DNA of 64,000 nt, taken from assembly GCF_004168625.1 (NCBI RefSeq), contig NZ_SDWW01000003.1:62001-126000 (forward strand), read 5' to 3'. Positions 1 through 64,000 of this stretch are shown piece after piece; within the stretch, counting starts at the first letter, position 1, and every line of letters starts with the position of its first letter. A program made the translations under genes and the position numbers. The DNA is from Pengzhenrongella frigida. Lineage in GTDB: Bacteria; Actinomycetota; Actinomycetes; Actinomycetales; Cellulomonadaceae. The notes beneath the pieces were generated by a model that made no database searches, was not told the DNA's origin, and was given only the letters and a program-made list of their open reading frames with translations.

Positions 1-1575
1 GAGGAGCTGCGCCCGGCTGGCCAGGGCACGCGCCAGCAGCAGACGTCGACGCTCGCCGCCGGAGATCGTGGTGGCGTCCGACCCGAGCACCGTGTCCAGG
101 CCCTGCGGCAGGGCGGCCAGCCACGGGCCGAGCTCGACCCGCCCGAGCAGGTCGGTGGCCTCCTCGGGGGTGACGTCGCCGCGCGCGACCCGGAGGTTCT
201 CCAGCACGGTCGTGGCGAAGATGTGGGCGTCCTCGGCGGTGAGCACGACCTGGCGGCTCACCCAGGGTCGCGGCGCGCCCCACGCGGCCCGGCCGCCGAC
301 GGTCACCTGACCGCTGACCGGGGGCAGCAGACCGGCGAGGGTGAGCAGCACCGTGGTCTTGCCCAGGCCGCTGGCGCCGACGACGGCGATGGCCCGTCCC
401 GGGGCGACGTCCAGATCGATGCCGTGGGCCACGATCGGGCCGCCCGGCCACCCGACCGAGACGCCGACGGCGCTCAGCTGGGCCGTCGGCGCGCTGCCGT
501 CCGCTGCGCTGCCGCTGGTCGTTCTGTCGCTGGTCGCGTTGTCGAGCAGTCGCATGATCCGCAGCGCGGCGCCGCCGGACCGCACCAGCTGTGCGGCCGC
601 GGGGCCGAGCAGGGCGGTGCCCTCGAAGGCGGCGAGGGGGGTGAGCACGATGACCGCGAGCTCGACCGGCTGCATCGCCCCGGCGATCGTCGCCGGGACC
701 CCGAGGAGCAGGGACCCGAGCACCGCGACGCCCATCGCGAGGGTGTCGATGCCGGCGGCCAGGGCGGCCGGCCGCGCCCCGGCGTCCTTGGCCCGCGCCA
801 GGGCGACCTCCGTCCGGCGCAGCTCGGACAGCATCCCGTGGACCCCGCCCGACACCGTGAGCTCACCGGCACCGTCGACCATGGTCATCGCGGTCGCGCT
901 GAGCTCGCTGCGGGCAAGGATCTGGGCATGCTCGGACAGCCGGACCGACCGGATGGTCAGTGCGGGCCCGACGACGCCGGCGACCAGGAGGCACCCGGCC
1001 AGGACGATGCCGGCCCCGACGTTCAGCCAGCCCACCAGGACCGCCGAGCCGAGCCCCACGAGCGCCGCGACCGCGGCCGGGACGAGGGCGCGGACCACGA
1101 CGTCGCCCACCGAGTCGACGTCGGCCCCGGTGCGGGCCAGCAGATCACCGCGCCGCAGGGTCGTGACGGTGTCGGTTCGACCGCTCGCGAGGGTGGTGTA
1201 GACGCTCTCCCGGAGCGCCGCCATCCCCTCGAGCGCCACCTGGTGGGAGGCGAGCCGTTCGAGGTACCGGAGCACGGCGCGGGACGTGCCGAACAGGCGC
1301 ACGGCGACGGCCGCGACCGCCAGCTGGCCGAAGTCGGGCATCTGGGAGGCGCGCGCGATCATCCACGCCGCGGTCGCGGTCAGCGCCACGGCGCTCCCGA
1401 GCCCGGCGCTGCCCGCGAGGACAGCCCAGAGCAGGCGTCGTCGGTCGATGTGCAGCAGGCGGATCGACCGACGCAGGGCGGAGCGTTCCTCCTGGGGGAC
1501 AAGTCCCCTCGCGAGTGGATCGGTCGTCGTCGGCGCTTCGGACGGGTGCGCCGGCGCGCGGGTGGGCGCGCTCAC
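1..1575 (-). CDS. cydC: CydC, ABC exporter subunit for bd oxidase assembly (3' end cut by window)
   Basis: Half of the heterodimeric CydDC ABC exporter of the inner membrane, which moves glutathione/cysteine-type thiols outward and is needed to assemble cytochrome bd. 525 codons are visible: a hydrophobic six-helix domain over about residues 40-330, Walker A GASGLGKTT near residue 400 and the signature SGGERRR near residue 505. Walker B and the stop lie beyond the window edge. The start is the GTG at 1575, which overlaps the cydD stop as GTGA and implies translational coupling. It is the last gene of the cydABDC operon. The first 30 residues are a non-hydrophobic extension. The family call is firm; the C-terminus is unseen. 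Confidence 0.9.
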   Translation of the reverse strand, partial: MSAPTRAPAHPSEAPTTTDPLARGLVPQEERSALRRSIRLLHIDRRRLLWAVLAGSAGLGSAVALTATAAWMIARASQMPDFGQLAVAAVAVRLFGTSRAVLRYLERLASHQVALEGMAALRESVYTTLASGRTDTVTTLRRGDLLARTGADVDSVGDVVVRALVPAAVAALVGLGSAVLVGWLNVGAGIVLAGCLLVAGVVGPALTIRSVRLSEHAQILARSELSATAMTMVDGAGELTVSGGVHGMLSELRRTEVALARAKDAGARPAALAAGIDTLAMGVAVLGSLLLGVPATIAGAMQPVELAVIVLTPLAAFEGTALLGPAAAQLVRSGGAALRIMRLLDNATSDRTTSGSAADGSAPTAQLSAVGVSVGWPGGPIVAHGIDLDVAPGRAIAVVGASGLGKTTVLLTLAGLLPPVSGQVTVGGRAAWGAPRPWVSRQVVLTAEDAHIFATTVLENLRVARGDVTPEEATDLLGRVELGPWLAALPQGLDTVLGSDATTISGGERRRLLLARALASRAQLL

Positions 1576-3347
1576 GGCGTCGGCTCCGCACGGGCGGAAG
1601 CCGAGGTCGGGCTCGGGGTCGAGGTCGTGCGGGGCGCGTCGGGACGGTCGCCGTCGGCCGGGTCGGTGGCGCGGGATCGCACGGTCACGACGTCGTCGGC
1701 CCGGGCGATGAGGGCCTGCCGGTGCGCGATCACGAGCACCGTCCGTCCCTGGGCGCGGAGGCGGTCGACCGCGGTGAGCACGTGCTCCTCGGCCCGCGCG
1801 TCGAGGTGGGCGGTGGGCTCGTCGAGGACGACCAGGGGGTGGGTGCCGAGCAGCGCGCGCGTGAGGGCGAGGCGCTGGCGCTGACCGAGGGACAGCCCGA
1901 CGCCGCCCTGACCGAGCACGGAGTCCCACCCGTGGGGAAGCTGCGCCAGCACCTCGTCGAACCCGGTGTCGTGCGCCGCGACCCGGGCGCGGTCGTCGAC
2001 GGCCGCGGCCGCGTCCCCCAGGACGTTGGCCCGCACCGTCCCGGGCACGATCACGGGGCGCTGCGGCACCCAGGCGATCTGCGCCCACCAGGAGGCCGGA
2101 TCGACGTCGGACAGGCTGACCCCGGCGGAGGCGGGGGAGTCGCCGGCTGGGGTGGCGGGGACGAGCCGGACGGCCCCGTCGTCGGGGGTCAGCAGCCCGA
2201 GCACCACGGAGGCCGCGGTGGACTTGCCCGCACCGGAGGGGCCGACGAGCGCGAGCACCCGGCCGGGCCGCAGGCGCGCCTCGAGCTGCCACGGGGCCCA
2301 GGTGGCCCGGCCCGGCGCGGCGACGCTGACCGCGTCGAGCACGATGTCGGTCTGGCGCAGGTCGGGGGCGGGGCGCGTCCCCCGAGGAGGGAGCGGGTGC
2401 TCGATCACGGCGAAGCTCTGCGCTGCGGCGGCGATGCCGTCGGCGGAGGCGTGGAACTGCGCACCGACCTCCCGGATCGGCCGGTAGACCTCGGGCGCGA
2501 GCATGAGCACCGCGAGGCCGGTGACGAGGTCGATCCGGCCGTAGACCAGGCCCGTACCGATGCCCACCGCGACCAGAGCCACCGCGATCGAGGAGAGGAA
2601 CTCCAGGACCGCGCCCGACAGGAAGGCCACCCGCAGCGTGGCCATGGTGGTCCGCGTGTAGGCCCGGCCCAGCTCGCCGACCCTGGCTCCGGGTCCCTGC
2701 TCGCGTCCGAGGGCCTTGAGGGTGCCCAGGCCCGCGAGCAGATCCATCAGCTGGGCGCCGAGGCGTTGCATCGTGGCGAGCCGCTCGGCGGCGAACTTCT
2801 GGGTGAGCACGCCGATGAGCCACATGAAGACCGGGATGAGCGGGAGGGTGAACGCGATGGTGAGGGCCGCGACGAGGTTGAGGCCGAGCACGACGGCGAG
2901 GGTGGCGGGCGTGACGGTCGCGGCCAGCAGGAGCTGGGGCAGGTACCGCACGAAGTACGGCTCGAGGTCGTCCAGCCCGCGCGTGACCAGGGTGACGACG
3001 GCGGGCCCCTGCTCGGCCGCGAGCCAGCGCGGCCCGAGCTCGACCGTGCGGGTCAGGACCTGCTCCCGGAGCTCGGCGATCACGTGCGTGGCGGAGCGGT
3101 GCGCGCTCGACTCCTGCACGACGAGGACGCCCGCGCGCAACGCGACCACTGCGGCCAGGGCCGGCAGCAGCGTGGCGACGTGCGCCCACCCGGCGGTGCC
3201 GTCGATCACCGGCGCCACCGCGTGGGCGATCAGCAACGCCTGCGCCACCACCAGCGCCGCGGTGACGGCGCCGGTGGTGGCGGTGATCAGGATGTACCGA
3301 CGGGCCCCGCGGGTGTGGCGCAGCAGTCGTGGGTCCAGAGGTTTCAC
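1572..3347 (-). CDS. cydD: CydD, ABC exporter subunit for bd oxidase assembly
   Basis: Partner of CydC in the thiol exporter required for cytochrome bd maturation. 591 residues, the usual length for one fused membrane/ATPase half. It has an N-terminal six-helix domain, Walker A GPSGAGKST, the signature LSLGQRQR, and Walker B VLDEPTAHLD. The start is a GTG (V-K-P-L-D-P) at 3347, 14 bases after the cydB stop; no strong ribosome site precedes it, so translation is probably coupled to cydB. It overlaps cydC by four bases. A longer reading frame continues upstream through cydB but has no homology there. The order cydA-B-D-C is typical of actinobacteria. Confidence 0.92.
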   Translation of the reverse strand: MKPLDPRLLRHTRGARRYILITATTGAVTAALVVAQALLIAHAVAPVIDGTAGWAHVATLLPALAAVVALRAGVLVVQESSAHRSATHVIAELREQVLTRTVELGPRWLAAEQGPAVVTLVTRGLDDLEPYFVRYLPQLLLAATVTPATLAVVLGLNLVAALTIAFTLPLIPVFMWLIGVLTQKFAAERLATMQRLGAQLMDLLAGLGTLKALGREQGPGARVGELGRAYTRTTMATLRVAFLSGAVLEFLSSIAVALVAVGIGTGLVYGRIDLVTGLAVLMLAPEVYRPIREVGAQFHASADGIAAAAQSFAVIEHPLPPRGTRPAPDLRQTDIVLDAVSVAAPGRATWAPWQLEARLRPGRVLALVGPSGAGKSTAASVVLGLLTPDDGAVRLVPATPAGDSPASAGVSLSDVDPASWWAQIAWVPQRPVIVPGTVRANVLGDAAAAVDDRARVAAHDTGFDEVLAQLPHGWDSVLGQGGVGLSLGQRQRLALTRALLGTHPLVVLDEPTAHLDARAEEHVLTAVDRLRAQGRTVLVIAHRQALIARADDVVTVRSRATDPADGDRPDAPRTTSTPSPTSASARAEPTP

Positions 3348-3361
3348 AGCAGCTGCGGCGC

Positions 3362-4420
3362 CTAGCGGTCGACGTTCTCGAAGGAACGCTCCCGGAACGG
3401 GTGCAGGCCCGTGGCCGACCCGATCTGCGCGCCCGTGAGCCGAGCCCGGAACACCCAGAGCGTCCAGCCCTGGTAGGCCAGCACGATCGGGACCATGACG
3501 AGCGCGATCACGCTCATGACCTGCAACGTCGCCTTCGACGAGGAGGCCCCGGCGATGGTCAGGGACCAGTCGGGGTTCAGCGACGACGGCATGACGTTCG
3601 GGTACATGATCGAGAAGATCAGCGCCACGGCGGCGGCGATCGCGACGGCGTTCAGGGCGAAGGCCCAGCCCTCGCGGCGTGCCCGGGCCGCGATGACGAC
3701 CCCGACCAGGGAGAGCGCGGCGATGACGAGGGGGACCCAGGAGAACACGTTGGAGGAGAACGCGAGCTGCGCCCAGACGGCCCAGACCGCGGCCACGAGG
3801 AGCGAGCCGATCGAGAGGCGCTGGGCGAGCAGGCCGGCGCGCACGCGCACCTCGCCATCCGTCTTGAGGGCGAGGAAGACCGCTCCGTGGGTCAGGAACA
3901 GGGCGGCCGTGGTGACGCCGCCGAGCAGGGTGAACGGGGTGATGAGCGAGAAGAATCCGCCGGTGAGCTGGTGGTTCCCGTCGATGATCTCGATCTGCAT
4001 GCCCTGGACCAGGTTGGCGAACGCGACGCCCCACAGGACCGAGGGGATCCAGGCGCCGAACGTGTGCGCCCAGTCCCACCGGTTGCGCCAGATCGGGTCG
4101 TCGATCTTCTGGCGCCATTCGAAGGCGCAGATGCGCACGATGAGGGCCACGAGGATCAGGAGCAGCGCGAGGTAGAAGCCGGAGAACATCGTGGCGTACC
4201 ACTCCGGGAACGCCGCGAACGTGGCGCCGCCCGCGGTGAGCAGCCAGACCTCGTTGCCGTCCCAGATGGGCCCGACGGTGCGGAGCAGCATGCGCCGCTC
4301 GTTCTCGTTGCGGGCGAAGGGCTTGAGGAGCATGCCGACGCCGAAGTCGAAGCCTTCGAGGACGAGGTAGCCCGTCCACAGCACAGCGAGGAGGAGGAAC
4401 CAGAGGACGGAGAGATCCAT
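3362..4420 (-). CDS. cydB: Cytochrome bd ubiquinol/menaquinol oxidase subunit II
   Basis: Subunit II of the cytochrome bd quinol:O2 oxidoreductase, a high-affinity terminal oxidase in the cytoplasmic membrane. 352 residues; the N-terminus MDLSVLWFLLLAVLWTGYL followed by EGFDFGVGML is the family hallmark, and eight to nine hydrophobic segments follow. The ATG at 4420 is preceded by GGAG at a suitable distance and lies 32 bases after the cydA stop. CydB carries no haem ligands itself but is obligatory for the haem b595/d site. Same-strand neighbours cydA and cydDC show it is in the complete operon. Confidence 0.96.
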   Translation of the reverse strand: MDLSVLWFLLLAVLWTGYLVLEGFDFGVGMLLKPFARNENERRMLLRTVGPIWDGNEVWLLTAGGATFAAFPEWYATMFSGFYLALLLILVALIVRICAFEWRQKIDDPIWRNRWDWAHTFGAWIPSVLWGVAFANLVQGMQIEIIDGNHQLTGGFFSLITPFTLLGGVTTAALFLTHGAVFLALKTDGEVRVRAGLLAQRLSIGSLLVAAVWAVWAQLAFSSNVFSWVPLVIAALSLVGVVIAARARREGWAFALNAVAIAAAVALIFSIMYPNVMPSSLNPDWSLTIAGASSSKATLQVMSVIALVMVPIVLAYQGWTLWVFRARLTGAQIGSATGLHPFRERSFENVDR

Positions 4421-4452
4421 GATGTGCGTCTCCAGCGGGTTTCGAGCGGCGG

Positions 4453-5940
4453 TCAGTAGGCGAAGGACAGGGTGGGCTCAGGCTGCCCAGGGAGCTGCTC
4501 CGACGTCGGCACCTCCGGTTCGATGCCCTCGCGGACGTAGCGACGCAGCAGGAAGAACCAGACCGCTCCGAGGGCTGCGTACAACAGCGTGAAGATGACC
4601 ATCGAGGTGAGGACCGACCAGGCGGGCACGACGGTCGAGACACCCTGCTGCGTGAGCAGGTAGACGTTGTCGACCGGGTTGGCGGGGTTCGGTGCCACCA
4701 CCCACGGCTGACGGCCCATCTCGGTGAAGATCCAGCCGAAGGAGGCGGCCAGGAACGGCATCGGCAGCGCGAGCAGGCACAGCCGGGAGAACCAGACGCT
4801 GTCGGTCACCCGGCCCTTGCGCAGCAGCCACAGGCCGGCGAGCGCGAGCACGGCGGAGAAGACGCCGAGGCCGATCATCAGCCGGAAGCTCCAGTAGGTC
4901 ACCATCAGGTTCGGCGTGTAGTCCTGGTCCGGTCCGAACTGGTCGGCGAAGCGGGCCTGCGCCTCCGACTGGAGGTCGTTGACGCCGGGCAGGAAGCTCT
5001 CGGGACCGGAGAAGTGGCCGGTGCCGAGGAAGGACGTCAGTCCCGGGACCGACAGGAGGCGGGTGGAGCTGTCGCAGTTGTTGGACAGGTCGCCGATCGT
5101 GAGCAGCGAGAACGGTGCGGCCTCGGTGCTCTCGCACTGAGCCTCGGCCGCAGCCATCTTGGAGGGCTGCTGCTCGTACATGAGCTTGCCCTGCGCGTCG
5201 CCGGTGCCGATCACGGCGATCCCGGCGATCACCATCGCGACCAGGCCGATGTAGGCGGCGGGCCGCCAGGTCAGGCGCGCCTCCTCGGTGCGGCCGGCCT
5301 TGACCGAGCGGACGATCCACCAGCCGGAGATCCCGGCCACGAACGTCCCGGCCACGAGCCAGGAGGTCGCGATCGTGTGCGGGAAGGCGGCCAGGAGGGT
5401 GCTGTTGGTCAGGACGGCGAAGATGCCCTGGACCCCGTCGAGCTCCGCGCGGCCGGTCTCCGGGTTGAAGACCGCTCCGACGGGGTGCTGCATCCAGGAG
5501 TTCGCGGCGAGGATGAAGTACGCCGACGCGGTGGTCCCGAACGCGACGAGCCAGATGCAGGCGAGGTGCACCTTCTTCGGGAGCCGGTCCCAGCCGAAGA
5601 TCCACAGGCCGAGGAACGTGGACTCGAGGAAGAACGCGACCAGCGCCTCGATCGCCAGCGGGGCGCCGAAGATGTCGCCCACGAACCGGGAGTACTCGGA
5701 CCAGTTCATGCCGAACTGGAACTCCTGCACGATCCCCGTGGCGACGCCCAGGGCGAAGTTGATCAGCAGGAGCTTGCCGAAGAACTTCGTCATCTTGAGC
5801 CATCGCTCGCTGCCCGTGCGCACCCAGAGGGTGTGCATGATCGCGACGAGGGGCGCGAGGCCGATCGTCAGTGGGACGAGGATGAAGTGGTAGACGGTGA
5901 TGATGCCGAACTGCCACCGAGCGAGGTCTAGAGCTTCCAC
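4453..5940 (-). CDS. cydA: Cytochrome bd oxidase subunit I
   Basis: Haem-bearing and quinol-oxidising subunit of cytochrome bd. 495 residues. Candidate haem ligands are H18 (TVYHF), H188 (AAFPHT) and M408 (FTEMGRQPW). The quinol loop with KLMYEQQPSKMAAAEA around residues 252-267 is the short-Q-loop type usual in Gram-positives. The start is a GTG at 5940 preceded by GAAGGA seven bases upstream. It is the first gene of the operon, so the region 5941-6216 should carry the promoter. The enzyme is non-proton-pumping and supports respiration at low oxygen or under nitrosative stress (family knowledge). Confidence 0.96.
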   Translation of the reverse strand: MEALDLARWQFGIITVYHFILVPLTIGLAPLVAIMHTLWVRTGSERWLKMTKFFGKLLLINFALGVATGIVQEFQFGMNWSEYSRFVGDIFGAPLAIEALVAFFLESTFLGLWIFGWDRLPKKVHLACIWLVAFGTTASAYFILAANSWMQHPVGAVFNPETGRAELDGVQGIFAVLTNSTLLAAFPHTIATSWLVAGTFVAGISGWWIVRSVKAGRTEEARLTWRPAAYIGLVAMVIAGIAVIGTGDAQGKLMYEQQPSKMAAAEAQCESTEAAPFSLLTIGDLSNNCDSSTRLLSVPGLTSFLGTGHFSGPESFLPGVNDLQSEAQARFADQFGPDQDYTPNLMVTYWSFRLMIGLGVFSAVLALAGLWLLRKGRVTDSVWFSRLCLLALPMPFLAASFGWIFTEMGRQPWVVAPNPANPVDNVYLLTQQGVSTVVPAWSVLTSMVIFTLLYAALGAVWFFLLRRYVREGIEPEVPTSEQLPGQPEPTLSFAY

Positions 5941-6216
5941 TGAATCGTCCTTCGGGGCGTACGAGTGAGATCTTCAGGACAATACGTGCGGGATGCGACC
6001 GGCCGGCTCACAAGGTGCCGGCCCGGTTCACGATGCGTCGGCGCCGTGGATGCCCACTCCCGCACGGGTGGCTCCAGCGCGTCGCTCGGGGGTGCCACCT
6101 AGGGGAAACCTAGCAGCGGGCCCCCTGGGGATTTGGGACTTATGGCCGTGTCCCTCGACACACACCGTCAGGGGCGTTTGGCCACGTCGCGGGCGGTATT
6201 GCAGGCAAGTCGACCC
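5941..6216 (-). promoter_or_regulatory. Leader/promoter region of cydABDC with two inverted repeats
   Basis: 276 bases without a gene between cydA and the next minus-strand gene. Two small inverted repeats are visible: CTAGG-GGAAA-CCTAG at 6099-6113 and GTGT-CCCTCG-ACAC at 6148-6161. Neither matches the TGTGA-N8-TCACA pattern of the NADH-sensing Rex repressor that controls cyd operons in several actinobacteria. No clear -10/-35 pair can be picked. Which repeat, if either, is an operator is unknown. Confidence 0.3.
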
Positions 6217-6747
6217 TTACCTCGGCCGCCAGAACGGGACGAAGCGCGGCGTGCGTCTCGCGTACGCGGGGTAGTCGGCAAAGCGCGCGGCCAGGTGGCC
6301 CTCCTCCCAGCGCGCCTTGCGGTGGAGGAGCGCCACGAGCAGACCGAAGAAGAGCAGCCGCAGGACGCTGCCCGACGCGACCGCGAGGGCGCCCATGAGG
6401 AGCAGCAGCCCGCTGTAGATGGGGTGCCGGACGAACCCGTACAGGCCGCCGGTGCGCAGGCGGGCGTGCGCGTTGGGCAGCGGGGCGGCGGTCAGACCCC
6501 GCCCGAGCCCGGTGGCACCGAGCGCCATCACGAGCACACCGACGACGACGGCGACCAGGCAGGCCACGGCGAGAGCGCGGGGGACAGGCCAGTCGTCTCG
6601 ACCCGGGAGGACGACGATGACCGCGATGAGGGCGAACTGGGCGGCGACGAGCAGGCGCGCGGTCCGGACGTCCTGGGGGCGGTGTGCCGATCCGGACGGC
6701 GTGGTGGCGCGGTCGGTCATCGGGTCGTGATCCTCGGTCGGACTCAT
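6217..6747 (-). CDS. Isoprenylcysteine carboxyl methyltransferase-family membrane protein
   Basis: Small integral membrane protein of the ICMT/PEMT-like family (S-adenosylmethionine-dependent methyltransferases; bacterial members mostly uncharacterised). 176 residues with about four hydrophobic segments. The core motif LYGFVRHPIYSGLLL near residue 105 and a C-terminal EEGHLAARFADYPAYARRTPRFVPF contain the RHPxY and E-x-x-L...Y-x-x-Y features of the SAM-binding half. The ATG at 6747 has AAGGA about ten bases upstream; an internal ATG at 6720 is the alternative. It lies 42 bases after the sensor kinase stop, so it may be the last gene of that operon. The substrate cannot be inferred. Confidence 0.75.
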   Translation of the reverse strand: MSPTEDHDPMTDRATTPSGSAHRPQDVRTARLLVAAQFALIAVIVVLPGRDDWPVPRALAVACLVAVVVGVLVMALGATGLGRGLTAAPLPNAHARLRTGGLYGFVRHPIYSGLLLLMGALAVASGSVLRLLFFGLLVALLHRKARWEEGHLAARFADYPAYARRTPRFVPFWRPR

Positions 6748-6789
6748 CGAAGGCGATCCTTGCTGCTGATCGGAGGTCTGCGTGCCAGC

Positions 6790-8061
6790 CTAGGCCGGGA
6801 GCTCGAGCACGACGCGCGCGCCGCCCGTGGCGCTCGCGCCGAGAACGAGACGGCCGGCCGCCTTCTCGGCGGTGCGGCGGGCCACGTCGAGGCCGAGCCC
6901 GGTGGAGCCGGCGCCGCTGCGGCCGCGGTCCACCGCGTCCGGCCGCTCGAACCCGGGACCGTCATCCTCGACGACGACCTCGACGACGCCCGGGCGGGTC
7001 CGGACGGCGAGCCCGAACGGGACGCGGTCGGGGGTGTGGCTGAACACGTTGTCGACCAGGACATCGAGCGCGACCCCCAGCTCGCCAGCGCCGACCCCGA
7101 CCTCGAGGACGCCGTCGGGCACCTCGACCCGTAGCTCGCGCCCTTGGTCGGCCGCCAGCACGGCCCAGAACCGCGCGCGCTCGCGGACCACCCGCGCCGC
7201 GTCGCAGCGACCGTGCGACGCGTCGTCGTGCCGGGGGTGCCGGGCGGTCCAGACGATCGCATCCACGGCCCGGACGAGCTCGTCGACGTGGCCACTCATC
7301 CGCTCGCGCTCCTGGGGTTCGGTCAGCAGGTCCACATCGAGGCGCAGCGCGGTGATCGGCGTCCGCAGACGGTGGGACAGGTCGGCCACCAGCTCGCGCT
7401 CGTCGGCGAGCAGCCCCGCGACCCGGGCGCCGAGCCCGTTCAGGACGCGACCGACGGAGGCGACCTCGGCGGGTCCCGACGGCGCCACGCGTGCCGTCAG
7501 CTCGCCCGCGCCGAGGCGCTCGGCCACGTCGGAGAGGTCCGTGACGGACCGGGCGAGCCGACGCGCGATCCGGTCCCCGGCGAGGACGGTGCCCGCGAGC
7601 AGGACCGCGCCGACGGTCGCGAGGACGAGCCAGGACTGCCGGACGCCGGACGTCAGCTCCGAGTCGGGCACGAAGGTGCGGACGACGGCCAGGCCGGCGG
7701 TGCTCCCGACCGGCAGCAAGACCTCGACACCGCCGTCCGCCCGGGCGGTGAGCGCGCGTCCGCTCGCCGCGACCTCGGCCGCGGGCGATCTGGTGGCCGG
7801 CTCGCCCATGCTCGTCGCGTCGGGGAGGAACACCGTGGTGCGCCGGGCGTCGTCGTTCACGGACAGGATCGTGGCCTCGAGCCGGGCCTCGTCCTGCGCG
7901 GCGCCGCCGGCGAAGACGGCCACGCTCTGCGCGTCGCGCAGGCCCGCGTCGAGCGCGCGCTCCAGGGCGAGGGAGCGGGCCAGGATGCCCAGCGGGACCA
8001 GGAAGGCGACGAGAACGACCGAGGTCATGGCGAGCCCGTACTGGACCAGGAGCCGCCTCAT
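6790..8061 (-). CDS. OmpR-type sensor histidine kinase
   Basis: Membrane sensor kinase, 423 residues. A first transmembrane segment (about 10-32), an extracytoplasmic sensor stretch (about 33-145), a second segment (about 150-170) and a HAMP domain precede the H-box DLSHRLRTPITALRLD (phospho-acceptor His near residue 230). The N-box LVDNVFSHTP and G-boxes DDGPGF and GSTGLGLDVA follow. The ATG at 8061 overlaps the regulator stop as ATGA, so the two are co-translated. The signal sensed is unknown; the divergent secreted-domain protein at 8863 is a likely functional partner or target. Confidence 0.9.
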   Translation of the reverse strand: MRRLLVQYGLAMTSVVLVAFLVPLGILARSLALERALDAGLRDAQSVAVFAGGAAQDEARLEATILSVNDDARRTTVFLPDATSMGEPATRSPAAEVAASGRALTARADGGVEVLLPVGSTAGLAVVRTFVPDSELTSGVRQSWLVLATVGAVLLAGTVLAGDRIARRLARSVTDLSDVAERLGAGELTARVAPSGPAEVASVGRVLNGLGARVAGLLADERELVADLSHRLRTPITALRLDVDLLTEPQERERMSGHVDELVRAVDAIVWTARHPRHDDASHGRCDAARVVRERARFWAVLAADQGRELRVEVPDGVLEVGVGAGELGVALDVLVDNVFSHTPDRVPFGLAVRTRPGVVEVVVEDDGPGFERPDAVDRGRSGAGSTGLGLDVARRTAEKAAGRLVLGASATGGARVVLELPA

Positions 8062-8738
8062 GTCGGTGGGGCGAGCTTGACGCCCACTCCCCGCACGCGG
8101 TGCAGGTAGCGCGGGGCGTCCGCACTCTCGCCGAGCTTGCGTCGCAGCCAGTGGAGGTGCACGTCGACGGTCTTGTCCGCGCCGCCGTAGGGCTGGTTCC
8201 AGACCTTCGCGAGCAGCTCGCGCTTGCCGATCACCTCGCCGGCCCGCTCGGCCAGGTAGTGCAGGAGGTCGAACTCCTTGGGGCTCAGGTCGAGGGTGAC
8301 CCCGTCGAGCTGGACCGAGCGCGCCCGCGCGTCGATCACCAGCGCGCCGACGGTGACCGGCCCCGGCGGCCGCCCGGGATCGGCGCGCCGGAGCACGGCC
8401 CGGATCCGCGCGTCGAGCTGGTCGGCGGCGAACGGTTTGACGAGGTAGTCGTCGGCGCCCCCGTCGAGCAGGGCGACGATCCCCGCGCCGTCGTCGCGCG
8501 CACTCAGGACGATGACGGGCACGTCGCTCACGGCGCGGATCATGGCGAGCAGCGAGGCGCCGTCCAGGTCGGGCAGTCCGAGGTCGAGGAGGACGACGTC
8601 GGGCCGGTGGGCGACGAGGCTCTGCAGGCCGTCCATCGCGGTGGGTGCGGTCATCGTGGAGTGGTCCCGCGCGGACAGCGCGCGCACCAGGGCGGTGCGA
8701 ATCGTCGCATCGTCCTCGACGATCAGAACATCGGCCAC
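8058..8738 (-). CDS. OmpR/PhoB-family response regulator
   Basis: DNA-binding partner of the adjacent kinase. 226 residues: a receiver domain with acidic pair E8/D9-D10, phospho-acceptor D52 (LLDLGLPD) and the conserved Lys of YLVKPF near 103, then a winged-helix domain with LSPKEFDLLHYLAERAGEV and the wing DKTVDVHLHWLRRKLG. The start is the ATG at 8738. The 124-base gap to the divergent gene at 8863 contains a seven-base direct repeat with 11-base periodicity, the arrangement such regulators bind, so autoregulation plus control of the divergent gene is likely. Confidence 0.93.
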   Translation of the reverse strand: MADVLIVEDDATIRTALVRALSARDHSTMTAPTAMDGLQSLVAHRPDVVLLDLGLPDLDGASLLAMIRAVSDVPVIVLSARDDGAGIVALLDGGADDYLVKPFAADQLDARIRAVLRRADPGRPPGPVTVGALVIDARARSVQLDGVTLDLSPKEFDLLHYLAERAGEVIGKRELLAKVWNQPYGGADKTVDVHLHWLRRKLGESADAPRYLHRVRGVGVKLAPPT

Positions 8739-8821
8739 ATCTCGGACCGTAGGGCATCGGAGCGGCCTTCGGGGCGGCGCGGCCCGATCTGGTGAGGTGC
8801 CGGCGCCGAACTTGTCGTGGC

Positions 8822-8839
8822 CTTAACCCTCCCTTCACC
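8822..8839 (+). promoter_or_regulatory. Candidate response-regulator direct repeat
   Basis: CTTAACC (8822-8828) and CTTCACC (8833-8839) are direct repeats starting 11 bases apart, one helical turn. This is the spacing of binding sites for PhoP/OmpR-type regulators such as the actinobacterial PHO box (GTTCACC repeats). They sit 24-41 bases before the ATG at 8863, in the divergent region shared with the two-component genes. Assignment to that regulator is an inference from position and periodicity. Confidence 0.4.
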
Positions 8840-8862
8840 AGGCTCTGCGGGAAGATGCCGGG

Positions 8863-9444
8863 ATGCGGAACGAGAAGGGCTCGCCAGAGGCCGACCCGGG
8901 CGAGGGGGGATCGGCCCGGGCCGGGCGCCTCGTGCGGCCCGCGGTCCTGCTCCTGTGGGTGCTGTCGGCCGTGGTCGCAGGATCCGTCGTGTGGTGGGCC
9001 GTCGCGGCCATCGGCGGCGAGCAGGGGGGTGCCCGCGGACGGGTGTACACGCAGGCCCAGGTCGCCGAGCTGACGGTCCCGTCGACCGACTCCGACTCCG
9101 ACTCCGACCCCGGCGCCACCGCGACGCCGTCGAGCACGCCCACCGAGACCTCCCCGAGCCCGAGCCCGACGCCCAGCCCCTCTGCGGTCCAGACTCCTGT
9201 CCCCGTGCCCGTGGATGTCGCCCGGACCTGGGACGTCGTCGGCGGCCAGATCGGCGCGCAGTGCCGCGGCCCGCAGATCGCGCTGCTCTATGCGACCCCG
9301 TCGGACGGGTGGACCGTCGAGGTCAAGCACGGCGGTCCGGAGGAGCTCGAGGTCACGTTCCGCCGCGGGGAGTCCGAGACGTCGGCGCACGGCGCGTGCG
9401 TGGACGGGGTTCCCTCGATGGTGGCCGAGGCGGAGTCCGACTGA
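8863..9444 (+). CDS. Single-pass membrane protein with extracytoplasmic domain, unknown function
   Basis: 193 residues. A short basic cytoplasmic N-terminus is followed by one transmembrane helix at about 28-50 (VLLLWVLSAVVAGSVVWWAV). Next comes an acidic Ser-Asp run and a long Thr/Ser/Pro linker (about 75-115), then a compact C-terminal domain of about 75 residues with two cysteines (in AQCRG and GACVDG) that could form a disulfide outside the cell. The Ser-Asp run is encoded by a short tandem repeat. It is divergent from an OmpR-type system whose likely binding site sits in its promoter, suggesting it is a regulated target or accessory sensor. No named family is recognised. The stop is one base from the convergent DUF2231 gene stop. 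Confidence 0.7.
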   Translation: MRNEKGSPEADPGEGGSARAGRLVRPAVLLLWVLSAVVAGSVVWWAVAAIGGEQGGARGRVYTQAQVAELTVPSTDSDSDSDPGATATPSSTPTETSPSPSPTPSPSAVQTPVPVPVDVARTWDVVGGQIGAQCRGPQIALLYATPSDGWTVEVKHGGPEELEVTFRRGESETSAHGACVDGVPSMVAEAESD

Positions 9445-9445
9445 G

Positions 9446-9946
9446 TCAGTCCTCGTCGCCACTGCCGGCCGGGGTGGCGCTCACGTCCTGCGACCAGACG
9501 GCGGTGGCCCCCGAGTGCCCGATGCGGATGGCCTGGACGGTGGTCCCGGTGGTGGCGAGCACGGCGGCCACGGCGAGGGCGACGGCGACCCACTTCGGAG
9601 CGCGCGGCGTCGTGGCCGTGCGCTCGTTCCAGTTCCACCACAGCAGCACGGCCGCGACGGCGACCATGGCGATGGCCCACGGCAGCAGCTCCTCCGCCAG
9701 CTCGGAGTGGGTCTCGATCAGGGCGTTCTCCCCGACACGGTGCTCGAGGGCCTCGCCCGACTCGCTGGAGATCGGGACCAGCACGACGGCTGCGAGCGTC
9801 AGGAGGAACGGTAGGAGGCCCGCCCACCGGCGAAAACGCGGCCAGAGGGCAGCGACCAGCAGGACGAGAGCGGCGGTGGGCACGACGACCTCGGTCGCAT
9901 GGACGACGAGGGGGTGGAGGGGGAGTCCTGCGATGGTGTCGAACAT
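9446..9946 (-). CDS. DUF2231 membrane protein
   Basis: 166 residues with four hydrophobic segments. The N-terminus MFDTIAGLPLHPLVVHATEV carries the LPxHPLxVHx motif that defines DUF2231, a family of uncharacterised membrane proteins proposed to bind haem or quinone through these histidines. I chose the ATG at 9946 because GAGGAGAA precedes it by four bases; a longer frame from 9982 has no such site. It ends in an acidic tail (SGDED). It lies 72 bases before the start of another minus-strand gene region and its stop abuts the convergent gene in the 13-base palindrome GACTGAGTCAGTC (9439-9451). Function is unknown. Confidence 0.75.
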   Translation of the reverse strand: MFDTIAGLPLHPLVVHATEVVVPTAALVLLVAALWPRFRRWAGLLPFLLTLAAVVLVPISSESGEALEHRVGENALIETHSELAEELLPWAIAMVAVAAVLLWWNWNERTATTPRAPKWVAVALAVAAVLATTGTTVQAIRIGHSGATAVWSQDVSATPAGSGDED

Positions 9947-10018
9947 GGTTCTCCTCGTTGCGGGGATCGGCGGGTGGGTCATCGGTGATGACCGTCGGGG
10001 TCGCGGGCGACTGCCGCG

Positions 10019-10741
10019 TCAGATGCCGCTGACCCCGAGCAGGCGGCCGACCGCATAGGTGATGACCATCGCCGCGGCCCCGCCCACGACGATGCGGGAC
10101 ACCGCGCGCACGTGACCGGCGCCGCCGAGGGCCGCGCTCGCGGAACCGGTCGCGGCGAGCGCGATCAGGACTGCGACGAAGGTCAGCGGGATCCGGATGC
10201 TGTCGGGGGCGAGCCAGACCGCGAGGATGGGCAGGATCGCGCCGAGGGTGAAGGCGACGCCGGACGAGATCGCCGCGTGGGACGGGTTCGTGAGGTCGTC
10301 GGGGTCGAGGCGGAGCTGGGCGTCGATGTGAGCGGCGTACACGTCGTGCTCGGTCAGCTCGACCGCGACGGCGTGGGCCGTCGCCGCGGACATGCCCTTC
10401 GCCTGGTAGATCGCCGCCAGCTGGGCAAGCTCGGCCTCCGGGTCCTCCGTGAGCTTGCGTCGTTCGCGTTCGATCAGGGACTTCTCGGCGTCGCGCTGGC
10501 TCGAGACGGACACGTACTCGCCGAGGGCCATCGATACGGCGCCGGCGACGAGGCCGGCGAGACCGGCGGTGAGGATGGGGCCGATCGCCGTGGTCGCGCC
10601 GGCGACACCGACCACCAGACCCGCCGTCGAGATGATCCCGTCGTTCGCGCCGAGCACCCCCGCGCGCAGCCAGTTCAACCGCGAAGCATGGCTCGGAGTC
10701 TCCGACGTGCTCTTCTGGGGACGGGCGTCGAGGGCGGTCAT
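10019..10741 (-). CDS. VIT1/CCC1-family Fe2+/Mn2+ transporter
   Basis: Predicted divalent-metal transporter of the plant VIT1/yeast CCC1 family, which exports iron or manganese from the cytoplasm. 240 residues. The family signature WLRAGVLGANDGIISTAGLVVG lies at about residues 24-45, followed by AVSMALGEYVSVSSQRDAEK. An amphipathic acidic metal-binding stretch (ERERRKLTEDPEAELAQL and EHDVYAAHID) precedes the C-terminal helices. The ATG at 10741 lacks a clear ribosome site, so a leaderless transcript is possible. It is divergent from prfC. The window also encodes an NRAMP importer (23620), so it covers both import and export of such metals. Confidence 0.88.
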   Translation of the reverse strand: MTALDARPQKSTSETPSHASRLNWLRAGVLGANDGIISTAGLVVGVAGATTAIGPILTAGLAGLVAGAVSMALGEYVSVSSQRDAEKSLIERERRKLTEDPEAELAQLAAIYQAKGMSAATAHAVAVELTEHDVYAAHIDAQLRLDPDDLTNPSHAAISSGVAFTLGAILPILAVWLAPDSIRIPLTFVAVLIALAATGSASAALGGAGHVRAVSRIVVGGAAAMVITYAVGRLLGVSGI

Positions 10742-10894
10742 GTAGGTGAACGTAGGACGTGGGTCGGTCGCGCGCCACGAAGGAAAGGCTCCGCTGGGCA
10801 GGTCCCGACCGGCGCTCGCGGCGCACTTCAGGGTGGCGGCACGGGGTCCCGACCGGGCGCACCGCGCAGGCTCGGGCCCCACCTGGCCCGACGG

Positions 10895-10900
10895 TAGAAT
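10895..10900 (+). promoter_or_regulatory. Candidate -10 element for prfC
   Basis: TAGAAT fits the actinobacterial TANNNT consensus and lies 70 bases before the prfC start. No convincing -35 hexamer is seen at 16-19 bases. The rest of the 228-base region 10742-10969 shows no other clear signal. Confidence 0.3.
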
Positions 10901-10969
10901 GGTCGGCAGTTCCCACCCCGCGCGGACCGGCGTCGTCGGCATGAGCGCCACCCTCGAGAAGGAGATCCG

Positions 10970-12574
10970 TTGCGGCACGGCACCACGAACGGTGCCCGGC
11001 AGGAGTCCGGCGTCGGCCCGGAGGCGGCTCGACGCCGCTCCTTCGCGGTCATCAGCCACCCCGATGCCGGGAAGTCCACCCTGACCGAGGCGCTCGCGCT
11101 GCACGCCCACGCCATCACGGAGGCGGGGCACATCAACGGCAAGAGCGGGCGGCGGCACACCGTCTCGGACTGGATGGAGATGGAGCAGGCCCGCGGGATC
11201 TCGATCACGTCCGCCTCGTTGCAGTTCGACTACCGCGACACCGTGATCAACCTGCTCGACACCCCCGGGCACGCCGACTTCTCCGAGGACACCTACCGGG
11301 TGCTGTCCGCGGTGGACGCCGCAGTCATGCTGATCGACGCGGCCAAGGGGCTCGAGGCCCAGACGATGAAGCTGTTCGCCGTGTGCAAGCACCGCGGCAT
11401 CCCGCTGATCACCGTCATCAACAAGTGGGACCGCCCAGGGCTGGACGCGCTGGCCCTCATGGACGAGATCACCGAGCGCACGGGCCTGACCCCGACCCCG
11501 CTCGACTGGCCGGTCGGGGTGGCCGGCGACTTCCGGGGCGTCCTGGACCGCCGCACCGGCAACTACGTGCAGTTCACGCCGTCCGCCGGCGGGGCCCACG
11601 TCGCACCGCAGGAGACGTTCGAGCCATCTGCGGCGGCGGAGCGCGAGGGTGTCCTGTGGACGACCGCGGTGGAGGAGAGCGAGCTGCTCGCCGCCTCCGG
11701 CGCGGACTACGACCAGGAGTCCTTCCTCGCCGGGGTCTCGACCCCGGTGCTCTTCGCCTCGGCCGTGCGCAACTTCGGCGTGCACGCGCTGCTCGACGTG
11801 CTCGTCGACCTCGCCCCCTCGCCCGGCCCGCGCCCGTCGGTCAGCGGTGAGCCGCGGGCGGTGGACTCCCCGTTCAGCGCGTTCGTGTTCAAGATGCAGG
11901 CGGGGATGGACACCGCCCACCGGGACCGGCTCGCGTTCATCCGCGTGTGCTCGGGGCTGTTCGAGCGCGGCATGGTCGTCACCTCGGCCCGCACCGGCCG
12001 GCCGTTCGCGACCAAGTACGCCCAGCAGGCGTTCGGTCGGGAGCGGACCGTGATCGACACCGCGTACCCGGGAGACGTCGTCGGGCTGGTCAACGGCTCC
12101 GACCTGCGGGTGGGCGACACGCTCTACTTCGACAAGGCGGTCGAGTACCCGCCGCTGCCGACGTTCGCGCCCGAGCACTTCGCCGTCGTGCGGGCGAAGG
12201 ACGCCGGGAAGTACAAGCAGTTCCGCCGCGGCGTCGCCCAGCTCGAGGCCGAGGGTGTCGTGCAGGTGCTGCGCTCGGACCTGCGCGGGGATCAGGCACC
12301 CGTGCTGGCCGCCGTCGGCCCCATGCAGTTCGAGGTCGCCGAGCACCGCATGGCGATGGAGTTCAACTCCCCGGTGCGGCTCGAGCGGCTCGAGTACACC
12401 GTCGCGATGCGGACGACGAAGGACTGGGTCGCGGCGCTGAATGCCGAGCGCGGCGTGGAGGTGCTGCATCGCGAGGACGGCGAGCTGCTCGCGCTGTTCC
12501 CGAACAGCTGGCGCATCGCGTCGGTACGGCGCAACCACCCGGGTGCCGTGCTCGAGCCACCGGTCGCCGCCTGA
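10970..12574 (+). CDS. prfC: Peptide chain release factor 3
   Basis: GTPase that recycles RF1/RF2 from the ribosome after peptide release. 534 residues, the normal RF3 length. G1 SHPDAGKST (near 29-37), the switch region MEMEQARGISITSA, G3 DTPGHADFSEDTYR, G4 NKWDRPGLD; the C-terminal part keeps RF3-type blocks such as GPMQFEV and EYPPLPTFAPEHFA. The start is a TTG at 10970 preceded by AAGGAG seven bases upstream; the nearby ATG at 10941 is in another frame. Actinobacterial genomes vary in having prfC, so its presence is notable but not odd. Confidence 0.93.
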   Translation: MRHGTTNGARQESGVGPEAARRRSFAVISHPDAGKSTLTEALALHAHAITEAGHINGKSGRRHTVSDWMEMEQARGISITSASLQFDYRDTVINLLDTPGHADFSEDTYRVLSAVDAAVMLIDAAKGLEAQTMKLFAVCKHRGIPLITVINKWDRPGLDALALMDEITERTGLTPTPLDWPVGVAGDFRGVLDRRTGNYVQFTPSAGGAHVAPQETFEPSAAAEREGVLWTTAVEESELLAASGADYDQESFLAGVSTPVLFASAVRNFGVHALLDVLVDLAPSPGPRPSVSGEPRAVDSPFSAFVFKMQAGMDTAHRDRLAFIRVCSGLFERGMVVTSARTGRPFATKYAQQAFGRERTVIDTAYPGDVVGLVNGSDLRVGDTLYFDKAVEYPPLPTFAPEHFAVVRAKDAGKYKQFRRGVAQLEAEGVVQVLRSDLRGDQAPVLAAVGPMQFEVAEHRMAMEFNSPVRLERLEYTVAMRTTKDWVAALNAERGVEVLHREDGELLALFPNSWRIASVRRNHPGAVLEPPVAA

Positions 12575-12708
12575 CGGCTCCGCGGCCTGAGGCGCCGCCT
12601 CGCCGGGCGCGGGACGGTCGGGAGGGCGCCCGGGTAGGGTGACCAGTGGTGCGCCGGGAAGTCTGGTCGGCAACGTCTGACTCGACCCCGCATGCTTGGA
12701 GCCCCGCC

Positions 12709-14070
12709 ATGACCGATGCCGCCCGTCGCCCGAACCGCCTCTTCGGACGCGCCTCGTGGCCCGAGGCCAGCCGCGTCGCCGACATCCTCCGCAAGGAGAC
12801 GATCGGCGGCGCCCTGCTGATGGTGGGCGCCGTGGTGGCGCTGGTGTGGGCCAACTCGCCGTGGGCGACCGGCTACGAGGCGATGCGTGCCTTCACCATC
12901 GGACCGGCCGCCCTGCATCTCGACCTCTCGCTGGCGACCTGGGCGGCTGACGGGCTGCTCGCGATCTTCTTCTTCGTCGCCGGGCTCGAGCTCAAGCGGG
13001 AGTTCGTCGCGGGCGACCTCAGCGATCCGCGGCGCGCGGCGGTGCCGATCGCGGCCGCCGTCGGCGGGGTGATCGTCCCGGCGGTGCTCTACACCCTGAT
13101 CAACCGGGCGGCGCACGACGGTGCCACGCAGGGCTGGGCCATCCCGACGGCGACCGACATCGCCTTCGCGCTCGCCGTGCTCGCCGTGATCGGTCGCCAT
13201 CTGCCCTCCGCGCTGCGCACCTTCCTGCTCACCCTCGCCGTGGTCGACGACCTGCTGGCGATCGCGATCATCGCCGTCTTCTTCACCGCCGACCTCACCG
13301 CGGGCCCGCTCCTGCTGGCACTCGTCCCGCTGTCGATCTTCACCTGGCTGGTGCAGCGTCGGGTGCGCGCCTGGTGGCTCCTCCTGCCGCTCGCGTTCGC
13401 CGTCTGGACCCTGGTGCACGCCTCCGGGGTGCATGCGACGGTCGCGGGCGTGCTGCTCGGTTTCGCCGTGCCCGTCATCCGCAGTCAGCGCGCCGGGGGC
13501 CCCGACGCCGGTCCGGGCCTCGCCGAGCACTTCGAGCACCGGTTCCGGCCGATCTCCGCGGGGGTGGCGGTGCCGCTCTTCGCCCTGTTCTCCGCCGGAG
13601 TGGCGATCGGCGGGACCAGCGGCCTGGTCGCCGCGCTGACGGATCCGGTCGCCGTGGGCATCGTGGTCGGGCTCGTGGTCGGCAAGCCGGTCGGCATCCT
13701 GGCCGCCACCTGGCTCGTGGCCCGGTTCACCCGCGCGGACCTCGACGAGGGCCTGGCGTGGGTCGACGTGTTCGGGCTGGCAGTCCTCGCGGGGATCGGC
13801 TTCACCGTGTCCCTCCTCATCGGCGAGCTGGCGTTCGGGATCGGCAGCGAACGCGACGCGCACGTCAAGGTCGCCGTTCTCGCCGGCTCGCTCACCGCGG
13901 CACTGCTCGCCACCGTCGTGCTGCGGGCACGCAACCGGGTCTACCGCCGGATCGTCGAGGCAGAGACGGTGGACCGGGACCACGACGGAGTCCCGGACCT
14001 GTTCCAGTCGGGATCCGCTTCGCTCGAGCCGCGCGCGGGTGGATCCGAGGATTCTCCGACGGTGCTCTGA
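12709..14070 (+). CDS. nhaA: Na+/H+ antiporter NhaA
   Basis: Electrogenic sodium/proton antiporter of the cytoplasmic membrane for pH and sodium homeostasis. 453 residues from the ATG at 12709, which has GGAG about eight bases upstream; a GTG at 12646 is in frame but unsupported. About 12 hydrophobic helices. The transport aspartates are D150 ([11 protein letters not shown]. coli D133) and the pair D180-D181 ([12 protein letters not shown]. coli D163/D164). The C-terminus carries a 45-residue hydrophilic tail including [12 protein letters not shown], longer than in E. coli. A candidate -10 TAGGGT lies at 12635-12640. Confidence 0.94.
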
Positions 14071-14143
14071 CTGGCACTTTTGCCCCGATAGGCCTTGTGC
14101 GGGATGGAAACTGGTGCGAGTCTGGAGTGCAGTACTTCGGTCA

Positions 14144-14160
14144 AACACTCACCCAGTGTT
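14144..14160 (+). promoter_or_regulatory. Inverted repeat in the whiB1 leader
   Basis: AACACTCACCCAGTGTT, two perfect six-base arms with a five-base spacer, 63 bases before the whiB1 start. In mycobacteria whiB1 is controlled by a CRP-family protein and by WhiB1 itself, but this sequence does not match the CRP site. It may be an operator or an RNA hairpin in the leader. Confidence 0.4.
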
Positions 14161-14223
14161 GCCAAAACCCCCACCCGAGATCTGCCCCGGAACCGGGCTG
14201 CTCGGAACGTGCCTAGGAGAATC

Positions 14224-14472
14224 ATGGACTGGCGCCACCGCGCGGCGTGCCTGGATGAAGATCCTGAACTCTTCTTCCCGATCGGCAACACCGGACCTGC
14301 GCTCCACCAGATCGAACAGGCGAAGGCCGTGTGTCACCGCTGCACGGTCGTCGAGACCTGCCTCAAGTGGGCGCTCGAGTCGGGCCAGGACGCCGGCGTC
14401 TGGGGCGGCCTCTCCGAGGACGAGCGCCGAGCATTGCGCCGTCGCACAGCCCGCCAGCGCCGCGCGAGCTGA
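14224..14472 (+). CDS. whiB1: WhiB1/WblE-type iron-sulfur transcription regulator
   Basis: Small actinobacterial regulator that holds a nitric-oxide-sensitive [4Fe-4S] cluster and binds the primary sigma factor. 82 residues; cluster cysteines C9, C37, C40, C46 (C-x-x-C-x5-C spacing), the G-V/I-W-G-G turn at 58-62 and the basic tail RRALRRRTARQRR. The sequence from MDWRHRAAC onward resembles mycobacterial WhiB1 along its length. The ATG at 14224 follows AGGAGA six bases upstream; a longer in-frame extension to 14095 would add a tail absent from the family. The last 14 coding bases and the stop are imperfectly duplicated just downstream (14459-14490). Confidence 0.95.
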   Translation: MDWRHRAACLDEDPELFFPIGNTGPALHQIEQAKAVCHRCTVVETCLKWALESGQDAGVWGGLSEDERRALRRRTARQRRAS

Positions 14473-14490
14473 CAGCCGCGCGAACTGACC
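14459..14490 (+). repeat. 16-bp imperfect tandem repeat spanning the whiB1 stop
   Basis: Units 14459-14474 and 14475-14490 match at 14 of 16 positions (GCCGCGCGAGCTGACA and GCCGCGCGAACTGACC). The first contains the last codons and TGA of whiB1; the second repeats them, giving a second TGA. Confidence 0.6.
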
Positions 14491-14529
14491 GACCACCTGC
14501 GCGGCAGGATCGTCGCGCGCGCTGACCGT

Positions 14530-14556
14530 GCTCAGGTGCGCAGCGCCACCAGGAGC

Positions 14557-14579
<23 letters not shown>
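14530..14579 (-). repeat. 25-bp tandem repeat spanning the recQ stop
   Basis: Two copies, 14530-14554 and 14555-14579, differ at one base. The second holds the last eight recQ codons including the TGA at 14557-14559; the first repeats them downstream of the gene. Confidence 0.75.
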
Positions 14580-16584
<2,005 letters not shown>

Positions 16585-16679
16585 AGCCTACGAGCGATGA
16601 GCCCACGGGCCGTCGCGACGGTCCACCGGACCCCGGACGCACCGGACGCACCGGGCGCCCCGGACCCCTGTGGGCCCGC

Positions 16680-17549
16680 TCAGACGCGGTCGAGCGTGGC
16701 CAGCTCGTCGTCGGTCAGGGTGAGGTCGACGGCACTGACCGAGTCGTGGATGCTCGCCGGCCGGGAGGCCCCCGGGATCGGGATCACGTGCGGGGACTTC
16801 GCCAGGTGCCACGCGAGGCACACGACCTGCGGGCTCACCCCGTGCTCGTCGGCGATGACCTGGAACGGGGCGAACCGGGTGCCGAGCCCCGCCGCGGACG
16901 CGATCCCGCCCAACGGGCTCCACGGCAGGAACGCGATGCCGAGCCGGTCGCACAGCTCGAGCTCGGGTGCGCTGCTGCGGAACGCGGGGGAGAACTGGTT
17001 CTGCACCGACGCCAGGCGCCCGCCGAGGATCTCCTGGGCGAGCAGGATCTGCTCGGGGTTCGCGTTGGAGATCCCCGCGAGGCGGATCGTGCCCGCGTCG
17101 AGCAGGTCGCGGATCGCGCCCACCGAGTCGGCGTACGGGACCGCCGGGTCGGGGCGGTGGAACTGGTAGAGCCCGATCGCGTCGCCGCCGAGGCGCTGCA
17201 GCGAAGCCTCGGCCGCGGCCTTGAGGTGCTCCGGCCGGCCGTCGACGGTCCAGGTGCCGTCGCCAGGACGCAGGTGCCCGCCCTTGGTCGCGACCAGCAC
17301 GTGGGAGGTGTCACCGCCCCACGATGCGAGTCCGCGCGCGATCAGGGACTCGTTGTGGCCGACGTCGTCCGCGTGGAGGTGGTACGAGTCCGCGGTGTCG
17401 AAGAGCGTGACTCCCGCGTCGAGCGCGGCGTGGATCGTGGCGATCGACCGGGCCTCGTCCGGGCGGCCCTCGATCGACATGGGCATCCCCCCGAGGCCGA
17501 TCGCGGAGACTCCGAGGTCGGCGATGCGTCGCGTCTGCATGACGGCCAC
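16680..17549 (-). CDS. Aldo/keto reductase
   Basis: NAD(P)H-dependent oxidoreductase of the AKR superfamily, cytosolic TIM barrel of 289 residues. Catalytic residues are seen as Asp and Tyr in LFDTADSY (near 50-57), Lys in VATKGG and His in YQFHRPD. NADP-binding elements WSPLGG and IPIPGASRPA occur near the C-terminus. The GTG at 17549 is one base after the upstream HAD stop; an ATG three codons in (17540) is an alternative start. It is co-transcribed with the HAD phosphatase. The substrate cannot be deduced. The gap 16585-16679 to recQ holds a short CCGGACGCA-type tandem repeat and probably the recQ promoter. Confidence 0.9.
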   Translation of the reverse strand: MAVMQTRRIADLGVSAIGLGGMPMSIEGRPDEARSIATIHAALDAGVTLFDTADSYHLHADDVGHNESLIARGLASWGGDTSHVLVATKGGHLRPGDGTWTVDGRPEHLKAAAEASLQRLGGDAIGLYQFHRPDPAVPYADSVGAIRDLLDAGTIRLAGISNANPEQILLAQEILGGRLASVQNQFSPAFRSSAPELELCDRLGIAFLPWSPLGGIASAAGLGTRFAPFQVIADEHGVSPQVVCLAWHLAKSPHVIPIPGASRPASIHDSVSAVDLTLTDDELATLDRV

Positions 17550-17550
17550 G

Positions 17551-18420
17551 CTACGTCCAGGAGAGCCCGAGCACGGACGAGATCGTCCGCACGACCCCGT
17601 TCTCGGAGTTCGACGGGGCGACGAACCGCGCCCGCGCCCGCAGCTCGGGGTGCGCGTTGTCCATCGCGAACGAGTAGTCCGCGGCGTCCATCATCTCCAG
17701 GTCGTTGAGGAAGTCGCCGAACACCATCGTCTCGGCGCGCGTGATGCCGAGCGCCGCCTGGAGGTGACGGATGCCCTCGCCCTTGTTCGCCGTGGTGTTC
17801 ATGATGTCGGCCCAGTGCTCGCCGGAGACCACGACCTGGTGCGTGGCGCGAAAGCCGGCCAGGGCGGGGGCGACGTCGTGCGCGGCGGAGCCGAAGGTGA
17901 AGACGGCGACCTTGAGCACCTCGTCGTCGGTCACGTCCGCGAGGTCGTCGACCACCGTCAGGCGCGAGTAGTACTTGTCCACCTCCGCGCGGAACGGTGC
18001 GTCCTGGCGTTCGATGTACGCCGAGCGCTTGCCGCACACCACGGCGCCGACATCCGCCCCCCGGGTGCGCAGGGTGCGGACGGCCGCGACCAGGCGCCCC
18101 ACCACGTCCAGCTCGAGGCAGTCGGAGCTGACCTCCTGGCCGCGGGCGACCACGTAGGTGCCGTTCTCCGCGATGAACACGACGTCGTCGGCGACGTCCG
18201 CGAACCGCTCCAGCAGGTTGAAGTACTGCCGCCCGCTCGCCGGGCAGAAGACGATGCCGCGGCGGCTCAGCTCGCGTACGAGCGGCCACAGGTGCTCGTG
18301 CAGCTCGTTGTCGTCGTCGAGCAGGGTGCCGTCCATGTCGGCGGCGATCAGGCGGATCTCGGGGCGGACGGCGAACGTCGGGGGCTCGCGTCGGGTTGCT
18401 TCGGCCTCAGTCATCCGCAC
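17551..18420 (-). CDS. Cof-type HAD-IIB phosphatase
   Basis: Haloacid-dehalogenase superfamily hydrolase with a IIB cap, typically acting on sugar phosphates or phosphorylated cofactors. 289 residues. Motif I AADMDGTLLDDDNE (nucleophile Asp and acid Asp), motif II PASGRQ, and motifs III/IV K-G-E-G-I then FGDFLNDLEMM. The track start at 18420 is a GTG two codons before an ATG (18414); AGGGGAG upstream suits either. It shares an operon with the aldo-keto reductase. Specific substrate is unknown. Confidence 0.9.
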   Translation of the reverse strand: MRMTEAEATRREPPTFAVRPEIRLIAADMDGTLLDDDNELHEHLWPLVRELSRRGIVFCPASGRQYFNLLERFADVADDVVFIAENGTYVVARGQEVSSDCLELDVVGRLVAAVRTLRTRGADVGAVVCGKRSAYIERQDAPFRAEVDKYYSRLTVVDDLADVTDDEVLKVAVFTFGSAAHDVAPALAGFRATHQVVVSGEHWADIMNTTANKGEGIRHLQAALGITRAETMVFGDFLNDLEMMDAADYSFAMDNAHPELRARARFVAPSNSENGVVRTISSVLGLSWT

Positions 18421-18575
18421 GATTCTCCCCTAGGTGGCGGGCGACGTCGTTCACCCGCCCGTCCGCGGCCCCCCGGGTGGATTGCCCCGACTTGTGCTAT
18501 CCACGAAGGGGGAGCTCCTGAGAAATCGGGAGCAGACGGGCAGAACGTGCACGGTGGGCGATCCCAGGGGGATAC

Positions 18576-21368
18576 ATGCACCAGACGACCGACCCGACGA
18601 CGGTGTCGGCACGCACCCCGGCGGGGCCGCTGCTGAGCACCCGGTTCGCGGTCCCGTCGCCCGCGCGCGACCTGGTGGTCCGCGATCGCCTGCTCGACGG
18701 CGTGAGTGCCGGCGTCGAGGGCCTCCTGACCTTGGTGAGCGCGCCCGCCGGGAGCGGGAAGACCGTCCTGCTCGCGGCGTGGCTCGCGTCGCGGGCCGTT
18801 CCCGGCCCGGTGCTGTGGATGACGATGGACGACGGCGACGAGCGTCCGGGGGTGTTCTGGGCGTACGTCATCGAAGGGCTGGCCCGCACCGGGGTGGACC
18901 TTGCCGGTGCAGGTGCTCCGGAGCGCCCCGACACGGTCGCGCGGCCCCTGCTCGACCGGCTCGCGGTGCGGATCGCGGCGCGTACGGAACCGGTCGTGCT
19001 CGTGCTCGACGACGGTGACTGCCTGGTCGACCGCACGCTCGGCGGTGATCTCGGGTACCTGCTCCGGCACTGCGACGGACGCCTTCGGGTCGTGCTGGCG
19101 ACGCGGACCGACCCGACCCTCCCGCTGCACCGGTACCGGCTGGAGGGTGCGGTCACCGAGATACGTGCCACGGACCTGGCCTTCACCCTCGACGAGACGA
19201 GTGAGCTGCTGCATCGATCGGGGCTGGACCTCGCCGCGCCCGAGGTGGAGGCCCTGGTCGACCGCACCGATGGCTGGCCGGCCGGGCTGAAGTTCGCCGC
19301 CATGAGCCTGGCCGGGCGGGCCGACACCGGCCTGGCGATCCGCGAGTTCACCGGCGACGACGGCGACGTGGCGGCCTACCTCGTCAGCGAGGTGCTCGAT
19401 GCGCAACCGTCACCGCTGCGGGACGTTCTGCTCCGGACCAGCGTGGTGGACCAGCTCGAGCCCGGCCTGCTCGAGGCTCTGACCGGGGACCCGGCCGGCG
19501 GGCGCACGCTCGAGTTCATGGCGCACGGGAACTCGTTCATCCAACCCGTGTCCGGCCACCATGGCTTCTACCGCTATCAGCCGTTGTTCCGCGAGTTCCT
19601 GCGCGCCCAGCTGCGGTTCGAACGGCCGGACCTCGTGCCCGGGCTGCACGGGCTCGCTGCCGACTGGTTCGCCCGGAACGACCGGCGGCCCGAAGCGGTC
19701 GGGCATGCCGCCGCCGCCGGGTTGTGGAGCGATGCGGCGCGCTACCTCGTCGACGACCTGGGGATCGACGCGCTGCTCACCGGGCCGACGGACGCACCGG
19801 TCGCTGCGCTGTTCGCCGCCCTGCCCGACGACGCGGAGGGTGCCGAGGTCGACCTGGTCCGGGCCGCCCTGGCCATCACCGCCGGAGAGGTCGACCGGTG
19901 TCGCGCGTCTCTCGTGCGGGTCCGGGCCGCTCTCGACGCGACGCGCACCCGCCCGGCGTACGCCTGCCGGCTCTCCGTCGCGCTCATCGAGGCGCGCCTG
20001 GGCCACCGGACGTCCGACGTGACTGCCGGGCTCGAGGCGATCGATACCGCCGAGCACCTGCTGCGATCCGTGGTGCCCCCGACGGTCGCCGCGCGCTCGG
20101 CGATCGGCGCGCTGCTCGCCGGCTCCCGGGGTGAGCTGCTTCTGCTGCGCGGGGACCTGGGCTCCGCCCGGACCTCGCTCGCCGTCGCCGTCGACACGGC
20201 CGATGCCGCGGGGCGCGAAGACCTCCTGGCAGACGCGCTCGGAGCCGGGTCCCTGGTTGCGGCGCTCAGCGGGCGGCTGCGGCAGGCCACGGAGCTGGCG
20301 GAACGGGCGGACTCGATCGCGCGGCGCTCCGGCAGCACCGCGGGTGCGGGAAACACCGCCGCGGCCCGAGCCTGGATCCGGATGGAGGAGTACGCGCTCG
20401 ATGCGACCCGCGACCACGCGATGGACGTCGAGGTTGCCGTCTCGCCGGACGAGCCGATCCTCGTGGGGGTTCTGGCCCTGGTCCGTGCACGGCTCCTGCG
20501 TGCGACGGGCGATCTCGCAGGGGCCCGGGCCGCGCTCCTCGCAGTGCCTGACGCGTCCTCGGGTGCCGCACCACCGGCCTGGCTGGCTGCCTGGCTGGGC
20601 GCCGCCGACGCCGCGCTCCTGGTCGCGGACGGGCACCCGGACGCGGCAGTCGACGCGATCGCGGAACTCGCGGAGCCCGAGCTCCCCGAGCCGGCCGTCA
20701 TCCTGGAGCTGGCGCGGATCGCGCAGGGTGAGGTCGACTCGGCGCGCGCCCCCGTCGCACTCGCCGCGCTCGCCCAGGACGAGACGAAACCGCTCGACAC
20801 CCGCGTCACGGCGCTGATCGTCCAGGCGACCCGCGCCGCCTGTCTCGGCGACCCGGGCCGGGCCCGGGCCGCCCTGGAGCGGTCGCTCCGCCTGGCGTCC
20901 CCGGAACTCCTGCGCCGCCCGTTCAAGGAAGCCTCGCCGGCCGTGCGCCGCATGCTGCGCACCACTGGCCATCTGGCGGCGCAGTACCCGTGGCTCGACG
21001 TCCCCCCGGGGATCGGGCCGCGCAGCGACGAGACCGCGAGGCCGGACCCCTCGGGCGCCGCCGCGCGCGTCGTGGACCTCATCGAGCCGCTCACGCGCAA
21101 GGAGCAGGAGGTGCTCGGTCATCTCGCGGACCTGCTCGGCACCGACGAGATCGCGAGCGCGATGTTCGTCTCGGTGAACACCGTGCGCACCCATGTGCGG
21201 AGCATCTTGCGCAAGCTCGGCGCCGCGCGTCGCAACGAGGCGATCCGCCGGGCCTGGGAGCTCGGGCTGCTGCCCGGCCACGCGGGCGGCACCCCGCCAG
21301 ATCACCCGACCCAGTCAGATCGCCCGAAACCCCTTGACCGGGCCGTTCATTCGAAGATCGCGCGCTGA
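18576..21368 (+). CDS. Large LuxR-family (MalT/LAL-like) ATPase regulator
   Basis: Signal-transduction STAND ATPase with a C-terminal LuxR helix-turn-helix, 930 residues. Walker A APAGSGKT at 56-63; Walker B-like VVLVLDDGD near 145. A winged-helix stretch and the FYRYQPLFREFLRAQL motif around 330-345 mark the MalT-type core, followed by about 450 residues of helical TPR-like repeats. The HTH is TRKEQEVLGHLADLLG through VRTHVRSILRKLGAARR near 845-900. The ATG at 18576 follows AGGGGGA. Members are activated by an inducer bound to the repeats; no sugar operon adjoins, so the target is unknown. It is convergent with the SHOCT gene. Confidence 0.9.
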   Translation: MHQTTDPTTVSARTPAGPLLSTRFAVPSPARDLVVRDRLLDGVSAGVEGLLTLVSAPAGSGKTVLLAAWLASRAVPGPVLWMTMDDGDERPGVFWAYVIEGLARTGVDLAGAGAPERPDTVARPLLDRLAVRIAARTEPVVLVLDDGDCLVDRTLGGDLGYLLRHCDGRLRVVLATRTDPTLPLHRYRLEGAVTEIRATDLAFTLDETSELLHRSGLDLAAPEVEALVDRTDGWPAGLKFAAMSLAGRADTGLAIREFTGDDGDVAAYLVSEVLDAQPSPLRDVLLRTSVVDQLEPGLLEALTGDPAGGRTLEFMAHGNSFIQPVSGHHGFYRYQPLFREFLRAQLRFERPDLVPGLHGLAADWFARNDRRPEAVGHAAAAGLWSDAARYLVDDLGIDALLTGPTDAPVAALFAALPDDAEGAEVDLVRAALAITAGEVDRCRASLVRVRAALDATRTRPAYACRLSVALIEARLGHRTSDVTAGLEAIDTAEHLLRSVVPPTVAARSAIGALLAGSRGELLLLRGDLGSARTSLAVAVDTADAAGREDLLADALGAGSLVAALSGRLRQATELAERADSIARRSGSTAGAGNTAAARAWIRMEEYALDATRDHAMDVEVAVSPDEPILVGVLALVRARLLRATGDLAGARAALLAVPDASSGAAPPAWLAAWLGAADAALLVADGHPDAAVDAIAELAEPELPEPAVILELARIAQGEVDSARAPVALAALAQDETKPLDTRVTALIVQATRAACLGDPGRARAALERSLRLASPELLRRPFKEASPAVRRMLRTTGHLAAQYPWLDVPPGIGPRSDETARPDPSGAAARVVDLIEPLTRKEQEVLGHLADLLGTDEIASAMFVSVNTVRTHVRSILRKLGAARRNEAIRRAWELGLLPGHAGGTPPDHPTQSDRPKPLDRAVHSKIAR

Positions 21369-21372
21369 CCGC

Positions 21373-21400
21373 CACCTCGAGGTCACCAGGACACGAGGTG
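21373..21400. terminator. Possible bidirectional terminator hairpin
   Basis: CACCTCG (21373-21379) and CGAGGTG (21394-21400) are seven-base arms around a 14-base loop between the convergent LuxR and SHOCT genes. No U-tract follows, so intrinsic termination is uncertain. Confidence 0.3.
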
Positions 21401-21411
21401 ACGGCGCACGG

Positions 21412-21708
21412 TCACGACTCGAGGATGCGGCTCTTCTGGGTGTCGAACTCCGCCTCACTGAGGATGCCCTGGGACTTGAGCTCCCCGAGCTCCTTGAGCT
21501 GCGCGAGCTTCTGGTCCATCGAGGTATCCGGCGTCGAGGTGTCCGGCGCGGCGGCGACGGGCTGCGGGGCGGGTTCCGGCTCGGGCTGCTGCTCCTCGTC
21601 CTGCTTCGCCCAGCGCCCGGCCTGGCGGCGCGAGACCCGATTGGACACGGCGGTGGCGGTTCCCGCGATCGCGGCGGTCCGAGCGACACCTCGAAGGAGT
21701 CCAGGCAT
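21412..21708 (-). CDS. SHOCT-domain protein
   Basis: 98 residues. A basic, Ala-rich N-terminus (MPGLLRGVARTAAIAGTATAV), a Pro/Glu/Gln linker and a C-terminal SHOCT domain (about 65-98: DQKLAQLKELGELKSQGILSEAEFDTQKSRIL). SHOCT domains are short helical oligomerisation or tethering modules of unknown role. The ATG at 21708 follows AAAGGA. It is the last gene of a minus-strand group with a DUF6325 protein and a K+ channel; SHOCT and DUF6325 genes are often neighbours in actinobacteria (from memory, not checked). Confidence 0.8.
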   Translation of the reverse strand: MPGLLRGVARTAAIAGTATAVSNRVSRRQAGRWAKQDEEQQPEPEPAPQPVAAAPDTSTPDTSMDQKLAQLKELGELKSQGILSEAEFDTQKSRILES

Positions 21709-21788
21709 GGCATGCGTCCTTTCTACGGTCGTGCCTTCTCTAGGGTCGTGCCTTCACGGTTCGTGCGGGCGGTCCGGGGAGCCTGGCG

Positions 21789-22226
21789 TCAGGTGAGCTG
21801 GTCGACGTCGTCCAGGGAGGCGAGGATCGCCTGGACCGGGATGCGCCCGCTTGCGACCAGCTGGGCCCCGCCGCGGCGCAGCGCTGCGGCGAAGGGGGCA
21901 GCCCAACAGTTCTCGTAGACCAGGATCCCGGCCGAGCTGCCGGGCTCCAGGACCGTGCCCGCCTCCTCGACGTCGTCCGGACCGATCAAGCCGGAGGAGA
22001 CCCCCTCGAAGACCGCCAGGTCGAGGCTGCCATCCCGGTCGAGGTCGGCGAGCTCCAGACCGCTGAGGGTCCCGTCCAGCTCCTTCTTGACGAACACGAG
22101 ATCGAGGATGCGGATGACTCCTCGATCCACCAGATCGACGAGCATCGGAAGGCCTTCGCCGGTCATCCGGCTTCCGGGGAACTCGACCACGATGTAGTCG
22201 ATCGGACCAATCTCTGCATCGGCCAT
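21789..22226 (-). CDS. DUF6325-family protein
   Basis: 145 residues, soluble, acidic. The N-terminus MADAEIGPIDYIVVEFPGSR and the blocks ILDLVFVKKELDG and YENCWAAPFAAALRRGGAQLVASGRIP match the DUF6325 (formerly DUF1269-like) family, of unknown function; the fold looks like a ferredoxin-like beta-alpha protein. I placed the start at 22226; another ATG three codons upstream (22235) is possible, and the frame continues to 22313 without family-like sequence. It lies 80 bases before the SHOCT gene and 120 bases after the K+ channel. Confidence 0.75.
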   Translation of the reverse strand: MADAEIGPIDYIVVEFPGSRMTGEGLPMLVDLVDRGVIRILDLVFVKKELDGTLSGLELADLDRDGSLDLAVFEGVSSGLIGPDDVEEAGTVLEPGSSAGILVYENCWAAPFAAALRRGGAQLVASGRIPVQAILASLDDVDQLT

Positions 22227-22346
22227 GGCCGCCATCCCTGGGTCTCGGAGCTCCGGTGCGGTGCGATGCGCCGCAGGTCGAGGATCGCGGGGCGCGGCAT
22301 TCCGGCGCGTCACCCCGCGCGGACGATCCGGGCGCCGAGGACGAGG

Positions 22347-22898
22347 TCATGGACGGGTACCACCGTCGTGCGGAGCCGGCGCCTGGCCGAAGCCCCGCAG
22401 GTTGCTGAGCACCCGGAGCGCCGTTCCGACGTAGATCAGGTTGAGGAGCATCTGAGCGGTGACGAGCAGGCGTGCCGGCGAGCTCACGGCGTGGATGTCC
22501 CCGTAGCCGACCGTGGCGACCGTGGTCACGGTGAAGTAGAGCGCGTCCGTGCGGTTCTCCATGCCGCTGAACTGGTCCGGGGAGCTCGACGCGATCCGGT
22601 CGTACGTCACGGCGAACACGAGGATGAGCACGTACAGCGCGGTGAGCAGCGTCTCAGCGCGGGTCCAGACCGACGGCCCGGCGCGTCGGGCCCTGCGCTG
22701 GACGCGCAGCACGACGGCGATCCCGGCGAGGGCCAGCAGGACGCAGCCGGCCCGCGCGGCTGACTCCGGGTCGTCGAACGGGCCGCCGGCCGGAAGCACG
22801 AAATAGGAGGCGGTGAGCAGCATGAGCATGAGGGTCGTGCGCCACAGGAATGCCGAGAGCTGGTGCGCGATCGACTCCTCGGCGGCGGCCTCAGGCAT
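22347..22898 (-). CDS. Potassium channel family protein (two-TM pore)
   Basis: Ion channel subunit of 183 residues with four hydrophobic segments. The last two flank a pore loop with the selectivity filter TVGYGD at 129-134 (full loop DALYFTVTTVATVGYGD). No RCK/TrkA ligand domain is attached, so gating is not by the usual C-terminal module. The ATG at 22898 overlaps the stop of the small gene upstream by eight bases, placing it firmly in the 23393-22347 operon with two small alpha/beta proteins. Confidence 0.88.
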   Translation of the reverse strand: MPEAAAEESIAHQLSAFLWRTTLMLMLLTASYFVLPAGGPFDDPESAARAGCVLLALAGIAVVLRVQRRARRAGPSVWTRAETLLTALYVLILVFAVTYDRIASSSPDQFSGMENRTDALYFTVTTVATVGYGDIHAVSSPARLLVTAQMLLNLIYVGTALRVLSNLRGFGQAPAPHDGGTRP

Positions 22899-23142
22899 CG
22901 ACCGGACCGGCGAGCGGGGCCCGAACCGGTTGCGCTCCCACCAGCACGAGGCCCTTGCGCTCCAGCATCGCAGCGATGTCCGCGGGGCCCTGCCCGGGTG
23001 ACAGACGCAGGCGGAGCACCGTGACGGTCGCGGTCCGGATCGCGCCGAGGTCGGCGAACGTGCTGCGCAGCATCGGGCTGAGCAGCCCGGCGACCTTCAC
23101 CTGGTAGCGGATCCGGCCCGGCGGGCGGGGGTCGTGGGTCAC
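22891..23142 (-). CDS. Small protein, unknown function (channel operon, second gene)
   Basis: 83 residues starting at a GTG (23142) that overlaps the preceding stop as GTGA. Sequence V-T-H-D-P-R then GRIRYQVKVAGLLSPMLRST and LRLRLSPGQGPADIAAML suggests alternating strands and helices, a ferredoxin-like alpha/beta fold. It resembles its upstream neighbour in general layout, as though both sense or adapt something. The ORF-length frame to 23400 includes a shadow region with no such pattern. It overlaps the K+ channel start. No named family recognised. Confidence 0.65.
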   Translation of the reverse strand: MTHDPRPPGRIRYQVKVAGLLSPMLRSTFADLGAIRTATVTVLRLRLSPGQGPADIAAMLERKGLVLVGAQPVRAPLAGPVDA

Positions 23143-23393
23143 GTGTGCCGCCCCGTGCTCGTGGCGGGCTCGCCGGGAGGGGGTTCCGGGGCGGGCACCT
23201 GGCGCACCTCGATGACCTCGAGCCCCAGGGCGCGCAGTCGCGCGAGCAGACCGAACAGGGCGGCCTGGTCCGCGATGTCCCCGTAGAGGACGGTGCTGGC
23301 GCGCTCGGTGGCCAGGGTCACCGCACCGAGGTCGCGAAGATCCTGCTCCGGGATCACGCCGGACACCCACACCTCGTACGTCGTCATCGCCAT
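23139..23393 (-). CDS. Small alpha/beta protein, unknown function (channel operon, first gene)
   Basis: 84 residues, MAMTTYEVWVSGVIPEQDL then TVLYGDIADQAALFGLLARL and LGLEVIEVRQVPAP. The pattern beta-alpha-beta-beta-alpha-beta is that of a single ACT/ferredoxin-like domain. Similar short proteins with a (T)VL-x-G-x-x-x-D-Q-A-A-L-x-G-L-L core are widespread in actinobacteria without an assigned role (recollection). The start may be the ATG at 23393 or 23387. It is the first gene of an overlapping operon leading into the K+ channel. Confidence 0.65.
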   Translation of the reverse strand: MAMTTYEVWVSGVIPEQDLRDLGAVTLATERASTVLYGDIADQAALFGLLARLRALGLEVIEVRQVPAPEPPPGEPATSTGRHT

Positions 23394-23576
23394 GGCTCAA
23401 CCCCGCTTCGCTGAGGCCGCGTGCCGTCCCGATCCGGGTGCGCCGGACCTTGGTCGGGTCGGGTCGCGGTGGGTCTGAGCCTCGTTGACGGGTGGTGACG
23501 GGTCGTCATCCAGCAGGGGTGACCTTGGGCAGGGTGCTGTCCGCGGCGGGGGAGAGGGGGGAGATACTGGTGCCGA

Positions 23577-23598
23577 GAAGTTCGGGTATCCGAACTTC
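23577..23598 (+). promoter_or_regulatory. MntR/DtxR-like operator palindrome before mntH
   Basis: Perfect nine-base arms GAAGTTCGG and CCGAACTTC around the spacer GTAT, ending 21 bases before the mntH ATG. The size, symmetry and position over the leader fit a metal-dependent DtxR/MntR-family repressor site, which would shut off Mn2+ import when manganese is sufficient. Assignment to that family is inferred. Confidence 0.65.
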
Positions 23599-23619
23599 CA
23601 TCGAGCGCAGGAGGTGCCG

Positions 23620-24855
23620 ATGACCACGGTCACGCGCCCCGAGGTCGCGCGCAGGCGGCGCGTCCTGCCCCTGCTCGGACCCGCCTTCGTCGCGGCGATC
23701 GCCTATGTGGATCCGGGCAACGTCGCCGCCAACATCACCGCCGGCGCGCGGTACGGGTTCTTGCTCGTCTGGGTCCTGGTCATGGCCAACCTGATGGCCG
23801 TCCTGGTGCAGTACCAGTCGGCGAAGCTGGGGCTGGTCACCGGGCGCACCCTGCCGGAGCTCGTGGGTGAACGGCTGCGCCGGCCGGCGCGGCTGGCGTT
23901 CTGGGCGCAGGCCGAGGTCGTGGCGGCGGCCACCGACCTCGCCGAGGTGATCGGTGGGGCGATCGCGCTCTACCTGCTGTTCGGTACCCCCTTGCTGGTC
24001 GGCGGGGTGATCGTCGGGACGGTCTCCATGGGGCTGCTCGCGGTGCAGAGCCGGTACGGGCAGCGACCGTTCGAGTCCGTCGTGATCGGACTGCTGGTGA
24101 TCATCGCGGTCGGGTTCGTCGCCGGCGTCGTGGTCAACCCGCCCGCCGCCGGGGACGTGGTGGGTGGGCTCGTGCCGCGGTTCGACGGCGCCGACAGCGT
24201 GCTGCTCGCCACGAGCATGCTCGGAGCGACCGTGATGCCGCACGCGATCTACGTGCACTCCGCGCTGGCGCGGGACCGGCACAGCGGCGTCGTCCCGGGC
24301 GAGCGGCGGCTCCTGCTGCGCGCGACCCGGTGGGACGTCATCGGCGCGCTCGGCCTTGCCGGCGTCGTGAACCTGGCGATGCTCCTGCTCGCGGCGACGA
24401 GCCTGCAGGGCGCGGCCGGCACGGACACCGTCACCGGTGCCCACGCCGCGGTCGTGTCCGCGCTCGGCCCGGGCATCGGGCTGGTGTTCGCGATCGGGCT
24501 GCTGGCGTCGGGGCTGGCCTCCACCTCGGTCGGCTGCTACGCCGGCGCGACCATCATGCAGGGGCTCGTCCACCGCCAGATCCCGTTGCTGCTGCGGAGA
24601 CTGATCACGATGATCCCGGCGCTCCTCGTCCTCGGGGCCGGGATCGACCCGACCTGGGCGCTGGTCATCAGCCAGGTCGTGCTGAGCTTCGGCATCCCGT
24701 TCGCCCTCGTGCCGCTGCTGCGGCTGACGAGCGATCGGACGCTGATGGGCGCCAACGCGAACAGGCCGGTGATGCGCTGGGCGATGACCGCGATCGTGCT
24801 GATCGTCGCCCTGCTGAACGTCGGCCTGATCGCACTGACGGTCACCGGCGCGTAG
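23620..24855 (+). CDS. mntH: NRAMP-family divalent metal (Mn2+) importer
   Basis: Proton-coupled Mn2+/Fe2+ importer of the cytoplasmic membrane, 411 residues with about 11 helices. The metal-binding motifs are DPGN at 31-34 and the MPHA motif with M206 (GATVMPHAIYVHSAL); the methionine is what distinguishes transition-metal NRAMPs. The ATG at 23620 has AGGAGG eight bases upstream; the frame extends to 23485 but crosses the operator. Its last four codons and TAG form the first unit of a 24-bp repeat array. Confidence 0.94.
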   Translation: MTTVTRPEVARRRRVLPLLGPAFVAAIAYVDPGNVAANITAGARYGFLLVWVLVMANLMAVLVQYQSAKLGLVTGRTLPELVGERLRRPARLAFWAQAEVVAAATDLAEVIGGAIALYLLFGTPLLVGGVIVGTVSMGLLAVQSRYGQRPFESVVIGLLVIIAVGFVAGVVVNPPAAGDVVGGLVPRFDGADSVLLATSMLGATVMPHAIYVHSALARDRHSGVVPGERRLLLRATRWDVIGALGLAGVVNLAMLLLAATSLQGAAGTDTVTGAHAAVVSALGPGIGLVFAIGLLASGLASTSVGCYAGATIMQGLVHRQIPLLLRRLITMIPALLVLGAGIDPTWALVISQVVLSFGIPFALVPLLRLTSDRTLMGANANRPVMRWAMTAIVLIVALLNVGLIALTVTGA

Positions 24856-24957
24856 CGGCGCAACGTCACCGGCGCGTAGCGGCGCAACGTCACCGGCGCG
24901 TAGCGGCGCAACGTCACCGTCGCGCAGCGGCGCAATGTCACCGGCGCGTAGCGGCGC
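24841..24957 (+). repeat. Five-copy 24-bp tandem repeat at the end of mntH
   Basis: Units begin at 24841, 24865, 24889, 24913 and 24937; the first three are identical, the fourth differs at three positions and the fifth is truncated to 21 bases. Each unit starts GTCACCGGCGCGTAGCGGCG (variant in copy 4). Unit one contains the final mntH codons V-T-G-A and the TAG stop. The array fills the gap to the convergent dld gene. There are no spacers, so it is not a CRISPR. Confidence 0.9.
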
Positions 24958-24961
24958 CCGG

Positions 24962-27883
24962 CTACGGTCGGGTGACCTCCTCCAGGAGCTCGAGCACGTG
25001 CCGGTAGGGCTCCCCGGTCGCCCGGGTCATGCCGAGCTCGCACGTGCGGTTGCAGGACGCGTGCGCCGTCACGTCGAGGGCGGCGACGTCGGCCGCCTCC
25101 GCGGCCGTCGCGGACTCGGTCAGCTCCGGGTGCAGCATCCCGCGGTCCCCGGCGAACGCGCAGCAGCCCCAGTTCTCGGGGACCTCCACGCGCTCGGCCA
25201 CCCCGCCGGCCACCGTCTTGAGGTCCTCGTTCATGCCCATCCGGGTGGACGAGCAGGTCGGGTGCACCACGATGGACTCGATGGACTCGAGCTTCGTGTA
25301 GTCGGGCAGCAGCGGCAGGAGATGCGAGATCGCGAACTCGACGGAGTCGACGATGGTCATCGGCTTGTCGCTCGGGTCGGACTCGACCGTGTGCCGCAGG
25401 CCCTCGGTGCACGACGACGCGTCGCACACGATGGGGAGCTCGCCGTCCCGGGTGGCCAGCCGCAGGGCCGCCAGCGTCTTGCGGTGCATGGTGGCCTCAC
25501 CGGCCTCGAGCCCCTTCGACGACCACGGCGTGCCGCAGCACAGGCCGTCGATCCCCTCGGGAACCAGCACCGTGACGCCTGCGCGCTCGCACAGCTGCTC
25601 GAAGCTCTTCTGGATGCCCGGGGAGGTGTCCACGGCCGGGCCGAACATCGTCCCGACGCAGGCCGGGAAGTAGACGGCCGCCGGCTCGGTGGTCGGGGCC
25701 GGGCGCTTGCGCGCGCTGCCGCCGCCGGGGATCTCCGCCGAGTACAACGGCACGACGTCCTTGCCGAGCACGGCCCGCGCCAGCTTGTCCGGCACCAGCA
25801 CGACGCCGATCGGGACCTTGCGGACCACATCGAGCGCGAGGCTCGCACCCTGGGTGACGACGGACCAGTTCTTGGCCGCGGTGCCCCAGACCCCGTTGAG
25901 GACCGGGCCGGCGTTGGCCTTGCGTAACCGCTTGACCAGCGTCGCGGTGTTGATGTCCACCGGGCACGCGAGCTGGCACAGGCTGTCGACGGCACACGTG
26001 TCGACGGCGGCGTACGCCCAGTCGTGCTCGAGCTCGGCGGCGAGCGCCGAGTTGCCGTCGAGGGTGGCCTGCTCGATGGCGCGCAGCGTGACGATCCGCT
26101 GGCGCGGGGTGAGGGTGAGGTTCTTGCTCGGGCAGACGGGCTCGCAGTACCCGCACGAGACGCAGCGGTCGACCTCCTCGGCCACCGGCGGGGCGGACTT
26201 GATGTGCCGCAGGTGCGCCTTCGGGTCGTCGTCCATCAGCACGCCGGGGTTGAGCATCCCGGCCGGATCGAACAGCCGCTTGACCTCGCGCATGACCTCG
26301 TAGAGCTCGTCGCCGTACTGGCGGCGCACGTACGGGGCCATCACGCGGCCGGTCCCGTGCTCGGCCTTGAGCGAACCGCCCTCACCGAGGACGACGTCGA
26401 CCATGTCCTCGGTGAACGCGCTGTAGCGGTCCAGCTCGGCCTTGGCCTGGAAGCCGTCGGTGAGCATGAAGTGGATGTTGCCGTCCTTGGCGTGGCCGAA
26501 GATCACGCTGTTGCGGTAGCTGTACCTGTCGAACAGCTTGATCAGCTCGATGCAGGTGCGGCCGAGCGCGGGCACGGGCACGACGACGTCTTCGAGCAGC
26601 GCGGTGGTGCCCGGGCGGCGGGCGCCCGCGACCGCGGCGTAGAGACCCTTGCGCAGGTGCCACAGCTGGGCGCGTGCGGCGGCGTCGGCGCTGAAGGCGG
26701 CCGGCGCGCTCAGCGGCAGGGAGCCGACGAGCGTCGCGCCCACCCGCTGCTGCTCGAGGAGGCCCTCGGCGCTGTCGGCGTGGTACTCGACCAGGAGCGC
26801 GGCGTGCTCGCGCACGGCCAGGTCGAGGATCAACTGGGGCGTGCCGGGCAGCGCCTGGCCCACCTTCAGCGACAGCGCGTCCATCAGCTCCAGGGTGGCC
26901 GCGCCGGTCTCGACGAGCGCCGGCAGGGCCGCGTTGGCGGCCTCGAGGTCGTCGAAGACCAGCAGCCCGGTGGTGACGTGGTTGAGCTTCGGCACCGTGC
27001 GGAAGACGGCCTCGGCGACGAAGCCGAGCGTGCCCTCGCTGCCCACGATCAGGTGGGCGAGGATGTCGGACGGCTTGTCGAAGTCGAGGAGCGAGTTGAC
27101 CCCGTACCCCATCGTGTTCTTCATCGAGAACTGGTGCTGGATCGTCGCCACCGACGCGGCGTTGCCCTTGACCCGGCGCGAGAGCCGGACGAGACCCTCG
27201 TGCAGGGCCGGCTCTCGGGTCCGCAGGTGCTCGTCGGCGTCGGGCGCCCCGGTGTCGACCACCGTGCCGCTGGGCAGCACGACGGTGAGGGAGTCGATCG
27301 TCCGGTAGGTGTTGTCCACCGTGCCGCAGGCCATGCCGGACGAGTTGTTCGCCACCACGCCGCCGATCGTGCAGGCGCGCTCGCTGGCGGGGTCCGGGCC
27401 GAACTTGCGGCCGTAGGGGGCGAGCCGTGCGTTCAGCGCGCGCACGGTGACGCCGGGCTGGACCCGCACGCGGGCGCCGCCGGCGAGCACCTCGATGCCC
27501 TTGAAGTTGCGCCGCACGTCCACCAGGACGCCGTCGGTGAGCGCCTGGCCGCTGAGGCTGGTCCCGCCGGAGCGGAAGGTGAGCGGGACGCCCTGGGCGG
27601 CGCTGGCGCGCAGCAGCCGGCCCACCTCGTCGGCGTCGGCGGCGACCACGACGGCCTGCGGGATCAGCAGGAAGTGCGAGGCGTCGTGCGCGCCGGCGTG
27701 GAGGTCGAGGGCGCGGGTCCTGACCTGGGTCGGATCTGCCACTGCGGTGCGCAGCGCCGTGCTCAGGGGGGTGTTCAGCGCGCTGAGCATGGGGCCGTCC
27801 TGTCCGGTGGGGGTGATCGGGGAGCGCGGGGTGGCGGCGTGGCGACGGGCGTCGGTCGGGGTGGTCGCTGCGTGGCCGGCCAT
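24962..27883 (-). CDS. FAD-linked D-lactate dehydrogenase with C-terminal Fe-S/CCG domains
   Basis: Respiratory flavin/iron-sulfur oxidoreductase, likely D-lactate (or another 2-hydroxyacid) to pyruvate with electrons to quinone. 973 residues from the ATG at 27883, which shares a base with the permease stop; a second ATG at 27790 would give 942. Order: FAD-binding PCMH domain (RSGGTSLSGQ, GGVVANNSSGM, VGSEGTLG), FAD-oxidase C-terminal domain (GHAKDGNIH, EHGTGRVMAP), two 4Fe-4S motifs (CVSCGYCEPVCPS and CAVDSLCQLACP), and two CCG domains (GLCCGTPWSSKG; HPTCSSTR with WGCCAFAGDRG). Coupled to the lactate permease. Confidence 0.88.
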   Translation of the reverse strand: MAGHAATTPTDARRHAATPRSPITPTGQDGPMLSALNTPLSTALRTAVADPTQVRTRALDLHAGAHDASHFLLIPQAVVVAADADEVGRLLRASAAQGVPLTFRSGGTSLSGQALTDGVLVDVRRNFKGIEVLAGGARVRVQPGVTVRALNARLAPYGRKFGPDPASERACTIGGVVANNSSGMACGTVDNTYRTIDSLTVVLPSGTVVDTGAPDADEHLRTREPALHEGLVRLSRRVKGNAASVATIQHQFSMKNTMGYGVNSLLDFDKPSDILAHLIVGSEGTLGFVAEAVFRTVPKLNHVTTGLLVFDDLEAANAALPALVETGAATLELMDALSLKVGQALPGTPQLILDLAVREHAALLVEYHADSAEGLLEQQRVGATLVGSLPLSAPAAFSADAAARAQLWHLRKGLYAAVAGARRPGTTALLEDVVVPVPALGRTCIELIKLFDRYSYRNSVIFGHAKDGNIHFMLTDGFQAKAELDRYSAFTEDMVDVVLGEGGSLKAEHGTGRVMAPYVRRQYGDELYEVMREVKRLFDPAGMLNPGVLMDDDPKAHLRHIKSAPPVAEEVDRCVSCGYCEPVCPSKNLTLTPRQRIVTLRAIEQATLDGNSALAAELEHDWAYAAVDTCAVDSLCQLACPVDINTATLVKRLRKANAGPVLNGVWGTAAKNWSVVTQGASLALDVVRKVPIGVVLVPDKLARAVLGKDVVPLYSAEIPGGGSARKRPAPTTEPAAVYFPACVGTMFGPAVDTSPGIQKSFEQLCERAGVTVLVPEGIDGLCCGTPWSSKGLEAGEATMHRKTLAALRLATRDGELPIVCDASSCTEGLRHTVESDPSDKPMTIVDSVEFAISHLLPLLPDYTKLESIESIVVHPTCSSTRMGMNEDLKTVAGGVAERVEVPENWGCCAFAGDRGMLHPELTESATAAEAADVAALDVTAHASCNRTCELGMTRATGEPYRHVLELLEEVTRP

Positions 27884-29616
27884 CACGGCACCATCCAACC
27901 GAGCACCGGGGTCGACTGCAGCAGGACGAGGCCGGCCATCAGGACGAGCAGCCCCAGGCTCCAGCCGAGCAGCTTGCGGAACAGTGTGCCCTCCCCGCCT
28001 TCGAGGCCAGCGGCGGCGGCCGCGACGGCGAGGTTCTGGACCGAGACCATCTTGCCGAGCGCGCCGGCCGACGAGTTGGACACGGCCATCAGCACCGGCG
28101 AGAGGCCGGTCTGGGTGGCGGCGGTGACCTGGAGCTGGCCGAACAACGAGTTCGACGAGGTGTCCGACCCGGTCAGAGCGACCCCGACCCAGCCGATCAC
28201 GGGGGAGAGCACGGCGAAGAACCCGCCGGCGGAGGCGAGGGCGACGCCCATCGTCGTGGTCTGCCCCGACAGGCTCATCACGAAGGACAGGGCCAGCACG
28301 GTGCTCACGGTGACGATCGTCCACCGCAGCTGGTAGACGCCCTCCCGGTAGATCGCCCAGCCCTTGCGGGCGCTGACCTTGTACAGCGCCATCGTGGCCA
28401 GGCCCGAGAACAGCAGCAGGGTCCCGGTCGCCTTGAGGTGGTCGAGCTTGAACAGCTGGGCCGCCACCGGTTCGCCGTCGGCCGAGGTGACGTCCAGGCC
28501 GGGCCAGCGGAACGTGACGCTCCCGACCTCGGTGAGCCAGGCCTTGACGGCCGGGATCTGGGCCACCGAGAACACCGCGATGATGATCAGGTACGGCGCG
28601 GTGGCCATGAGGATGTGCCGCGTGCTCGGCCGGGTGGCGTCCGCAGGCGAGTCACCGGTGTGGTGGTGGTTGCCCGAGGTCGCGGCGCGCGCGACGGCTT
28701 CGGTGACGGAGGTCTTCGCGGAGAAGCGATCGGTGCGTGCGGCCCCGACCGGTTCGAGCGCCGGGGTGCGCGCGGCGTCGTCGTCGGCGGACGAGGTGAT
28801 GGTCTGGGTCGGCTGCCACACGCGCAGCATGAGCAGGACCGCGCCCACCGTGACGATCGCGGCGATCACGTCGGTCAGCTCGATGGCGAAGTAGTTGGAG
28901 ACCACGAACTGCGTCATCGCGAAGACGATGCCCGCCATCACGGCCACCGGCCAGGTCTGCTTCAGCCCGCGGCGGCCGTCGACGACGAACACGAGCACCA
29001 GCGGCACGACCAGCGCGACCAGGCCCTGACGCCCGGCCATCGTGGCGATGTCGTCCACGGGGAGGCCGGTGACGCCGCTCAGGGCGATGACCGGCGCGGC
29101 CATGGCCCCGAAGGCGACGGGCGCCGTGTTGGCGATCAGCGCGACGATCGCGGACTTCAGCGGCGTCATGCCGGCGGCGATGAGCATCGCGGCGGCGATC
29201 GCCACCGGGGCGCCGAACCCGGCCAGGGACTCCAGCAGGGCGCCGAACCCGAATGCGATCAGGATCGCGAGGATCCGATGGTCGCTCGTGATCGACCGGA
29301 TGGTCTGCCCGAGGACGGCGAACCAGGGGGTGGCGACCGTCAGCCGGTAGACCCACAGCGCGTTCACCAGGATCCACAGGATCGGGAAGAGCCCGTAGAC
29401 CAGGCCCTCCGCGGTCGCGCTGAGCGCCTGGCCGACCGGCATCTTCCAGCCGACGACGGCGAGCACGATGGACAGCAGCAGGCTGGCGAGCGCGGCCTGC
29501 GGTGCCTTGACGCGGAACGCGCCGAGCAGCACGAAGAGCAGGACGAGGGGGAGGGCGGCGCAGATGGCCGACAACACGAGCGATCCCGCGATCGGATCGA
29601 TGATCTGTTCGAACAT
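27883..29616 (-). CDS. lldP: L-lactate permease LldP
   Basis: Lactate:H+ symporter of the LctP family, cytoplasmic membrane, 577 residues with 12-14 helices. Family blocks: GLFPILWILVNALWVYRLT, FGALLESLAGFGAPVAI, and SPVIGWVGVALTGSDTSSN near residue 450. A poorly conserved hydrophilic loop sits at about 265-310. The ATG at 29616 has GGAG upstream. It is the first gene of the lldP-dld operon; imported lactate is oxidised by the next gene product. The promoter region contains a perfect inverted repeat (29641-29656). Confidence 0.94.
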   Translation of the reverse strand: MFEQIIDPIAGSLVLSAICAALPLVLLFVLLGAFRVKAPQAALASLLLSIVLAVVGWKMPVGQALSATAEGLVYGLFPILWILVNALWVYRLTVATPWFAVLGQTIRSITSDHRILAILIAFGFGALLESLAGFGAPVAIAAAMLIAAGMTPLKSAIVALIANTAPVAFGAMAAPVIALSGVTGLPVDDIATMAGRQGLVALVVPLVLVFVVDGRRGLKQTWPVAVMAGIVFAMTQFVVSNYFAIELTDVIAAIVTVGAVLLMLRVWQPTQTITSSADDDAARTPALEPVGAARTDRFSAKTSVTEAVARAATSGNHHHTGDSPADATRPSTRHILMATAPYLIIIAVFSVAQIPAVKAWLTEVGSVTFRWPGLDVTSADGEPVAAQLFKLDHLKATGTLLLFSGLATMALYKVSARKGWAIYREGVYQLRWTIVTVSTVLALSFVMSLSGQTTTMGVALASAGGFFAVLSPVIGWVGVALTGSDTSSNSLFGQLQVTAATQTGLSPVLMAVSNSSAGALGKMVSVQNLAVAAAAAGLEGGEGTLFRKLLGWSLGLLVLMAGLVLLQSTPVLGWMVP

Positions 29617-29926
29617 GGTGCAGTCTCCGCGCTGAGTTGCGTCACATCGTTGTGACTGGTGTTTCGTTGCTGGGCGGTTCCCGGTGGCCGCTCGTCGATC
29701 GAGGTGCTTCCAGGGAACCAGCGGGTGAAAGGTGTTACCTAGGCATTTGGTCCTGTGCGCCGGGCCCGGGAGCGCTTCGTTCTTGAGCGGGTCGGACGCC
29801 GGCCCGCGTGCTTTCGCCGGTTCGGCCGGATCCGCGCTCGTTCTGACGATCCGCAATTCGCGGCGCGACCAGGCCTTTCGTCCCGCGTCGCTCCGATCGG
29901 GGTGGCATCCCTGACAGGATGTGGCC
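29617..29926. promoter_or_regulatory. Divergent control region between lldP and malQ
   Basis: 310 bases with no gene. The clearest element is GTCACATCGTTGTGAC at 29641-29656, six-base perfect arms with a four-base spacer, 25 bases before the lldP ATG: a likely site for a GntR/FadR-type lactate regulator (inferred). Further out, AGGTGTTACCT is a small inverted repeat. No confident promoter hexamers are seen for malQ. Confidence 0.45.
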
Positions 29927-31441
29927 ATGACCGTGAGCCCACCCTTCGCCGGCCGCCAGTTCGGCATCCTGCTGCACCCGTCGAGCCTGCCCGGCCAGGA
30001 CGACATCGGGACGCTCGGCGCCCAGGCGTACGAGTTCGTCGACTGGCTCGCCAGCACAGGGGCCTCGATCTGGCAGATCCTCCCGCTGACCCTCAACGGC
30101 CAGTACGACTCCCCGTACTTCAGCTACTCGACGTTCGCGGGAAACCCGTGGCTGGTGGACCTGGCGCTCCTGCGCGACGCCGGCCTGCTGCCCGATCCCC
30201 AGCTCCACGCCGAGGTCATCGACGCCCACGTCCCGTTCGCCGACCTGCCGCGGACCAAGCGCCCGCAGCTGCTCGCGGCCGCCGATGCGTTCCTCGCCGA
30301 CCCGGCCCACGCCTGGTGGCCCGCGTTCCGGCAGTTCCGGGCCGAGCAGGCCTGGCTCACCGACACCGCGCACTTCTTCGCCCTCAAGGCCCAGTACGAC
30401 GACGCGCCGTGGTGGCAGTGGCCCGCCGCGCTGCGCACGCGGGAACCGGGCGCCGTCGCGGCCTCGGCGCGCACGCTCGCCGCGCGGATCGCCGAGTGGG
30501 AGGTGCTGTTCTACTTCGCCGACCGGCAGTGGTCCGAGCTCAAGGCCTACGCGAACGCCCAGGGCATCCGGGTGCTCGGTGACCTGCCGATCTATGTCAA
30601 CCACGACTCGGCCGACGTCTGGCTGCACTCCGAGCAGTTCCAGCTCGACGCCGAGGGCGGCCTGACCGCGCAGTCCGGCGTGCCGCCGGACTACTTCAGC
30701 GAGACCGGGCAGCTGTGGGGCAACCCGCTGTACCGGTGGGCCGAGATGGCCGAGGACGGCTTCACCTGGTGGGTCGACCGGCTCCGGCGCTGCATCGAGC
30801 TGACCGACATCGTGCGGATCGACCACTTCCGTGCGCTCGCGGCCTACTGGGAGGTGCCGGCCGGTGCCGCCGACGCCCGGGGCGGGCGCTGGGTCCAGGG
30901 TCCCGGGCAGGCGTTCCTCGATCGCCTGCGCGAGGAGTTCCCGAGCCTGCCGTTCGTCGCCGAGGACCTCGGCACGCTCGACGACGACGTGCACGCGCTC
31001 CGCGACGACAACGGCCTGTTCGGCATGCGCATCCTGCAGTTCGGCTTCGACGGCACGCCCGACAACCCGCACCAGCCGCACGCCTTCCCGACGTCGTGCA
31101 TCGTCTACACGGGCACGCACGACAACGACACGGTGGCCGGCTGGTGGGCCGCCATGCCGCCGGAGCAGCGCGTCGAGGTCGCCCGGTACTACCAGGTCGA
31201 CCCGGGCTCCGACGTCGGTCGCGTGGTGTGGTCGCTGATCGAGGCGGCCATGGGCTCCCGCGCGGACGTGGCGATCCTGCCGATCCAGGACCTGCTCGTG
31301 CTGGACGACCGCGCCCGGATGAACGACCCGTCGACCTTCGTCGGGAACTGGTCCTGGCGGATGCCGCCCACCGCGGAGTCCGCCGAGCTGGCCGAGTCGG
31401 TCCGGCGCCTCGCGCAGCAGTACGGGCGCCTGCAGGGCTGA
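29927..31441 (+). CDS. malQ: 4-alpha-glucanotransferase (amylomaltase)
   Basis: GH77 enzyme that disproportionates maltodextrins, transferring alpha-1,4-glucan chains. 504 residues. Conserved blocks: GILLHPSSLPG at the N-terminus, SPYFSYSTFAGNPWLV, GDLPIYVNHDSADVW, the catalytic Asp in VRIDHFRAL, the acid/base Glu in FVAEDLG, and TGTHDNDT. The ATG at 29927 has AGGA seven bases upstream; GTG 29921 is in frame but unsupported. It stands alone without maltose transport genes. It is convergent with the P-type ATPase. Confidence 0.94.
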   Translation: MTVSPPFAGRQFGILLHPSSLPGQDDIGTLGAQAYEFVDWLASTGASIWQILPLTLNGQYDSPYFSYSTFAGNPWLVDLALLRDAGLLPDPQLHAEVIDAHVPFADLPRTKRPQLLAAADAFLADPAHAWWPAFRQFRAEQAWLTDTAHFFALKAQYDDAPWWQWPAALRTREPGAVAASARTLAARIAEWEVLFYFADRQWSELKAYANAQGIRVLGDLPIYVNHDSADVWLHSEQFQLDAEGGLTAQSGVPPDYFSETGQLWGNPLYRWAEMAEDGFTWWVDRLRRCIELTDIVRIDHFRALAAYWEVPAGAADARGGRWVQGPGQAFLDRLREEFPSLPFVAEDLGTLDDDVHALRDDNGLFGMRILQFGFDGTPDNPHQPHAFPTSCIVYTGTHDNDTVAGWWAAMPPEQRVEVARYYQVDPGSDVGRVVWSLIEAAMGSRADVAILPIQDLLVLDDRARMNDPSTFVGNWSWRMPPTAESAELAESVRRLAQQYGRLQG

Positions 31442-31483
31442 CCGTGCGGGGTCGACCCTGCTGCGTCGTCCCGGCGGGGCGTC

Positions 31484-34045
31484 TCACCGGGTGCGGCGGC
31501 GCCGGCGGAGGGGGCCCAGCGCCTTGGCGGTCGTGTCGGCGGCCCAGACCGCCGGGATCGCGAGGCTCGCGAGGGCCCACCCCGCGCCGTCCGGCATCGC
31601 GCCCCCCAGCAGGTCAGCCAGGGGCGGGACACCGAGGAACACGAGCAGCATGACGAGCTCGACCGCGACGGCGACCAGCAGCAGCGGGTTCCCCGTGAAC
31701 CCGGTCGCCCCGACCCAGCGGCTCTCGCTGCGGCACGCGAACGCGTTGGCGAGCTGACCGAGCACGATCGCGGCGAACGCCGTCCCCGATGCCAAGGCCA
31801 GCAGCTCCGGCTCGGGGGTGTCCCCGAAGCTCCAGCCGCCGTGCGACAGCACGAGCACGAAACCCGCCATCGACGTCAGCGCCTCCGCTGGCCCCAGCAC
31901 GCCGAACGCGCGGCGCACCACCCGGGCATCCATCAGGACCCCGAGCCGCGCCGGCCCGGACATGGTCCGCCGGCCCGGGCGCTCCGCCCCGAGCGCCAGC
32001 GCCGGCAGCAGGTCGGTGCCGATGTCGAGGGCGAGCACCTGCAGCACGGTCAGCGCGAGCGGCACCGAGCCGCCCGAGATCGCCCAGAGCGCGAACGGGG
32101 TGAGCTCGGCGACGTTGTCGGTCAGGTGGTAGGTGAGGAACCGGCGGATGTTGGCGAACGTCGCCCGCCCGAGCTCGACCGCGGCCACGATGGTGCCGAA
32201 GTGGTCGTCGAGCAGCACCAGGTCCGCGGCCTCGCGGGCCACGTCGGTGCCGGACGCGCCCATGGCGATGCCGATGTCCGCCGCACGGAGGGCAGGGCCG
32301 TCGTTGACGCCGTCGCCCGTCATGGCCACGACGTGGCCCCGGGACTGGAGGGCGTGCGCGATCCGGAGCTTTCCCTCCGGGGTGACCCGGGCGACGACCA
32401 CGTCGTCGCGGTCGAGCAGCGCGCCGAGCGCCGCGTCGTCGGTGGGCAGGTCGGTCCCCTCCACGACCAGCGCCTCGCCGCGCACGAGACCGACCTCGCG
32501 CGCGATCGTCACCGCGGTGATCGGGTGGTCGCCGGTCACCATGGCGATCCGGATGCCGGCGGTGCGGCACGAGGCGATGGCGGCCGCGACGTCGTCCCGC
32601 GGGGGGTCCTCGAGCCCGAGCACGGCCAGCAGGTCCAGGTCGTGCTCGTCGTCGGGGGAACCGTCGTCGGTGCGCAGACGGCTGTCCGAGGGGGGTCGTC
32701 CGGCGACCGCGAGCACCCGCAGGCCCCCGGTCGCCAGCTGCGTCACCGCGTCGCGCGCGGCGGCCGGGACCTCGTGGCACAGCGCCAGGACCGAGTCCGG
32801 TGCGCCCACCACGTGCAGCCCGTCCGCGTCCAGGACCGACGAGCGGCGCCGCCGCGGGTCGAACGGGCGGCGGTGGCCGGGGATGGGCGCGTGCGTGACC
32901 CCCGCTCGCGACGCCAGGACGTGCAGGGCCACGTCCATCGGGTCGCCCACCGGCTCCCAGCCGTCGCGGCGCGCGACGGCATGGGCGTCGGGCGAGCACC
33001 GCGCGGCGCAGTCGGCGGACGCGGCCAGCGCCCGGAGCGCCGCGGGCGGCCCGGTCAGCGTCGCGGTCGGCTCGTAGCCGAGCCCGTGGACATTCACCGT
33101 GCCGGCGGGCGTCCAGGCCGTCACCACGGACATCTGGTTGCGGGTCAGCGTGCCGGTCTTGTCCGTGCAGATGAACGTCGTCGACCCGAGCGTCTCCACC
33201 GCTTCGAGGCGTCGCACGAGCGCGTGCTGAGCGGACATGCGCTGCGCGGCCCGGGACAGCGACAACGTGACGGTGGGCAGCAGCCCCTCGGGCACGAGGG
33301 CGACCGTCGCGCCGATCGCGAAGAGGAAGCTCTCGTTCAGGGTGCGGCCCAGCACGACGGAGGCGGCGAAGAGCCCGAACCCGATCACGACGGCGATCAG
33401 GGCGATGAGTCGCACGACGGTGTGCAGCTGGGTGGCGAGCGGGCTGCGGGGTCGGACCGCACCGCGGGTGGCCGCGGCGATCTCGGCGAGGCGGGTGCGC
33501 GCGCCGGTCGCCTCCACGACCGCCTCACCGTGCCCCTCGACGATGTACGTCCCGGCGTGGAGCCGGTCGCCGGTCGCCGTGGACCGTGCGGCGCTCTCGC
33601 CCGTGAGGGTCGACTCGTCGACCTGCAGCCCGGGCCCGTGGGCGAGCCGGAGATCGGCCGAGACGCGGTCGCCGGCCTCGAGGATCACGACGTCGCCGAC
33701 GACGAGGCGCGCCGCGTCCACGACCTGGGCGTGGCCGTCGCGACGGACGGTGGCGCGCACCGGCAGCAGGTCGCGCAGCCGCTCGGCGGCCCGGTCGGCC
33801 CGGTACTCCTGCGCGAACGAGAACGACCCGTTGAGGACGACCACGACGACGATGGCGGCGGCCAGCTCGGGCATCTGGGCGATCCAGGCCAGGGCGGCGG
33901 CCACCCAGAGCATCACGGCGAAGAAGTGCACCATCTGGCGTGCGAGCTCGCGCAGGGGGTGGGGCGGGGCCGGTGCGGGCAGCCGGTTCGGCCCGTCGGC
34001 CGCCAGCCGGTCCGCCGCCTCGCCGGAGCTCAGTCCCGGTGTCAC
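31484..34045 (-). CDS. P2-type cation-transporting ATPase
   Basis: Membrane ATPase of the calcium/sodium-type (P2) class, 853 residues. Actuator motif TLTGES, PEGL in helix M4 (ATVALVPEGLLPTV), phosphorylation site CTDKTGTLTRN, hinge MTGDGVNDGPALRAADIGIAMG. Ten hydrophobic segments. PEGL and the long C-terminal bundle favour Ca2+ or a similar cation over heavy metals. Start choice is between GTG 34045 (V-T-P-G-L-S, preceded by GGGTGG) and GTG 34054; the frame runs much farther upstream but across the TPP riboswitch, which is on the other strand. Standalone gene. Confidence 0.9.
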   Translation of the reverse strand: MTPGLSSGEAADRLAADGPNRLPAPAPPHPLRELARQMVHFFAVMLWVAAALAWIAQMPELAAAIVVVVVLNGSFSFAQEYRADRAAERLRDLLPVRATVRRDGHAQVVDAARLVVGDVVILEAGDRVSADLRLAHGPGLQVDESTLTGESAARSTATGDRLHAGTYIVEGHGEAVVEATGARTRLAEIAAATRGAVRPRSPLATQLHTVVRLIALIAVVIGFGLFAASVVLGRTLNESFLFAIGATVALVPEGLLPTVTLSLSRAAQRMSAQHALVRRLEAVETLGSTTFICTDKTGTLTRNQMSVVTAWTPAGTVNVHGLGYEPTATLTGPPAALRALAASADCAARCSPDAHAVARRDGWEPVGDPMDVALHVLASRAGVTHAPIPGHRRPFDPRRRRSSVLDADGLHVVGAPDSVLALCHEVPAAARDAVTQLATGGLRVLAVAGRPPSDSRLRTDDGSPDDEHDLDLLAVLGLEDPPRDDVAAAIASCRTAGIRIAMVTGDHPITAVTIAREVGLVRGEALVVEGTDLPTDDAALGALLDRDDVVVARVTPEGKLRIAHALQSRGHVVAMTGDGVNDGPALRAADIGIAMGASGTDVAREAADLVLLDDHFGTIVAAVELGRATFANIRRFLTYHLTDNVAELTPFALWAISGGSVPLALTVLQVLALDIGTDLLPALALGAERPGRRTMSGPARLGVLMDARVVRRAFGVLGPAEALTSMAGFVLVLSHGGWSFGDTPEPELLALASGTAFAAIVLGQLANAFACRSESRWVGATGFTGNPLLLVAVAVELVMLLVFLGVPPLADLLGGAMPDGAGWALASLAIPAVWAADTTAKALGPLRRRRRTR

Positions 34046-34160
34046 GCCACCCACGCTAGCGAGCGGGCCCCGGCCGGCGAGCGGGGCGCGGGCGCGGGGT
34101 GACCGTGCGGCCGACGCGCGTGCACCCGGGGCCGCCGGCGGTGTAATCTCGACGGGGTAA

Positions 34161-34246
34161 CGACAGGGGAGCGCCACCAGGCGCTGAGAGTGCGGGCAAC
34201 CGCAGACCCTCGAACCTGATCCGGTTTGCACCGGCGTAGGGAGTCG
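34161..34246 (+). ncRNA. TPP riboswitch (THI element)
   Basis: Thiamine-pyrophosphate-binding aptamer. P1 pairs CGAC (34161-34164) with GTCG (34243-34246). The conserved cores are CTGAGAG (34184-34190) and ACCCTCGAACCTGATC (34206-34221), followed by the P4/P5 stem CCGGTTTGCACCGG and GTAGGGA. Binding of TPP would reduce expression of the downstream transporter. Confidence 0.96.
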
Positions 34247-34325
34247 GGTATCTCGGCCGCGAGCCGGGGCACTGACGTCGTCGTCGGCGATCTCGCCGTC
34301 GACCCGGCGGTGCACACGTCGCAGC

Positions 34326-34348
34326 CCTCCCCGTGTGACAACGGGAGG
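34326..34348 (+). promoter_or_regulatory. Ribosome-site-sequestering hairpin of the TPP riboswitch
   Basis: CCTCCCCGT (34326-34334) can pair with ACGGGAGG (34341-34348) with one bulged C and a six-base loop. The paired GGGAGG is the ribosome binding site of the next gene, so this is the probable translational expression platform. Confidence 0.6.
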
Positions 34349-34354
34349 AAAGTC

Positions 34355-35221
34355 ATGGCTAGATCCGAAGAGATGTCGCCCGCCCCGCCTGCTCAGCAGG
34401 CCGGACCACCGGCGACGGTACCCAGCCCGACGCACGCGCCGTCCGGCGACGATGGCGGGTGGGGGCAGCTCACGCCCCGTGTGCTCGCTCCGGCCGTGGG
34501 CGGACTCGTGCTCGCGGCGGCGGTCTGGGCCGTCGGGCTGCCGGCGGAGCCCCAGGTGTTCGGGGCCCCGCTCGCCGACCTGACGATCCCGGTGGCGATC
34601 CTGCTCGGCCTCGCCGGTCTGTGGCTGGCCGGGTGGACCGCCACCACGCGTGAGCCGTGGCGGGTCGTGGACATCGTGACCGCGTCCGTGCTCGGGGTCG
34701 CGGGCGGGTTCCTGTTCGTGCTGTGGAACCTGTCCTGGGAGGTGCTCAAGGCGCCGCTGGCCGCGTTCCCGCCGGCGTCGGGCCTCGGCGTCGGCGTCTG
34801 GCTGGTGCCCGGCGTGCTGGGCGCGCTCATCATCCGCAAGCCCGGGGCGGCCGTGTACACCGAGCTCGTCGCCGCCGTCGTGTCCGCCCTGGTGGGGAAC
34901 CAGTGGGGCTTCGCGACGGTCTGGTACGGCCTGCTCGAGGGCCTCGGCCCGGAGGTCGTGTTCGCGATCCTGCTGTACCGCCGGTTCGGGCTCGGGGCGG
35001 CGATCGGCGGTGGCGCGGGCGCCGGGGTCGTCGTCGGGCTCCTCGACACGTTCCTGTACTACCCCGAGTTCTCCCCGACGTTCAAGGTGGCGTACATCGC
35101 CGCGACCATCGTCAGCGGCGTGGTCATCGCGGGGATCGGCTCGTGGGCGCTGACCAAGGCGCTCGCGCGGACGGGGGCGCTGGCCTCGCTGGCCTCCGGT
35201 CGCGACGCGCGGCGGGTCTGA
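34355..35221 (+). CDS. ykoE: ECF transporter S component, YkoE type (thiamine precursor)
   Basis: Substrate-binding membrane subunit of an energy-coupling-factor importer, probably for the thiamine pyrimidine HMP or thiamine. 288 residues: a hydrophilic Pro-rich N-terminus of about 45 residues, then six to eight hydrophobic segments including the YkoE-type block VDIVTASVLGVAGGFLFVLWN and GALIIRKPGAAVYTEL. The ATG at 34355 follows GGGAGGA. The TPP riboswitch just upstream and the following ATPase and T-component genes support the thiamine assignment, as in the ykoFEDC system. Confidence 0.9.
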   Translation: MARSEEMSPAPPAQQAGPPATVPSPTHAPSGDDGGWGQLTPRVLAPAVGGLVLAAAVWAVGLPAEPQVFGAPLADLTIPVAILLGLAGLWLAGWTATTREPWRVVDIVTASVLGVAGGFLFVLWNLSWEVLKAPLAAFPPASGLGVGVWLVPGVLGALIIRKPGAAVYTELVAAVVSALVGNQWGFATVWYGLLEGLGPEVVFAILLYRRFGLGAAIGGGAGAGVVVGLLDTFLYYPEFSPTFKVAYIAATIVSGVVIAGIGSWALTKALARTGALASLASGRDARRV

Positions 35222-35235
35222 CGGTCGTCGGACGC

Positions 35236-36855
35236 ATGACCGGGAGCTCGCCGGTGCCGTCGCCGGGGACGGCCGTTCTGGCCGCCCCCGGCGTGCGGCT
35301 GACCGCCCGGGGGTGGGGGTGGCGGCATTCCGGCCGCAAGGCGTGGGCGCTGCGCGGGGTCGACCTGGACATCGCCCCGGGCGAGCGCGTGCTGCTGCTC
35401 GGGCCGAGCGGCGCGGGGAAGTCGACCTTGCTCGCCGCGGCCGCGGGCCTGCTCGACGCCGGCGCCGGCGAGTCGGTCGGCCAGCTGTGCCTCGACGGTC
35501 TCGACGCCCGCCTGGCCCGCCTCGCCGGCACCGGTCCGGGGGAGTCGCGCACCGGGCTGCTGCTGCAGGACCCCGATGCGCAGACCGTCCTGGCCCGCTG
35601 CGGGGACGACGTCGCGTTCGGGCTGGAGAACCATGCCCTGCCCGCCGAGCTGATCTGGCCGCGCGTCGATGCGGCGCTGCGGGCGGTCGGGTTCCCGTAC
35701 GACCGCGCGCACTCGACCGCGACACTGTCCGGCGGGGAACGCCAACGGCTCGCGCTCGCCGGGGTGGTCGCGATGCGACCCGGGCTGCTGATGCTCGACG
35801 AGCCCACCGCGATGATCGATCCCGACGGGGCCCGGATGCTGGTCCGGTCGGTGGAGCGGGTGCTCACCCGCCAGGCCACCGCCGCCGCCGCGACCCTGAT
35901 CGTCGTCGAGCACCGGGTGGAGCAGTGGCTCGGCCTGGTGACGCGGATCGTGGTGCTCGAGCCCGGCGGTGGGGTCCTCGCCGACGGTCCCGTGCTCGAG
36001 GTGCTGGCCGACCAGGGGCCCGAGCTGTTCCGGCACGGCGTGTGGGTGCCGCCGCGGTTCCGGCCCGCGGCGCCCGTTCGCCGCGTCCCGGCCCCGGCCA
36101 CGGCCACGGCCACGGCCACGGCCCCGGTCGAGGGCGCGGTCCTGCTGCACGCCCGCGGCCTGGCCGTGCGACGCGGCCGCCGGCCGCCGGTGCTGTCCGA
36201 CGTCGACCTCGAGGTGCGCGCGGGTCAGGCCCTGTTCCTCACCGGCCCGAACGGCGCCGGCAAGTCCACCCTCGCCCTCGCCCTGGCCGGGCTCACCGCC
36301 CCCGCGGCCGGCGAGGTCGTCGCGGAAGCGATGCTGGCGGGCGGCGCCGGACCGCATCCCGTGACGTGGCGGGCCCGGGAGCTCGTGACCCGGATCGGGA
36401 TGGTGTTCCAGGAGCCGCAGCACCAGTTCGTCGCCGCGACGGTCGAGGCCGAGCTCGCCGTCGGGCCGAATCGCGCCGGGATGGATCCCGCCGACACGGC
36501 CGCCCGGACGACGGCGGTGCTCGTGCGGCTCCGGCTCGATCGGCTCGCGCAGGCGAACCCGTTCACCCTCTCGGGCGGCGAGCAGCGACGGCTGTCCGTC
36601 GCCACCGCCCTGGTGACCCGGCCGACGCTGCTGGTCCTCGACGAGCCCACCTTCGGGCAGGACTCCCGCACCTGGGCCGAGCTCGTCGACCTGCTCCGCG
36701 AGCTGCTCGACGCCGGCACCGCCCTGGTCTGCGCGACGCATGACCGCGAGCTGGTCGACGTGTTCGTCGCCGAGGGCCGCGCCCGCGAGCTGCGCGTCGC
36801 GGGCGGCACCGTGCAGCCGGTCGGCGCGCCGTCCGCACCGGCGGTGACCCGGTGA
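35236..36855 (+). CDS. ykoD: ECF transporter ATPase with two fused ATP-binding domains, YkoD type
   Basis: Energy-coupling ATPase of the same importer, 539 residues with two complete ABC cassettes. Domain 1: Walker A GPSGAGKST, signature LSGGERQR, Walker B LLMLDEPTAMID. Domain 2: Walker A GPNGAGKST, Q-loop VFQEPQHQF, signature LSGGEQRR, Walker B LLVLDEPTFGQD. They are joined by a linker with an Ala-Thr run (about residues 290-300) encoded by a six-base tandem repeat. The ATG at 35236 lies 14 bases after the S component stop. The next gene overlaps by four bases (GTGA). Confidence 0.93.
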   Translation: MTGSSPVPSPGTAVLAAPGVRLTARGWGWRHSGRKAWALRGVDLDIAPGERVLLLGPSGAGKSTLLAAAAGLLDAGAGESVGQLCLDGLDARLARLAGTGPGESRTGLLLQDPDAQTVLARCGDDVAFGLENHALPAELIWPRVDAALRAVGFPYDRAHSTATLSGGERQRLALAGVVAMRPGLLMLDEPTAMIDPDGARMLVRSVERVLTRQATAAAATLIVVEHRVEQWLGLVTRIVVLEPGGGVLADGPVLEVLADQGPELFRHGVWVPPRFRPAAPVRRVPAPATATATATAPVEGAVLLHARGLAVRRGRRPPVLSDVDLEVRAGQALFLTGPNGAGKSTLALALAGLTAPAAGEVVAEAMLAGGAGPHPVTWRARELVTRIGMVFQEPQHQFVAATVEAELAVGPNRAGMDPADTAARTTAVLVRLRLDRLAQANPFTLSGGEQRRLSVATALVTRPTLLVLDEPTFGQDSRTWAELVDLLRELLDAGTALVCATHDRELVDVFVAEGRARELRVAGGTVQPVGAPSAPAVTR

Positions 36856-37655
36856 GCGTCCTGCAGCTCGGCGCCGGCGACGACGTCCGCGATGCGCCGG
36901 TCGCCCGGGCCAACCCCGTCGCCAAGCTCGCGGTCGCCCTGCTCATCTCGGTGATGCTGCTGCTCACCGTGGACGTCGTCACGGCCGGTACGGCCCTGCT
37001 GCTCGAGCTCGCGGTCCTGCCGTGGTGCGGGCTGAGTCTGCGCGGCCTGCTCCGGCGCGGCTGGGTCGTGCTCGCCGGGGCGATCCCGGCGGGCCTGGTG
37101 ACCACCTGGCTCGGGCTCGACTCGGGCGCGGTGCTGGTCGCCGTCGGGCCGGTGACCATCACGGAGGGGTCGCTGCTCGCCGGGTGCGCGATCACGCTGC
37201 GGATCTTGTCCGTCGGCCTGCCCGGGGTGGTGCTGCTCGCGACGACCGACCCGACCGACCTGGCCGACGCGCTCGCGCAGGTCGCTCGGCTCCCGCACCG
37301 GTTCGTGCTCGCCGCGCTCGCGGCGATGCGGCTGTTCGCGTTGATCGGCAGCGAGTGGGAGTCGCTCGGCGTGGCCCGTCGCGCTCGCGGCCTGGGTGAC
37401 GACGGTGCGCTCGGACGGGCCCGGACCGCCGTCGGGCAGGTGCTGGCCCTGCTGGTGCTGGTGATCCGGCGCGGGACCCGCCTGTCGATGGCGATGGAGG
37501 CCCGCGGGTTCGGGCTCGCCGGTCCGCGGACCTGGGCCCGGCAGAGCCGGCTGCGGTGGTCGGACGCCGTGGTGGTGGCCGGGGGGATCGTGATCGTCAC
37601 GGTCGCGACCGCCGCCGGGGTCCTCGCCGGGACCTGGCACCTCGCGCTCGCCTGA
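36852..37655 (+). CDS. ykoC: ECF transporter T component, YkoC type
   Basis: Membrane scaffold linking ATPases to the S component. 267 residues with five to six hydrophobic segments. The two coupling Ala-Arg-Gly motifs of EcfT are present as RRARGLG (near 178) and MEARGFG (near 217). The GTG at 36852 overlaps the ATPase stop. It is the last gene of the TPP-controlled operon. Confidence 0.92.
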   Translation: MSVLQLGAGDDVRDAPVARANPVAKLAVALLISVMLLLTVDVVTAGTALLLELAVLPWCGLSLRGLLRRGWVVLAGAIPAGLVTTWLGLDSGAVLVAVGPVTITEGSLLAGCAITLRILSVGLPGVVLLATTDPTDLADALAQVARLPHRFVLAALAAMRLFALIGSEWESLGVARRARGLGDDGALGRARTAVGQVLALLVLVIRRGTRLSMAMEARGFGLAGPRTWARQSRLRWSDAVVVAGGIVIVTVATAAGVLAGTWHLALA

Positions 37656-37700
37656 CTGTCAGGGTTCGCGCGGCACGCCCGGGCGCCTACCCTCGCTCAC

Positions 37701-39044
37701 GTGACCACCTTCGATGCGCAGCCCCTGTCCGGCCCGAGCTCGACGGAGTACCGCGTGCCGGGCGTCGTCGTCCGGGAGCACCGGCTCACCGTGCCGGTCG
37801 ACTGGTCGGCACCCGACCGGTACCCGGCGATCGAGGTCTTCGCCCGGGAGATCGTCGACCCGGACCGCGCCGGTGACGACCTGCCGCTCCTGCTCTTCCT
37901 GCAGGGCGGGCCCGGGGGGCAGGGACCGCGGCCCCTGGCGCACGGCTGGTGGTCGACGGCGCTCGCGACGCACCGGGTGGTGCTCGTGGACCAGCGCGGG
38001 ACCGGTCGGTCCTCGCGGATCGACGGACGTCGGATCGCCGCGTTCGACAGCGCCGCAGCCGGGGCCGACTACCTGGCGTGCTTCCGCGCGGACGCGATCA
38101 TCGCCGACGTCGAACACCTGCGCCGGACCGTCTATGCCGGGCAGAAGTGGGCGACCCTCGGCCAGTCGTACGGCGGCTTCCTCACCCTGGCGTACCTGTC
38201 GCGCCACCCCGAGGCGCTGACCGCCTGCTACGTCACCGGCGGGCTCCCGGGCATCACCGCGGACGCCGAGACGGTGTACCGGCACACCTACCCGCGGCAG
38301 GCCGCGCGCAACGCCGTGCTCGCCCAGCGCTACCCCGACGACGTCGCCCTGCTCGGCCGGCTCGCGGACCGGCTGGCCGCGGGCGGTGCGCGCGGACCGG
38401 GCGTCGTGCTGCCCAACGGCGACCGGTTCACCCCCGAGCGGCTGCAGATGCTCGGGATGCCGTTCGGGATGAGCACCGGGGTGGACGCGCTGCACTGGCT
38501 GCTGGACACCGCCCAGGTCGACGACGCCACGGGGGAGCCCTGCGACGCCTTCCTCGAGGCGGTGGCCCATCAGACGGGGTTCGACGACAACCCGCTGTAC
38601 GCGGTGCTGCAGGAGGTCATCTACCACCAGGGCACCCGCACGGGCGGCTGGGCGGCGCAGGCCGAGCACGACCGGCAGCCGGCGTTCGGCGCGGGGGAGC
38701 GGCCGCTGCTGCTCACCGGCGAGGCGGTCTACCCGTGGATGTTCGCGCAGATCCGGGCGCTGCGGCCGTTCCAGGCCGCGGCCGAGGAGCTCGCCGCCCG
38801 CACGCAGTGGCCCGAGCTGTACGACGTCGCCCGCCTGGCCGCGAACGAGGTGCCGGTCGCGGCCGTGCAGTACTACGACGACCCGTACGTCGACCTCGAC
38901 CTGGCGCTCGGCACGTCGGACCGGGTGGGCAGCTCGAGCGTGTGGGTCACCAACGAGTACCTGCACGACGGGCTCCGGGTGGCGGGCGACGTGATCCTGC
39001 CCAAGCTGATGGGGCTCGCGGCGGGGACGTGGACGGTCCGCTGA
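37701..39044 (+). CDS. Alpha/beta hydrolase, S33 proline iminopeptidase-like
   Basis: Serine hydrolase of the S33 family, which removes N-terminal proline or related residues from peptides; cytosolic. 447 residues. Oxyanion motif LQGGPGG (67-73), DQRGTG (97-102), nucleophile elbow GQSYGG with S156, and C-terminal NEYLHDGLR with a candidate catalytic His. The GTG at 37701 lies 45 bases after the ECF operon. It has the cap insertion typical of larger members. It precedes gltD but is separated by 232 bases, so co-regulation is unlikely. Confidence 0.88.
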   Translation: MTTFDAQPLSGPSSTEYRVPGVVVREHRLTVPVDWSAPDRYPAIEVFAREIVDPDRAGDDLPLLLFLQGGPGGQGPRPLAHGWWSTALATHRVVLVDQRGTGRSSRIDGRRIAAFDSAAAGADYLACFRADAIIADVEHLRRTVYAGQKWATLGQSYGGFLTLAYLSRHPEALTACYVTGGLPGITADAETVYRHTYPRQAARNAVLAQRYPDDVALLGRLADRLAAGGARGPGVVLPNGDRFTPERLQMLGMPFGMSTGVDALHWLLDTAQVDDATGEPCDAFLEAVAHQTGFDDNPLYAVLQEVIYHQGTRTGGWAAQAEHDRQPAFGAGERPLLLTGEAVYPWMFAQIRALRPFQAAAEELAARTQWPELYDVARLAANEVPVAAVQYYDDPYVDLDLALGTSDRVGSSSVWVTNEYLHDGLRVAGDVILPKLMGLAAGTWTVR

Positions 39045-39276
39045 CCTCGGGGCCGACCTCCGGCCGGGTGTCCACGGGACGTTCGGTTCACGCGACCGCC
39101 CCGACGAAGGGCTTACGATTTCGCCGATACGTGCGCGCCGTGCGGCCCACGGTGTGACAGATCGTTCGCCCGACCCCGCCGAGCATGCTCGTGCCCGCCG
39201 ATCGGCGTGTCCGCGTCTGGTCGTGCACTCGAACCGACGGCGCCTCGTGCGCCGGCCCTGAACCTGGAGGTGGCAC
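39045..39276 (+). promoter_or_regulatory. Leader region of gltD
   Basis: 232 bases without a gene. TACGAT near 39114 could be a -10, but no spaced -35 is clear. The ribosome site GGAGGTGG precedes the gltD GTG. Confidence 0.25.
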
Positions 39277-40749
39277 GTGGCTGACCCCCGCGGCTTCCTG
39301 ACCACCCGTGACCGAGAGCTGCCGGCCGACCGTCCGGTCGCGGTCCGCATCCTGGACTGGCAGGAGGTGCACGCGCACCGCGCGGGCAACCCGGACGATC
39401 TCGCGATGCTGGGCCGTCAGTCCAGCCGGTGCATGGACTGCGGCGTCCCGTTCTGTCACCACGGCTGCCCGCTCGGGAACCTCATCCCGGAGTGGAACGA
39501 CCTCGTGTGGCGCGGGCAGTGGGAGGACGCCGCCGAGCGGTTGCACTCCACCAACAACTTCCCGGAGTTCACCGGGCGCCTGTGCCCGGCGCCGTGCGAG
39601 TCCAGCTGCGTGCTGGGCATCAACGCGCCGCCGGTGACCATCAAGAACATCGAGGTCTCGATCGTCGACGAGGCCTTCGCCCGCGGCTTCGTCGTGCCGC
39701 AGATCCCGCAGTGGCTCACCGGCAAGAGCGTGGCCGTGGTGGGCTCGGGACCCGCCGGACTCGCTGCGGCCCAGCAGCTGACCCGCGCGGGCCACACGGT
39801 GGCCGTCTACGAGCGTGCACCCCGGATCGGCGGCCTGCTGCGCTACGGGATCCCCGAGTTCAAGATGGAGAAGCGTCACATCGACCGACGCCTGGAGCAG
39901 ATGGAGGCGGAGGGCACCCGGTTCCGGCCCTCGGTCGAGATCGGTCGCGACGTCTCCGGCACCGAGCTCCGCGACCGGTACGACGCGATCGTGATCGCCA
40001 TCGGCTCGACCACCCCCCGCGACCTGCCCGTCCCAGGCAGGGAGCTCGGTGGCGTGCTCCAGGCGATGGAGTACCTGCCGCCCGCCAATCGCGCCGCGGC
40101 CGGCGACCCGCATGACGATCAGGTGCTGGCGACGGGCAAGGACGTCGTCGTCATCGGTGGCGGTGACACCGGAGCGGACTGCGTCGGGACCGCGGTGCGC
40201 CAGGGCGCGCGCTCGGTGACCCAGCTCGAGATCATGCCGCGCCCGCCGCAGGACCGGCCCGAGGGCCAGCCGTGGCCGACGTACCCGATGCTCTTCCGGG
40301 TCGCGAGCGCGCACCAGGAGGGCGGCGAACGGGTCTACGCCGTCAGCACCAAGGAGTTCCGCGACGACGGCTCCGGCGACGTGAGTGCCCTCGTGCTCGT
40401 CGACGTCGAGATGATCGACGGCCGGCCCACCCCGGTGGAGGGCTCCGAGCGGGAGATCCCGGCGCAGCTCGTCCTGCTGGCGATGGGTTTCACCGGCCCC
40501 GAGCAGGGACCGTTGCTCGAGCAGTTCGGCGTCGACGTCACTCCCCGCGGCGCGATCGAGCGGGCCGACGACTTCGCCACCGCTGTACCCGGGGTGTTCG
40601 TCGCCGGGGACGCCGGGCGGGGCCAGTCGCTGATCGTCTGGGCGATCGCGGAGGGTCGCGCGACGGCCGCCGCGGTGGACGCCTACCTGTCCGGCAGCAC
40701 GCAGCTGCCCGCGCCGGTCACCGCGGTCACGGTGTCACTGCGCGCCTGA
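39277..40749 (+). CDS. gltD: Glutamate synthase small (beta) subunit
   Basis: NADPH-oxidising flavoprotein subunit of glutamate synthase, passing electrons to the large subunit GltB. 490 residues. N-terminal 4Fe-4S cysteines C52, C55, C60, C64 ([13 protein letters not shown]) and a second set CPAPCESSC near 105. FAD-binding [18 protein letters not shown]-binding GGGDTGADC, and the C-terminal [19 protein letters not shown]. The GTG at 39277 follows GGAGG. gltB is not adjacent on either side, which is unusual. The last codons and TGA are duplicated immediately downstream. Confidence 0.94.
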
Positions 40750-40777
40750 GCGTCACGGTGTCACTGCGCGCCTGAGC
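40726..40777 (+). repeat. 26-bp perfect tandem repeat spanning the gltD stop
   Basis: Units 40726-40751 and 40752-40777 are identical. The first contains the last seven codons and TGA of gltD; the second repeats them, giving another in-phase-looking end. Confidence 0.85.
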
Positions 40778-40804
40778 AGAGCTGCGGCGGATCGTCGACG
40801 CGGC

Positions 40805-42397
40805 TCAGGGTTGCTCGGTGGGGATCCGGCCGGAGAAGAAGAGGCCGAGCAGCGCGATGAGCGCCAGCGCGGCCAGCGCGACCCGGAGGCCGTCGAGGCG
40901 GGCCTCGGTGTTCTCGTCGAGGGCAGCCTGGGTGACCTCGCTGCTCACGCCGGCCTGCGTGAGGGCGTCCTCGAGGTCGGCGTTGGAGATGAACGGGGCG
41001 CCCCCGGCCAGCTCGACGGTCGCCTGGGCAGCGACCTCCGGCGGGACGTCGGGGTTCTCCTCGATGCCGGCGAGGAACGAGGCGGTCAGCGCCGCGATCA
41101 GCAGGGAGCCGGCCAGCGCCGTGCCGATCGAGGCCCCGAGGTTGGTGGCGGTGTTCTGCAGGCCACCGACCTCCACCGTCTCCTCGGGAGGGACCGCGGA
41201 GACCGTCACGCTGCCGAGCTGCGAGGCGAGGGCCCCGATGCCGAAGCCCGCGAACAGCAGGGGGATCGTCACGATCTCCGCACCGGCATCGACGTCCATG
41301 CTGGTGAAGAGGGACACGATCCCGGCGAACATCGACAGCAGCCCGACCCGCACGACGCGTCTCGGGGAGACGTCCGGGAAGAACTTCGGGATACCGGCGG
41401 CGGCGAGCAGGAGCGTGATCGACAGGGGCATGATCCGCAGCCCGGTGTCGATCGCCGACAGACCCAGCGCGACCGACAGGTAGAGCGGGATGGTGAAGAA
41501 GAGCCCGGCCTGCACCAGGAACTGGAAGAAGAACATCGTCAGGCCGCCGGTGAACTCCCGATTGCCGAACATCGCCAGCCGGACGAGCGGCTCACCACCC
41601 CGCTTCTCGACCCGGCGCTCCCACACCCCGAACAGCCACAGGATCACCGTCCCGAGCAGGATCAGGACGATCGTCGGTGAGAGGCCGACGATCGACGGGC
41701 CGTTCACCTTGGGGATCACCCAGCCCCACTCGCTCGACCGCAGGACACCGAAGACCGCCAGCCCGAGCCCTGAGGCGGAGAGGGTCGAACCGACCAGGTC
41801 GAGCGGGGGTTGCTCCGCCTCGACCGGCGCATCGTGGATCCGCCGGGACAGCGCGAGGATCGCGATCACGATGAGCACCTCGCCGACGAAGACCCACCGC
41901 CAGGAGAAGTAGGTGGTGGCGAGGCCGCCGATCAGCGGTCCGATCGCGATGGCGATCGCCCCGGCGGCCATGATCAGGCCGTAGGCCCGCGGTCGGCCCT
42001 CCGGTGGGACGTTCCCCGCGACCAGGGCGACGATCGCCGGCAGGATCAGGGCTGCCCCGATGCCTTCGAGGAACGACCAGCCGATGATCAGGACCGTGAG
42101 ATTGGGTGCGAGCGCGGTGGTCAGGGAGCCGGCGCCGTAGATCACGCAGCCGATCGCGAAGGCGCGCCTGCGCCCGATCATCGAGCCGATCTTCCCGCCC
42201 GTGATCATCGACATCGCCATCACCAGCGTGTACAGGGTGATCGCCGTCTGGATCCCGGTGACCGTGGTGCCGACGTCGGCGGCGACCGTGGCGATCGACA
42301 CGTTCATCACCGAGCTGTCGAGGGTCATGAGGAACTGACCCGAGCCGAGCGTGAGGAGGACTAGTCCGGTCGTGGGCACCTTCTGATCGGTCGTCAC
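40805..42397 (-). CDS. MFS exporter, DHA2 (14-TM) family
   Basis: Drug:H+ antiporter-like efflux protein, 530 residues with about 14 helices. Motif A-like GGKIGSMIGRRRAF, motif C region EGIGAALILPAIVALV, and the opening GSGQFLMTLDSSVMNVSIATVA with the acidic residue of helix 1 fit DHA2. A periplasmic-side loop at about 435-500 is acidic. The GTG at 42397 (V-T-T-D-Q-K) has GAGAG just upstream; the frame extends further but without membrane sequence. Substrate unknown. Confidence 0.9.
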   Translation of the reverse strand: MTTDQKVPTTGLVLLTLGSGQFLMTLDSSVMNVSIATVAADVGTTVTGIQTAITLYTLVMAMSMITGGKIGSMIGRRRAFAIGCVIYGAGSLTTALAPNLTVLIIGWSFLEGIGAALILPAIVALVAGNVPPEGRPRAYGLIMAAGAIAIAIGPLIGGLATTYFSWRWVFVGEVLIVIAILALSRRIHDAPVEAEQPPLDLVGSTLSASGLGLAVFGVLRSSEWGWVIPKVNGPSIVGLSPTIVLILLGTVILWLFGVWERRVEKRGGEPLVRLAMFGNREFTGGLTMFFFQFLVQAGLFFTIPLYLSVALGLSAIDTGLRIMPLSITLLLAAAGIPKFFPDVSPRRVVRVGLLSMFAGIVSLFTSMDVDAGAEIVTIPLLFAGFGIGALASQLGSVTVSAVPPEETVEVGGLQNTATNLGASIGTALAGSLLIAALTASFLAGIEENPDVPPEVAAQATVELAGGAPFISNADLEDALTQAGVSSEVTQAALDENTEARLDGLRVALAALALIALLGLFFSGRIPTEQP

Positions 42398-42483
42398 CTC
42401 TCGGATGCTATTGAGGCTTTCGTACCCCCGCGAACGCTGAGGCCCCCTCACGGGAGACGCGTGGCCGGGCCGGAGCGGGGTGC

Positions 42484-43335
42484 TCACCAGGGAGCAGTGA
42501 GGAACACGTCGAACAGGCGCGGGTCGTGGGCGTGCACGAGCACCGCGAACACGACCGCATCGAACAGCAGATGGACGACCAGCACGTAGGTCAGCGACGC
42601 CGTCTTCGCGAAGGTGAAGCCCTGGATCAGGGCGAACGGCACGGTCAGGACCGGACCCCAGCTGCGGTAGCCGAGCTCCCAGAGGAACGAGACGAACACC
42701 AGGGACTGCAGGACGTTCGCGGGCCAGAGCGCGAAGTGCCGCCGCAGGAGGGCGAACACCGTGCAGATGAAGAACAGCTCGTCCCAGGTCCCCACCGCCG
42801 CCACCCCGACGAAGAGCCGGGCGATGTCGCCGGGCCCCGTCAGCGGCGGCCAGTTCGACCACACCCCGGAGGACAGGAAGTACCACGGCAGGACGAGGTA
42901 GCCGGTGAGCACGACGCCCGCCAGGTAGCCCCAGTGGGTCCGGGTCCACGGCCGGTGCGCACGCCACGGGAACTGGATGGACTCTTCCCGCAGCCACCAC
43001 CTCGACAGAGCGAACGGGACTGCCACGGCCAGCGAGAGCGCCACGGCGAACCGCGCGATGCCCGCGTCGGACAGGTCCGCCTCGAGGGAGATCGAGCTGA
43101 CGATGGTCATCCCGGTGGCGATGAGCAGCAGGTCGCGCCCCAGGGGGCGGTCGATCCGCCACGCGAGCGCCACCCCCAGGACGAGGGGGACGTACGCCAC
43201 GGGGCGCACGTGCACAGCGAACAGCAGGACGGCGGAGCCGCACACCAGCGCAGCCGCGAGCAACCGAGCGGCGGCGGGGGCGGGGCTGACGTCCCGGGGT
43301 GCCGCGGACCGAGGGTCGTGCGCGCCGTCTGCCAC
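42484..43335 (-). CDS. CPBP-like intramembrane protease homologue with degenerate motifs
   Basis: Membrane protein of 283 residues with eight hydrophobic segments. The region GTWDELFFICTVFALLRRHF resembles CPBP/CAAX motif 1 (EExxxR) but has Asp-Glu and no Arg at the usual place. The second motif is FLWELGYR rather than FxxxH, while VVHLLFDAVVF keeps the third His. It could be an atypical or inactive glutamic endopeptidase. The start is a GTG at 43335 with AAGG eight bases upstream. The region 43336-43461 to the next gene contains its promoter. Confidence 0.65.
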   Translation of the reverse strand: MADGAHDPRSAAPRDVSPAPAAARLLAAALVCGSAVLLFAVHVRPVAYVPLVLGVALAWRIDRPLGRDLLLIATGMTIVSSISLEADLSDAGIARFAVALSLAVAVPFALSRWWLREESIQFPWRAHRPWTRTHWGYLAGVVLTGYLVLPWYFLSSGVWSNWPPLTGPGDIARLFVGVAAVGTWDELFFICTVFALLRRHFALWPANVLQSLVFVSFLWELGYRSWGPVLTVPFALIQGFTFAKTASLTYVLVVHLLFDAVVFAVLVHAHDPRLFDVFLTAPW

Positions 43336-43461
43336 CGGAGCAACCTTGCCGCACTCGCCCGGACGTGACCAGCATTCGCAGGACGGCGGGCATCTTTGAT
43401 CCTCCTTGTGCCGGACCTTGGTCGGCCCTTTGCGCTCCCTCCGGACCACTAAAGTCGGCAC

Positions 43462-44028
43462 ATGCAACTTTCCGACCTCCAGAGCCGTGTTCGTATCGCC
43501 TTGACGACGACGATCGTCAACGAGTGGTCCCTGCTCAGCGGGGCCGGGGGCACGAGTCGACCGAGCGAGCGGGCCGTGGCGTTCCATCTGGGCTGGTACC
43601 TGCGTCCGATGGTCGAGGAGTCGTGGGACATCGACTGCGAGTACAACCGGTCCGGCATGTACCTCGAGGAGTCCGTGCGGCTCGTCGACGACGAGGGTCG
43701 GCGCATCCCGGACCTGATCGTCCACCACCGGGGCAAGCTGGGGCCGGAGCACAACCTGCTGCTGCTCGAGCTCGCGACCGACCGTGCGGACCTGGACCGG
43801 GAGGCGACCGGCGACTTCGGGCGGGCACGCGCGCTGCAGGCCCGCTTCGGGTACCAGTTCGCGGCGGTGCTCGACCTTCGGCTCGGTGCCCGTGGCGCCG
43901 AGCAGGCCGTGGCGCCGCACTGGCAGTGGTCGGCGCTCGACGGCGGCCCGGTCGACGCCGGGGACGTCTACGAGAAGGACGTGCTGGCGGAGATCGTCGA
44001 GCGCGCGGGGGAGCGCCCGCGCCGCTGA
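43462..44028 (+). CDS. PD-(D/E)XK-nuclease-like protein, unknown function
   Basis: 188 residues, soluble. WDIDCEYNR (55-63), PDLIVHHRG (83-91) and LLLLELATD (99-107) follow the order of a restriction-endonuclease-like core, D-x(n)-E-x-K, seen in hypothetical proteins reading PDIIVHRRG...NLLVIEIKK (recollection). Here the catalytic Lys position is Ala105, so activity is doubtful. TAAAGT six bases before the ATG and the lack of a ribosome site suggest a leaderless transcript. It is transcribed toward the ANTAR genes. The gap 44029-44119 contains a GCTC run. Confidence 0.6.
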   Translation: MQLSDLQSRVRIALTTTIVNEWSLLSGAGGTSRPSERAVAFHLGWYLRPMVEESWDIDCEYNRSGMYLEESVRLVDDEGRRIPDLIVHHRGKLGPEHNLLLLELATDRADLDREATGDFGRARALQARFGYQFAAVLDLRLGARGAEQAVAPHWQWSALDGGPVDAGDVYEKDVLAEIVERAGERPRR

Positions 44029-44119
44029 GCTCGCTCGCTCGCTTTCTTTGCGTGCTCGCGGGTGGGACAGTCGGGGGGTCGGGGGTCATCCGAGCGCGTC
44101 AACCGGTGACGCGTCGTTT

Positions 44120-44156
44120 CCGGTGCACGCGGAACGCGGGCTCGAACCCTGGAAAC
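44120..44156 (+). promoter_or_regulatory. Conserved 37-bp leader element of the first GAF-ANTAR gene
   Basis: Differs from 44903-44939 at one base. It holds GGGCTCGAACCC (44138-44149), which can fold as a three-pair stem with hexaloop CUCGAA, and an upstream TTCCG/CGGAA stem. It ends 11 bases before the GTG start, as does the second copy before its ATG. Confidence 0.6.
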
Positions 44157-44167
44157 GCTGGCGAACC

Positions 44168-44815
44168 GTGCCGTGCCTCGACTCGATCGACCTTTCCCCC
44201 GGATCAACCGGGCCCGCTCGTCCCGAGCTGGCCGAGCTGGTGCTGGCCGCGGACGACCTCAGTGATCTTCTGCAGCGACTGGCCACCGCGGCGGTGCACC
44301 ACGTGGATGGCGCGGCCTCGGCCGTCATCACCGTCACCCGCGACGGTCGACCGACGACTCGGTCGGGGCTCGAGCAGGCCGCTGGAGCCCGTCGCAGCGG
44401 GCGTCTCTCGGTGCCCTTGAGCGACCTCGACCGCGCCACCGGTTCGGTCACCCTGTACCCGCGACTCCTGGCCGGTTTCGGTCCGGTCGAACGAGGCCAG
44501 GCGCAGCGGTTCGCGGACGAGTCGTCTCGGGTGCTGTCCCTGGCGCTGCGACTGGCGCGGGGCAATGAGGTCACCGATCAGCTCAGCGCAGAGCTCGCGT
44601 CGCGGACCGTGATCGACCACGCGCTGGGGATCGTCATGGGACAGAACCGGTGCGATGCCAACGTGGCATTTGCGATCCTTCGAGCAGCCTCCCAGAACCG
44701 GCACGTACGCCTGCGCGTCGTCGCGGCGGAGATCGCGTCGACCGTGAGCCGCCGGCCGCCGGCCGCCGGCCGCGGAGTGCGGCTCGACGCCCGACTGGGT
44801 TCGAGCGGGAGCTGA
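44168..44815 (+). CDS. GAF-ANTAR regulator 1
   Basis: Predicted RNA-binding antiterminator: an N-terminal GAF-like sensor half and a C-terminal ANTAR helical domain, 215 residues. ANTAR core ELASRTVIDHALGIVMGQ then FAILRAASQNRHVRLRVVAAEI (about 135-185). The GAF part is shorter than in the second copy, with much of the central sensor missing (GARRSGRLSVPLSDLDRATG). I placed the start at the GTG 44168 because it lies at the same distance from the conserved leader as the ATG of the neighbour and aligns without gaps to it; a GTG at 44123 inside the leader is in frame too. Confidence 0.82.
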   Translation: MPCLDSIDLSPGSTGPARPELAELVLAADDLSDLLQRLATAAVHHVDGAASAVITVTRDGRPTTRSGLEQAAGARRSGRLSVPLSDLDRATGSVTLYPRLLAGFGPVERGQAQRFADESSRVLSLALRLARGNEVTDQLSAELASRTVIDHALGIVMGQNRCDANVAFAILRAASQNRHVRLRVVAAEIASTVSRRPPAAGRGVRLDARLGSSGS

Positions 44816-44902
44816 CCCGAATGGTCTGTTCGTCCTGACTTCGGTGTCACCATGGAAGGAGCCGGAGGCATCTCGCGTGCGTCAGGACTCGGCGCGCCGT
44901 CC

Positions 44903-44939
44903 CCGGTGAACGCGGAACGCGGGCTCGAACCCTGGAAAC
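44903..44939 (+). promoter_or_regulatory. Conserved 37-bp leader element of the second GAF-ANTAR gene
   Basis: One mismatch to 44120-44156 (A for C at the seventh base). It ends 11 bases before the ATG at 44951. The hexaloop hairpin GGG-CUCGAA-CCC is kept; the upstream stem is reduced to three pairs. Confidence 0.6.
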
Positions 44940-44950
44940 CTCGGCCACCC

Positions 44951-45721
44951 ATGTCCGACAACATCCCGATCGCCCAGCCCGCAGGTGCATCGAGGCACGC
45001 CGCCGGCGAGCTGCAAGACCTCGTTCTGGCCTCCGACAACGTCGAGGGCTTCCTGCAACGGCTCGTGGAGATCGCCGTCGCGTTCCTCGGCGGCGACATC
45101 TCGGCCGGTGTCACGGTCTCCCGCTACGGTCACCCGGTCACGGTCGCCAGCAGCGACCGGTACGCCAGCCAGTTCGACGAGGCGCAGTACGGCCACAACG
45201 AGGGTCCCTGCCTGACGGCGATGCGCAGCGGCAACGTCGTCCTGATCGATGACCTCGCCAGCGACGAACGGTTCAGCCAGTACCGACCTCGTGCGCTCGC
45301 CTTGGGGGTCCGGTCGTCCCTGTCGATGCCGCTGGACGGCGGGGACCACGCCATCGGCGCCCTGAACCTGTACTCCGGAAAGCCGCACGCCTTCGGCCCC
45401 ACCGAGCAGGGTGAGGCGAAACGCTTCGCCGATGAGGCGTCGCGGGCGCTGAATCTCGCGGTGCGCTTCGCCCAGAACGTCGAGATCACCGACCAGCTCC
45501 GTGCCGCGCTGACGTCGCGGACGGTGATCGACCAGGGGATCGGCATCATCATGGGGCAGAACCGCTGCGACGCCGACGCGGCGTTCGAGATCCTCCGCAC
45601 GGCCTCCCAGAACCGCAACATCAAGCTGCGCACGGTCGCCGCCGAGATCGTCACCGCCGTCGGGCACAAGCCACCCCTCGGTGGGCATCCGTTCAACGAC
45701 GGGTCGCCGCTGGTCCGGTGA
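44951..45721 (+). CDS. GAF-ANTAR regulator 2
   Basis: 256 residues with a complete GAF domain (about 25-165; DEAQYGHNEGPCLTAMRSGN, VRSSLSMPLDGG, GALNLYSGKPHAF) and an ANTAR domain (about 180-235; RTVIDQGIGIIMGQNRCDADAAFEILRTASQNRNIKLR). GAF domains bind small ligands or sense redox; ANTAR domains bind paired RNA hairpins to prevent termination. It is paralogous to the preceding gene. The ATG at 44951 is preferred; ATG 44852 would include the leader in the coding region. Next downstream is an ABC exporter whose leader holds tandem hairpin repeats. Confidence 0.88.
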   Translation: MSDNIPIAQPAGASRHAAGELQDLVLASDNVEGFLQRLVEIAVAFLGGDISAGVTVSRYGHPVTVASSDRYASQFDEAQYGHNEGPCLTAMRSGNVVLIDDLASDERFSQYRPRALALGVRSSLSMPLDGGDHAIGALNLYSGKPHAFGPTEQGEAKRFADEASRALNLAVRFAQNVEITDQLRAALTSRTVIDQGIGIIMGQNRCDADAAFEILRTASQNRNIKLRTVAAEIVTAVGHKPPLGGHPFNDGSPLVR

Positions 45722-45740
45722 CCGCGTCCGGCCGCCCTCG

Positions 45741-45780
45741 ACCGACGCAGGACCATCGGCACCGACGCAGGACCATCGGC
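45741..45780 (+). repeat. Two perfect 20-bp direct repeats in the ABC exporter leader
   Basis: ACCGACGCAGGACCATCGGC at 45741-45760 and again at 45761-45780. In RNA each unit can pair CCGA with UCGG, making two adjacent stem-loops. They begin 19 bases after the ANTAR gene stop and end 85 bases before the exporter start. Confidence 0.8.
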
Positions 45781-45865
45781 ACTGGTCAGCCGGACCACCG
45801 GGGCGCAGCGTGGGAGCAGCGCACGATCGTGAGCGGTCGGAGCGCGCCCCGCTCAGGAGGTGTCC

Positions 45866-46738
45866 ATGGTGCCCGCGGCGATCAGCACCCACGGACTGAC
45901 GAAGCACTTCGGTCGCGTGGTCGCCCTCGACGACCTGACCGTCGAGGTCCAGCAGGGGGAGATCTTCGGCTTCCTCGGCCCGAACGGCGCGGGCAAGTCG
46001 ACCACGATCCGGCTGCTGCTCGGCCTGGTGCGCCCCACCCGGGGGACCGCAGAGATCCTCGGGATCCCGGTGCGCGACATCCGGCGGGCGCACCGGTATG
46101 TCGGGTACGTGCCGGGCGACGTCGCGCTGTGGCCCCAGCTCACCGGGACCGAGACCCTCGACCTGCTCGGCCGCGTCGCCGGCGGGGTGGACGCGAAGTA
46201 CCGCGCGGAGCTGCTCGACCGTTTCGAGCTCGACCCCGCGCCACGGCTGCGGTCGTTCTCCAAGGGGAACCGCCAGAAGATCGCCCTGGTCGCGGCTTTC
46301 ATGTCCCGCCCGGACGTGCTGCTGCTCGATGAGCCGACCGCAGGCCTCGACCCGCTGATGGAGGAGGAGTTCCAACGCCTGGCGCGGGAGGTGACCGTCG
46401 CGGGGCAGACCATCTTCCTGTCCTCGCACATCCTGGACGAGGTGGAAGACCTCTGCGACCGGGTCGGCATCCTGCGCAGCGGCCGGCTGGTCGAGGTCGC
46501 GGCCCTCGACGACCTGCGTCGCCTGCACACCACCGTCATCGAGGTGCTGGTGGACGGGCCCGTGCCGTCGCTCGAAGACGTCCCCGGGTTGACCGACATC
46601 GATCTCATCGACGGCGGCGTGCGGGTCGCGGTCGCCGGTTCGCCCGCTGCGCTGATCGAGCGGCTGGCGGGCGTCCCGGTGAACCGGATCCGGACCGAGG
46701 AGCCCTCGCTCGAGGAGATCTTCCTCACCTACTACTGA
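45866..46738 (+). CDS. ABC exporter ATP-binding protein (drug/polyketide type)
   Basis: Cytoplasmic ATPase of an ABC-2 exporter, 290 residues. Walker A GPNGAGKST (near 42), signature SFSKGNRQK (SKGNRQK variant usual in this class), Walker B VLLLDEPTAGLD, H-loop LSSHILDEVEDLCDR. A C-terminal accessory domain of about 75 residues ends EEPSLEEIFLTYY, typical for drug-resistance ATPases. The ATG at 45866 follows AGGAGG five bases away. It precedes the permease by 51 bases, but that gene is disrupted. Confidence 0.92.
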   Translation: MVPAAISTHGLTKHFGRVVALDDLTVEVQQGEIFGFLGPNGAGKSTTIRLLLGLVRPTRGTAEILGIPVRDIRRAHRYVGYVPGDVALWPQLTGTETLDLLGRVAGGVDAKYRAELLDRFELDPAPRLRSFSKGNRQKIALVAAFMSRPDVLLLDEPTAGLDPLMEEEFQRLAREVTVAGQTIFLSSHILDEVEDLCDRVGILRSGRLVEVAALDDLRRLHTTVIEVLVDGPVPSLEDVPGLTDIDLIDGGVRVAVAGSPAALIERLAGVPVNRIRTEEPSLEEIFLTYY

Positions 46739-46789
46739 CCGCGAACACAACTGACCCGGAACGACTCGCCCAGCCAGGAGGTGGTCGGC

Positions 46790-48411
46790 GTGGAGCACGC
46801 GGCGCACCGCACCGCCGGCGCGCGGCCGGCGGAGCGGAGCGCGGTCGTCCGGTTGACGGCCCGGCTGGTGCGGGTCGGAGCGGCGGTGCTCGTCGTGGCC
46901 CTCGCCGCCTATGCGGTGATGGAGGTGCAGGTCTTCGAGTCCATGTACCCCGACCAGGCCTCACGAGAGCTGGTCGCGCAGTTCGGCCAGGATCCGGCCA
47001 TGCGGGTGCTGGTGGGGACGCCGGCCGGGACGTCGATCGGTGCGCTCGTCGTGTGGGACGGAGGCTGGATGCTGCAGATGGTGGTGGGCGTCTGGGCGGT
47101 CGTGACCACCGCCCGACTGCTGCGCGGCGATGAGGACGCGCATCGCTCCGAGCTGCTTCTCGCCGGTCCGGTGCGGGCGCGGACCGCGCTGGGCGCGCAG
47201 CTCGTGGTCCTGGTCGCGGCGAGCGCCCTCGTCGGGCTGGCCGTCGGGACGGCGATGATCGCGGCCGGAGCCGACGGCGGCGGCGCGCTGCTGTTCGGGG
47301 CGGAGGTCGCCTGCTTCGGCGCGACGTACGTCGCGTTGACCGCCGCCCTGTCGCAGCTGCTCGGGTCGCGGGGCCGGGTGCTCGGCACCGCGGCCACGAT
47401 CCTCGGCGCGGCCGTGCTGCTGCGCATGGTCGCCAACAGCGCAGACACGCGGTCGTGGGTCGCCTGGCTGACCCCGCTCGGCTGGAACGATCGCCTCGAG
47501 CCCTCGGCGGGAACCACTGGCCGGTGCTGCTCGTCCCCGTCGTCGTGGTCGGCTCGCTGCTGGCGGTCGCCGTCGGTCTGCGGGACCGCCGGGACAGCGG
47601 CGCCGGAATGATCGCCGCGCGCGCGGTCGAGCGCTCGCGCGACCTCTGGTTGTCCAGCCCGCTGGCGTTCGCGTGGCGCAGCACGATCGGGACGTTGCTC
47701 AGCTGGGCCGTCGGGATCGCCGCGCTGGGGGCGGTCGCCGGGGCGATGCTGCCGAGCCTGGAGGAGTTCGTCGCGGGCGACCCGGCCTACGCCGAGCTGA
47801 TGGCCACCTTCGGCATCGACCTCGCCGACATCAGCCTCGGCTACGTCGCGATGATGGGGGTGATCACCGGCCTCGTGATGGCGCTCTACGTCACCTGGCG
47901 GGTCGGGGCGGCCCGGGCCGAGGAGGACTCGCAGCGGCTCGATCAGCTCCTGGTGCGGCCGGTCCTGCGGTGGCGGTGGCTCGGTGGGCACGTGCTGCTC
48001 GCCGCGGTCGCGGTCCTTCTGCTCACCGGGACCGCCGCCACCGCCACCTGGGCCTGCGCCGCGGTCGTCGGCGCCGACCTCGCCTATGCGGATGCCGCGG
48101 CGGCCGTGCTCAACACCCTCCCGCTCGTCGCACTGTTCCTCGGCCTGGCGGTGTTCCTCTTCGGGGTGGCGCCACGCCTGGTCGTGCCGGTGGGAGCCTC
48201 AGCGACGATGGTGGCCTACGTCCTGAACTTCGTCGGTCCGCCGCTCGACTGGCCCGAGCCCCTCGTCGCACTCTCACCGTTCCACCACCTCGAGATGGTC
48301 CCCGTGGACCCCGTGGGCGCGAGCGCCGCCGTCGTGATGGGTGTGCTCGCGCTGGGGTTCGTCGTCGCCGGGATGGTCGCCTTCCAGCGACGGGACGTCG
48401 TCGGTGGCTGA
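46790..48411 (+). pseudogene. ABC-2 exporter permease, frameshifted (polyketide antibiotic transporter type)
   Basis: Two overlapping frames encode one permease. Frame one from the GTG at 46790 (after AGGAGG) gives six or so helices up to WVAWLTPLGWNDRLEPSAG, then turns into low-complexity sequence and stops at 47611. The second half continues in another frame from NHWPVLLVPVVVVGSLLAVA to the TGA at 48411, with another six helices. Restoring one G in the GGG at 47509-47511 would join them as a protein of about 540 residues, the family length. It may be a real mutation or an error in a homopolymer. Without it the exporter would lack its channel. Confidence 0.8.
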
Positions 48412-48444
48412 GTCGACGCCCGCGACGCGGGACGGAGCGGCGCC

Positions 48445-49998
48445 GTGAGCGGGCGGCGGGACCGGCTTCGGGAGATCGTCGAGACGCTCTCCCGGCACGG
48501 GCTCGGCTTCGTCCTCGGGGCGGTGGGGACGGGGCTGCGACCCTCGCTCGATCGCGACGCACCGACCGACGCGTCGCGGACGACGACGCAGCCCGAGCGG
48601 GTGCGGATCATGCTGGCGGAGCTGGGGCCCACGTTCGTCAAGCTCGGGCAGATCCTCTCCACCCGCCCCGACCTCCTCCCGCCCGCCTACGTGACGGAGC
48701 TGGCGAAGCTGCAGGACTCCGCCCCGCCGGTCCGCATCGAGGCGATCCGCCAGGTCATCCAGGACGAGCTGGGCACGAGCCCGCACGACGCGTTCGCCGC
48801 GTTCGACGACGTCCCGCTGGCGAGCGCCTCGATCGGGCAGGCGCACGCCGCCGCGATCGACGGGGTCGAGGTGGTCGTCAAGGTCCGCCGCCCCGGGGCG
48901 GTCGAGAGTGTCACCCAGGACCTGGAGATCCTCCGCGAGCTCGCCGAGATCGCGCGTCGTGCCTGGGCGCCCGCGCGCGAGTACGACGTCGTCGGCTTTG
49001 TCAAGGACTTCAGCGACACGCTGCGGGCCGAGCTCGACTACGTCCAGGAGGCGCGGCACGCCGAGCGCTTCGCGCGCCAGGTCGCCGGGGATCCGCGGAT
49101 CCACATCCCGCGGGTCTTCTGGGACCGGACGACGTCGCGGGTGCTCACGCTCGAGCGTGTGCACGGCATCAAGATCAACGACCTCGATGCGTTGGACGCG
49201 GCGGGGATCGGTCGCGAGGACCTCGCCGTGCGCGCCGCCACCCTCCTGTGCGAGATGGTCTTCGAGGACGGGTTCTTCCATGCCGACCCGCATCCGGGGA
49301 ACTTCTTCGTCGAGGCCGACGGAACCATCGGGCTGATCGACTTCGGCATGGTCGGCGTGATCGGCGACAGGCTGCGCGAGCAGCTGGTCCGGTTGCTGGT
49401 CGCCGTCGCCCGCAAGGACACCGATCGGCTGGTGGGGGCGGTCCTCGAGATGTGCGGGCGGTCCCGTCCCGGCGACCGGCAGGGGCTGCGCGACTCGGTC
49501 GACGTCCTCGTCCGGCGGTACGCGGGCCGACCGCTCGCCGAGATCCCGGTGGTGGCCCTCGTCGCCGAGGCCATCGACCTCCTGCGCGCCCACCACCTCC
49601 AGCTGCCGCGGGAGGTGGCCCTGCTGCTCAAGGTGCTCGTCATGGTCGACGGGCTCGGCCGGCAGCTCGACCCCGAGTTCGACCTCTGGGGCGTGCTCAC
49701 CCCGTTCACCCGCCGGCTGGTCCGCGAGGCCTTCGCCCCGCAGGCGGTCATCGGCCGCCTGCGGGACCTCGTGGTCGACGCCGTCCAGCTGGGGGTCGAT
49801 GCCCCCGATCACCTGCGACGGGCGCTCGCGGTCCTCGAGCAGGGTGGCCTCGACGTGCAGATCCGGGCGGCGGAGCTGCGGCCGTTGCTCGACCAGGCCG
49901 AACGGGTCGGCAACCGTCTGGTGGCGGGCACGATCACCGCCGCACTCATCGGCGGGATCGGCCGCGTCGTCGCCGCGGACCCGAAGCGGTACGGCTAG
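48445..49998 (+). CDS. UbiB/AarF-family atypical kinase (ends at in-frame amber codon)
   Basis: ABC1/UbiB-type ATPase or kinase, linked to quinone biosynthesis and membrane lipids. 517 residues: KLGQ (66-69), the alanine-rich loop ASASIGQAH (127-134), Lys146 (VVVKVRRPG), HADPHPGN (279-286) and DFG (299-301). Family members end with one or two membrane helices. Here a TAG at 49996-49998 stops translation, but 34 more codons in the same frame up to TGA 50101-50103 encode a hydrophobic stretch (TGFAALGALGAYLVG). The start is the GTG 48445. Convergent with the next MFS gene. Confidence 0.9.
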   Translation: MSGRRDRLREIVETLSRHGLGFVLGAVGTGLRPSLDRDAPTDASRTTTQPERVRIMLAELGPTFVKLGQILSTRPDLLPPAYVTELAKLQDSAPPVRIEAIRQVIQDELGTSPHDAFAAFDDVPLASASIGQAHAAAIDGVEVVVKVRRPGAVESVTQDLEILRELAEIARRAWAPAREYDVVGFVKDFSDTLRAELDYVQEARHAERFARQVAGDPRIHIPRVFWDRTTSRVLTLERVHGIKINDLDALDAAGIGREDLAVRAATLLCEMVFEDGFFHADPHPGNFFVEADGTIGLIDFGMVGVIGDRLREQLVRLLVAVARKDTDRLVGAVLEMCGRSRPGDRQGLRDSVDVLVRRYAGRPLAEIPVVALVAEAIDLLRAHHLQLPREVALLLKVLVMVDGLGRQLDPEFDLWGVLTPFTRRLVREAFAPQAVIGRLRDLVVDAVQLGVDAPDHLRRALAVLEQGGLDVQIRAAELRPLLDQAERVGNRLVAGTITAALIGGIGRVVAADPKRYG

Positions 49999-50119
49999 TG
50001 GGAGGAGCCCCTGGTCCGGACCGGTTTCGCGGCCCTCGGCGCGCTCGGCGCCTACCTCGTCGGTTCCACTTGGCGGGGTCGGGGCGGGCGGACACCGCGG
50101 TGACGCGGGCCCCGCAACG

Positions 50120-51403
50120 TCACGGAACGGCGTGGCTGCTGGCGGCCACCAGGGCGCGTCGCCCCGACGGCAGGGCGACGGCGGCGGCGACCACCCCGAA
50201 GGTGGCCACGCCGGAGGCGACGAGCACGGCCTCGACCGTGAACCGATCGGCGAGCGGACCGAAGACCGCCATCCCGATGGGCATTGCGACGGCCATCACG
50301 ATGCCGACGAAACCGAACACCCGGCCCTGCATCTCGGGCTCGACCGTCTCCTGCAGCAGCGTCATCGACGTCGTGGAGAAGAACGGCACCGCGAGGCCGA
50401 CGGCGAACATGAACGCGAAGAACACGTAGAGGTTCGTCGACAGGCCGAGCCCGACCGACAGGCCACCGAAGGCCACCGTGGCCCCCACGACCATCGCGAT
50501 GCGGTTCTTCAGGCCGCCCCAGGTGGCCAGCAACGCGCCGCCCAGGATCATGCCGACACTGAACGCGACCTCGTTGGCGGTGAGCTTCCACACCTCGTCA
50601 CCGAAGGTCCGCACGATCATGAGCGGCGTCAGGTAGGACGGCGCGACGATGAGCACGAAGACCACGGCGTAGAGCCCGAGCAGCCACCGCACGAAGGTGT
50701 GCGACGCGGTGTAGCGCAACCCGCCGACGAGGTCGTCGAAGTACCCGGCGCGCGCCTCGCCTGCAGCGAGACGGCGGACGGGGCTCGGGACGGAGAGCAG
50801 GCTCAGCAGGGCGATGCCGATGACCGCCGTGACGATGTCGACGAAGAAGACCGCGACGATCGTCGAGCTCGCATACACCGCGGCCGCTGCCGCCGGTGCG
50901 AGGAGCATCATCGAGGACTGGATCGTGCCGTTGATGCCGTTGACCCGCATGAGCTTGTCGGTGGGGACGATCTGCGGCAGCAGTGCGCTGACCGCCGGCA
51001 TCTGGATCCCGGCACCGACCGACCGGATCGCCAGGGCGACGTAGATGAGCCACAGGTCGTCGGCCCCGCCGAGCATGAGCAGCGCGAGTGCCAGCGTCGC
51101 CGTCGCGATCATGGCATCGGCGCCGATGATGAGCAGCTTGCGGTTGAGCCGGTCGGCCCACACCCCGCCGAAGATGGACACGACCGCCTGCGGGAGGAAA
51201 CCGAACACGGCGGCCAAGGCCATCACCGCGCCCGACTTCGTCTCCAGCGTGAGGTGCCACATGATCGCGTACTGGACGAGCATCGAGCCGAACAGCGAGA
51301 CGGTCTGGCTCGTGAGGAAGACCGTCGCGTCGCGCCGCCAGCGCTGCCGGGGTTCGACGGCGACGAACGCCGGGCTCGCTGCGGGATGTGGCACGGCCGC
51401 CAC
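50120..51403 (-). CDS. MFS exporter (MefA/enterobactin-exporter-like)
   Basis: 12-helix major facilitator protein of 427 residues. Opening FLTSQTVSLFGSMLVQYAIMW, motif A GGVWADRLNRKLLIIGAD, and GFVGIVMAVAMPIGMAVFGPLAD are typical of macrolide-efflux/EntS-like transporters. The start is a GTG at 51403 after a G-rich site; a GTG at 51394 is an alternative. Longer readings upstream contain no membrane sequence. The substrate is unknown. It is convergent with ubiB and divergent from the lipoprotein. Confidence 0.88.
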   Translation of the reverse strand: MAAVPHPAASPAFVAVEPRQRWRRDATVFLTSQTVSLFGSMLVQYAIMWHLTLETKSGAVMALAAVFGFLPQAVVSIFGGVWADRLNRKLLIIGADAMIATATLALALLMLGGADDLWLIYVALAIRSVGAGIQMPAVSALLPQIVPTDKLMRVNGINGTIQSSMMLLAPAAAAAVYASSTIVAVFFVDIVTAVIGIALLSLLSVPSPVRRLAAGEARAGYFDDLVGGLRYTASHTFVRWLLGLYAVVFVLIVAPSYLTPLMIVRTFGDEVWKLTANEVAFSVGMILGGALLATWGGLKNRIAMVVGATVAFGGLSVGLGLSTNLYVFFAFMFAVGLAVPFFSTTSMTLLQETVEPEMQGRVFGFVGIVMAVAMPIGMAVFGPLADRFTVEAVLVASGVATFGVVAAAVALPSGRRALVAASSHAVP

Positions 51404-51573
51404 TCTAGGACCCCCCGGTTCATCCGGGCGATCTGATTTGCGGATCGGCGCTCGGACGTCGCCGGTCTCGTGAAGGCCACCGGTCGCCGGGGCGCCGCCG
51501 CCTCGTGGACTCGCCCGCACCGCGCGCCGGGGCGAGACTGAAATGACGTCCGCAGGGAGAGGGGTCGGGAGTC

Positions 51574-52224
51574 ATGCCCAGAGAACACCGACGTGCTGCG
51601 CTCCTGCTGGCCCTCGCTCTGGCGGTGGGGGCGGGCTGCGCCGGACCGGACTCGGAGTCGTCGTCACCCACGACGTCGCAGGCCGCCGGCTCGACCGGAG
51701 GCTCGTCCTCGCAGGAGGAGTCCGGCTCGGCCTCCGGGGAGGAGACCTCGGGAACCGAGGACCCCGCCGAGGGGGGCGGAGGTGGGGTCAGCGTGGAGCT
51801 GGCCGGCCTGCCGGTCGGTGGGGGGTCGACCGTCCGGGTCGGTGAGGCGTGGTGCCAGGCCCTGTTCTGGGGCAGTGAGCTCCCCGCGGGTGTGACGCTC
51901 GAGATCGACGCCGTCCAGGTCGGGGAGCCGGGCGGCACGGTGCAGGCGGTCGGCTGCGAGGACAAGCCCCCGTGCGTCGGGGCGACGATCTCGGAGGACC
52001 AGCGGGGGTGCGCGCTCGCTGTCGTCCCGCCGTCACCGGAGCCCGAGTCGGTTCGCGTGCGACTGGACGGCACGCTGCGGTGCCCGGACCAGGCCACCTG
52101 TGATCAGGTCGTCGTCGTCGACGGGGCCTCGACCCTGATCCTTCGCCCGAGCACCAGCGGCACCGAGGACGAGACCGGGACGGACGACGGGGCCGACGAG
52201 AGCCCCTCACCGAGCGACGGCTGA
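51574..52224 (+). CDS. Lipoprotein, unknown function
   Basis: 216 residues. Signal peptide with lipobox LAVGAGC, lipid-attached Cys22. A Ser/Glu/Gly-rich linker (about 25-70) precedes a globular domain with cysteines in AWCQALFWG, GCEDKPPCVG, GCALAV and LRCPDQATCDQ, seven in all, likely disulfides outside the cell; an acidic tail follows. The ATG at 51574 follows GGGAG. Five bases separate it from the next membrane protein, so the two form an operon. No named family recognised. Confidence 0.75.
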   Translation: MPREHRRAALLLALALAVGAGCAGPDSESSSPTTSQAAGSTGGSSSQEESGSASGEETSGTEDPAEGGGGGVSVELAGLPVGGGSTVRVGEAWCQALFWGSELPAGVTLEIDAVQVGEPGGTVQAVGCEDKPPCVGATISEDQRGCALAVVPPSPEPESVRVRLDGTLRCPDQATCDQVVVVDGASTLILRPSTSGTEDETGTDDGADESPSPSDG

Positions 52225-52229
52225 TCGTC

Positions 52230-53132
52230 GTGGAGGAGGCCGCGCATCCCGTCCAGCCGGAACCGGCCCCGGACGAGGCCGGGTCACCCGCGCCGGTCGA
52301 CCTGGCCCGTGTCTGGAACCTCGTCGGGACCGTCGTGGCACCGGCCACCTTGGTCAGCGCCCTGCTGTTCTACTTCGGCTACGTCTCGGCGCGGGCGCAG
52401 TTCGCGTACTTCGGCGTGGACGTCGACACCCTGGGGTTCAGCACGCAGGAGTTCGTCATGCGCGCACCGCAGCCGCTGCTCGTCCCGACGCTCGTCCTGC
52501 TGCTGGGCACGGCTGCACTGGTCTGGGGCAACGGCGCGGTGCGGCGCCGCCTCGATGCGGTCCCGAGCGGTTCCGCCAGCCGCTGGCTCGTCGTCCTCAG
52601 GTCCGCCGGCGCGGTGCTTCTCGGGGTGGCGCTCGTGCTGCTGCTCGCGTTTCCGCTGGTGGGGTCCTGGCCCGCCTTCCCCCTGGTCACCCCGGCGCTG
52701 CTGGGAGTCGGCGCGGGGCTGCTGGCCCGGGGCGCGACCTGGGCCACCGGGCGCTCGCGGCCCGGGCGCACGACGATCGTCCTGCTGGTGCTCGTCGTCG
52801 TCGCCTCGGTCTTCTGGCTGACCGCGACCCTCGCGCAGTGGTCCGGCACCGGTCAGGCCAAGGCGCTCGCCCGCGATCTGGTCTCGCTGCCCGCCGTCGT
52901 CGTCGACACCGCCGAGCCGCTGTTCGCCGGTGACCCGGCGGTGGTCGAGACCACCTTCCCGCCGGAGGAGGGCCAGACCTATCGGTACCGCTACCGGGGT
53001 CTGCGGCTGCTGGCCGAAGGGGACGGGCGACTCTTCCTCGTCCCGGAGCGGTGGTCTCCGTCGGGGTCGACGTTCGTCGTGGACTTCGACCGCGCCCGCG
53101 TGCGCTTCCGCTTCGTCGACGACCCGCCGTGA
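52230..53132 (+). CDS. Multi-pass membrane protein, unknown function
   Basis: 300 residues with four to five hydrophobic segments up to about residue 205, then an extracytoplasmic C-terminal domain of about 90 residues ending DRARVRFRFVDDPP. The N-terminal block LLFYFGYVSARAQFAYFGVDVDTLGFSTQEFVMR resembles a family of hypothetical actinobacterial membrane proteins (recollection). The GTG at 52230 is five bases after the lipoprotein stop. The pair may form a surface complex; function is unknown. Confidence 0.7.
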   Translation: MEEAAHPVQPEPAPDEAGSPAPVDLARVWNLVGTVVAPATLVSALLFYFGYVSARAQFAYFGVDVDTLGFSTQEFVMRAPQPLLVPTLVLLLGTAALVWGNGAVRRRLDAVPSGSASRWLVVLRSAGAVLLGVALVLLLAFPLVGSWPAFPLVTPALLGVGAGLLARGATWATGRSRPGRTTIVLLVLVVVASVFWLTATLAQWSGTGQAKALARDLVSLPAVVVDTAEPLFAGDPAVVETTFPPEEGQTYRYRYRGLRLLAEGDGRLFLVPERWSPSGSTFVVDFDRARVRFRFVDDPP

Positions 53133-53184
53133 GGCGGGGGCCCCGACTGTCGCACCTTGCTCGGCGACGGGCCTCGCGGGAGGT

Positions 53185-54531
53185 CTACGAGACGTGCGGC
53201 CCGGCCGGAATCTTCTCGGGTCCGGAGGGCAGCGATTCGACCGGTGCTGCCGAGCCCGCGCCGGCCCGCGCCGAGGTCGCCACTCTGCGGGCGGGGAGCG
53301 CACCGGCAAGGGCCACGACGAGCAGACCCGCGAGCGGGACGATCAGGAGCCCGATCCGCAAGGTGGTGGCGTCCGCGATCAGGCCGACGAGCGGCGGCGA
53401 CAGCAGGAAGCCGATCCGCATCATCCAGCTCAGGATGGTGAGGCCGGTGCCGGTACGGAAGCCGGGGAGCCCGTCGGCCGACTCCATCGCCGCCGGTACC
53501 AGGGTCGCGATGCCGAATCCCGCTGCCCCGAAGCCGAGGATCGTCCCCGGGATCGTCGGGACCGCGAGGGCGAGACCCATGCCGAGGGCGGCGACTGCGC
53601 CGCCGGTGCGGGCGACCGCGCGCTGCCCGAACCGGTCGACGAGGCGGTCCCCGGTCAACCTGCCGAGGAACTGCGTCCCGGCGAGGGCGATGAACCCGAA
53701 GGCGGCGACGCCGGCCGCTGCGTGCAGGGTTTCGGCGAGGTACAAGGTGGCCCAGGTGTTGCCGGCGTCCTCGACGATCGAGCCGCTCAGGGCGATCACG
53801 CCGAGGGCGAGCAGGACCGCGAGGGTGCCCAGGCGGACGCCGGGCCGGACGCCGGGCGACGTGGCGGTGGAGCCGGGGTGCGCCGCGGTGTCGACGAGCG
53901 CGGTGTCGACAAGAGCGGTGTCGACAAGAGCGGTGTCGACGGGCTCCGGGCCCGGGAGGAGGAACCGGTAGCCGGTGAGGTTCACGGCGGCGAAGATCAC
54001 GGCGGAAGCGGTCAGGTGCGCGGTCAGGGAGACGCCCAGACCCACTGCGGCGGCGCCCATGAGCCCGCCGGTGACGGCACCGACGCTCCACATCGCATGG
54101 AACGAGTTGAGGATGGAGCGGCCGTACAGGCGCTGGACCCGCAGGCCGTGGGAGTTCTGGGCGACGTCGACCACCGAGTCGAGCGCCCCGCCCAGGAACA
54201 GTGCCGCCGCCAGGAAGGCCCACGACTGTGCGCTCCCGGCCAGAACGATGACGAGACCGAACAGCACCATGCAGGACACCGCCACCCGGGCCGACCGGAA
54301 CCGGCGGATGAGCATGCCGGCCAGGAGGCCGGCGGCAAGGGCGCCGATCGGTCCGGCGGCGATCGCGAGCCCGAACTCGGTGTTCGACAGGCTCAGCTCG
54401 GACTTGAGGGCCGGAAGCCGGGGGATGAGGTTCGCGGGTACGGCGCCGTTCGTCAGGAACAGCAGGCCGACCGCGATCCGGGCCTGCCGGAGCGCGGGGC
54501 GCGCCGGGGCGCGCGTCGTGGGAGAGGGCAT
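53185..54531 (-). CDS. MFS transporter, YbjJ-like
   Basis: 12-helix permease of 448 residues. LTNGAVPANLIPRLPALKSELSLS near the N-terminus and ALDSVVDVAQNSHGLRVQ are typical of YbjJ-type MFS proteins. The central cytoplasmic loop carries VDTAL repeated (VDTALVDTALVDTALVDTA), encoded by four 15-bp tandem units at 53885-53944. The ATG at 54531 has no ribosome site. It lies 44 bases after the beta-glucosidase stop on the same strand, so it may transport the product or inducer of that enzyme (inferred). Confidence 0.85.
   Translation of the reverse strand: MPSPTTRAPARPALRQARIAVGLLFLTNGAVPANLIPRLPALKSELSLSNTEFGLAIAAGPIGALAAGLLAGMLIRRFRSARVAVSCMVLFGLVIVLAGSAQSWAFLAAALFLGGALDSVVDVAQNSHGLRVQRLYGRSILNSFHAMWSVGAVTGGLMGAAAVGLGVSLTAHLTASAVIFAAVNLTGYRFLLPGPEPVDTALVDTALVDTALVDTAAHPGSTATSPGVRPGVRLGTLAVLLALGVIALSGSIVEDAGNTWATLYLAETLHAAAGVAAFGFIALAGTQFLGRLTGDRLVDRFGQRAVARTGGAVAALGMGLALAVPTIPGTILGFGAAGFGIATLVPAAMESADGLPGFRTGTGLTILSWMMRIGFLLSPPLVGLIADATTLRIGLLIVPLAGLLVVALAGALPARRVATSARAGAGSAAPVESLPSGPEKIPAGPHVS
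53885..53944 (-). repeat. Four 15-bp tandem repeats in the MFS central loop
   Basis: Units start at 53885, 53900, 53915 and 53930; the core GCGGTGTCGAC is invariant. In frame they add or remove five residues (VDTAL) per copy. Confidence 0.85.
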
Positions 54532-54575
54532 GAGGGAGCCGTTCGTCGGGGGTGGCCGGGAGTCGCGGGCGGGGG

Positions 54576-56864
54576 TCAGGTCCGGACGGTGAAGCCGGCC
54601 CGCTGCAGCACCTCGTCGCGCGCGGACGGGCCGACGAGCAGCTCGAAGTCACCCGGCTCGACCACACGCCGACCGGCGGCGTCGACCAGGGTGCAGTCAT
54701 CGACGGGCAGCTCGATCTCCACGGTCCGCCGCTCGCCGGGCGCGAGGTCGACCTGCCGGTAGGCCTTGAGCTCCTTCTCGGCCCACGTGACCGACGTGAC
54801 CGTGTCGCGGAGGTAGACCTGCACGGTCTCGCGGGTCGGGCGCGTGCCGGTGTTGTGCACCGTGACCTGGGCGCGCACGGTCTCGCCGGAGCGCAGGCTC
54901 GGAGTCAGGACGCGCAGGTCGGCGTACTCGACGGTGGTGTAGCTCAGTCCCTCGCCGAACGCGAACGGCGGCCGCTGGGTGAGGTCCGCGTACCGCGAGC
55001 CGTGCTGCCCATGGATCTGGTTGTAGTAGACCGGCAGCTGGCCTGCGTGTGCCGCGAACGACAGCGGCAGGCGCCCGGTGGGTTCGATCAGGCCCAGGGC
55101 GAGCTCGGCGATCGCACGCCCGCCCCGCATGCCCGGGTTGGCCGCCCAGATGATTGCGGCTGCGTCGCGTGCCGAGGGCGGCAGCACCAGCGGCTTGGAG
55201 CTGATCATCACGACGACGAGCGGCGTGCCCGTCGTGGCGAGCGCGTCGAGCAGCGCGACCTGACCGCCCACGAGGTCGAGCGTGGCCGTGGACCGACCTT
55301 CACCCACGAGCTCGATGCGGTCGCCGACGACCGCCACGACGTAGTCAGCGGTCTGAGCGGCGGCCACCGCCTGGGCGATCAGGGCGCTGTCCGGCTCGGC
55401 CGGGAGCACGAACGGCGGTCGCGGCTGGCCGTCGGGCCCGAACTGACCGTCGGGGTCCAGGCCCAGGGTCAGGATGTCGGAGCCGCGGGCGTGCGTGACG
55501 CTCCAGCCGGTCGGCACGTGCGCGCGGAACCCGTCGAGCACCGTCTGGGTCATCGCGCGCGGGTGCCCGTCGGGCAGCCAGTCCACCTGCCCGGAGTTCC
55601 CGGCCCAGTCCCCGAGCTGGGTGTGCGGGTCGTCGGCGTTGGGCCCGACGACGGCGATCGTGCGGGCGGGCTGATCCCCGGCCCTCGCCCGCCCGTCGGG
55701 GCCCGCGGTCAGACCACCGGCGAGCGGCAGCGCGCCGTCGTTCGCCAGGAGCACGAGCGAGCGGCGGGCCACGTCGAGGTTGAGGTCGGCGTGCCGCCGG
55801 GAACCGAGAACCTCGGCCTGGTGGGCGGGGTCGGGCCGGCGCGGGTCCTCGAACAGGCCGAGCTCGAACTTCAGGGTCAGGATCCGGCCGACCGCCGCGT
55901 CGATGAGCGCCTCGTCGAGCAGGCCGTCCCGGACGGCCGCCTGCGCGCCGTCGAAGAACTCGGCCGTCGCCATGATCATGTCGTTGCCGGCGCGAACCGC
56001 GGCGGCCGCCGCGTGGGCGTGGTCGGGCTGCACGTGCTGCTCCCAAACCATGCGGCCCACGTTGTCCCAGTCGGTCACGAGCGTGCCCGGGTAGCCCCAC
56101 TCGCCGCGCAGGACGTCGTTGAGCAGCCACTCGTTCATCGTGATCGGCACGCCGTCCATCGACTGGTAGCCCAGCATGAACGTCCGGCACCCCTCGCGGG
56201 CCACGCGCTCGAACGGCGGCAGGAACCACGAACGCAGCTTGCGGCGCGAGATGTCGGCCTCGCTGGCATCGCGCCCGCCCTGCGTCTCGGAGTAGCCGGC
56301 GAAGTGCTTGGCGGTCGCGAGGATCGCGGTCGGGTCGCCCAGACCGTCCCCTTGGTAGCCGCGGACCATCGCCGAGGCAAGCTCCCCGATGAGGAAGGGG
56401 TCCTCCCCGAAGGTCTCGCTGACCCGGCCCCAGCGCAGGTCACGGGTGATGCACAGGACCGGCGAGAACGTCCAGTGGATGCCGGTCGCGGCCACCTCGA
56501 TCGCCGTCGCGCGCGCGACCCGCTCGAGGAGGTCCGGGTCCCAGGTCGCGGCCATGGCGAGCTGGGTGGGAAAGATCGTCGCGCCGTGGCTGAAGGAGTG
56601 CCCGTGGATGGCGTCCTCGGCGACGATCAGCGGGATCTGCAGGCGCGTCGTGGCGGTCAGCTCGTGGGCCTGCCGGACCCGGTCGGGGGAGGCGTGCAGG
56701 ATCGAGCCGACGTGCAGGTCCGAGACGAGATGCTCGACGCCGTCCTGGGCGTTCAGCTGCATCATCTGCCCGACCTTCTCCGCCAGCGTCATCCGCGCCA
56801 CCAGATCGGCGACGCGGCTCGCGACGGGGAGCGCGGGGTCGAGGTACAGGGGCAGAGCGGTCAT
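54576..56864 (-). CDS. GH3 family beta-glucosidase
   Basis: Glycoside hydrolase family 3 enzyme, 762 residues, no signal peptide, so probably cytosolic. N-terminal TIM barrel with KHFAGYS and nucleophile Asp in TLVTDWDNVG (near residue 260); a second alpha/beta domain with ANDGALPL and VVGPNADDP; C-terminal fibronectin-III-like domain (GETVRAQVTVHNTGTRP). It hydrolyses cello-oligosaccharides or related beta-glucosides. The ATG at 56864 has AAAGGG upstream. A perfect palindrome 71 bases before it is a LacI-like operator. The MFS gene follows. Confidence 0.92.
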   Translation of the reverse strand: MTALPLYLDPALPVASRVADLVARMTLAEKVGQMMQLNAQDGVEHLVSDLHVGSILHASPDRVRQAHELTATTRLQIPLIVAEDAIHGHSFSHGATIFPTQLAMAATWDPDLLERVARATAIEVAATGIHWTFSPVLCITRDLRWGRVSETFGEDPFLIGELASAMVRGYQGDGLGDPTAILATAKHFAGYSETQGGRDASEADISRRKLRSWFLPPFERVAREGCRTFMLGYQSMDGVPITMNEWLLNDVLRGEWGYPGTLVTDWDNVGRMVWEQHVQPDHAHAAAAAVRAGNDMIMATAEFFDGAQAAVRDGLLDEALIDAAVGRILTLKFELGLFEDPRRPDPAHQAEVLGSRRHADLNLDVARRSLVLLANDGALPLAGGLTAGPDGRARAGDQPARTIAVVGPNADDPHTQLGDWAGNSGQVDWLPDGHPRAMTQTVLDGFRAHVPTGWSVTHARGSDILTLGLDPDGQFGPDGQPRPPFVLPAEPDSALIAQAVAAAQTADYVVAVVGDRIELVGEGRSTATLDLVGGQVALLDALATTGTPLVVVMISSKPLVLPPSARDAAAIIWAANPGMRGGRAIAELALGLIEPTGRLPLSFAAHAGQLPVYYNQIHGQHGSRYADLTQRPPFAFGEGLSYTTVEYADLRVLTPSLRSGETVRAQVTVHNTGTRPTRETVQVYLRDTVTSVTWAEKELKAYRQVDLAPGERRTVEIELPVDDCTLVDAAGRRVVEPGDFELLVGPSARDEVLQRAGFTVRT

Positions 56865-56934
56865 GGGGGGCGACCCTTTCGCGACGCGACGGCGCGCAGA
56901 CGGTGAGGCGCAGACCGCAACCGCGGAAAGCGAG

Positions 56935-56952
56935 TCTCGAATCGATTCGAGA
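56935..56952 (-). promoter_or_regulatory. LacI-family-like operator palindrome
   Basis: TCTCGAATCGATTCGAGA, an 18-base perfect palindrome with a central CG, upstream of the beta-glucosidase. The symmetry and central CG fit a LacI-type sugar repressor; such a repressor gene is not in the window. Confidence 0.55.
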
Positions 56953-57008
56953 GCAGTCGCTCGCGGTACGGAGGACCGCACACACCGTCAACTTCCCCCG
57001 GTGACCGT

Positions 57009-57422
57009 CTAGGCCGGGGTCTCACCGATGTTGACCATCCACGGGATGCCGAACTTGTCTACGCACATGCCGTACTCGTCGCCCCACATCTGCTTCTCCA
57101 GGGGGACCGACACGGTGCCCCCCTCGGCCAGCTTGGCCCAGTAGCCGCGCAGGTCGTCTCCGTCGTCCCCGCTGAGGCTCACCGTGATGTTGTCCCCGGG
57201 GTTGTGGGCCATCCCCGGCGGGGTGTCGGCTCCCATGAGGGTGAGCCCGGAGTCGCTCTCGAGCATGCCGTGCATGATCTTGTCCGCTTCCGGCGCGTCC
57301 GGGCTGCCGTACTCGCCATACGTGTTCAGCGTCAAGGCGCCGCCGAAGACGGTCCGGTAGAACTCCATCGCATCCCGCGCGTTGCCGGCGAAGTTGATGT
57401 AGGGGTTGAGCCTGGAAGTCAT
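57009..57422 (-). CDS. VOC-family (PhnB-like) protein
   Basis: 137 residues, two glyoxalase-like betaalphabetabetabeta modules. LNPYINFAGNARDAMEFYRTVFGG, MHGMLESDSGLTLMGAD and MWGDEYGMCVDKFGIPWMVNI are the PhnB-like blocks. Members act as dioxygenase- or epimerase-like or antibiotic-binding proteins; the true substrate is unknown. The ATG at 57422 follows GAGGAGGA. It is divergent from the F420-type protein. Confidence 0.88.
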   Translation of the reverse strand: MTSRLNPYINFAGNARDAMEFYRTVFGGALTLNTYGEYGSPDAPEADKIMHGMLESDSGLTLMGADTPPGMAHNPGDNITVSLSGDDGDDLRGYWAKLAEGGTVSVPLEKQMWGDEYGMCVDKFGIPWMVNIGETPA

Positions 57423-57454
57423 CAGGTCCTCCTCGAGTCGTCACGACATCAGTC

Positions 57455-57473
57455 ATCGGAGACTAGCTCCGAT
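57455..57473. promoter_or_regulatory. 19-bp inverted repeat in a divergent promoter
   Basis: ATCGGAGACTAGCTCCGAT, seven-base perfect arms with spacer ACTAG, between the VOC gene and the F420-type gene. A candidate operator for either or both; the regulator is unknown. Confidence 0.45.
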
Positions 57474-57523
57474 AGGGGTCGCGAGCACGGGTGCGGGGCG
57501 GCCGTATCGAGGAGGCGTCAGCC

Positions 57524-58012
57524 ATGAGTTCAGCAGCGACCAGACCGCCGAGCGTCCCGCCGCCCTGGATCGTGCACACCGCCTGGCGCGCGCATCGTGC
57601 GCTCTACCGGCTCAGCGGTGGCCGCTTCCTGTGGACCACCGCGAACAAGCGCGGCTGGGGCGCCCTGCGCCTCACGACCGTCGGGAGGAGGTCCGGGCAG
57701 GAGCGCAGCGTCATCCTCGGCTACCTCGAGGACGGCTCGGACCTCGTCACCCTCGCGATGAACGGCTGGGACGAGGGCCAGCCCTCCTGGTGGCTCAACC
57801 TCGAGGCGCAGCCCGACGCCGTCGTGCGACTGGCCGGTCAGGCCCCGCGCCCGGTGCGAGCGCGCCCGGCCGTGGGGGAGGAGCGTGACCGGCTGTGGCA
57901 GAGGTGGGCCGCGGTCGATCCACAGCTTGACGGCTTCGCCGGCCGACGGTCGACGCCGACTCCCGTCGTGGTCCTCGAACCGCGCCCCGACCTGCGACAG
58001 TGGAGCGCATGA
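57524..58012 (+). CDS. Deazaflavin (F420)-dependent nitroreductase-family protein
   Basis: 162 residues, DUF385/Ddn-type split-barrel fold. GALRLTTVGRRSGQERSVILGYLEDG and PSWWLNLEAQPDAVVRL are conserved F420-binding blocks. Such proteins reduce quinones or nitro compounds with reduced F420. The ATG at 57524 follows AGGAGG. Its stop overlaps the next start (ATGA). Confidence 0.85.
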   Translation: MSSAATRPPSVPPPWIVHTAWRAHRALYRLSGGRFLWTTANKRGWGALRLTTVGRRSGQERSVILGYLEDGSDLVTLAMNGWDEGQPSWWLNLEAQPDAVVRLAGQAPRPVRARPAVGEERDRLWQRWAAVDPQLDGFAGRRSTPTPVVVLEPRPDLRQWSA

Positions 58013-58512
58013 ACCGGACCGACACCCCCACCACCTGGGACGAGCGCACCACGCTGCTCACCATGCTCCAGTACACGAGGGACACCGCGATCGCGAAGTG
58101 CGCGGGACTCTCTGCGCAGGGAGCGTCGGCGGCGCCGCTGCCGACGTCGCCGATGATGACGGTCGGGGGCGTCCTCAGCCACCTGCGCTGGGTCGAGCAC
58201 TCGTGGATCGAGGCCCGGTTCGTCGGGGGACCCGACCTCGGCGCCTGGACCGAGGCGGAGCCGGACAAGGAGTTCGCCATCGGCGCCGAGACACCTCTGC
58301 CCCAGCTGGTGCAGGAGTACGTCGACCAGGCGGTCCGGACCGACGCGATCCTCGCGGGCCTCGACCTCGACGCGCGGTCCGCGACGCCGCGGCGGTCCGG
58401 CGAGCACCCCACCCTCCGCTGGGTCGTGCTGCACCTGATCGAGGAGAACGCGCGGCACAACGGGCATCTCGACCTGCTGCGCGAGCTGGCGGACGGCGTG
58501 ACCGGGGACTGA
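58009..58512 (+). CDS. DinB/DUF664-family protein
   Basis: 167 residues forming a four-helix bundle. MTVGGVLSHLRWVEHSWIEARF and LRWVVLHLIEENARHNGHLDLLREL carry the metal-binding histidines typical of DinB/mycothiol-dependent maleylpyruvate isomerase-like proteins. Some are thiol (mycothiol)-S-transferases. The ATG at 58009 overlaps the preceding stop; a GTG at 58000 is possible. Its stop is seven bases from the convergent DsrE stop. Confidence 0.85.
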   Translation: MNRTDTPTTWDERTTLLTMLQYTRDTAIAKCAGLSAQGASAAPLPTSPMMTVGGVLSHLRWVEHSWIEARFVGGPDLGAWTEAEPDKEFAIGAETPLPQLVQEYVDQAVRTDAILAGLDLDARSATPRRSGEHPTLRWVVLHLIEENARHNGHLDLLRELADGVTGD

Positions 58513-58519
58513 CCCTCGG

Positions 58520-58870
58520 TCAGATGTTGATGACCTTCTCGGCCCAGGTCGTCCACTGCGCCAGCTCGACCATCGAGGACCGGTGCGCACCGTCGATGAG
58601 GCGGTCCTCCGCCAACCCCCGGGCGTCCAGGCACGTGCCGCAGCACCCCAGGGCCACCCCGTGGGAGGCCAGGGCGGCTGCTTGTCTTCCGGTGTTGTAG
58701 TAGCCGTCGGGCACCTTCTGCCCGGCCGCGACGGCGACCACCGAGTCACCGAAGAAGAACACCCTCACCTCGTGGCCGCCGGCGACCATCTGGGCGGCCC
58801 AGCGCAGGGCGTTGTAGACGCGCTCGGTTCCGTACGGCGGGTCGTGCAGGACGAAGAGCACTCGTTCCAC
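58520..58870 (-). CDS. DsrE/DsrF-family sulfur-relay protein
   Basis: 116 residues, alpha/beta fold of the DsrE/TusD type. The active-site-like GCCGTCLDARGL has cysteines C76, C77 and C80. Such proteins carry persulfide sulfur in relays. The GTG at 58870 has GGAGG five bases upstream. It is divergent from the ArsR-rhodanese gene at 58963 and shares its promoter region, linking it to the sulfur-transfer cluster. Confidence 0.85.
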   Translation of the reverse strand: MERVLFVLHDPPYGTERVYNALRWAAQMVAGGHEVRVFFFGDSVVAVAAGQKVPDGYYNTGRQAAALASHGVALGCCGTCLDARGLAEDRLIDGAHRSSMVELAQWTTWAEKVINI

Positions 58871-58962
58871 TGTTCCTCCAAAGATCACTGGATCATCCCT
58901 CGATGGGACGCTAGGCTCCGGACCAGGGTCGTGTCCAGGGCAGTCGATCGACAGGGGTGGCG

Positions 58963-59631
58963 ATGAGTCGCAGGCAGGCCAAGGACGCGGTGTTCGAGCA
59001 GTTCGCGCGCATCGGCAAGGCGCTGTCCAGCCCCAAGCGCCTGGAGCTGCTCGATCTGCTGGCACAGGGAGAGCGGTCGGTCGAGGCGCTGGCCCGGACC
59101 GCCAATCTCAACGTGACGACGACGTCGGCACATCTGCAGGCGCTCAAGCAGGCGCGTGTCGTGGCCACCAGGCGGGTCGGGACCAAGGTGTTCTACCGGT
59201 TGGCCGGGCGGGACGTCGCCGAGCTGTACCTGCAGATCCAGAGGGTCGCCGAGCATCACCTGCCGGACCTCGGGGAGGCGCGGGTGAACTTCCTCGGGCC
59301 CGACGACACCGACGAGGTCGGGCGGGAGGAGGTGCGACGGCGCGTGCGCGCCGGCGACGTCATCGTGATCGACGTCCGCCCCGAGGAGGAGTTCGCGGGC
59401 GGGCACCTCCCCGGCGCCAAGTCGTTCCCGCTCGACCAGCTGGCCGCCCGGCTCGCTGAGCTGCCGACCGGCGTCGACGTCATCGCGTACTGCCGAGGCC
59501 CGTACTGCGTCCTGTCCTATGACGCCGTGCGCCTGCTGCACGCGCACGGACGAACCGCTCGCCGGCTGGCCGACGGGATCCTCGAGTGGCAAGCCGCCGA
59601 CCTGCCCGTCGAATCGGCGGACGTCGCATGA
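58963..59631 (+). CDS. ArsR-family regulator fused to rhodanese
   Basis: 222 residues. An N-terminal winged helix (about 10-95: FARIGKALSSPKRLELLDLL, TTSAHLQALKQARVVATRR) and a C-terminal rhodanese (about 120-215) with persulfide Cys177 in AYCRGPYC. This architecture suggests a regulator that senses or handles sulfane sulfur. The ATG at 58963 is preferred over GTG 58957. Its last base pair overlaps the next gene (ATGA). The likely target is the DsrE divergent promoter (inferred). Confidence 0.9.
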   Translation: MSRRQAKDAVFEQFARIGKALSSPKRLELLDLLAQGERSVEALARTANLNVTTTSAHLQALKQARVVATRRVGTKVFYRLAGRDVAELYLQIQRVAEHHLPDLGEARVNFLGPDDTDEVGREEVRRRVRAGDVIVIDVRPEEEFAGGHLPGAKSFPLDQLAARLAELPTGVDVIAYCRGPYCVLSYDAVRLLHAHGRTARRLADGILEWQAADLPVESADVA

Positions 59632-60785
59632 CGGCGGGCCCGATCTACCTCGACCACAACGCGACCACCCCGGTGGACCCCCGCGTCGTGGACGCGATGC
59701 TGCCGTACCTGCGCACGCACTTCGGCAACCCCTCCAGCGATCACCCGTACGCGTCAGCGCCCCAGAGCGCCGTCGCGAGGGCCCGGCTCCAGGTCGCCGC
59801 GTTGATCGGCGCCCGTCCCGAGGAGATCACCTTCGTCGCCAGCGGGTCCGAAGCGGACGCCGCCGCCATCCGCGGCGTCGTGACCGCCGCACGGGCCGCG
59901 GGGGTCGCTCACCCCCACGTCATCACGCAGGCGACCGAACACCCCGCGGTCCTGGCTGCGTGTCACTACGCGGAGCAGTTCCACGGCGCGCAGGTCACCA
60001 TCGTCCCCGTCGACCGGGACGGCCGGGTCGACCCGGCGGCGGTCGAATCGGCCCTGCGCCCGACGACGGTGCTGGCCTCCGTGATGCACGCCAACAACGA
60101 GACCGGAGTCATCCAGCCGATCCGAGACCTGGCCGCGGTGGCGCACGACCACGGCGTGGTGCTCCACACCGACGCCGCGCAGACCGTCGGCAAGATCCCG
60201 GTCGACGTGACCGCCCTCGGGGTGGACCTCCTGACGCTGGTCGGGCACAAGATGTATGCCCCCAAGGGCGTCGCCGCCCTCTACGTCCGCGCCGGCACCC
60301 GGGTGGAGCCGCTCATCGGCGGCGGCGGCCAGGAGCGAGGCAGGCGCGCGGGGACGGAGAACGTCCCGTACATCGTCGCCCTCGGCGAGGCCGCGTCGAT
60401 CGCCGCGGACGACCTCGCCGACGGCGTCGGCACCCGCCTGGCGGGCCTGCGCGACGAGCTCGAGGACGCGCTCGCCGGCCACCTCCCGGGGCGGGTCCGG
60501 CTCAACGGGCACCGGGCGCACCGCCTGCCCCAGACGCTCAACGTCAGCATCGACGGCGCCGCCGGGCACGCGATCCTGGCTGCGTGCGCCGAGGTGGCCG
60601 CGTCGACCGGCTCCGCCTGCCACGCCGGAACCCACTCGCCGTCGCCGGTGCTGCTGGCGATGGGGCTGTCCCCCGAGCGTGGGCTGTCCGCGCTGCGCCT
60701 GACCCTGGGACGTTGGACCACCCACGCGGACGTGGCACGCGCGGCTGAGGCGTTGGCCCGCGCCGTCCAGGTCGCCGGTCGGTAG
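59628..60785 (+). CDS. Cysteine desulfurase (NifS/IscS class)
   Basis: Pyridoxal-phosphate enzyme that makes alanine and enzyme-bound persulfide from cysteine. 385 residues. PLP Lys208 (VGHKMYAPKG), H105, D182 (LHTDAAQ), and active-site Cys331 in STGSACHAGTHSPS. The N-terminus IYLDHNATTPVDP is family-typical. It overlaps the ArsR-rhodanese gene and precedes a rhodanese. No SufU or IscU scaffold is nearby, so it more likely feeds a sulfur relay than Fe-S assembly. Confidence 0.92.
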   Translation: MTAGPIYLDHNATTPVDPRVVDAMLPYLRTHFGNPSSDHPYASAPQSAVARARLQVAALIGARPEEITFVASGSEADAAAIRGVVTAARAAGVAHPHVITQATEHPAVLAACHYAEQFHGAQVTIVPVDRDGRVDPAAVESALRPTTVLASVMHANNETGVIQPIRDLAAVAHDHGVVLHTDAAQTVGKIPVDVTALGVDLLTLVGHKMYAPKGVAALYVRAGTRVEPLIGGGGQERGRRAGTENVPYIVALGEAASIAADDLADGVGTRLAGLRDELEDALAGHLPGRVRLNGHRAHRLPQTLNVSIDGAAGHAILAACAEVAASTGSACHAGTHSPSPVLLAMGLSPERGLSALRLTLGRWTTHADVARAAEALARAVQVAGR

Positions 60786-60860
60786 GTAAGGCCGCGGGCC
60801 GGGCCTGCACCCCTACCCCCGCACCCCAGTGCGGCGTAGCGTCGAGCCGGGGGAGGGCGC

Positions 60861-61241
60861 ATGAGGGCAACCGTGGCCATCGATGCACTCGTCGAGCAGG
60901 CGCGCCGCGCGCTCGATCGGGTGCAACCTGCCGACCTGGCGGCCGAGATCGCCGCCGGGGCCCTCGTCGTGGATACGCGCCCGGTCGAGCAGCGCCACCG
61001 CGACGGCGACCTGCCGGGCGCCCTGGTCATCGACCGGAACGTGCTCGAGTGGCGGCTCGACCCGACCAGCCCTCATCGCGTCGCCGCGATGACCGACGCC
61101 GACCGCCGCGTCATCGTCGTCTGCGACCAGGGCTACAGCTCGAGCCTCGCCGCGGCGACCCTCCGCCAGCTCGGCCTCCGTCGGGCGACCGACCTCGACG
61201 GCGGGTTCCAGGCGTGGGCGCGGTGGTCCCACCCCGACTAG
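60861..61241 (+). CDS. Single-domain rhodanese
   Basis: 126 residues with a rhodanese fold; active-site Cys88 in VVCDQGYSSSLAA. Thiosulfate or persulfide sulfurtransferase. N-terminal DLAAEIAAGALVVDTRP is typical. The ATG at 60861 lies 75 bases after the desulfurase. The stop overlaps the convergent ABC ATPase stop. Confidence 0.88.
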   Translation: MRATVAIDALVEQARRALDRVQPADLAAEIAAGALVVDTRPVEQRHRDGDLPGALVIDRNVLEWRLDPTSPHRVAAMTDADRRVIVVCDQGYSSSLAAATLRQLGLRRATDLDGGFQAWARWSHPD

Positions 61242-61933
61242 TCCGCATGCACCGGCAGCAGGAGTTCCCGGCGGCCATCGAGCATCCGCACGGTCCCATC
61301 GACCGAGCCCAGCGTGGACGAGTCATGGGAGACGACGAGGGTCGCGGCGTCGAGCTCGTGAGCGAGCCGGGTGATCAGCTCGATGATCTGGGTGCCCCGC
61401 GCGTGGTCCAGGGCTGAGGTCGGTTCGTCGACCAGGAGCACCCGGGGGGAGCCGACCAGGGCGCGGGCGATGGCGACCCGTTGGCGTTGGCCGCCGGAGA
61501 GCTGGGCCGGGCGTTTGTGGGCCTGGTCGGCCAGCCCGACCTCCGCGAGCAGCGCCATGGCCTGCGCTCGGACCGTCGCCGGACGCCGGCCGCGCAGGTG
61601 GGCGTGCAGCTCGAGCTGCTCCAACGCGGTCAGGGACGCCAGGAGCTGGGGGGCTTGAAACACGATGCCGATCTGGTCGAGGCGCGTGCGGGTTGCCGCG
61701 GCGAGTCCGCCGCCGGGCGCGAACACCACGTCCCCGCCGATGCGCACGACCCCCGACGTCGGCCGCGTCAGGCCGCCCGCGACCGCGAGGAGACTGGACT
61801 TGCCCGACCCGGAGGGGCCGAGCAGTGCCGTGGTGGTGCCGGACGGGATGGTCAGGCTGAAGTCGTCGACGGCGGTGAGCGTCGAGTCGCCGTCGGGGTA
61901 GACGAGGGTGATGCGGTCCAGGTGCAGGTCCAT
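61238..61933 (-). CDS. ABC ATP-binding protein, LolD/MacB type
   Basis: 231 residues. Walker A GPSGSGKSS, Q-loop VFQAPQLL, signature LSGGQRQR, Walker B VLLVDEPTSALD, H-loop VVSHD. Powers an FtsX-type permease, encoded just upstream, for release of lipids, peptides or signals. The ATG is at 61933. Its gene follows the permease by 22 bases, and its stop overlaps the rhodanese stop. Confidence 0.92.
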   Translation of the reverse strand: MDLHLDRITLVYPDGDSTLTAVDDFSLTIPSGTTTALLGPSGSGKSSLLAVAGGLTRPTSGVVRIGGDVVFAPGGGLAAATRTRLDQIGIVFQAPQLLASLTALEQLELHAHLRGRRPATVRAQAMALLAEVGLADQAHKRPAQLSGGQRQRVAIARALVGSPRVLLVDEPTSALDHARGTQIIELITRLAHELDAATLVVSHDSSTLGSVDGTVRMLDGRRELLLPVHAD

Positions 61934-61955
61934 CGGGGCTCTCCTTGGTATCGGG

Positions 61956-63071
61956 TCAGTGGGCGGCGAGCGCGGCGTGGGGATCCACGCGGGTGATCCG
62001 GACGATGGCGAGCGCGGCGCCGACCAGCCCCAAGCCGATCAGGGCCACCGCGGGCAGCGCGGTCGTGGCCGGGGTGACCACCACCGGCACCGCGTCCGAC
62101 AGCAGGGCTGCGCCGGCGACCGCGAGCGCGGTTCCGGCACCCACCCCCAGCAGCAGCACCACGACGGCCTGACCGATGGCGTCACGCAGGAGGTATCCGG
62201 TGGACGCGCCCAAGGCCTTGAGGACCGCGACCTCACCGGCGCGGCTGATGGTCCACACGGTGAAGAACGCGCCCACGACCAGGGCGGAGATCACCAGGAG
62301 GAAGACCTGCATGGTGGTCAGGGACCCGTTCTCGGCCGAGAACGAGCCGATCGCGCTGCGGGCCTGCGTCGTGGTCACGGTGGTGGTCCCGGCGGTCGCA
62401 TCGGTGGTCGCGATCGCGCCGGTGGCAGGGGAGTCCAGGGTGAGGGCGATGACGGTGGCCACGGTGTCGGGGGCGTCCGCGCGATCGTCCGCGCCGTCGC
62501 CGCCGCGGGCGCCGATGGACTGCCAGTCGGCCAGGGTGGTCCACACCACCGGGGTGTGCGCGAACGACACCTCCGCGTCCCGAACGGCTCCGACCCGGAG
62601 CTCCTGGCCCGCGAGGGTGATCGTGTCGCCCGCCCCCGCGGACAGCGCCTGCGCGGCGCCCGCGGACAGCACGACCGTCCCGGCGGCGAGGTTCGGGGAC
62701 CCGCCGGGGAGCACCGCCGATCCGGGTGCGACGCCGAGGGCGGTGACCGAGGCCGTGGTGGCGGGCGACTCCGCCCGGGTCATGGCCACGCCGAGCGGCT
62801 CGGCGCTGCGCACCCCCGGCGTCTCGGCCCAGGCCCGCCACTGGTCGGCCGTCACGGAGGAGGCGGTGAACTCCGGGGGGTCGGTCGGGGCGGGCATGGC
62901 GAAGGCGAGGTGGTCCGCCGGAAGGTCGGTGATGGCCGACGTCGACTCGCGGGACAGGCCCGCGGTCAGGGCGGCGAGGAAGGTGACGAGGAACGTGATC
63001 AGGGTGATCACGACGAGCATGAGGGCGAAGCGGCCACGGGCGTGGCGCAGGTCGCGCAGGGCGACGAACAT
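61956..63071 (-). CDS. FtsX-family ABC permease
   Basis: 371 residues: one N-terminal helix (about 15-38), a 220-residue extracytoplasmic domain and three C-terminal helices (about 260-360) with TISRAGEVAVLKALGAS, the MacB/FtsX topology. The ATG is at 63071. Divergent from a NarL-type sensor kinase; such kinase/transporter pairs often respond to cell-envelope-active compounds (family knowledge). Confidence 0.9.
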   Translation of the reverse strand: MFVALRDLRHARGRFALMLVVITLITFLVTFLAALTAGLSRESTSAITDLPADHLAFAMPAPTDPPEFTASSVTADQWRAWAETPGVRSAEPLGVAMTRAESPATTASVTALGVAPGSAVLPGGSPNLAAGTVVLSAGAAQALSAGAGDTITLAGQELRVGAVRDAEVSFAHTPVVWTTLADWQSIGARGGDGADDRADAPDTVATVIALTLDSPATGAIATTDATAGTTTVTTTQARSAIGSFSAENGSLTTMQVFLLVISALVVGAFFTVWTISRAGEVAVLKALGASTGYLLRDAIGQAVVVLLLGVGAGTALAVAGAALLSDAVPVVVTPATTALPAVALIGLGLVGAALAIVRITRVDPHAALAAH

Positions 63072-63224
63072 GGTGACCTCCCGGTCGGTGGTGACCTCCT
63101 CAGCCTCGCGGCGCAGGTGTCAGTGCCCATCGGGCCACCGGACGGGTGGCGCGAGCCGTAGGGCGGCGCGCGATCTCCATCCTTCGGCTGATGCCCTGCC
63201 GTGAGCGGTGGCTACCGTTGCGGG

Positions 63225-64000
63225 GTGCGCGTACACCCCCTGTTCCCGGTCACCCGCGGGCTGCTGGTCGCCCTGGACGTCCTCATGGCCGGCCTGATCA
63301 GCATCGCGGTGCTGCAAGCAGACCCGACCGTCTCCCCGTGGGCGACGGTCCTCGCGGGCGGCGCATTCGGGGCCTGGTACGCCTGGGGTCGCGCCACGAT
63401 CCGCGTCCTCGAGGCGCCGATCACCACCCCGCGGGGCGCGTGGTGGCCGGCGGGAGCCTGGATCACCGGCCTTGCCCTGCTCTGGGTCGTGCTGCTGGTC
63501 ACCAGCACCGCCGCCCTCTGGATCGCGTTTCCGATGATGCTGCTCCAGATGCACGTCCTGGGACCGCATCGCGGCGTTCTCGCCGTCTCCGCGACCACGC
63601 TCCTGGCGGTGGGTACCGGGCTCCTCGAACGGGCCGGGACCGACGCCTCCATCGGCTTCGTCCTCGGCCCCGTGGTGGGAGCCGCCGTCGCGGTCGCCGT
63701 CGTGCTCGGGTTCGAGGCCCTGGCGCGTGAGTCCGAGGAACGCCAACGGACCGTGGAGGAGCTCACCGAGGTCCGCGAGCACCTGGCCGCAGCCGAACGA
63801 GACGCCGCCGTCGCCGGTGAACGCGAGCGGCTCGCCCGGGAGATCCACGACACCCTGGCCCAGGGCTTCTCCGCGATCGAGCTGCTCCTGCGCGCCGCCG
63901 ACGCGGGCATCGGCGTCGATGACACCCGCGCGCGCGGCTACCTCGACCAGGCGCGCCGGACCGCTTTGGACAATCTCGGCGAGGCGCGCCGGTTCGTCCG
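63225..64000 (+). CDS. NarL-type sensor histidine kinase (3' end cut by window)
   Basis: 258 codons are visible. Five to six hydrophobic segments (about 8-165), a coiled-coil stretch (ALARESEERQRTVEELTEVREHLAAAERDAAV) and the HisKA_3 motif GERERLAREIHDTLAQGF with the phospho-acceptor His near residue 208. The ATP-binding domain lies beyond the window. The start is uncertain: GTG 63225 (V-R-V-H-P-L) or GTG 63201. It is divergent from the FtsX transporter; a LuxR-type response regulator is expected next. Confidence 0.85.
   Translation, partial: MRVHPLFPVTRGLLVALDVLMAGLISIAVLQADPTVSPWATVLAGGAFGAWYAWGRATIRVLEAPITTPRGAWWPAGAWITGLALLWVVLLVTSTAALWIAFPMMLLQMHVLGPHRGVLAVSATTLLAVGTGLLERAGTDASIGFVLGPVVGAAVAVAVVLGFEALARESEERQRTVEELTEVREHLAAAERDAAVAGERERLAREIHDTLAQGFSAIELLLRAADAGIGVDDTRARGYLDQARRTALDNLGEARRFV

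Follow-up and report, generated by a model that had tools for sequence, protein, structure and literature searches.

Two tandem genes for ANTAR-domain regulators in Pengzhenrongella frigida are each preceded by nearly the same 37 bases. What is this shared leader, and on what does selection act there? The window, the whole 64,000-nucleotide stretch of contig NZ_SDWW01000003.1 that was analyzed, carries both genes on the forward strand. Gene 1 (44168-44815, start GTG) encodes a 215-aa ANTAR protein with a shortened GAF domain, and gene 2 (44951-45721, start ATG) a full GAF-ANTAR protein of 256 aa. A preliminary description of the locus had noted that the two proteins diverged, as indeed they have: more than 40 GAF residues are missing from gene 1, in which Pfam detects the ANTAR domain alone. 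With its ANTAR domain retained and its GAF domain truncated, the product of gene 1 may have lost its signal input. Just upstream of gene 1 stands a 188-aa ORF (43462-44028) with no Pfam match. Two further paralogues in the genome, on contigs C100 (L072 1061-1789) and C49 (L007 1-153), have an unusual and weak ANTAR domain (GIIMSQRLCDADAAMAILSADSL).

Among the genomes searched, the near-identical 37 bases are confined to the tandem pair

The two copies of the 37-mer, at 44120-44156 and 44903-44939 on the forward strand, are identical at 36/37 positions and end 11 bases 5' of GTG 44168 and ATG 44951, respectively, just as the preliminary description had it. Identity in the surrounding sequence is 55-67% (36/66 upstream, 31/46 in the part that forms the hairpin described below and 38/63 over the first coding bases). 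At 60% identity, the chance of at least 36 matches in 37 is about 2e-7, which places the 37-mer far above background. A third copy with up to three mismatches was found neither in the organism's own genome (4.3 Mb, 126 contigs) nor in 98 relatives. The corresponding stretch of the copies in C100, C69 (both contigs of the same genome) and G004 (a congener) matches the second window copy at only 26-28/37 positions; constraint on the 37-mer is therefore moderate, and we rejected it as the conserved unit in favor of a 47-nt hairpin just upstream.

Recent gene conversion, homogenizing a short stretch of the tandem pair, probably produced the 36/37 identity. The low identity of the other copies and the lack of recurrence among the relatives both speak for such an event, and it is compatible with the explanation that we prefer for the leader as a whole. 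What it leaves unexplained is the hairpin itself, whose copies have diverged yet kept their pairing. The preliminary description had reasoned that failure to recur would point to gene conversion, and this holds for the identity of the 37-mer but not for the leader.

A bulged hairpin upstream of the repeat is conserved as RNA

The 47-nt hairpin, which we call hairpin A, lies at 44078-44124 and 44861-44907 on the forward strand and overlaps the 37-mer by 5 nt; in copy 1 these five bases are the 3' end of its basal stem, P1. Its structure was obtained with RNAalifold from 16 leaders aligned by sequence alone, and consists of an 8-bp P1, a 5-nt pyrimidine-rich bulge in the 5' strand, a 2-bp step, a single bulged nucleotide, a 7-bp P2 and a variable loop. 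In copy 1, the arms of P1 are 44078-44085 and 44117-44124, followed inward by the 5-nt bulge (44086-44090), the 2-bp step (44091-44092/44115-44116), the 1-nt bulge (44093), the P2 arms (44094-44100 and 44108-44114) and the loop (44101-44107). The same elements of copy 2 are found at 44861-44868 and 44900-44907 (P1), 44869-44873 (5-nt bulge), 44874-44875/44898-44899 (2-bp step), 44876 (1-nt bulge), 44877-44883 and 44891-44897 (P2) and 44884-44890 (loop). A covariance model, R3, trained on GAF-ANTAR leaders and one STAS leader (L121), matches copy 1 at 44078-44127 with 49.7 bits and copy 2 at 44861-44910 with 57.2 bits, both copies being members of the training set.

The most conserved letters of hairpin A (a G.U pair, the bulge itself, a C-G and a G-C pair) flank the 5-nt bulge, which is conserved, whereas the loop varies in both length and sequence. 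Because these letters surround the bulge, a protein or other ligand would probably contact hairpin A there and not at the loop. Two further hairpins were noted in this region. One, with a GUYYCC hexaloop, can be drawn at 44115-44126 and 44898-44909, where it shares bases with the 3' end of hairpin A and might form at the expense of P1. The other, TCGGAG-GCA-CTCCGA, would form locally at the 5' end; it was rejected since covariation is absent.

Covariance modeling had been proposed in the preliminary description, and covariation was found. In the alignment of 16 leaders, 91.1% of cells are paired and 11 of 17 pairs have changed on both sides. None of 500 shuffles reached the observed values, controls in which the partner was slid along the sequence gave 38-57% pairing, and P1 alone also passes the test. 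A separate Streptomyces set is 95.7% paired, its members having been chosen with R3; neither this alignment nor that of the 16 leaders was fitted to the model. Two additional tests used an alignment biased towards the structure, since it had been fitted to the model. In the first, a tree-aware null in which substitutions were re-dealt among columns, the 15 testable pairs taken together gave a set-level z of 6.5 (0/1000), and none of the single base pairs was significant. In the second, 128 G-U cells were counted versus 16 A-C cells, which assigns the RNA to the strand of the gene. Judged by folding energy, most Streptomyces members beat shuffled sequence; several to many GAF-ANTAR members, including both window copies, fold no better than shuffled sequence, and the minimum-energy fold of window copy 1 differs from hairpin A. 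Conserved pairing on the sense strand, backed by covariation, is what a structured, cis-acting mRNA leader would show.

The leader probably begins just behind a promoter-like block

A -10-like hexamer, GACAGT (44066-44071, forward strand), precedes hairpin A of gene 1 by 12 nt and is a putative promoter element; its counterpart at copy 2 (CACCAT, 44848-44853) is a weaker one. Across members, [TG]AnnnT precedes the element by 12 or 13 nt in 30 of 36, compared to 1.0 expected from shuffles. The stricter TAnnnT is present at this distance in 19/20 Streptomyces members, and [TG]AnnnT in 10/15 GAF-ANTAR members. Since the -10 box directly precedes the element, the mRNA should begin with hairpin A, the transcription start lying at or next to the first base of the hairpin. 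Streptomyces members (e.g. L254, L266 and L281, upstream of position 1501 in each) have a promoter-like block, GGAGTAgnGTGAA, with no obvious -35 box, and this block is common to the upstream regions of both Streptomyces gene families described below.

The distance from the start of hairpin A to the start codon is 90 nt in both window copies and 89-104 nt across members. A second hairpin region of variable sequence, hairpin B, stands before the ribosome-binding region. It is well formed and long in Streptomyces members (CCGGG...CCCGG), where it lies 5' of the Shine-Dalgarno sequence. The window leaders have in its place a weak candidate, GGG-CUCGAA-CCC (44138-44149 and 44921-44932, forward strand), which had been put forward in the preliminary description; it can be drawn from the sequence, but the minimum-energy fold predicted for the window leaders does not contain it, and it is not conserved. 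A small CCG/CGG stem proposed alongside it is not kept in relatives.

Hairpin A precedes several kinds of genes in Actinobacteria

A search of relatives, also suggested at the outset, showed that the leader hairpin recurs before ANTAR genes in other genera. The close homologues in C100 and G004 (59-66% protein identity) have a homologous leader of ~90 nt that reaches well upstream of the 37-mer. This upstream block recurs before GAF-ANTAR genes of Pseudonocardia humida (L077) and two Pseudonocardiales MAGs (L080, L084), and is also present in further genomes of that order (L166, L167, L172, L173, L180, L183, L195). Matches to the covariance model precede GAF-ANTAR genes in Cellulomonadaceae and in Pseudonocardia and its order; for Cellulomonas carbonis, L047 and L091 are the same sequence. 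Another copy in the P. frigida genome lies at the end of contig C69, at an assembly break; since the first bases of contig C49 fall within an ANTAR gene, this leader and this gene probably belong together.

R3 matches were rare over samples of 299, 395, 148 and 111 genomes, and the strongest precede GAF-ANTAR genes. Most GAF-ANTAR genes in the genomes scanned are without the element, as are three plasmid GAF-ANTAR genes. Weak matches inside coding genes (among L118-L143, L242-L246, L251, L252, L256-L260, L263 and L276) were set aside by context as chance. Six other GAF-ANTAR leaders (L209, L215, L222, L223, L229, L232) have a different conserved block, GTGCGTCA.ACAGCGGCGTGC ... CCGAGGTCGCCA.CCCGGTG.

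The element also precedes one STAS gene (L121, the same place as L249). In Streptomyces, nearly all matches stand before genes for DUF5994 proteins (PF19457) or for an unnamed family with the motif RPLSRWQIEDR, the exceptions being a match inside a gene (L276) and one before a different unknown gene (L275). Streptomyces members were selected with R3, except for plasmid ones: five plasmid genes of these two families, from Streptomyces sp. NBC_00289, S. mirabilis, sp. NBC_01483, sp. BHT-5-2 and S. chartreusis, were picked by protein similarity alone, and 5/5 have the element at the same place. The leader of a Mycobacterium branderi DUF5994 gene (L292 546-597) scores only 12 bits; its arms, ATCGGTG and CGCTGAT, pair by eye, and the start codon follows at the distance seen elsewhere. 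NCBIfam and PDB sequence searches gave no match for the unnamed Streptomyces family. One Streptomyces cluster (L283 2406-10670) contains three DUF5994 genes together with genes for DUF5990, a cold-shock protein, a STAS protein and a PAS-GAF-SpoIIE phosphatase, and two genes of this cluster carry the element.

Alternative readings of the leader

The canonical target of ANTAR proteins is a pair of hexaloop hairpins with A at loop position 1 and G at position 4 (PMC8164766; PMC8934654). The preliminary description had proposed such a target here, while observing correctly that its candidate loop has C at position 1 and G at position 4. A1/G4 hexaloops occur in 3 of 35 leaders versus 8.7 expected by shuffling, and the dual motif in 0/35. 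Being rarer than chance and never paired, they led us to reject a canonical ANTAR target RNA, and the same element precedes non-ANTAR genes. What survives of the earlier proposal is a cis RNA before ANTAR genes that recurs and covaries, without the ANTAR hexaloop and without the 37-mer as its unit.

A non-canonical ANTAR target, acting in cis for autoregulation of the GAF-ANTAR genes and in trans on the STAS and DUF5994 genes, is doubtful. The strongest matches do precede GAF-ANTAR genes, the pair of hairpin regions, joined by a linker close to the ribosome-binding site, is reminiscent of ANTAR targets (PMC8164766), the apical loop is 6 nt long in many Streptomyces members, and one hexaloop is enough for EutV (PMC8934654). 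Against this stand the depletion of A1/G4 hexaloops, the conservation of the bulge while the loop varies, the presence of the Streptomyces element on other genes and its absence from most ANTAR genes. Known ANTAR-target RNAs, of the eut type in Firmicutes and Proteobacteria and of the actinobacterial set (Mehta and Ramesh 2021, PMC8164766), resemble the element in being structured leaders near a start codon, in accompanying ANTAR genes and in having two hairpin regions with a linker. They differ from it in their paired A1/G4 hexaloops, where the element has a long bulged stem and a variable loop, and the element is also found before STAS, DUF5994 and unnamed genes.

We consider it unlikely that the leader itself senses a small molecule or temperature, as a riboswitch or thermosensor would. 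Its position at the 5' end would suit a sensor, as would a local alternative, the hairpin CGCC-GUYYCC-GGUG, which some members have and which would be a competitor of P1, and stress-type genes such as that for the cold-shock protein lie nearby in one Streptomyces cluster. However, one simple hairpin offers little room for the pocket of most riboswitches, the genes that follow it are of the signaling type with no obvious common metabolite, and the alternative hairpin is missing from some members.

The conserved promoter-like block directly 5' of the element might instead suggest an operator or promoter part acting as DNA, but this is very improbable: G-U pairs exceed A-C 8 to 1, and the arms change together with pairing kept, which a DNA site does not need. 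Finally, an in-frame conserved leader peptide, the alternative offered in the preliminary description, can be dismissed: both copies have the open frame PV.AERGLEPWK, but the G004 orthologue has an in-frame stop, C100 is in another frame, the distance to the start codon ranges from 89 to 104 so that frame is not kept, and a -10 box stands directly in front of the leader.

Discussion

By computation, the element has a conserved structure, a strand, a position and a set of genes that it precedes. We are fairly confident that gene 1 and gene 2 share a structured mRNA leader in which hairpin A is a cis site acting at the RNA level, its pairing being under selection. Under this explanation, transcription would start at or beside the 5' end of hairpin A. 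Downstream would come a short linker, then region B with its variable hairpin close to the ribosome-binding site and, 89-104 nt into the transcript, the start codon. Selection on RNA pairing would maintain hairpin A, a protein or other ligand would read it via the bulge and thereby tune translation or stability of the mRNA, and gene conversion between the tandem copies would homogenize the adjoining 37-mer stretch.

Stem-loops at the 5' end of bacterial mRNAs can affect stability, and hairpin A, expected at the very 5' end of its transcript, resembles this general class; its conserved bulge and flanking letters point to specific recognition beyond the role of a protective stem. Rfam 15 covariance models gave chance-level matches only, away from the element, over the window stretch and the loci of seven other members. 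The element is like the actinobacterial cis-regulatory motifs in Rfam (e.g. msiK and mraW, PMC2864571) in being a structured 5' leader recognized by comparative genomics, with a function not known at first description, but it matches no Rfam 15 family above chance where searched. Given that the same fold precedes several kinds of genes and has no Rfam match in the loci searched, the bulged hairpin is probably a new RNA control element of Actinobacteria. Our literature search found no paper pairing DUF5994 with Streptomyces and none joining a conserved RNA motif with STAS and ANTAR; neither ANTAR nor STAS is named in the papers on RNA discovery that were searched.

In Actinobacteria, where few cis-regulatory RNAs are understood, GAF-ANTAR and DUF5994 proteins occur frequently and are themselves poorly understood. 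Through the common leader, GAF-ANTAR, DUF5994, STAS and unnamed genes may form a regulon. Tentatively, one RNA-binding factor may control all of them through the 5'-terminal bulged hairpin as a previously undescribed actinobacterial RNA regulon, and this factor could be an ANTAR protein that recognizes the bulge and not A1/G4 hexaloops. What these ANTAR genes carry differs from the hexaloop that current searches seek, which corrects the search image, and in Streptomyces, which is genetically tractable, the element is an RNA target open to direct tests.
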